Of a stretch of 23,759 nucleotides of DNA, positions 1 to 23,759 are shown in pieces (the first letter of the stretch is position 1; every line of letters begins with the position of its first letter). A model generated the notes under the pieces. That model was not told the origin of the DNA. It searched no databases and was given only the letters and a program-made list of their open reading frames with translations. The position numbers and the translations under genes are program-made. The stretch comes from a virus, in the IMG/VR virus record IMGVR_UViG_3300034103_002886, positions 1-23,759 of that record. One strand, given 5' to 3'.

Positions 1-1
1 A

Positions 2-286
2 TCTACTCTCACTTTTACGCCAACAGCTACGGTCACTTTAACACCAACAGCTACGGTCACTTTAACGCCAACAGCTACGGTCACGTTAACACCAACAGCT
101 ACGGTCACTTTAACGCCAACAGCTACGGTCACGTTAACACCAACAGCTACTCCTACGCCAACATCCACATCAGTACCTATGCTTTCTTATGAAAGAAGCT
201 CAGACGCTCCAATTAGCACAGATCAAAATTGGGGTATATTAAGATCAGTTATTCCAATTAATATACAAGGGTGGGGTGAATCATGA
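2..286 (+). CDS. C-terminal part of a Thr/Pro-repeat protein (5' end outside window)
   Basis: An open frame runs from the window edge to the TGA at 284-286, giving 94 residues of a C-terminus; its start codon lies outside the window. Residues 6-49 are a low-complexity tract of TPTATVTL octapeptides that ends in a TPTPTSTS-like linker. A roughly 40-residue non-repetitive tail follows, ending in WGES. Thr/Pro tracts of this kind usually act as extended linkers in surface or virion proteins, but the functional part of this one is not visible. The stop overlaps the protease start (ATGA at 283-286), so the two genes are probably translationally coupled and work in the same structure. Assignment as a virion or tail protein is inference from that neighbour. 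Confidence 0.75.
17..148 (+). repeat. 24-bp in-frame tandem repeat coding for TPTATVTL
   Basis: There are five full 24-bp copies (17-136) and a partial sixth (137-148). Copies differ only at the third base of two Thr codons: the first codon alternates ACG/ACA and the seventh is ACT or ACG. Copies 2-5 therefore form a 48-bp higher-order unit. The array is in frame with the partial gene and visibly richer in G+C than the surroundings. Near-identity at synonymous sites points to recent expansion by slippage or unequal recombination. Confidence 0.92.
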
Positions 287-2820
287 AAAAATATACTATA
301 GTTTTAAAAAATATTTCTGACAAAGAACAATTTCAATCTGAACTTATAGGAATTTCATCATTAGAGTATGTTCCTAACAGAGAATGTAATATTGAAGATA
401 TTAAATATTCAAGATGTTTATTTTCAGAATTAACCGATGAAGAGGCTTCTCTATTAAAAAATGATAATAGAGTTAGCGATATAAAAATTACAGCACCAAC
501 TATTTTAAAACCAGCCGTATTTACTTCTGAAAGTCTATTACCATCAAAAATATTATTTCAATCACAATCAAATACAGACAATATTAAAATACAAGCACTA
601 TCTCAACAAGCAAATATAGAAAATATTCCTGATGGTAGTGGTGTTGATGTTGTTATTGTGGATGGAATAATTACAGGAAAACCAGGTATGAGTTTTGATG
701 AAGTAGATATACATCCAGAATTATTAGACATGAATGGCAATTCTAGAGTAGAGTTGGTAAACTGGAATGCATATGTTAATGAACCATCATCATATCCATA
801 TGAAGCTATTTTAGAATCAGTATCTCAAAGAGACAATAATCCTCACGGATTACATGTTGCTGGAACAGCATGTGGAACAACATTAGGTTGGGCGAAAAAC
901 AGTAAAATATATAATATTTCTCCTTATACAGGCCCACTTGGCTATCAATATCTATCAGCTATAACAAATTGGCATTTATCAAAAGGAAATTCTAGACCAA
1001 CAATTACTAATCATAGCTATGGTGTTAGTTATCCTCTTTACGATATCAGATATATTACTAAAATTATAGGCAGCGGAATAGAATATGTTGCTCCAAGAGA
1101 AACAGAACAAGCCGTAGCAGAGGCTGTAATAAACCAAAATGGTCAAATTCAATCGTTTAATATTGTTAATTCTGGATCTGGTTATACTAATAATCCAGAT
1201 ATATCATATAATGGTGGTGGTGGAGATGAGGCCTTAGTAATAATGGCTAGCGGAACAGTAAAGGAGATAACAGTTACTGATATAGGGTCTGGATATAGTC
1301 AAAATAGTCCACCAAATATTATATTTTCTCAGCCTTTGGCAGGAGTAACAGCATCTGGTATCTGTACGGTTAACTCTAATGGCAATATAGATAGTATCAA
1401 AATAACAGAATGGGGTAGTGGATATGATCAGCCACCAACTATAACTTTTGATGACCCTGTTTCTGGAACAACAGCAACAGCAACAGCAATAATTGGTTCT
1501 AATTTTATTAAATCCATACAAATACTAAATAGTGCTCCTGGGATTGCGAGAGACATCTTTAAAATATTTAATGATCCTCCGTTTATTATATTAAGTGGAG
1601 GAGATTGTGTTAAAGATGCATTATGGACCATTTCAAATGATAATGGAGAATATGATAATTATTGTGGTATTGGCTCTCTTAATGGACCTGATGACTATTC
1701 TAGGATTGTTAATGGTCTATATGTTATAGCTACAAAAAAGACTAACATTAATTCAACTAGTTTTAAATATACTTTATTAGGAGGACAATATAATTCTATC
1801 CCTAATATATCATTTAGATATTCATATGGACCTCATTCTGGAATATCAGGGCCAGCAGCTAGAACAACAGTAGATGGAGGAAAAGTTTCTAGTATTATAC
1901 CATTGTGGGTACAAGATCCTTCTATGGCTGATCCATCTTATGGATGGTTTACTTCTCCACCACAAGTTTATATAACAAATGGAGGTGGATTTAGCGAAGA
2001 ATTTTTAGATAATTGGGGAATTATTTTTTATAAAATATCAATTCCTGGAGAACCAACATGGGGATTATTTTTTCCTACTTATGTTTACCAGGCTCCTGCC
2101 AGAGACATAGTGATGGATTCATTAATAGAGGACATGATAGAAGCAGATGTTGTGGTTGTTGCAGCTGCTGGTAATAGTTTCTATGATATACGAATTCCTA
2201 CTTCTGATAATTATAATTTCACCATAGAAGCAAATTTATGTAATCTACAAAAAGAAAATCCATCGATCCCATATGAAGACAGTACAACATTTGCAGGTTT
2301 CCTTCCAGGAACTAATTATATAAATCTATATCCTGGACAGCCATGGGGAGATAATATCTATAATTTTTTTCCATTTCAAGGAAGTAGTCCAGGATCAGCT
2401 AGTGGAGTTATTACTGTTGGTTCTATGTCTTATGAATGTTGTCCTGAGATTAAATCTTCTTTTAGTAATTCAGGAAAAAGAATAGATATATATGCTCCTG
2501 GTAGTCAAATCTTATCATCTGCTTTTTATAATGCCCAGTCATTTGGTGGTAACTCTTTTTTTTGTAATCATCCAAAGGACAATAGATTCGGTATGTCAAA
2601 ATTAAGCGGAACAAGTATGGCTAGTCCTCAGGTATGTGGTGCCATAGCAAGTTATTTAACAGAAGGTAATGTACAGAGATCAGGTAATATAGTAGAACAA
2701 GTTACACAATGGATTAAAGATAATAGTATACCAACATTATCTAATGGATCTTTTCCTCATGATCTACACGAAGGTACAAATAAAATTTTATATTTTCCTA
2801 ATATAACAGTACGATACTGA
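283..2820 (+). CDS. Subtilisin-like (S8) serine protease with phage-type beta-repeat insert
   Basis: This 845-residue protein has a complete subtilase active site: Asp127 (VDVVIVDG), His188 (PHGLHVAG), oxyanion Asn631 (VVAAAGN) and Ser778 (SGTSMASPQ). Residues 1-72 resemble an I9-type propeptide (YTIVLK start; [15 protein letters not shown] near its end), suggesting autoprocessing. No signal peptide is seen. The Asn motif normally lies some tens of residues after the SYG strand (244-247); here about 350 residues intervene. That insert holds three GSGY repeats (298, 335, 378) and a degenerate one at 263, a pattern seen in phage tail and fibre proteins. Inference: it is a virion-associated protease that acts on tail proteins or host-surface proteins. 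The start overlaps the upstream stop, and the sequence just before it is G-rich (GGGTGGGG). Protease identity is firm; its target is unknown. Confidence 0.93.
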
Positions 2821-2842
2821 TAGCATATAAAAGAAATAAAAA

Positions 2843-2870
2843 AAGCGATTACCCAAAAGAGCAATCGCTT
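2843..2870 (-). terminator. Intrinsic terminator for the minus-strand cassette
   Basis: Read on the minus strand, AAGCGATT pairs with AATCGCTT. The inner GCTC/GGGT also pair through two G-U wobbles, giving a 12-bp stem with a UUUU tetraloop followed by a run of seven U. On the plus strand the wobbles become A-C mismatches and the U-run is lost, so the element is directional. It lies between the convergent ends of the protease gene and the minus-strand operon. Confidence 0.85.
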
Positions 2871-2899
2871 AATTTATATAATTATAATAGATTATTTTT

Positions 2900-3211
2900 T
2901 TAATAATTTATCCAATTATTGAAACTATAAGGATAATAAATATCGTATCTATCAATAGGATAAACAATCTGAGATCCATAATAAACACTAATTGGCCTAT
3001 ATTCCACTCTATTTTCTATAACAGGAACCATTCTAACATTTTGAGTTAATACTGGACTATAATAATAGCCATAATAATTATAATATGTTGGATGTCCACT
3101 ATAAACAATAGTTTGCTGAGGAATAACAGGATATTGTTGAACATTTTTATGTTGGCACCAATTAGCCCCACAACAACACAGCATTAATAAGAACAATAAT
3201 ATATACTTCAT
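2900..3211 (-). CDS. Small exported tyrosine-rich protein
   Basis: This is a 103-residue protein of unrecognised family. It opens with a Lys and a hydrophobic stretch (residues 4-16, ILLFLLMLCCCGA), a likely signal peptide or N-terminal anchor. The three Cys recall a lipoprotein signal, but no clean lipobox is present. About 19 of 103 residues are Tyr, including YYNYYGYYY, with many Pro and Val; there is no catalytic signature. It is the second gene of a two-gene minus-strand operon, its ATG overlapping the upstream stop by 4 bases, and is followed by a dedicated terminator. A cell-envelope role, such as blocking superinfection, is inference from the exported nature and moron-like setting. 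Confidence 0.75.
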   Translation of the reverse strand: MKYILLFLLMLCCCGANWCQHKNVQQYPVIPQQTIVYSGHPTYYNYYGYYYSPVLTQNVRMVPVIENRVEYRPISVYYGSQIVYPIDRYDIYYPYSFNNWINY

Positions 3212-3444
3212 GCTTCTACCACATCATTTGATACTGGCACAGTGTTGGTTGAAATTATCTTCTTTGGACGGCCTCTGCTCTTTTTCAGAGAAAGTTTGCG
3301 TCTTTGGCGACGAACCATAGCGGTGCTTATATTTTGTCCTGTCATTTGACTTAGCTTTGACGCTAAAGCCTCATCACATAGTATACCATGATTACTTTGA
3401 ATAAAATCTAATTCTACATTTGACCATTTTTTATAATTAGCCAT
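3208..3444 (-). CDS. Small DNA-binding protein, SANT/Myb-like helices plus AT-hook
   Basis: This is a 78-residue basic protein. Residues 5-50 look like a three-helix DNA-binding fold: an opening Trp7 followed by VELDFIQSNHG, a second helix around 25-34, and a basic third helix ending VRRQRRKL. Residues 56-62 (SRGRPKK) match the AT-hook core RGRP, which binds the minor groove of AT-rich DNA. A good ribosome site (AAAGGAACAG) lies just upstream of the ATG. It is the first gene of the minus-strand operon and is transcribed away from the main operon from a shared divergent promoter carrying a palindrome (3484-3508). It is therefore a natural candidate for an autoregulator. The family assignment is by eye and the target site is inferred. 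Confidence 0.8.
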   Translation of the reverse strand: MANYKKWSNVELDFIQSNHGILCDEALASKLSQMTGQNISTAMVRRQRRKLSLKKSRGRPKKIISTNTVPVSNDVVEA

Positions 3445-3468
3445 AAATCTGTTCCTTTTGTCTATATA

Positions 3469-3496
3469 TTGACTAAAAACGTATCAACCTTATTAT
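3469..3496 (+). promoter_or_regulatory. Probable promoter of the rightward operon
   Basis: TTGACT (3469-3474) is followed after 16 bases by TATTAT (3491-3496), five of six matches to each sigma-70 consensus box. TATACT at 3494-3499 is an alternative -10 with a 19-base spacer. Transcription would start near 3503, just upstream of the ribosome site AAGGAG (3521-3526) of the first rightward gene. Confidence 0.6.
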
Positions 3497-3508
3497 ACTA
3501 AAGGTTGA
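3484..3508. promoter_or_regulatory. Palindromic candidate operator in the divergent promoter
   Basis: Perfect 8-bp inverted arms TCAACCTT (3484-3491) and AAGGTTGA (3501-3508) flank a 9-base AT-only-but-one spacer. The spacer contains TATAAT on the minus strand and TATTAT/TATACT-like elements on the plus strand. A protein bound here would cover both -10 regions. The divergent AT-hook protein is the obvious candidate ligand, by inference only. Confidence 0.6.
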
Positions 3509-3522
3509 CAAGTTTCGTGCAA
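3492..3522 (-). promoter_or_regulatory. Probable promoter of the minus-strand cassette
   Basis: On the minus strand 3497-3492 reads TATAAT, a perfect -10 box. The best -35 candidate is TTGCAC (3522-3517) at 19 bases, which is weak, so the promoter may need an activator or a non-standard sigma factor. It is placed correctly for the DNA-binding protein that starts at 3444. Confidence 0.5.
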
Positions 3523-3531
3523 GGAGTTTTT

Positions 3532-3687
3532 ATGACAAAAGAACAAATTAATCTTATTAATTCTGTTTTGGATATCAAAGCATCTGGTTGTGATGTTTCT
3601 GATCGTGCTATTGCAGCAGATTTAACTTTACCAGAAGGCAAACCCATAGTAGAATTATTAAATGAGCAAAAAGAAAAAAATAGATAA
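3532..3687 (+). CDS. Small protein of unknown function, first gene of rightward operon
   Basis: This is a 51-residue protein of unrecognised family, mostly helical in look. It has a middle SDRAIAADLTLPEG segment that could be part of a helix-turn-helix, but is too short to classify. The ATG at 3532 is chosen over an in-frame TTG at 3505 because AAGGAG (3521-3526) sits 5 bases upstream of it and the TTG has no ribosome site. It is the first gene after the divergent promoter, and its 3' end overlaps the sigma gene by 26 bases, which suggests coupled translation. A leader or regulatory role is possible but unsupported. Confidence 0.7.
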   Translation: MTKEQINLINSVLDIKASGCDVSDRAIAADLTLPEGKPIVELLNEQKEKNR

Positions 3688-4300
3688 TAAAGTTTCAGAA
3701 GAAGATTTTTTAAGAGTATTAGATAATATAGGCAAAAGACTAGCCCATAAATTTCGTTTTGGATATCACGATATTGAAGATATGAAACAGCAAGCGGCTA
3801 TTTTTGCTTTGGAAGGTTTAGAAAAATATGATAATACAAGACCATTAGAAAATTTCTTATGGACGCATGTAAGAAACAGATTGTTTAATTACAAAAGAAA
3901 TAACTATCAAAGACCAGATATTCCTTGTTTATCATGTCCACTATACGATCCTAACTATAAAGTCTCAAAAAATCAATGTTCTAAATATGCAAACAAAGAT
4001 GATTGTGATTTATATTCCACATGGGCAACTCGAAATATTGCCAAAAAGAATATTATGCAACCATCGTATATAGAGTATGATATTAGTAATAATAAAAATT
4101 TTGACTCTAAAATGCAGAATAATGAGATAATAAAATTATTAGACGAAAATATAGAACCAGAATTTAGAGAAAGCTATTTAAGACTTAAGCACGGAGAAAA
4201 AATTCCTAAACAGCAACTTAAAAAATTACAAAGTCATATAGAGCTAATAATAGGAGAGGATAAATGTCAAGAAATATTCCCAAAAAACGAGGACAACTAA
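3662..4300 (+). CDS. Phage RNA polymerase sigma factor (sigma-70 family, divergent)
   Basis: In this 212-residue protein, residues 20-80 follow sigma region 2: a helix with GKRLAHKF, an acidic DIEDMKQQA, then LEKYDNTRPLENFLW and a basic NRLFNYKRNN. These are the core-polymerase and -10 binding parts. Four cysteines at 89, 92, 106 and 115 (spacing C-X2-C-X13-C-X8-C) form a possible zinc site where a housekeeping sigma would continue to region 3. Residues around 156-200 could be a reduced region 4. Such factors redirect host RNA polymerase to middle or late phage promoters, and the shared AGTGTATAAT sites before the portal and fibre genes are candidate targets. No clear ribosome site lies upstream, so coupling to the 51-residue gene is likely. 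It overlaps the next gene by 37 bases. Confidence 0.75.
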   Translation: MSKKKKIDNKVSEEDFLRVLDNIGKRLAHKFRFGYHDIEDMKQQAAIFALEGLEKYDNTRPLENFLWTHVRNRLFNYKRNNYQRPDIPCLSCPLYDPNYKVSKNQCSKYANKDDCDLYSTWATRNIAKKNIMQPSYIEYDISNNKNFDSKMQNNEIIKLLDENIEPEFRESYLRLKHGEKIPKQQLKKLQSHIELIIGEDKCQEIFPKNEDN

Positions 4301-5076
4301 GTCTAGAAGAAGAAAAATTTATAAGAGAAAATATTATAGTTCTATCTGTTGAGGAAATAGCTGAAAATCTAAATAGAAATATTGATCCTATAAATAGATA
4401 TATAAAAGAAAATAATATAACAGCTAGTGAGAACGCTAAAGACCTTGAGATACTAAAAAGGAAATTACATACAAAAACTTTTTGGCACGAAATTACTAGA
4501 CAATTTGATAGTGATACTGGAGAATTAGCATATTTTGAAGATACATGGATAGGTCTAATCCAGCAGTTTAGGGAAGACGTTTTACCAGCAGAAGAACTTC
4601 AGATTAAACAATTTATCACTATAGATATTCTTATTAATCGCAGTATGAAAGAAAGAAAAAGACACATTGCCGAAACTGATAAATTACAACAATTAGTAGA
4701 CAAAGAATATGAAAAACCAGAAGATCAAAGAGATATACCAAGATTAGCCAACTTAGAGACACAATTAAGTTTTGCAAGAAATAGCATAGCAAATTATACA
4801 AATGAATATACTAAATTATTAAATGAACAACAAAAAATTAGCAAGGACCTTAAAGCTACCAGAGAGCAAAGAATAAAAAGAATAGAAGATGGTAAAAGTT
4901 CTTGGATAGGATTAATACGTATGTTAGAAGACGAAACCATCAGAGAAAAAGAAGGTAGAGAAATGGAGATACTCTCTATCGCAACAGAAAAAAATAAAAA
5001 GAAATTAGAAGAATATCATCAATATCAAGATGGTATTATAGATCAACCATTTTTAACACCAGATAGTATACAATGA
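4264..5076 (+). CDS. HTH and coiled-coil protein, possible small terminase subunit
   Basis: This is a 270-residue highly charged protein. Residues 12-50 form a probable helix-turn-helix (LSLEEEKFI, then SVEEIAENLNR and a third helix INRYIKEN). A long region (about 140-250) rich in Glu, Lys and Gln with heptad-like spacing is probably coiled coil. DNA-binding N-terminus plus oligomerising middle is the design of small terminase subunits, which recognise the packaging site, and a large terminase lies downstream in the same operon. Against this, four other genes intervene and the protein is long for a small subunit; a transcription or structural role is equally open. AGGAGAGG (4252-4259) precedes the ATG, inside the sigma gene's end. 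Confidence 0.6.
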   Translation: MSRNIPKKRGQLSLEEEKFIRENIIVLSVEEIAENLNRNIDPINRYIKENNITASENAKDLEILKRKLHTKTFWHEITRQFDSDTGELAYFEDTWIGLIQQFREDVLPAEELQIKQFITIDILINRSMKERKRHIAETDKLQQLVDKEYEKPEDQRDIPRLANLETQLSFARNSIANYTNEYTKLLNEQQKISKDLKATREQRIKRIEDGKSSWIGLIRMLEDETIREKEGREMEILSIATEKNKKKLEEYHQYQDGIIDQPFLTPDSIQ

Positions 5077-6065
5077 CTAAAACAGCAGCCATAACAGGAA
5101 TAACTGGACAGGACGGAAGTTATTTAGCTGAACTATTAATAAATAGTGGATATAATATTGTAGGATTATATAGAAGAAGCAGTAACTCTAATTTCCAAAG
5201 GATTAAACATTTACTTGATAATAAAAAATTAATATTGCAAGAATTTGATATTACTGATCCTTCAGATTGTGTTGACATTATAACTAAACACAGACCACAT
5301 CATTTTTACAATTTGGCAGCACAAAGTCATGTTGCTACAAGCTTCAAACAACCAACAACAACATTTGAAATTAATACAATTGGAGTAATTAATATATTAG
5401 AAAATATTAGAAAGTTTTCATCAACAACTAGATTTTATCAAGCTAGTACAAGCGAAATGTTTGGATCTAATTATATTTTAAATGATGATGGAGAAAAATA
5501 CCAAAACGAAAATACTGGATTTTTACCACAAAGTCCATATGCTGTTTCTAAATTATCTAGTCATAGGATGATACAAATATACAGAGAAGCTTATGGGCTA
5601 TATGCTACTAGTGGTATTTTATTTAATCACGAAAGTCCACGACGCGGAGAAAATTTTGTTACTAGAAAAATTACTAAGTATATAGGCCAACTAGTTAACA
5701 AAAAAACAACTGAAAAATTAAAATTAGGAAATATTAAAGTTGTAAGAGATTGGGGTCATGCCAAGGATTATGTGCTTGCTATGAGGTTAATGCTGTCTCA
5801 TGGTAATCCTGATGATTTTGTTATTAGCACAGGATACTCTCACACTGTTGAATCTTTTCTTGAGCATGCTTTTAAATGTGTTAATTTAAATTATTTGAAT
5901 CATATAGAAATTGACCATAATCTTTACCGACCAATGGAGGTTGAGTTTTGCAGAGGAGACTCAACAAAAGCCAAGAATATTTTAGGATGGCAACCCAAAA
6001 TATCATTTGAGCAACTTGTAGAAGATATGGTTTTTTCAGATATAGAGAATACTAGACATGAATAG
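5073..6065 (+). CDS. gmd: GDP-mannose 4,6-dehydratase
   Basis: This is a 330-residue extended short-chain dehydrogenase that converts GDP-mannose to GDP-4-keto-6-deoxymannose, the precursor of fucose, rhamnose, perosamine and related sugars. The NADP-binding loop is TGITGQDGSYL (8-18). The catalytic set is Thr126 and Glu128 (ASTSEM), Tyr156 and Lys160 (SPYAVSK). The family signature NHESPRRGENFVTRKI (185-200) and VRDWGHAKDYV (223-233) are present. It is slightly shorter than bacterial homologues (about 340-370). It starts at an ATGA overlap with the upstream gene and overlaps the HNH gene by 8 bases, so it is part of the operon and not a loose insert. The second-step reductase is absent here. 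It would act in the host cytoplasm to change O-antigen, capsule or virion glycan supply; the end sugar is unknown. Confidence 0.93.
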   Translation: MTKTAAITGITGQDGSYLAELLINSGYNIVGLYRRSSNSNFQRIKHLLDNKKLILQEFDITDPSDCVDIITKHRPHHFYNLAAQSHVATSFKQPTTTFEINTIGVINILENIRKFSSTTRFYQASTSEMFGSNYILNDDGEKYQNENTGFLPQSPYAVSKLSSHRMIQIYREAYGLYATSGILFNHESPRRGENFVTRKITKYIGQLVNKKTTEKLKLGNIKVVRDWGHAKDYVLAMRLMLSHGNPDDFVISTGYSHTVESFLEHAFKCVNLNYLNHIEIDHNLYRPMEVEFCRGDSTKAKNILGWQPKISFEQLVEDMVFSDIENTRHE

Positions 6066-6333
6066 AGATTTTAATGATCCTAGTTACAAACGATGGAGAC
6101 AAGAAGTATATAAAAGAGATAATTTTAAATGTCAATGGCCGAATTGTACTCTTAAAAGAAAACTTAATGCTCATCATATAAAAACATGGGCACATAATAT
6201 TGGTTTAAGATTTAATACTGATAATGGTATAACTTTATGTTCATATCATCATAAACTAATTAAAGGATTAGAAGATATATACGAATCTGTATTTTTAAAA
6301 ATAGTAGCGAGTAAAAAACATGGTAAATCATAA
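6058..6333 (+). CDS. HNH endonuclease
   Basis: This compact 91-residue HNH nuclease has a zinc site made by Cys25 and Cys30 (CQWPNC) with Cys61 and His64. The catalytic core has His39-His40 (AHHI), Asn56 (NGITLC) and His65. The order C-X4-C, HH, N, C-X2-HH is that of free-standing HNH enzymes, which make single- or double-strand DNA cuts. Small HNH proteins encoded beside terminases (for example HK97 gp74) are known to assist packaging. Here the terminase is about 1 kb downstream in the same operon, so that role is plausible. A homing endonuclease role is less likely because the gene is embedded by overlaps on both sides (8 and 14 bases). Confidence 0.9.
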   Translation: MNRDFNDPSYKRWRQEVYKRDNFKCQWPNCTLKRKLNAHHIKTWAHNIGLRFNTDNGITLCSYHHKLIKGLEDIYESVFLKIVASKKHGKS

Positions 6334-6814
6334 TGATTTTGTAATAATTGTAGATACTAGAGAACAACAACCATGGGATTTTCCACATCATGCTATTGCT
6401 AATAGAAAATTAGATACGGGAGATTATAGTATAGAAGGATTAGAAAACATAGTTTGTATAGAAAGAAAAAAAAGCGCTAGTGAATTTGCTAATAATATTG
6501 TAGAAAGCAGATTTGCAGATGTTATATCAAGATTAGAAAATATTAAATATGCTTTTTTATTAATGGAATTTGATTTAGAAGATTTGTTGATTTATCCTAT
6601 AGGAAGTAGTGTTCCTAAAAAAATGTGGGATAAAATTAAAATAACACCAGCTTTTTTGATTAAAAATATTTTGGAGTTGCAGATTAATCATAATATCATA
6701 GTATATTTCTGTGGCGATTCGTCTAATGCTCAAAAAATGGCAGAGTACATACTTAAAAAAATCTATTATATAGAAGAAATTGTTAAAAAAAAGGAGAAAA
6801 AGGATGAAACTTAA
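6320..6814 (+). CDS. ERCC4/XPF-type nuclease
   Basis: This 164-residue single-domain protein has the ERCC4 nuclease motifs: Asp12 and Glu15 in VDTREQQPW, Gly34-Asp35 in TGDYSI, and Glu48-Arg49-Lys50 in CIERKK. The usual closing Asp of the ERKxxxD motif is not at its expected place; Glu55 in SASEF probably replaces it. XPF/MUS81-type enzymes cut branched DNA, flaps or junctions. No helix-hairpin-helix dimerisation domain follows, unlike the eukaryotic enzymes. It sits between the HNH gene and the unknown gene before the terminase. Inference: it resolves replication intermediates before packaging. The lysine-rich C-terminus (VKKKEKK) overlaps the ribosome site of the next gene. Confidence 0.87.
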   Translation: MVNHNDFVIIVDTREQQPWDFPHHAIANRKLDTGDYSIEGLENIVCIERKKSASEFANNIVESRFADVISRLENIKYAFLLMEFDLEDLLIYPIGSSVPKKMWDKIKITPAFLIKNILELQINHNIIVYFCGDSSNAQKMAEYILKKIYYIEEIVKKKEKKDET

Positions 6815-7370
6815 TAAAGAAATTACACTTCAACAACCACCATATACAGCTTCTAATGGAACTGTGGTGAAACCAGAGCCAATTACATATACAGAACTAG
6901 ATATTACATATATTATTAGACCAATAACAAATACCGCATATGCTCAGATTAACGGTATACCATCGCCTATCATGTTATTTGAAAATAATAATATGGGAAT
7001 TATAACTTTAACAATGGACGATTTACAAAATATATTATTAAATAAGCTTGGAGACGATCCTCAAACATTTTTACAATCTCTTTTCCCTAAAACATTAGAA
7101 TCTGATCCAGATGGTCCAGGATCCATATTATCTGGCATGATAGCAACTATGGGAATTAAAACCACCCCAACATGTAGTTGCAAACGACACGCATTACAAA
7201 TGAATGAAAAGGGTAATGAGTGGTGTGAACAAAATATGCCAACTATTCTTGCATGGTTAAAAGAAGAAAGTACCAAACGTAATCTACCTTTTATTGAAAC
7301 TGTTGCAAAAATGATAGTTCAGAGAGCGATAAAAACATCTCGCAGGCTTAAAGCAAAAAATGTCAAATAG
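6804..7370 (+). CDS. Unknown protein with C-x-C...C motif, upstream of terminase
   Basis: This is a 188-residue protein. The ATG at 6804 is chosen over an in-frame TTG at 6780 because AAGGAG (6791-6796) lies 7 bases upstream of it. The N-terminal half is beta-rich with no known motif (TYIIRPITNTAYAQ). The C-terminal part (about 128-170) carries CSCKRHALQMNEKGNEWC and then WLKEESTKRNLPF. This reads like a small Cys-based domain that recurs in phage genes beside packaging genes, and it may bind a metal. I do not recognise the family with confidence. It overlaps the ERCC4 gene and, by 11 bases, the terminase gene, so its product is probably made in step with packaging proteins. Confidence 0.75.
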   Translation: MKLNKEITLQQPPYTASNGTVVKPEPITYTELDITYIIRPITNTAYAQINGIPSPIMLFENNNMGIITLTMDDLQNILLNKLGDDPQTFLQSLFPKTLESDPDGPGSILSGMIATMGIKTTPTCSCKRHALQMNEKGNEWCEQNMPTILAWLKEESTKRNLPFIETVAKMIVQRAIKTSRRLKAKNVK

Positions 7371-9390
7371 TCAAAATATCTTAACAAACTTTGATGATGC
7401 TTGGTTAGGATTAGGAGATTTATCTAGTCTTAATATAATAGATAATCCTATGATACATAGGGATCAAGATGACATAGAAAATCCTGATCTTCATCTAATA
7501 AAACTTTTAAGAAATCCAAAATATATTGGAACAACATGTAAACTACTATTTAATATAGAACTTCATCCTATACAAATAGCTATTATTCAAGAATTTTGGA
7601 TAAGATCTTTTCCTATGTATGTGGCCAGTCGTGGTTGGGGTAAAAGTTTTTTATTGGCTCTATATTCTGTATTAAGATGTGCATTTTTTCCTGGAACCAA
7701 AATAGTGGTTGTTGGCGCAGCATTTAGACAGAGTAAAATTATATTCGAATATATGGAAACTATTTGGAGAAGTAGTCCTATATTACGTAGTATTTTTAGT
7801 GGTAATGATGATGGACCGCGACGAGATGTTGATAGATGTACTATGAGATTAGGAGACAGTTGGACCATAGCTATCCCAATGGGTGATGGTAGTAAAATTA
7901 GAGGATTAAGAGCACATATAATTATTGCTGACGAATTTGCTTCTATCTCTCCAGACATATACGAAACTGTTGTGTCAGGATTCGCTGCTGTTAGCGCTAG
8001 CCCAATACAAAATGTTAAAGAACAGGCTCGCAAGCAAGCTATGATAAAAGCCGGTATATGGAATGACGATCTTGAAGAATTAAATATTAAAATGGGTAAT
8101 CAGGCTATTATTAGTGGTACTGCTGATTATGATTTTAAACATTTTTCAAGCTATTGGAAAAGATATAAAGCTATTATAGAAAGCAGAGGAGATCAACAAA
8201 AATTAACTGACATTTTCAAAGGAGAAGTACCCAGTAATTTTAATTGGAAAGATTATAGTATTATTCGTATACCATATGAGCTTATCCCAAAAGGATTCAT
8301 GGATGATAAACAGGTGAGCAGAGCTAAAGCTACTATTCATACTGGTATATATAATATGGAATATGCAGCATGTTTTGTTAAGGATAGCGAAGGCTTTTTT
8401 CGCCGTAGTTTAATAGAAAGCTGCGTAGTCTCTAATACTAATATTATGATTAATGATAAGCCATTAATGTTTGATGCTACTATTCATGGAGACCCAAAGA
8501 AACAATATGTTTATGGAATTGACCCTGCTAGTGAACAAGATAATTTTAGTATAGTTATATTAGAAGTAAATCCTGAGCATAATAAAATTGTATATTGCTG
8601 GACAACGAATAGAACTAATTTCAAAGAAAGACTGAAAAAGGGTTTGATTAATGATTATGATTTTTATGGATTTTGTGCTAGAAAAATTAGAAATTTAATG
8701 AAAACTTTTCATCCTATAAAAATTGGAATGGATGCCCAAGGAGGTGGAGTTGCTATAGAAGAATCTTTACATGATCCTGGAAAGATAGAACAAGGCGAAC
8801 AATTAATATGGCCAATTATTGATTTAGATAAAAGTAAAGACACTGACGATCAACAAGGTCTTCATGTATTAGAATTAGTTCAGTTTGCAAAAGCGGAATG
8901 GACAAGTCAAGCAAATCATGGTTTAAGAAAAGATTTTGAAGACAAGGTTTTATTATTTCCATCTTTTGATAATTTAACTTTAGGACTAGCAATGGAAAGA
9001 GAAGGAAAAGATATAATTACAGAGGACTTAAGTCCATTATATGACAGTTTAAGTGAATGTATTTTAGAAATAGAAGAACTTAAAAATGAATTAACAACTA
9101 TTGTTATGACGCAAACTAGCACAGGACCAAATGCTAGAGACAGATGGGATACTCCAGAAACCAAATTACCAGGAGGTAAAAAAGGCCGACTAAGAAAAGA
9201 CCGATATAGTTCACTATTAATAGCTAATATGCTAGCCAGACAATTAAACAGATCATTAAAACCAATAGACTATGATGTTATTGGAGCAAATGCTAAAGAT
9301 TCCTATAAAAGCAATGGAAGTATGTATAGAGGACCAGATTGGTTTACAGGAGGAGCCAATGACGATATATATAGTGGAATTTATAGATAA
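7360..9390 (+). CDS. terL: Terminase large subunit (packaging ATPase and nuclease)
   Basis: This 676-residue DNA-packaging motor matches the usual two-domain form. The ATPase has a Walker A variant SRGWGKS (90-96), Walker B IIIADE with Asp191-Glu192, and coupling motif ISGTAD (251-256). The C-terminal RNase H-like nuclease has acidic residues Asp388 (YGIDPAS), Asp458 (IGMDAQ) and Asp614 (KDRYSSLL), which would hold two metal ions for cutting concatemers at headful or site-specific ends. It docks on the portal encoded next. The reading frame is intact with no intein. The start overlaps the preceding gene by 11 bases and no strong ribosome site is seen, so translation is probably coupled. A gap of 56 bases with promoter-like repeats separates it from the portal gene. 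Confidence 0.95.
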   Translation: MSNSQNILTNFDDAWLGLGDLSSLNIIDNPMIHRDQDDIENPDLHLIKLLRNPKYIGTTCKLLFNIELHPIQIAIIQEFWIRSFPMYVASRGWGKSFLLALYSVLRCAFFPGTKIVVVGAAFRQSKIIFEYMETIWRSSPILRSIFSGNDDGPRRDVDRCTMRLGDSWTIAIPMGDGSKIRGLRAHIIIADEFASISPDIYETVVSGFAAVSASPIQNVKEQARKQAMIKAGIWNDDLEELNIKMGNQAIISGTADYDFKHFSSYWKRYKAIIESRGDQQKLTDIFKGEVPSNFNWKDYSIIRIPYELIPKGFMDDKQVSRAKATIHTGIYNMEYAACFVKDSEGFFRRSLIESCVVSNTNIMINDKPLMFDATIHGDPKKQYVYGIDPASEQDNFSIVILEVNPEHNKIVYCWTTNRTNFKERLKKGLINDYDFYGFCARKIRNLMKTFHPIKIGMDAQGGGVAIEESLHDPGKIEQGEQLIWPIIDLDKSKDTDDQQGLHVLELVQFAKAEWTSQANHGLRKDFEDKVLLFPSFDNLTLGLAMEREGKDIITEDLSPLYDSLSECILEIEELKNELTTIVMTQTSTGPNARDRWDTPETKLPGGKKGRLRKDRYSSLLIANMLARQLNRSLKPIDYDVIGANAKDSYKSNGSMYRGPDWFTGGANDDIYSGIYR

Positions 9391-9411
9391 AGTGTATAAT
9401 TATAATATAAT
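9391..9411 (+). promoter_or_regulatory. Candidate phage promoter upstream of portal gene
   Basis: AGTGTATAAT starts at the base after the terminase stop. TATAAT occurs at 9395, 9401, 9406 and again at 9433. No -35 box is found at 15-19 bases. The same AGTGTATAAT recurs in the gap before the first long fibre (15566-15575) at almost the same distance from the next ATG. A promoter of a -10-only, phage-sigma type is inferred. Confidence 0.45.
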
Positions 9412-9446
9412 CAAATTACAATCCTATTAAGATATAATCATTAATT

Positions 9447-11651
9447 ATGGCTAAAAGAAAAACAAAAGACGAAATTATTCAAAATGCGCCAATCACCCAT
9501 GAGGAAGCTTATATAACATGGGGAGATGATTTAGAAAGTAAAAGGGAGGCTTTTAAGAATTCAGCAGCCCTAGATGAATTTACTCTTATAGATAAATCTA
9601 CAGCGTCATTTGGTAGATATCGTATGGATTTTTCTAATCTTGACGGCCCAACCGGAGGTCGCCCAGGATTAACAAAACAAGACTACTATAATTTTAGACC
9701 AGAAGAAGCTCCTCCAGTAAAAATAAAATTAATTCTTAAAAAAGCAGAAGAAATTTATCAAAGGGTTGGTTTAGTAAAAAATGTTATTGATCTCATGGGC
9801 GATTTCGCTAGTCAAGGTATACGATTAGTTCATAGGAATAAAAGAATAGAAAGATTTTATAGAAGATGGTTCAAAAAAATTAATGGTAAGGATAGAAGTG
9901 AAAGATTTTTAAACAATCTATATAAAAGCGGAAATATTGTTATTGATAGAAGAACAGCAAAAATTAGCGTAAAAATTACAGAAAAACTATATAAAAGTCT
10001 TGGATCTCCAGATACTGTTATGTCAGATATGGACGATATGAATATTGAAAAAAGAGAAATACCTTGGAAATATACTTTTATAGATCCGGTATTTGTTGAT
10101 GTAACTGCCGGAGCATTGTCTTCATTCGTTACAAATAAAACGTATGAACTACAAGTTCCTCCTTCTCTTAGAAAGGTTATAAATAACCCAAAAACAGATG
10201 CAGAAAAAATGGTTGTAGCAAGTCTTCCTCAAGAAATTATTGAAGCAGCTAAAATCAAAAAAGGATATCCACTCGACCCAAACAAGATCGCAGTATTTCA
10301 TTATAAAAAAGATGATTGGCAGAGTTGGGCATATCCAATGATATATGCTATCATGGACGATATTGCCGTAATTGAAAAATTAAAATTAGCAGATATGTCA
10401 GCTTTAGACGGAGCAATTAGTAATATTAGAATATTTAAATTAGGTAATTTAGAACATAAAATTGCACCAACAAAAGCAGCAACATCAAAACTAGCTAGTA
10501 TCCTAGGCAATAACGTTGGTGGTGGCACAATGGATTTAATTTGGGGTCCAGACATTGAGCTTATAGAAAGCAATACCAATGTTCATAATTTTCTAGGAGA
10601 AGGAAAATATATTCCGCATTTAAATAGTGTTTATGCCGGATTAGGTATACCTCCAACACTCACCGGAACGTTCGGCGCTGCCGGAACAACTAATAACTTT
10701 ATCAGTTTAAAAACATTAACACAAAGATTACAATACGGTAGAGATGTTTTGGTTGAATTCTGGGAACAAGAAATAGCATTAGTACAAAAAGCTATGGGAT
10801 TTAAATATCCAGCAAGAATAGAATTTGATAGAATGGATCTTAGTAATGAAGATACTGAAAAAGCTTTACTAGTACAACTAGCAGATAGAAATCTCATAAG
10901 CGATGAACTATTACAAACAAGATTTGGTTTTGATCCAGATATTGAAAAGAATAGATTAAATAGAGAAAGCAGAGAAAGAGATAGTAGTCGCATGGTTCAA
11001 AAATCTGGTCCATGGTTTGATCCTGAGTTTGAAAAGTCATTAAAGAAGATAGCATTGCAAACAGGAATAGTGAGTCCTAGCCAAATAGGTTTAGAACTGG
11101 ACAAAAAGAAGGGAGGAGAAAAAAACGCAATAGAACTTAAAACGCCACAAGTTCCTGGAATGCCTCCAAAGCCAACTAAGTTGGCAAACGATTCGCCAGA
11201 ATCGTTATCTGGACAGCCCCAACAAGGTCGCCCAAAAAATTCAAAAGACCAAACAACGAGAAAGACAAAAACATTTTCTCCACAAACTGGAGCATCTATT
11301 ATGCTATGGGCAATTAAAGCCCAAGATGAAATTAATCAAATAATGAATCCAATATTATTAGAATTTTATGGGAAAAAAGATCTTAGAAGTTTATCTTCTG
11401 AAGAAAGTAAAGAAATAGAAAAATTTAAGACTAAACTATTTTTATCTATAAAACCAAACGCATCTATTACCAAAGACAATTTCAATAATTATATAGCTGA
11501 TATGGATTTAGCAGAAAATGCGTCCATATACAATAATTATCAAAATTGGATAAAACAAGTAGCAGCTGAACAATCAGAACCTCTTTCAAGTGATCAACAA
11601 AAACAGGCCAAAATATCTTATTATTCTATGGTGTACAGTAATATTACTTAA
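9447..11651 (+). CDS. Portal protein
   Basis: This 734-residue protein forms the ring at one capsid vertex through which DNA enters and leaves and to which terminase and connector proteins bind. Evidence includes a stem/wing-like middle with EKLKLADMSALDGAISNIRIFKLG (~310-333). A typical portal segment follows: a YIPHLNSVYAGLGIPP stretch, then NFISLKTLTQRLQYGRDVLVEFWEQ and EFDRMDLSNEDTEKALL. The C-terminal portion is a Lys/Pro/Gln-rich linker with GRPKNSKD, resembling an AT-hook core, followed by a helical tail. Length is within the range for phages with long portals. It lies between terminase and protease/scaffold genes, the canonical order. No Shine-Dalgarno site is evident before the ATG, unlike the capsid genes. 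Confidence 0.9.
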   Translation: MAKRKTKDEIIQNAPITHEEAYITWGDDLESKREAFKNSAALDEFTLIDKSTASFGRYRMDFSNLDGPTGGRPGLTKQDYYNFRPEEAPPVKIKLILKKAEEIYQRVGLVKNVIDLMGDFASQGIRLVHRNKRIERFYRRWFKKINGKDRSERFLNNLYKSGNIVIDRRTAKISVKITEKLYKSLGSPDTVMSDMDDMNIEKREIPWKYTFIDPVFVDVTAGALSSFVTNKTYELQVPPSLRKVINNPKTDAEKMVVASLPQEIIEAAKIKKGYPLDPNKIAVFHYKKDDWQSWAYPMIYAIMDDIAVIEKLKLADMSALDGAISNIRIFKLGNLEHKIAPTKAATSKLASILGNNVGGGTMDLIWGPDIELIESNTNVHNFLGEGKYIPHLNSVYAGLGIPPTLTGTFGAAGTTNNFISLKTLTQRLQYGRDVLVEFWEQEIALVQKAMGFKYPARIEFDRMDLSNEDTEKALLVQLADRNLISDELLQTRFGFDPDIEKNRLNRESRERDSSRMVQKSGPWFDPEFEKSLKKIALQTGIVSPSQIGLELDKKKGGEKNAIELKTPQVPGMPPKPTKLANDSPESLSGQPQQGRPKNSKDQTTRKTKTFSPQTGASIMLWAIKAQDEINQIMNPILLEFYGKKDLRSLSSEESKEIEKFKTKLFLSIKPNASITKDNFNNYIADMDLAENASIYNNYQNWIKQVAAEQSEPLSSDQQKQAKISYYSMVYSNIT

Positions 11652-11662
11652 GGAGTTATTTT

Positions 11663-13186
11663 ATGCATATATTTCAGCAAGAATATGATGATGGTCTAGA
11701 AAACCTAATTAGATCTTCTGCATCACTATCTTATGCTGCTCTAGCACAACCATGCTCAGATAATAATATTACTAATACAATGAAGCATATAAAGAGCATT
11801 GCTTCATTAGATGATCAAGATCTTTATTATGTTCAATCTATTTTAGTTACTTCTAGTTGGAATAAAAATGACGATATTTTTGATAAAACAGAAATATGGT
11901 TAGCTAAAAATACTCCAGAAGACAAACCGACCAATCTTGAACATGATGAAAGTACAATAATTGGCCATATAGTATCCAATTATCCCATCACAGAAGACGG
12001 TATTTTGATTGATGAAAATACCCCATTAGAAAATTTACCAGATAAATATCATATTTTAACAGGTTCAGTTATCTATAAAGCATTCTCTAGTCCAGAACTC
12101 AGAGAAAGATCGGATAAATTGATTGCCGAAATAGAAAATGGTCAAAAATACGTTAGTATGGAATGTTTATTTAAGGGATTTGATTATGGATTATTAAATA
12201 AAGATAGTGGCGAATACAAAATATTAGCTAGAAATAATGAGACCGCCTACCTCACAAAATACTTAAGATCTTATGGTGGACTAGGAGAACATCAAGATTA
12301 TAAAATTGGCAGAGTACTAAGAAATATTACGTTTTCTGGCAAAGGTTTTGTTAACAAACCAGCTAATCCAGACAGCGTAATCTTTACTCAAAAACCATCT
12401 TCTGCACAAATTAAAAATACTTTGCTCGAAAAAAATGAAGATTTTTCAATATCAGGTGTATCTGATAAACAGTTAACCAATAGCATGGAGAACAATACTA
12501 TGAGTTTAGATATAGATCCAGTAATGAAAGAAGTAGCTGATATCAAATCAAAGATCGAAGCTATGGAAGTTAAAACAGCTCAAACAGCCTCTGAAACTAT
12601 TCTATCATTAGAGGAAGTTATCAAGGCTAATAACGAAACAATAAAAAGTCATGAAGCTAAGATAGCAGAAATAACAGCAGCTCTAGAAGTTCTAAACTCA
12701 GAAAAAGAACTAGCCGCTAAAACAGCTGACGAAGCTATGAAGAAAAAAATGGAAGAATACAAAAAAGCACAATCAGAACTTGATGCTGCTTTGGAAGTTA
12801 TTGCCGGATACAAAGGCAAAGAAGAAGAGATGATGAAAAAAGAGAAAAAGATGAAAAGAATGGCTACTTTAATAGAGAATGGTTTAGATACTGAAGAAGC
12901 TCAAGCTACAGTAGATAAACTAGAATCTTTAGATGATGAAGCTTTTGAAGCAGTAACATCACTAGCTGCTGTTATGAAGAAAAAATCAAAAGTTGCAGAT
13001 AAAGTAGAAAGCTCAGACAACACTGAGACAAAGCCTTCTGATTTAGTTACAGAAGCAGCTTTAGAAAATGTTGAAGTTGAAGAACAAGTTAATCTTGGAG
13101 TTGGTGGAGAAGTAGACAATTCTGTCGAAACCACCAGAGCAGCATTAGTAGAATTTGTTTCAAGCAGATTAGGTAAGAAACTCTAA
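11663..13186 (+). CDS. Capsid maturation protease fused to scaffold domain
   Basis: This is a 507-residue protein. Residues 50-255 look like a phage prohead serine protease: His94 in NLEHDESTIIGHI, Ser165 in KYVSMECLF, and the GKGFVNKPANPDS strand near 236-248 that closes such domains. From about 275 the sequence becomes charged, Ala/Glu/Lys-rich coiled coil (KIAEITAALE, KKKMEEYKKAQ, EEEMMKKEKKMKRM), then an acidic tail ending in SSRLGKKL. That is typical of an internal scaffold cut away during maturation. Protease-scaffold fusions between portal and capsid genes are well known (lambda C/Nu3 type). The ribosome site AAGGAG (11650-11655) overlaps the portal stop. The catalytic pair is assigned by motif; the third residue was not placed. 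Confidence 0.85.
   Translation: MHIFQQEYDDGLENLIRSSASLSYAALAQPCSDNNITNTMKHIKSIASLDDQDLYYVQSILVTSSWNKNDDIFDKTEIWLAKNTPEDKPTNLEHDESTIIGHIVSNYPITEDGILIDENTPLENLPDKYHILTGSVIYKAFSSPELRERSDKLIAEIENGQKYVSMECLFKGFDYGLLNKDSGEYKILARNNETAYLTKYLRSYGGLGEHQDYKIGRVLRNITFSGKGFVNKPANPDSVIFTQKPSSAQIKNTLLEKNEDFSISGVSDKQLTNSMENNTMSLDIDPVMKEVADIKSKIEAMEVKTAQTASETILSLEEVIKANNETIKSHEAKIAEITAALEVLNSEKELAAKTADEAMKKKMEEYKKAQSELDAALEVIAGYKGKEEEMMKKEKKMKRMATLIENGLDTEEAQATVDKLESLDDEAFEAVTSLAAVMKKKSKVADKVESSDNTETKPSDLVTEAALENVEVEEQVNLGVGGEVDNSVETTRAALVEFVSSRLGKKL
12500..13186 (+). CDS. Possible nested scaffold protein from an internal start
   Basis: An in-frame ATG at codon 280 of the protease-scaffold gene starts MSLDIDPVMKEV exactly where the coiled-coil scaffold begins. 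GGAG at 12487-12490 lies 9 bases upstream. An independent 228-residue scaffold made in excess over the protease fusion would mirror lambda Nu3 inside C. The site is visible; its use is inferred. Confidence 0.45.
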   Translation: MSLDIDPVMKEVADIKSKIEAMEVKTAQTASETILSLEEVIKANNETIKSHEAKIAEITAALEVLNSEKELAAKTADEAMKKKMEEYKKAQSELDAALEVIAGYKGKEEEMMKKEKKMKRMATLIENGLDTEEAQATVDKLESLDDEAFEAVTSLAAVMKKKSKVADKVESSDNTETKPSDLVTEAALENVEVEEQVNLGVGGEVDNSVETTRAALVEFVSSRLGKKL

Positions 13187-13200
13187 TAAGGGAGAATAAA

Positions 13201-13659
13201 ATGGCTCTTAAACCAGATCGTATCGAAGCTTACACAGACATTTCATACTTCATGAACACAGTTGCTGAAAGAGGCGGCGTAGTCGTTCATCTAACCAGTG
13301 GATCTGGTGTTTCAATGGATGATGCTAATGCTGTTGTAGGTTATCCAACCGGAGTTCTTGCTGGAACCAATCCAGCTGGTCTTCTATTGAACGATGTTGT
13401 TAATCTTGATCTAACAAGACAACACATCAATTGGTACCGCGATGAAGTGCAGGTTGGTGGTAAGGTTACTCTACTACGTCAGGGTCAAGTTAGTACTAAC
13501 GTAGTCGCCACAGGAGTATCCCCAACAGCCGGTGCTGATGCTTATTATAATGCAAATGGTAAGTTAACAACTGTAAGTACAGATAGCACCAAAGTTGGCC
13601 GATTCCTTGGTGGCAAAGATTCTGATGGTTATGTCAAAGTAGATATCAATATCACCTGA
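13201..13659 (+). CDS. Capsid decoration / head-stabilising protein
   Basis: This is a 152-residue protein between the protease/scaffold and major capsid genes, the usual place for decoration proteins that bind the shell and secure it against internal DNA pressure. It opens MALKPDRIEAYTDISYFMN and continues with a beta-rich, Gly/Val-rich body (ERGGVVVHLTSGSGV, QVGGKVTLLRQGQV), ending in KVDINIT. There are no transmembrane or catalytic signatures. It has a strong ribosome site AAGGGAG (13188-13194) nearly identical to that of the capsid gene, and a codon choice richer in CGT and GTT/GTC than its neighbours. Both fit a protein needed in hundreds of copies. Function is from position, size and style, not a firmly recognised family. 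Confidence 0.75.
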   Translation: MALKPDRIEAYTDISYFMNTVAERGGVVVHLTSGSGVSMDDANAVVGYPTGVLAGTNPAGLLLNDVVNLDLTRQHINWYRDEVQVGGKVTLLRQGQVSTNVVATGVSPTAGADAYYNANGKLTTVSTDSTKVGRFLGGKDSDGYVKVDINIT

Positions 13660-13673
13660 TAAGGGAGAAAAAA

Positions 13674-14684
13674 ATGTCAGCTAAAACAGAAAGATTTCAG
13701 CCTTCGCCAGAATTAACAGAACTTCTTGTTCGTTCTGGCTCGCAAAATAGAGAAGTTGCTCTTGCCGCTAATGCAGAATTTGCAAAAGCACTTGAGCTTC
13801 CATTGAGAAAAGGTCTTCTTAGTGGTGATATTCTAGACGGCATCTTCGAGCCAATCCAGCTTCAGCAAGGTGCTACTCCTGAATTTCCACTAGATTTCCT
13901 AGCTCCTGGAACAGAAAAAGACTTCGTAGCCTATACAATTCCAAACCACGGCTACATTCCAGAAAAGCATGTCGAGAGTGATTATGTCATGGTTCCAACC
14001 TATGACATAGGATCTTCAATAGACTATCTATTGAAATATGCTCGTGATGCTCGTTGGGATGTTGTTGGTCGTGCTATGGAAGTTCTTGAAGGTTCATTCG
14101 TCAAGAAGATGAATGATGACGGTTGGCACACACTACTTGCTGCTGGTGTTGACCGCAATATCGTTGTATACGATAGCGATGCTTCTCCAAATCAATTTAC
14201 TAAGAGATTAGTAAGTTTAATGAAGACCGTTATGCGTAGAAACGGTGGCGGTAATAGTGCTAGTACCAATCGTGGTATCCTAACAGATCTTTATGTCTCA
14301 CCAGAGGCTATGGAAGATATCCGTAACTGGGGCATCGATCAGATCGACGAATTTACTCGTCGTGAGATTTATACAGCCGCTGACGGAACTCTTAATAGAG
14401 TTTTTGGTGTTAATCTTCATGATAGAGACGAGTTGGGTGTTGGACAAGAATATCAGCTATTCTATAGCAATGTTCTACAAGCAACACTACCATCAGGCGA
14501 TAGTGAAATTATTGTTGGTCTTGATTTACGCAAGAGAGACAGTTTCATTATGCCAGTTCGTGCAGAAGTTCAAATTTTTGAAGACGAAACACTACATCGT
14601 CAAAAGAGAGCTGGCTTCTACGGATGGGCAGAACAGGGCTTCGCTGTTCTTGATAATCGCAGAGTTATCCTCGGATCTCTATGA
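13674..14684 (+). CDS. Major capsid protein
   Basis: This 336-residue protein is placed after scaffold and decoration genes and before a strong terminator. Features consistent with an HK97-fold capsid protein are a charged helical N-terminus (about 1-45), a DILDGIFEPIQLQQGATPEF stretch leading to the E-loop-like region, and a central helix (WDVVGRAMEVLEGSFVKKM). A P-domain and A-domain-like C-terminal half contains VSPEAMEDIRNW and KRDSFIMPVRAEVQIF, ending in GFAVLDNRRVILGSL. Ribosome site AAGGGAG at 13661-13667. About 14 of 24 Arg codons are CGT or CGC, while the portal and fibre genes use mostly AGA, a sign of selection for high expression. The fold is inferred from pattern and context. Confidence 0.9.
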   Translation: MSAKTERFQPSPELTELLVRSGSQNREVALAANAEFAKALELPLRKGLLSGDILDGIFEPIQLQQGATPEFPLDFLAPGTEKDFVAYTIPNHGYIPEKHVESDYVMVPTYDIGSSIDYLLKYARDARWDVVGRAMEVLEGSFVKKMNDDGWHTLLAAGVDRNIVVYDSDASPNQFTKRLVSLMKTVMRRNGGGNSASTNRGILTDLYVSPEAMEDIRNWGIDQIDEFTRREIYTAADGTLNRVFGVNLHDRDELGVGQEYQLFYSNVLQATLPSGDSEIIVGLDLRKRDSFIMPVRAEVQIFEDETLHRQKRAGFYGWAEQGFAVLDNRRVILGSL

Positions 14685-14709
14685 TCAGATAATTAATCAT
14701 CTGAAAATT

Positions 14710-14741
14710 AAAGGCTGGCCTAACGGCTGGCCTTTTTTTTT
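14710..14741 (+). terminator. Strong intrinsic terminator after the capsid gene
   Basis: AAAGGCUGGCC pairs with GGCUGGCCUUU in an 11-bp stem with two G-U wobbles and a UAAC tetraloop. It is followed directly by nine T (14733-14741). The wobbles pair only in the plus-strand transcript, so it is directional. It ends the head-gene transcript 25 bases after the capsid stop. Confidence 0.95.
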
Positions 14742-14786
14742 AGGTGTATTGAATATTGTGTCTTATAACATAAAGGTGCTATTACT

Positions 14787-15206
14787 ATGGCAGCAAGCAA
14801 ATATGATTTTGCTATAGAACAAGGCTCATCATTTAAGTTGAGTATAATATATAAAGATTCTGCCGGAATCCCAATCAATTTGACCAATTATTGTGCTAGA
14901 TTAATATGGAAAACAAATACTGGTATGATCCAGGTATTAAGTAGTGAAGAAGTTAACCATAATATGTATAAATTTGTTATTAATGATGAAGAAGGAAAAA
15001 TAACACTACTTATTCCATCTTATACAACAAATAGTTTTCTTTTTTCCACAGCAAAATATGACTTAGAATTACAGTCAAATGAGCCTTTTTATGGTAGCGG
15101 ATCGCCAAATGATGGTGGTAAATATACTGTTAGATTATTATTTGGAACCATTAATGTTGTTAAGAGATATAGTCAAACATCAACAGAACTGGATTGCTCA
15201 ATATGA
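14787..15206 (+). CDS. Small virion structural protein (tail/fibre-attachment type)
   Basis: This is a 139-residue beta-rich protein. The opening YDFAIEQGSSFKLSIIYKDSAGIPINLTNYCARLIWKT matches a recurrent phage pattern (intrinsic protein starting with an aromatic-x-I-x-QG-x-x-F strand, then W/YKD-G-x-P-I-D/N-LT), found in small structural proteins near fibre genes and resembling the N-terminal Ig-like part of baseplate upper proteins. The end has KYTVRLLFGTINVVKRYSQT. It is the first gene after the capsid terminator, with ribosome site AAAGGTG (14772-14778). A new promoter must lie in 14742-14786 unless read-through occurs; TATAAC at 14764 is the best candidate. It ends in an ATGA overlap with the next gene. 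A structural role is inferred. Confidence 0.7.
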   Translation: MAASKYDFAIEQGSSFKLSIIYKDSAGIPINLTNYCARLIWKTNTGMIQVLSSEEVNHNMYKFVINDEEGKITLLIPSYTTNSFLFSTAKYDLELQSNEPFYGSGSPNDGGKYTVRLLFGTINVVKRYSQTSTELDCSI

Positions 15207-15559
15207 GCGATTTTATATTAGAAATATTAGAACCAACTATTAATTATTTAGACGTAAGCACTAGCTTTATCGAAAATATTAATAATATTGAAATAGAAAG
15301 ATCAGAAAGTTTTAATATAGAGATTGTTAATACAGAAAAGATACTTTGGAGTGACTTACCAGACAATATTCCTATGAGTAAAATTAGTGGTAATTTACAC
15401 TATACTAGAATAGATGGTTTGGGTGATTATATTACCGAATTTCTTAGTGATAATGCAACAGTGCATGTTGATAGTTTACTTTGGGGAGATAATAATGTTG
15501 GACTTAGTGGTTATTTAGATCAATATTCATTTGATTGCGGTTATCCTGCATCTAATTGA
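15203..15559 (+). CDS. Small tail-associated protein upstream of fibres
   Basis: This is a 118-residue acidic protein. The ATG at 15203 is taken because it forms an ATGA overlap with the upstream stop; an upstream in-frame TTG (15194) adds only three residues. The N-terminal 45 residues are Ile/Asn/Glu-rich. The C-terminal part has ILWSDLPDNIPMSKISGNL and DGLGDYITEFLSDN, a LPDNIP...KI short-repeat style common in phage fibre and fibre-connector proteins. The final segment (SLLWGDNNVGLSGYLDQYSFDCGYP) is aromatic and contains one Cys. No enzyme motif is seen. It is probably an adaptor for the following fibre; this is inference from position. Confidence 0.65.
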   Translation: MSDFILEILEPTINYLDVSTSFIENINNIEIERSESFNIEIVNTEKILWSDLPDNIPMSKISGNLHYTRIDGLGDYITEFLSDNATVHVDSLLWGDNNVGLSGYLDQYSFDCGYPASN

Positions 15560-15565
15560 AATTAT

Positions 15566-15590
15566 AGTGTATAATAGTTTTATAATATCA
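15566..15590 (+). promoter_or_regulatory. Candidate phage promoter upstream of first long fibre
   Basis: AGTGTATAAT (15566-15575) lies 7 bases after the preceding stop and 42 bases before the fibre ATG. A second TATAAT is at 15581. This is nearly the same arrangement and sequence as the terminase-portal gap, and similarity continues through an AATATCAAAATTA-like stretch. No -35 box is visible. Confidence 0.45.
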
Positions 15591-15617
15591 AAATTAAAAT
15601 AATATGGAGATATAGTT

Positions 15618-18599
15618 ATGCCAGTTAATACTAAAATTCAAGTAAGAAGAGGTTATTCAACAGGGTATGCTGGACCTGCTATAGGAGGATTGCTTGTTTC
15701 TGGTAATACTTGGGCAAATATCTCTAGTTTATCTCAGGGTGAAATTGGTTTTGAAATTGATACCGGAAGATTTAAAATAGGAGATGGTGTTAATGCGTGG
15801 GGAAGTTTACCATACGCTGGAGGATCTAATATACTTCCTGGATATTCTAATACTAGCGGAGTAGGAAGTGGAATATCAACACAATTTAATTCAACAACTA
15901 ATTCATATACTATTCATAATAGTATAGTTACTAGTGGTAACGGTATATCATTATCTGCCACCCCGATTACTGGGAACGGAACTACTGCACCAACTGGTAG
16001 TGGCTGGAGTTTCGGTTTAAGCAACAGACTACAAACACTAAGTAATTTAAATACTAGCGGAATTATTGTTGGAACAAACTCTAGTGGTGTTGTTACCAGA
16101 TCATTAGCATCTGGCGCAAATATTGACATTACAAATGCAGATGGTATTAGTGATAATCCAAGAATATCACTACCAGCAAGTCTTACAGGATTAACCTCAA
16201 TAGTTAGTAGCAGTATTTCTGGTACTGATCTTCGTGTGGGTAATCTTTATGTTGGTCAAAATATAGATATTTCGTTAGCAGCTGCTATACTTGCTCATGG
16301 TCCTCTTGTTTTTCAAGCTAATCCATTTATTGTTGATGGAAATGGTATTTTTACTAGCGGTTTATCTGTTGGACCAAGTGGAGCTCCAACAGGAGTTAGT
16401 TTACAAGGACATAAACATGGTTGGTCAGATATTACAGATTTAACTGGTTTTTGTAATAGTGTTGGCGATTGTGTTAGCACAGAATTTGTTGCTAGTACTG
16501 GATTACAGCTATCATATAATTCCACAGGCAATGGAACATTAAGCTTAGCTTTGAGTGGACAAGCTTTAGCTTTACATAATCTAAATACTAATGGTTTTAT
16601 AGCACGATCAGGAACAGATACTGTTGTGGCCAGAACCATTGGAGCTAGTGGTAATAATATACTAATAGCAAATGGAGATGGAGTTGGAGGTAATCCGTCT
16701 ATTGGATTAAATCCAAATGTGACTATTTCAGGCTTAACAACAACAGGAGATGTTACTGTTGGAGGAAATCTGATTGTTCAAGGAGATACAATAACTGCTA
16801 ATGTTTCAACTATGCAAGTTGAAGATCCTGTTATTACTCTTGGTGGAACAGGAACTATTGTTAATGACGGTCTAGATAGAGGTATTCAGTTTAGATACTG
16901 GAACGGAGCAGCAGCCACAGGCTTTATGGGCTGGGATGCTCAAAATAGTGAATTTTCTTTCCTTAGTTCAACCACAGGAACCATTGCTGGTAATGATTAT
17001 GGTGCTGGAACTCTTGGTCGCATCAAGGTAGGATCATTAGTTAGTAATGGCAATATTAGTGGAAGTAATATATTTGTTACTGGTGCTACAGCTAGCACCA
17101 TAGCAATATTTGATGGAAATAAACAAATTGTATCTACAGGATCTCCAACACTAACAGAACTAAGCTATTTAAGCAATGTTACTGGTAATATTCAAACTCA
17201 AATAAGTGGAAGAATGCCAATTGGAGTTACTATATTTCCAGGTAGCGGTTTAGATGGAAATAGTAATCTTTCTTTAAGTGGTAGTCCCACATTAAATATC
17301 GGAGCAGGATATGGTATCAGTGTTGGACAAGATACTGTTGCTGTTGATACTAATGTTGTTGTTATGGTTACTGGTACGCAAACTATTAGTGGTATTAAAA
17401 CCTTTAATAATGGATCAACAACTAATGTTGGTATTAATACTTCATCTAATGGTACTGGTACTCTCACATTCCAAGAAGGATCTAATACTGCAACTATCTC
17501 TTGGCAAGGTGTTGGAGATAATCTAGTTTTTGATAGTAGTGTTGCTGGGGGCACATTTGATTTTAAGAAAACAATAAGATATCAGGCCCCATCAAGCGGC
17601 GCATCTGCAACAAGTATTCCTGTATTTACTGGAACCAATCCAACGCTTAGTGTTCAGAGTTTAGCATCTAGAAGTATTAGTGATTTCAAATCAGACTTAA
17701 GTTTGAATAACGTATCAAATAATAGTCAGATGATAGCATATGCTGGTAGAACATCTGGTTATATTCCAACATGGAGCGGAACAACCGGAACAACTCTAAA
17801 TGATGGTTATGCTGTTTCTACTGGAACAGTTGCAAGTTCCATAGTACTTAGAGATGCTCAAAGTAATTTTTCGGCAAATAATATTTACGCAACAGGATTT
17901 ATTGGTAATGGTAGTCTTATAACATCACTAAATGCCGATAATATTAGTACTGGTACTATTGCTAGTGGAAGACTAAGTGGTAATTATACTATAAATATAA
18001 TTGGAAGTGCTAGTAGTGTTACTAATGCTTTAACATTTAGTAGCACTGGTAATGGAGCCGCAACAGGTCTTACTTTTAATGGTTCAGTAGCAAGAACAAT
18101 ATCTTACAATAGTATTGGAGCTCCATCTACTACTGGTGATGGTGCTACTGGAAATACTTGGAATATTGGTATATTAGGTAATGCTGCCACAGTAACTAAT
18201 GGAGTTTATATTACAGGAGCTCAAACCATAAGCGGAGTTAAAACTTTTGAGAATGCTCCAGTATTTAATAGTGGAATATCTCTCAAAAATACCGCCGCTT
18301 CTTCTGTTAGTGGTTTTGCTGTTTTTGCCAACGATTCAACAGGAGGCACGGCCAGAACACTAGATTATAGATCATTAAGTGGTGTTAGAACTGATTTGGG
18401 AGCTTCAACAAATACTGCTAGTACATTAGTACTAAGAGATTCTAGTGGTAATTTCTCTGCTGGTAATATTACAATAACAGGTATTAGTGGAGTAACAACA
18501 GTTGCTGGAATTAATAATGTATTCACTAGTACATCAATTAGTGGTGTAAATAATTCGACATATTTACTTAACTTTATTATTGATGGTGGAACTCCGTGA
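15618..18599 (+). CDS. Long tail fibre protein with MtdN-type N-terminus (993 aa)
   Basis: Residues 1-69 (MPVNTKIQVRRGYST... GEIGFEIDTGRFKIGDGVNAW) match the N-terminal domain first described in the Bordetella phage major tropism determinant, which attaches receptor-binding proteins to the tail. The body is a chain of Gly/Ser/Thr/Asn-rich beta repeats. Examples are GHKHGWSDITDL (264-275), MQVEDPVITLGGTG (~401-414), QTISGIKTF at ~588 and QTISGVKTF at ~869, and two LRDxxSNFSAxNI-type units late in the protein. No autocleaving chaperone domain is seen at the C-terminus, which ends STYLLNFIIDGGTP. Ribosome site GGAG at 15605-15608. Such fibres trimerise and reach to the host surface. The receptor is unknown. 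Confidence 0.9.
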   Translation: MPVNTKIQVRRGYSTGYAGPAIGGLLVSGNTWANISSLSQGEIGFEIDTGRFKIGDGVNAWGSLPYAGGSNILPGYSNTSGVGSGISTQFNSTTNSYTIHNSIVTSGNGISLSATPITGNGTTAPTGSGWSFGLSNRLQTLSNLNTSGIIVGTNSSGVVTRSLASGANIDITNADGISDNPRISLPASLTGLTSIVSSSISGTDLRVGNLYVGQNIDISLAAAILAHGPLVFQANPFIVDGNGIFTSGLSVGPSGAPTGVSLQGHKHGWSDITDLTGFCNSVGDCVSTEFVASTGLQLSYNSTGNGTLSLALSGQALALHNLNTNGFIARSGTDTVVARTIGASGNNILIANGDGVGGNPSIGLNPNVTISGLTTTGDVTVGGNLIVQGDTITANVSTMQVEDPVITLGGTGTIVNDGLDRGIQFRYWNGAAATGFMGWDAQNSEFSFLSSTTGTIAGNDYGAGTLGRIKVGSLVSNGNISGSNIFVTGATASTIAIFDGNKQIVSTGSPTLTELSYLSNVTGNIQTQISGRMPIGVTIFPGSGLDGNSNLSLSGSPTLNIGAGYGISVGQDTVAVDTNVVVMVTGTQTISGIKTFNNGSTTNVGINTSSNGTGTLTFQEGSNTATISWQGVGDNLVFDSSVAGGTFDFKKTIRYQAPSSGASATSIPVFTGTNPTLSVQSLASRSISDFKSDLSLNNVSNNSQMIAYAGRTSGYIPTWSGTTGTTLNDGYAVSTGTVASSIVLRDAQSNFSANNIYATGFIGNGSLITSLNADNISTGTIASGRLSGNYTINIIGSASSVTNALTFSSTGNGAATGLTFNGSVARTISYNSIGAPSTTGDGATGNTWNIGILGNAATVTNGVYITGAQTISGVKTFENAPVFNSGISLKNTAASSVSGFAVFANDSTGGTARTLDYRSLSGVRTDLGASTNTASTLVLRDSSGNFSAGNITITGISGVTTVAGINNVFTSTSISGVNNSTYLLNFIIDGGTP

Positions 18600-18673
18600 T
18601 CTGGACAAATCTAATATAGTTAATATTATACAATATGAATTGATATTAGGATATTCAACAATATGGTCAAAAT

Positions 18674-21600
18674 ATGCCAAGACAAAATAATATACAGTTT
18701 AGAAAAGGATCAAGTTCACAATGGATTTCACAAAACCCAACTTTAGCTAGTGGTGAACCAGGATATGATCTTAGCAATAAGATATTAAAGGTTGGAGATG
18801 GAACTTCAACATGGACTCAATTAAGTGGGATTAATCAGAATATAGTTGCTGGATATGATATATCAGTAACTAATACTAGTGGAATTTATACAATAGCTTC
18901 TACTAATCTGGTTCATACTGATAGTCAACAGCCTCAAGGATTTGTTAATAGAACTGATAGCAGAATTAGTGTTAGCGGAAATGTATTTAGAATAGAACCC
19001 ACAGGAAGTTCATATAGTTATTACAATAAAGGTATCAAGGTTGTTAAAACTAGTGGTGATAGTTTAACTATACCTAATCTTACTCAAATTAATTATATTC
19101 ATTTTGATACTATTAATAATCAAATATCAAATAAAACTACAAGTTTTGATTTTAGTAGTGATATTCCTATCGCATATGTAGCTTGGAATAGCGGAGTAGG
19201 CCCTAGTGGACAAATGACTTTTTTTGCTGAAGAACGTCATGGTATTGTGATGGACACCAGCACCCATAAATGGATTCATAATACTTTTGGCGCACAATAT
19301 GTTGATGGCTTGAGTATTAGTAATTACTCTACTAGTGGAAATGGAAGTAGTAATAGTCATGCAACCATATCAATTGGTAATGGTACTCTTTATCAAGAAG
19401 ATATTGAGATAAATATTACTGATAGTTCTAGCTCTGATCCTTTCTGTCAAGAGTTGAGTCCAATTGCTCAAATTCCCGTTTATTATCATGAAGGAAGCAC
19501 TGGTCAGTGGGTTAAGAATACCGCCACAAACTATCCTGTTAAATATGATGTTAATGGGCCACAATATAACTTATTAACTGGTGGAACTTGGACAATTCCT
19601 TACGTTAGCACCGGTGGACACACAAGATACTTTGCAGTATGGATTCTTGCAACTAATCAGATTGATGATCCTATAATTAGTATTATGGGTCAAAGAGTAG
19701 ATAGCAATCAAGGATCGGCTGAGAGTAATAACTCTTGGAGCGATGTTAATCTTACTAATCTTCCATTAAGTGAAGTTAAACCTCTTTATCGACTAATATT
19801 TGCTGGTGATAGCGATTATACAAATGTTCCTAAATGTACTTTACTTAGTATTCTTGATATACGAGTATCCGTAATTAGTACTATTGCTGGAGTTACTCAG
19901 AATGATCATGGAAATTTATTCGGACTAGGTGATGACGATCACTCTCAATACTTACATATAGATAATAATCGAACAGTTAATGCTATTCATAATTTCGTTA
20001 ATGGTATTAATCTTACTAATAATCAAGGAACACTTAATGTAATAAATGATAGTGGAGGGCTAAGTATAAATTTTGGAGGTAGTGAGACTTATAATTTTGG
20101 ACCAAGTATTGCAGCATTTGATAATTCTATTTCAGCATTTGGTGGTAATTTCGTTAATAATTTAACTGTTAATGGTACTGGGGTAAGCATTAGCGGTCAT
20201 ACTCACACTAGTTCTAATATTACAGATTTCAATAGCAGCGTAAGCGGATTACTACCTGTAGGGACTGCTAATTATTTAAGCAAGTTTGGAACTGGTGGTA
20301 GTGGACTAAGTAATAGTCTAATTTTTGATAATGGTACTAATGTTGGTATTGGAACAGTTACTCCACAAAGCAAAGTTCATATAACTGATACAAATGATTT
20401 AAATACAACAATAGAATATACTAATACTACTGCTGGATTTGCTAGTGGTGTTAGGCCATTAAAACTATTATTAACAGGATCTAATGGAGTTGGAGTTGGT
20501 GCTGGTGTTGGCATTGATTTTGTTACAAAAAGTTCCAGTACAGAATATACTGGGGCAAGGATAGTTAGTAATAGAACAGACACTAGCAATAATCATGCTC
20601 TAACATTTTGGGCTGGTGGTGGAACAACCTCATTGTCTGAGTACATGAGAATATCTTCTAACGGAAATGTTGGAATAGGCATAAGCTCTCCTTCACATAA
20701 GCTACATGTTAGTGGAGTAATAAGATCTACTTCATATATTACTTCAGATACTGAATTTAGACTGAATAATTTGGCATTCGCTAGAGTTGCAACAATGGAT
20801 GGTGGTGGTGGTTTTGCTGGAGGATACAATGTTTATTTGAGCGGGTCAATGCCAAAACATAATAGCGTTGGAGCACTCTCTAGTTATTATTATTCTTCAG
20901 ACGGAACAATAAGATTTTATACTAATTCATCTCAATCTGCTGATACTGACGCTTCTGAAAGATTAAGAATAACTAGTGCTGGAAATGTTGGTATAAGAAC
21001 AACTTCTCCCGAAAGTTCTCTTACCATTAATACCACTATTGGATCAAGCTCTAATATTAATTCTACCGCAGGATATGCATTTGGTATCCATCATTCTGGT
21101 ATGAGAATTACTAGTCCAGAAGATACTAGTACTAATCCCAATTATCCATTAATAAACTTATTAGTCAGTAGGCCAGGAGGACATCAGGGAGGCACTGCTA
21201 GTATAGATTTTGATAGTAGAGATAGAGGTAATGCTACAAATAGAGGCATTATGGCTCGTATACTTGGTGGAAATGCACCAAATACTGCGGCAAATACTTC
21301 TGGTGGAGGTTATTTATCTTTGGAGGTTGCTCCTACTGGTTCAACCACCCCAATATCAAGAATTGCTATAATTAATAATGGAAATGTTGGAATAGGAACA
21401 GCTACTCCATCATACGCATTAAATGTTAATCCAGCATCAAATTCTAATAATGGTATACAGATACTTAATAATTCTGCTGGAACATCAGCAAGGTCATTAT
21501 TATCTTTATATAATGGAAGCTATGGTGCAGAAATTAGTTTGGGTGGCACTGGATTTACTAGTGATGGATTTTATAGACAAAATAGATTACTAATTAGTGC

Positions 21601-22306
21601 CCCATTTATAACAGACTATGTTACTGGTCAACACTACTTTCATATTGGCGGAGGAGGTACCTATCAAGCAGTTTCTGGATCAACACAAGTTGGTGTTTGG
21701 GACATTAATGCTTTGACCTTACAAAACGAGCTACGACCAACAGCTGGTATAGCTGGAGGCACATTAGTAGGATCTTCTTTAACTCTTAAATCAACCACTA
21801 ATGTTGGTACGACAGATCATATTAAATTAGTAGTTGGAAATAATGGTGCTACAGAAGCGGTTAGAGTTATTAATAATGGTAATGTTGGCATAGGCACAAC
21901 AACTCCAACATATAAGCTTCAAGTTAACGGTAGTTTTGCTGCTAGTACCAAGAGTTTCCGAATTGATCATCCTTCTAAAAAAGATCATTCTTTAGAATAT
22001 GGTTCACTAGAAAGTCCGTATCACGGAGTAAGATTAACAGGACGAGGAACGGTGATTAAAGGCGTTGGCACAGTATCTCTACCATCTTATTTAAAAGATC
22101 TTATCCACGATGACGATACTTTAAATATTCAAATTACTAATATTAAACATGGTAAAACTATTTATATTGATAAGATTGATTTACAGAATGACCGATTTAT
22201 TGTAAAGGTTGATCGAGCCAAAAGTTTAGGAGAACTACAATTCTGCTGGACATTAACTGGAGTACGCAAGGATGTTGATCATCTAGTTGTTGAAAAGGAG
22301 AATTAA
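18674..22306 (+). CDS. Very long tail fibre with NVGIG repeats and conserved C-terminal domain (1210 aa)
   Basis: This fibre again begins with an MtdN-like domain (1-50: MPRQNNIQFRKG... ASGEPGYDLSNKILKVGDG), so it probably shares the docking site used by the 993-residue fibre. NDHGNLFGLGDDDHSQYL (410-427) is a common fibre repeat. Five NVGIG(T)xTPxxxLxV units start at residues 556, 665, 771, 904 and 1070, and separate beta-structured modules including YMRISSNG and SERLRITSAG ends. Residues 1093-1210 form a distinct domain (KSFRIDHP, LEYGSLESPYHGV, then alternating strands to VDHLVVEKEN), found at the ends of long adhesins and a likely tip or folding domain. The upstream ribosome site is weak. 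It ends in a TAATG overlap with the lectin-like gene. Confidence 0.9.
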   Translation: MPRQNNIQFRKGSSSQWISQNPTLASGEPGYDLSNKILKVGDGTSTWTQLSGINQNIVAGYDISVTNTSGIYTIASTNLVHTDSQQPQGFVNRTDSRISVSGNVFRIEPTGSSYSYYNKGIKVVKTSGDSLTIPNLTQINYIHFDTINNQISNKTTSFDFSSDIPIAYVAWNSGVGPSGQMTFFAEERHGIVMDTSTHKWIHNTFGAQYVDGLSISNYSTSGNGSSNSHATISIGNGTLYQEDIEINITDSSSSDPFCQELSPIAQIPVYYHEGSTGQWVKNTATNYPVKYDVNGPQYNLLTGGTWTIPYVSTGGHTRYFAVWILATNQIDDPIISIMGQRVDSNQGSAESNNSWSDVNLTNLPLSEVKPLYRLIFAGDSDYTNVPKCTLLSILDIRVSVISTIAGVTQNDHGNLFGLGDDDHSQYLHIDNNRTVNAIHNFVNGINLTNNQGTLNVINDSGGLSINFGGSETYNFGPSIAAFDNSISAFGGNFVNNLTVNGTGVSISGHTHTSSNITDFNSSVSGLLPVGTANYLSKFGTGGSGLSNSLIFDNGTNVGIGTVTPQSKVHITDTNDLNTTIEYTNTTAGFASGVRPLKLLLTGSNGVGVGAGVGIDFVTKSSSTEYTGARIVSNRTDTSNNHALTFWAGGGTTSLSEYMRISSNGNVGIGISSPSHKLHVSGVIRSTSYITSDTEFRLNNLAFARVATMDGGGGFAGGYNVYLSGSMPKHNSVGALSSYYYSSDGTIRFYTNSSQSADTDASERLRITSAGNVGIRTTSPESSLTINTTIGSSSNINSTAGYAFGIHHSGMRITSPEDTSTNPNYPLINLLVSRPGGHQGGTASIDFDSRDRGNATNRGIMARILGGNAPNTAANTSGGGYLSLEVAPTGSTTPISRIAIINNGNVGIGTATPSYALNVNPASNSNNGIQILNNSAGTSARSLLSLYNGSYGAEISLGGTGFTSDGFYRQNRLLISAPFITDYVTGQHYFHIGGGGTYQAVSGSTQVGVWDINALTLQNELRPTAGIAGGTLVGSSLTLKSTTNVGTTDHIKLVVGNNGATEAVRVINNGNVGIGTTTPTYKLQVNGSFAASTKSFRIDHPSKKDHSLEYGSLESPYHGVRLTGRGTVIKGVGTVSLPSYLKDLIHDDDTLNIQITNIKHGKTIYIDKIDLQNDRFIVKVDRAKSLGELQFCWTLTGVRKDVDHLVVEKEN

Positions 22307-23016
22307 TGAGTATAGATTATTCTCCTAAAATAGTTACTGATGGATTAGTATTTTGCATGGATTTTGCAAATATTAAATGTTATCCTGGTAGTGGAAGTTC
22401 TTGCTATGATATAAGTACTAGTAATATAATAGGAGAACTTGGAACAGCCGGTCTTTTTCAGCCGGTTCTTAATAGTTCTGTTAGTAATAAATATTTTAGT
22501 TTTAATGGAACTACAAATAACAGACTTATAAGAGTACCAAATAGCACACTACTCGATACTCAAACACCATCAGTTGAAGTTTGGATAAGAACAAATGCAA
22601 CAACACAAAGCGGTTTTTGGTTTGAAAAAGGAACTGTTAATAGTCAATATAGTTTATTTCAAGAATCAAATACTATATATTGGAGACAAAATTTTGGTAC
22701 ATTTAATGAATTAATTACAACAACTACTGCTGCCGCTGGAATCAATACATCTAGTTGGTTTCAAGTTGTTGGTACTTTCATAACAGGAAGTAGAAAATTA
22801 TATGTTAATGGAATATTAAAAAATAGTGACTCTCAAACAGGAACTATTGCTACAAACAATGGAGGTATGAGTATAGGAGTTTATGGAGGATATGCTGGTA
22901 GCAGAGGATATTATTATAATGGAGATATTGCTATAGTAAGAGTATATAATAAAGTTCTTTCAGCTAGTGAAGTATTAAATAATTATAACGCTCTTAAAAA
23001 TAGGTTTGGATTATGA
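22306..23016 (+). CDS. LamG/concanavalin-like lectin domain protein
   Basis: This is a 236-residue protein made almost entirely of one LamG-like jelly-roll: KIVTDGLVFCMDF, FSFNGTTNNRLIRVP, SVEVWIRTN, WFQVVGTFITGSRKLYVNGIL, and the closing GDIAIVRVYNKVLSASEVLNNYNALKNRFG. These correspond to the strand order of the phage/bacterial LamG_3 type, which binds glycans or peptides. Its start overlaps the fibre stop by one base, and GGAG lies in the fibre's last codons, so it is coupled to the 1210-residue fibre. It is probably a tip adhesin or fibre cap on the virion; no catalytic glutamates of glucanases are evident. Confidence 0.88.
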   Translation: MSIDYSPKIVTDGLVFCMDFANIKCYPGSGSSCYDISTSNIIGELGTAGLFQPVLNSSVSNKYFSFNGTTNNRLIRVPNSTLLDTQTPSVEVWIRTNATTQSGFWFEKGTVNSQYSLFQESNTIYWRQNFGTFNELITTTTAAAGINTSSWFQVVGTFITGSRKLYVNGILKNSDSQTGTIATNNGGMSIGVYGGYAGSRGYYYNGDIAIVRVYNKVLSASEVLNNYNALKNRFGL

Positions 23017-23759
23017 CCAGAATACACGGACCAAAAATAGTAACAGATGGACTAATATTATATTTAGATTCTACAACAGAGAAAAGTTATCCTGGCACAA
23101 TTTCTTACGGGCCAGAACTAGTAACTGAGGCCAGTGTGTTAACACCTGGAGACGGTCAAGTTAAAACAATTAGCAGTATCGGGGGAAATTATATTAATTT
23201 TTCTAATATAGCTCCGGCTGTTGCTGGAAAAAGATATAAAATGGTTTGGACTATTAGCGCAAGAAGACTTACAACGAGTGCTAGTTTTGGACCAAGTACA
23301 ACTCCTAGTCTTAGTGGTGGAATGAGTCTACCCGTTGGAACATATTCAAGAACATTTACTTGTAATACTACTGGTAATTTTAGCATATCTTCTGATAATG
23401 TTGGAGCAGATTTTGATATTGATTATTTAAGTATTAAAGAAGTATTAACCCCAAATTCTAATTTATGGTATGATCTTAGTGGTAATAATAGACATTTTAA
23501 TGTGGGAGCTGGAGTATCCTCAGACAATAAAGCATTATTATATACTGGGGCTAATAGCAATGCTTATGAAAATGTTGTGAATAGTGTTCCTTTTACTGAC
23601 TTAATGACTATTGATATGTGGTATAAAGCTAGTAGTTATTACGGAGTTAATAGTAGTTGTGGAGCAGCAGCTGGATATAGTTTATTTAGTAAGCAAGGAG
23701 GCTTTAACGGACCAAACGGACCACTTTACACAGGACTCAGAACACAGTTCGATACCGTC
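23013..23759 (+). CDS. LamG-type adhesin with inserted beta domain (3' end outside window)
   Basis: 249 codons are visible, open to the window edge; the ATG overlaps the previous stop (ATGA at 23013-23016). The start GPKIVTDGLILYLDSTTEKSYPG closely follows the upstream LamG gene. After SYPG comes about 105 residues absent from the paralogue: ELVTEASVLTPGDGQ to FDIDYLSIKEV, a beta-rich block resembling carbohydrate-binding modules. The LamG fold then resumes with NSNLWYDLSGNNRHFNV and MTIDMWYKASSYYG. The expected final strands (VNG, D/W..I..VRVYN) lie beyond the window. It is probably a receptor-binding protein made together with its neighbour. LamG assignment is good; the nature of the insert is inferred. 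Confidence 0.85.
   Translation, partial: MTRIHGPKIVTDGLILYLDSTTEKSYPGTISYGPELVTEASVLTPGDGQVKTISSIGGNYINFSNIAPAVAGKRYKMVWTISARRLTTSASFGPSTTPSLSGGMSLPVGTYSRTFTCNTTGNFSISSDNVGADFDIDYLSIKEVLTPNSNLWYDLSGNNRHFNVGAGVSSDNKALLYTGANSNAYENVVNSVPFTDLMTIDMWYKASSYYGVNSSCGAAAGYSLFSKQGGFNGPNGPLYTGLRTQFDTV

Follow-up and report, generated by a model that had tools for sequence, protein, structure and literature searches.

Layout of the locus

The DNA analysed here (the window; 23,759 nt of the viral record IMGVR_UViG_3300034103_002886) carries only two minus-strand genes, the open reading frames (ORFs) of a 78-aa and a 103-aa protein, which overlap by 4 nt (ATGA) and amount to 549 bp as against 22,617 bp of coding sequence. 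In the 52-kb IMG/VR record G001, which is 99.98% identical to the window across 23,757 bp, the same pair is the only one on the reverse strand, except for two small ORFs at the far end. A preliminary description of the sequence had correctly noted two overlapping minus-strand genes in otherwise rightward DNA, and had read this cassette as a moron with its own -10 box, ribosome site and directional terminator, the first product being DNA-binding and the second exported. The features of the locus are as follows.

2843-2870, minus strand: intrinsic terminator of the cassette, with a 12-bp stem, a 4-nt loop and a T tract, from folding and conserved position
2900-3211, minus strand: ORF of the Tyr/Val/Pro-rich 103-aa protein (the cargo), predicted to be exported, member of a positional family
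3208-3444, minus strand: ORF of the 78-aa predicted DNA-binding regulator, with a three-helix fold and an AT-hook-like RGRPKK tail, from relatives and an AF2 model
3469-3496, plus strand: putative rightward promoter of the sigma/terL operon, TTGACT-N16-TATTAT (TTGACT at 3469-3474, TATTAT at 3491-3496)
3484-3508, no strand: perfect inverted repeat with 8-bp arms, TCAACCTT/AAGGTTGA, surrounding the shared -10, from the sequence
3492-3497, minus strand: perfect -10 box TATAAT of the leftward (cassette) promoter, with TATA(A/G)TA kept across a 45-sequence alignment
3504-3515, no strand: conserved box GTTGACAAGTTT (minus strand: AAACTTGNCAAC), candidate operator from the intergenic alignment
3532-3687, plus strand: 51-aa ORF that opens the divergent operon, 42-100% identical in many but not all relatives
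3662-4300, plus strand: sigma-70 region 2-like protein of 212 aa, the regulator's divergent partner (PHROG 1740, Pfam)

In all 85 loci tested, a divergent sigma-like gene and then a gene for a 270-aa helix-turn-helix (HTH) protein lie across the gap from the regulator, and in some of them the 51-aa ORF recognisably precedes the sigma-like gene. The 212-aa protein matches PHROG 1740 (RNA polymerase sigma factor; E 1.9e-6), with Pfam Sigma70_r2 just under the cut-off, and its gene heads an operon that runs on to terL, portal and capsid. Four cysteines in an insert of this protein (C89, C92, C106 and C115) are invariant among ten aligned relatives and may form a zinc site. The 270-aa protein (4264-5076) has an N-terminal HTH-like segment, is encoded in the same operon as terL and is 73-80% identical across relatives, a conservation close to that of terL. 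The terL operon also contains a gene for a GDP-mannose dehydratase-like enzyme (5073-6065), which almost all of the relatives tested retain.

On the other side of the cassette lies an 845-aa subtilase (283-2820), the middle part of which matches baseplate and tail repeat profiles, and upstream of it is tandem repeat DNA with a period of about 75 bp (window 1-150 and G001:29274-29486), which surfaced as secondary matches of the window start. Other, different subtilases are found near the cassette in L015, L062 and L075, and in L057, L061, L077 and L079 a long gene with a GIY-YIG-like motif, read from sequence only, adjoins the regulator/cassette slot.

The probable 78-aa regulator and the proposed shared promoter region

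The 78-aa protein belongs to a family with at least 203 relatives in IMG/VR, in which W7, the block R45-R-Q-R-R-K-L51 (R45-R49, K50, L51) and G58-R59 are invariant. Its AF2 model (mean pLDDT 81) contains helices at 9-18, 24-35 and 41-50 followed by a flexible tail, and these three helices, together with the AT-hook-like RGRP, support the proposal that the first product of the cassette binds DNA. The AT-hook profile PF02178 scores 15.0 bits against the window protein (curated cut-off 17.4) and matches 24 of 35 family members at E <=0.1 (best 0.0012). PHROG 323 ('transcriptional regulator, D5-like') matches six of the 35 at E <=0.01 (best 7e-5), the window protein having no match at that level, and PHROG 14101 ('transcriptional regulator') matches some members (1.2e-4). 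A Foldseek search with the model gave no significant match (best E 0.85), a PDB sequence search returned a single non-significant one (E 0.54), PADLOC profiles matched neither cassette protein at E <=1, and the regulator was not cI-like in any library searched. Kinship between the 78-aa protein and the N-terminal part of the 270-aa HTH protein was considered and is not claimed (hhalign probability 11%).

Presence and absence were scored in loci collected via terL, which avoids a bias towards the 78-aa gene itself. The gene is present in 44 of 44 terL loci with enough flank, always on the strand opposite to terL, divergent from it and 2.3-4.1 kb away; these loci include near-duplicates (one phage in several samples) and thus represent fewer independent cases. 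It is single copy in 20 of 20 large records, no relatives with the same flanks that lack it were seen, and it is under strong purifying selection (dN/dS about 0.02-0.24; 0.04-0.08 between the window and its nearest relatives). The gene is therefore universal in the lineage and does not vary in presence between conserved flanks as a moron would; universality was the first half of what the preliminary description had itself named as refuting its reading.

The gap between regulator and sigma-like gene holds promoter elements for both directions. The rightward promoter pattern has one match in the window against 0.01 expected, and TTGAC-N17-TAYTATA occurs at fixed spacing in 44 of 45 aligned intergenic regions, its 17 spacer bases being variable, a pattern that at the sequence level is typical of sigma-70-type promoters. 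The -10 box ascribed to the cassette is real and conserved, but since the same bases serve as the -10 of the better rightward promoter it does not belong to the cassette exclusively, and the conservation of these bases is common to both promoters and cannot be apportioned between them. The leftward TATAAT has no good -35 (the nearest is TTGCAC at 19 nt), so leftward transcription may be weak or depend on an activator. Beside the shared -10 sits the conserved box, whose pattern AAACTTG[TC]CAA was found once in each of six genome stretches fetched, only at this gap. Covariation of the inverted-repeat arms across relatives is marginal (p 0.02-0.05), which leaves an operator role of the repeat uncertain, and no operator is claimed on the basis of a covarying palindrome. 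A search of viral contigs for the promoter and box together, with a pattern too strict for the window's own spacing, gave five matches, of which one falls in this lineage and the remaining four lack the regulator. The T4-type late promoter TATAAATA was rejected, its count being below chance, and an Rfam search gave no match.

In three relatives of about 200 kb (G012, G019 and G020) the direction of transcription switches at the 78-aa gene, with virion genes running one way and, beyond the switch point, runs of short genes mainly the other way; in the window clade only the cassette remains of the leftward arm. The universal, fixed place of the 78-aa gene facing the sigma-like gene, the conserved gap and this switch point together identify it as a core gene, probably a regulator, and not an inserted cassette. 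The 78-aa protein would bind the compact shared promoter region (approximately 3469-3515) and, when bound, would most likely repress both the rightward sigma-like/terL/portal/capsid operon and its own leftward promoter, a repression whose later release could set the timing of the late genes.

The sign of this regulation is a guess in which repression is only slightly favoured over activation. The specific alternative that the 78-aa protein acts as an activator, or as a partner of sigma, and switches on the late operon at the shared promoter is the strongest of those considered, although it is itself rather unlikely: it draws on the sigma-like gene faced in all loci, on the conserved box adjoining the -10 bases and on a leftward promoter that, without a -35, could need help, whereas the rightward promoter looks so near the sigma-70 consensus (TTGAC, 16-nt spacer, TATTAT) that an activator should be unnecessary.

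The predicted exported cargo and its expression

The second product has no family match in Pfam, PHROGs, NCBIfam or PADLOC, and a PDB sequence search with it gave no match. Direct pattern searching with the 103-aa protein returned the same phage only, and its family emerged only through gene order: of 51 distinct loci, 39 have a cargo-type gene behind the regulator, as opposed to 18 of 1000 random windows (1.8%) that satisfy the same criterion. The gene is missing or relocated in about a quarter of distinct loci, and has further copies elsewhere in G006, G009 and G020. Variable presence thus holds for this gene alone. Members are proteins of about 100 aa with a hydrophobic N-terminus, a body rich in Tyr, Val, Pro and Gln and mostly a C-terminal Tyr. 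The hydrophobic N-terminus, conserved in the family, supports the earlier suggestion that the 103-aa protein is exported; it has no clear lipobox. Its AF2 model is mostly of low confidence (pLDDT 52), shows little order and is too uncertain for a fold search.

The terminator at 2843-2870 folds with -20.2 kcal/mol (z -6.4); as a bare motif it is not significant (one found in 3 kb vs 1.3 in shuffles). In 47 of 51 distinct relatives a terminator comes after either the regulator or the cargo, vs 9 of 1000 random windows, which bears out the directional terminator described earlier. Where the cargo gene abuts or overlaps the regulator gene (15 loci), the terminator comes after the cargo in 14, while in most of the non-abutting loci it lies between the two, so only where the two genes abut is a single transcript likely. 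Among loci with the intervening terminator, a TATAAT precedes the cargo in L014, L024 and L037. In L019, L051, L068 and L077 the T tract is followed directly by the cargo ribosome site and nothing else, a spacing with hardly any space for a promoter, and this suggests that the cargo in these loci is made by terminator read-through.

Sequence divergence indicates that the cargo evolves far faster than the regulator, the dN/dS between the window and its nearest relatives being 0.18-0.43, with values around 1 or higher in a few close pairs. At 0.18-0.43 the gene is not decaying; decay of this frame in relatives was an outcome that the preliminary description had named as refuting its moron reading. 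In the pair L016/L038 the regulator has a dS of 1.44 (near saturation) and the cargo a dS of 0.14, and identity, about 40-75% up to a point shortly before the cargo, rises there to about 90%; this contrast and this jump indicate that the cargo was exchanged by recombination. The 103-aa gene is a variable accessory cargo, which recombines, evolves fast and is absent or moved in some relatives.

The 103-aa protein would be made from the same leftward transcript as the regulator, exported through its predicted signal peptide and active in the envelope, where its likeliest role would be to alter the surface of the infected cell, e.g. against a second phage. As for superinfection exclusion, no sequence relative of known function was found in the libraries searched. 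It is unlikely that the product is instead dispensable and arises merely through read-through, or that it is a structural peptide that has become internalised. The loss or relocation of the gene in about a quarter of loci, the little order in the model and the few pairs with dN/dS near or above 1 speak for this, but the hydrophobic N-terminus, the length of about 100 aa and the C-terminal Tyr have persisted across very divergent members, and the dN/dS towards the nearest relatives is 0.18-0.43.

A probable core regulator with a passenger, and known systems

A true moron, in which both genes would have entered as one independently expressed, cell-changing unit unrelated to the lytic programme, is improbable. 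Morons are dispensable for the phage life cycle and act on the host, usually during lysogeny (PMC7067206). The cassette does have a terminator and a -10 that can be read from the sequence, lies in the window clade on the opposite strand inside plus-strand structural genes, and encodes a predicted exported cargo of no known family. However, its first gene occurs throughout the lineage at a fixed place and under strong constraint, the promoter of that gene is fused to that of the late operon, and 20 records yielded no clear integrase, one match being sub-threshold, which makes a lysogeny moron unlikely. The moron reading is thus partly supported: there is, by its sequence, a separate transcription unit with an accessory second gene, so that it was right in spirit for that gene, and wrong for the first gene, which is core, and for the whole, which was not inserted as a unit. 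Least probable of all is a role of the 78-aa protein in DNA packaging or in the nucleoid (as a small-terminase-like HTH), since its closeness to terL and the resemblance that Foldseek gives to the HTH of the G20C small terminase (prob 0.96, rmsd 1.0 over 47 columns) are offset by an E value of 1.3, by a length of 78 aa that holds the HTH and a tail but no oligomerisation domain, by the strand opposite to terL, whereas small terminases combine both domains and are encoded with terL, and by the 270-aa protein, which is the better candidate.

The reading favoured here, with a probability of about 0.6, is that the cassette consists of a core HTH regulator controlling a promoter region shared by its own gene and the late operon, with an envelope-targeted passenger behind it; the passenger would change fast and be swapped among related phages while the regulator stays. 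More speculatively, a conserved late-gene switch in large, apparently non-integrating aquatic phages may have its leftward transcript used as a slot for a hypervariable exported protein, envelope modification being tied to the switching on of sigma and virion genes and diversified by recombination between phages. The best named terL matches of this group are at about 25% identity, with no close cultured relative. As for the host, a relative sits on one 6.5-kb contig binned as alphaproteobacterial, which is probably mis-binned, and a planctomycete hint, from a planctomycete-type N-terminal motif in the neighbouring subtilase of a relative, was rejected (E 0.012, below the cut-off). What has been located is a probable late-gene switch for a widespread group of large aquatic phages and, at a predictable position, a predicted exported protein family without known relatives, both of them concrete experimental targets. 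It also follows that a moron-like layout in one genome can hide a core regulator, which only comparison reveals.

The nearest known arrangement is that of the cI passengers, where rexAB in lambda and bstA in BTP1 are transcribed from the promoter of the regulator (PMC7067206). As in those systems, an accessory gene sits directly behind a DNA-binding regulator in a slot with varying passengers; unlike them, no clear integrase was found here, the regulator is not cI-like in the libraries searched and the passenger has a predicted signal peptide. Another parallel is the bS21 gene, which lies on the reverse strand within the terL/portal/capsid block of large aquatic phages (PMC9723584). In both cases large uncultivated aquatic phages carry a small conserved gene on the opposite strand within their structural block, but bS21 is a ribosomal protein transcribed with the late genes, as opposed to an HTH protein divergent from a sigma-like gene. 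The opposite-strand promoters with common -10 bases resemble the bidirectional promoters of E. coli, whose elements are pseudo-symmetrical and where activating one promoter can repress the other (PMC12825309); those have been shown in E. coli, whereas the present ones are proposed from conservation. For some 78-aa members the best functional profile match is the D5-like PHROG 323, a profile of 319 positions, in contrast to which the window protein is far shorter and has an AT-hook-like tail. Like Ltp of TP-J34, a phage-encoded exported superinfection-exclusion protein (PMC3952083), the cargo is a small phage protein predicted to be sent to the cell envelope, but Ltp is a lipoprotein of temperate phages and the 103-aa protein has neither a clear lipobox nor recognisable homology to it. 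The present locus differs from these systems in a non-cI regulator, a divergent sigma-like gene, a predicted exported, hypervariable passenger and the absence of a clear integrase.
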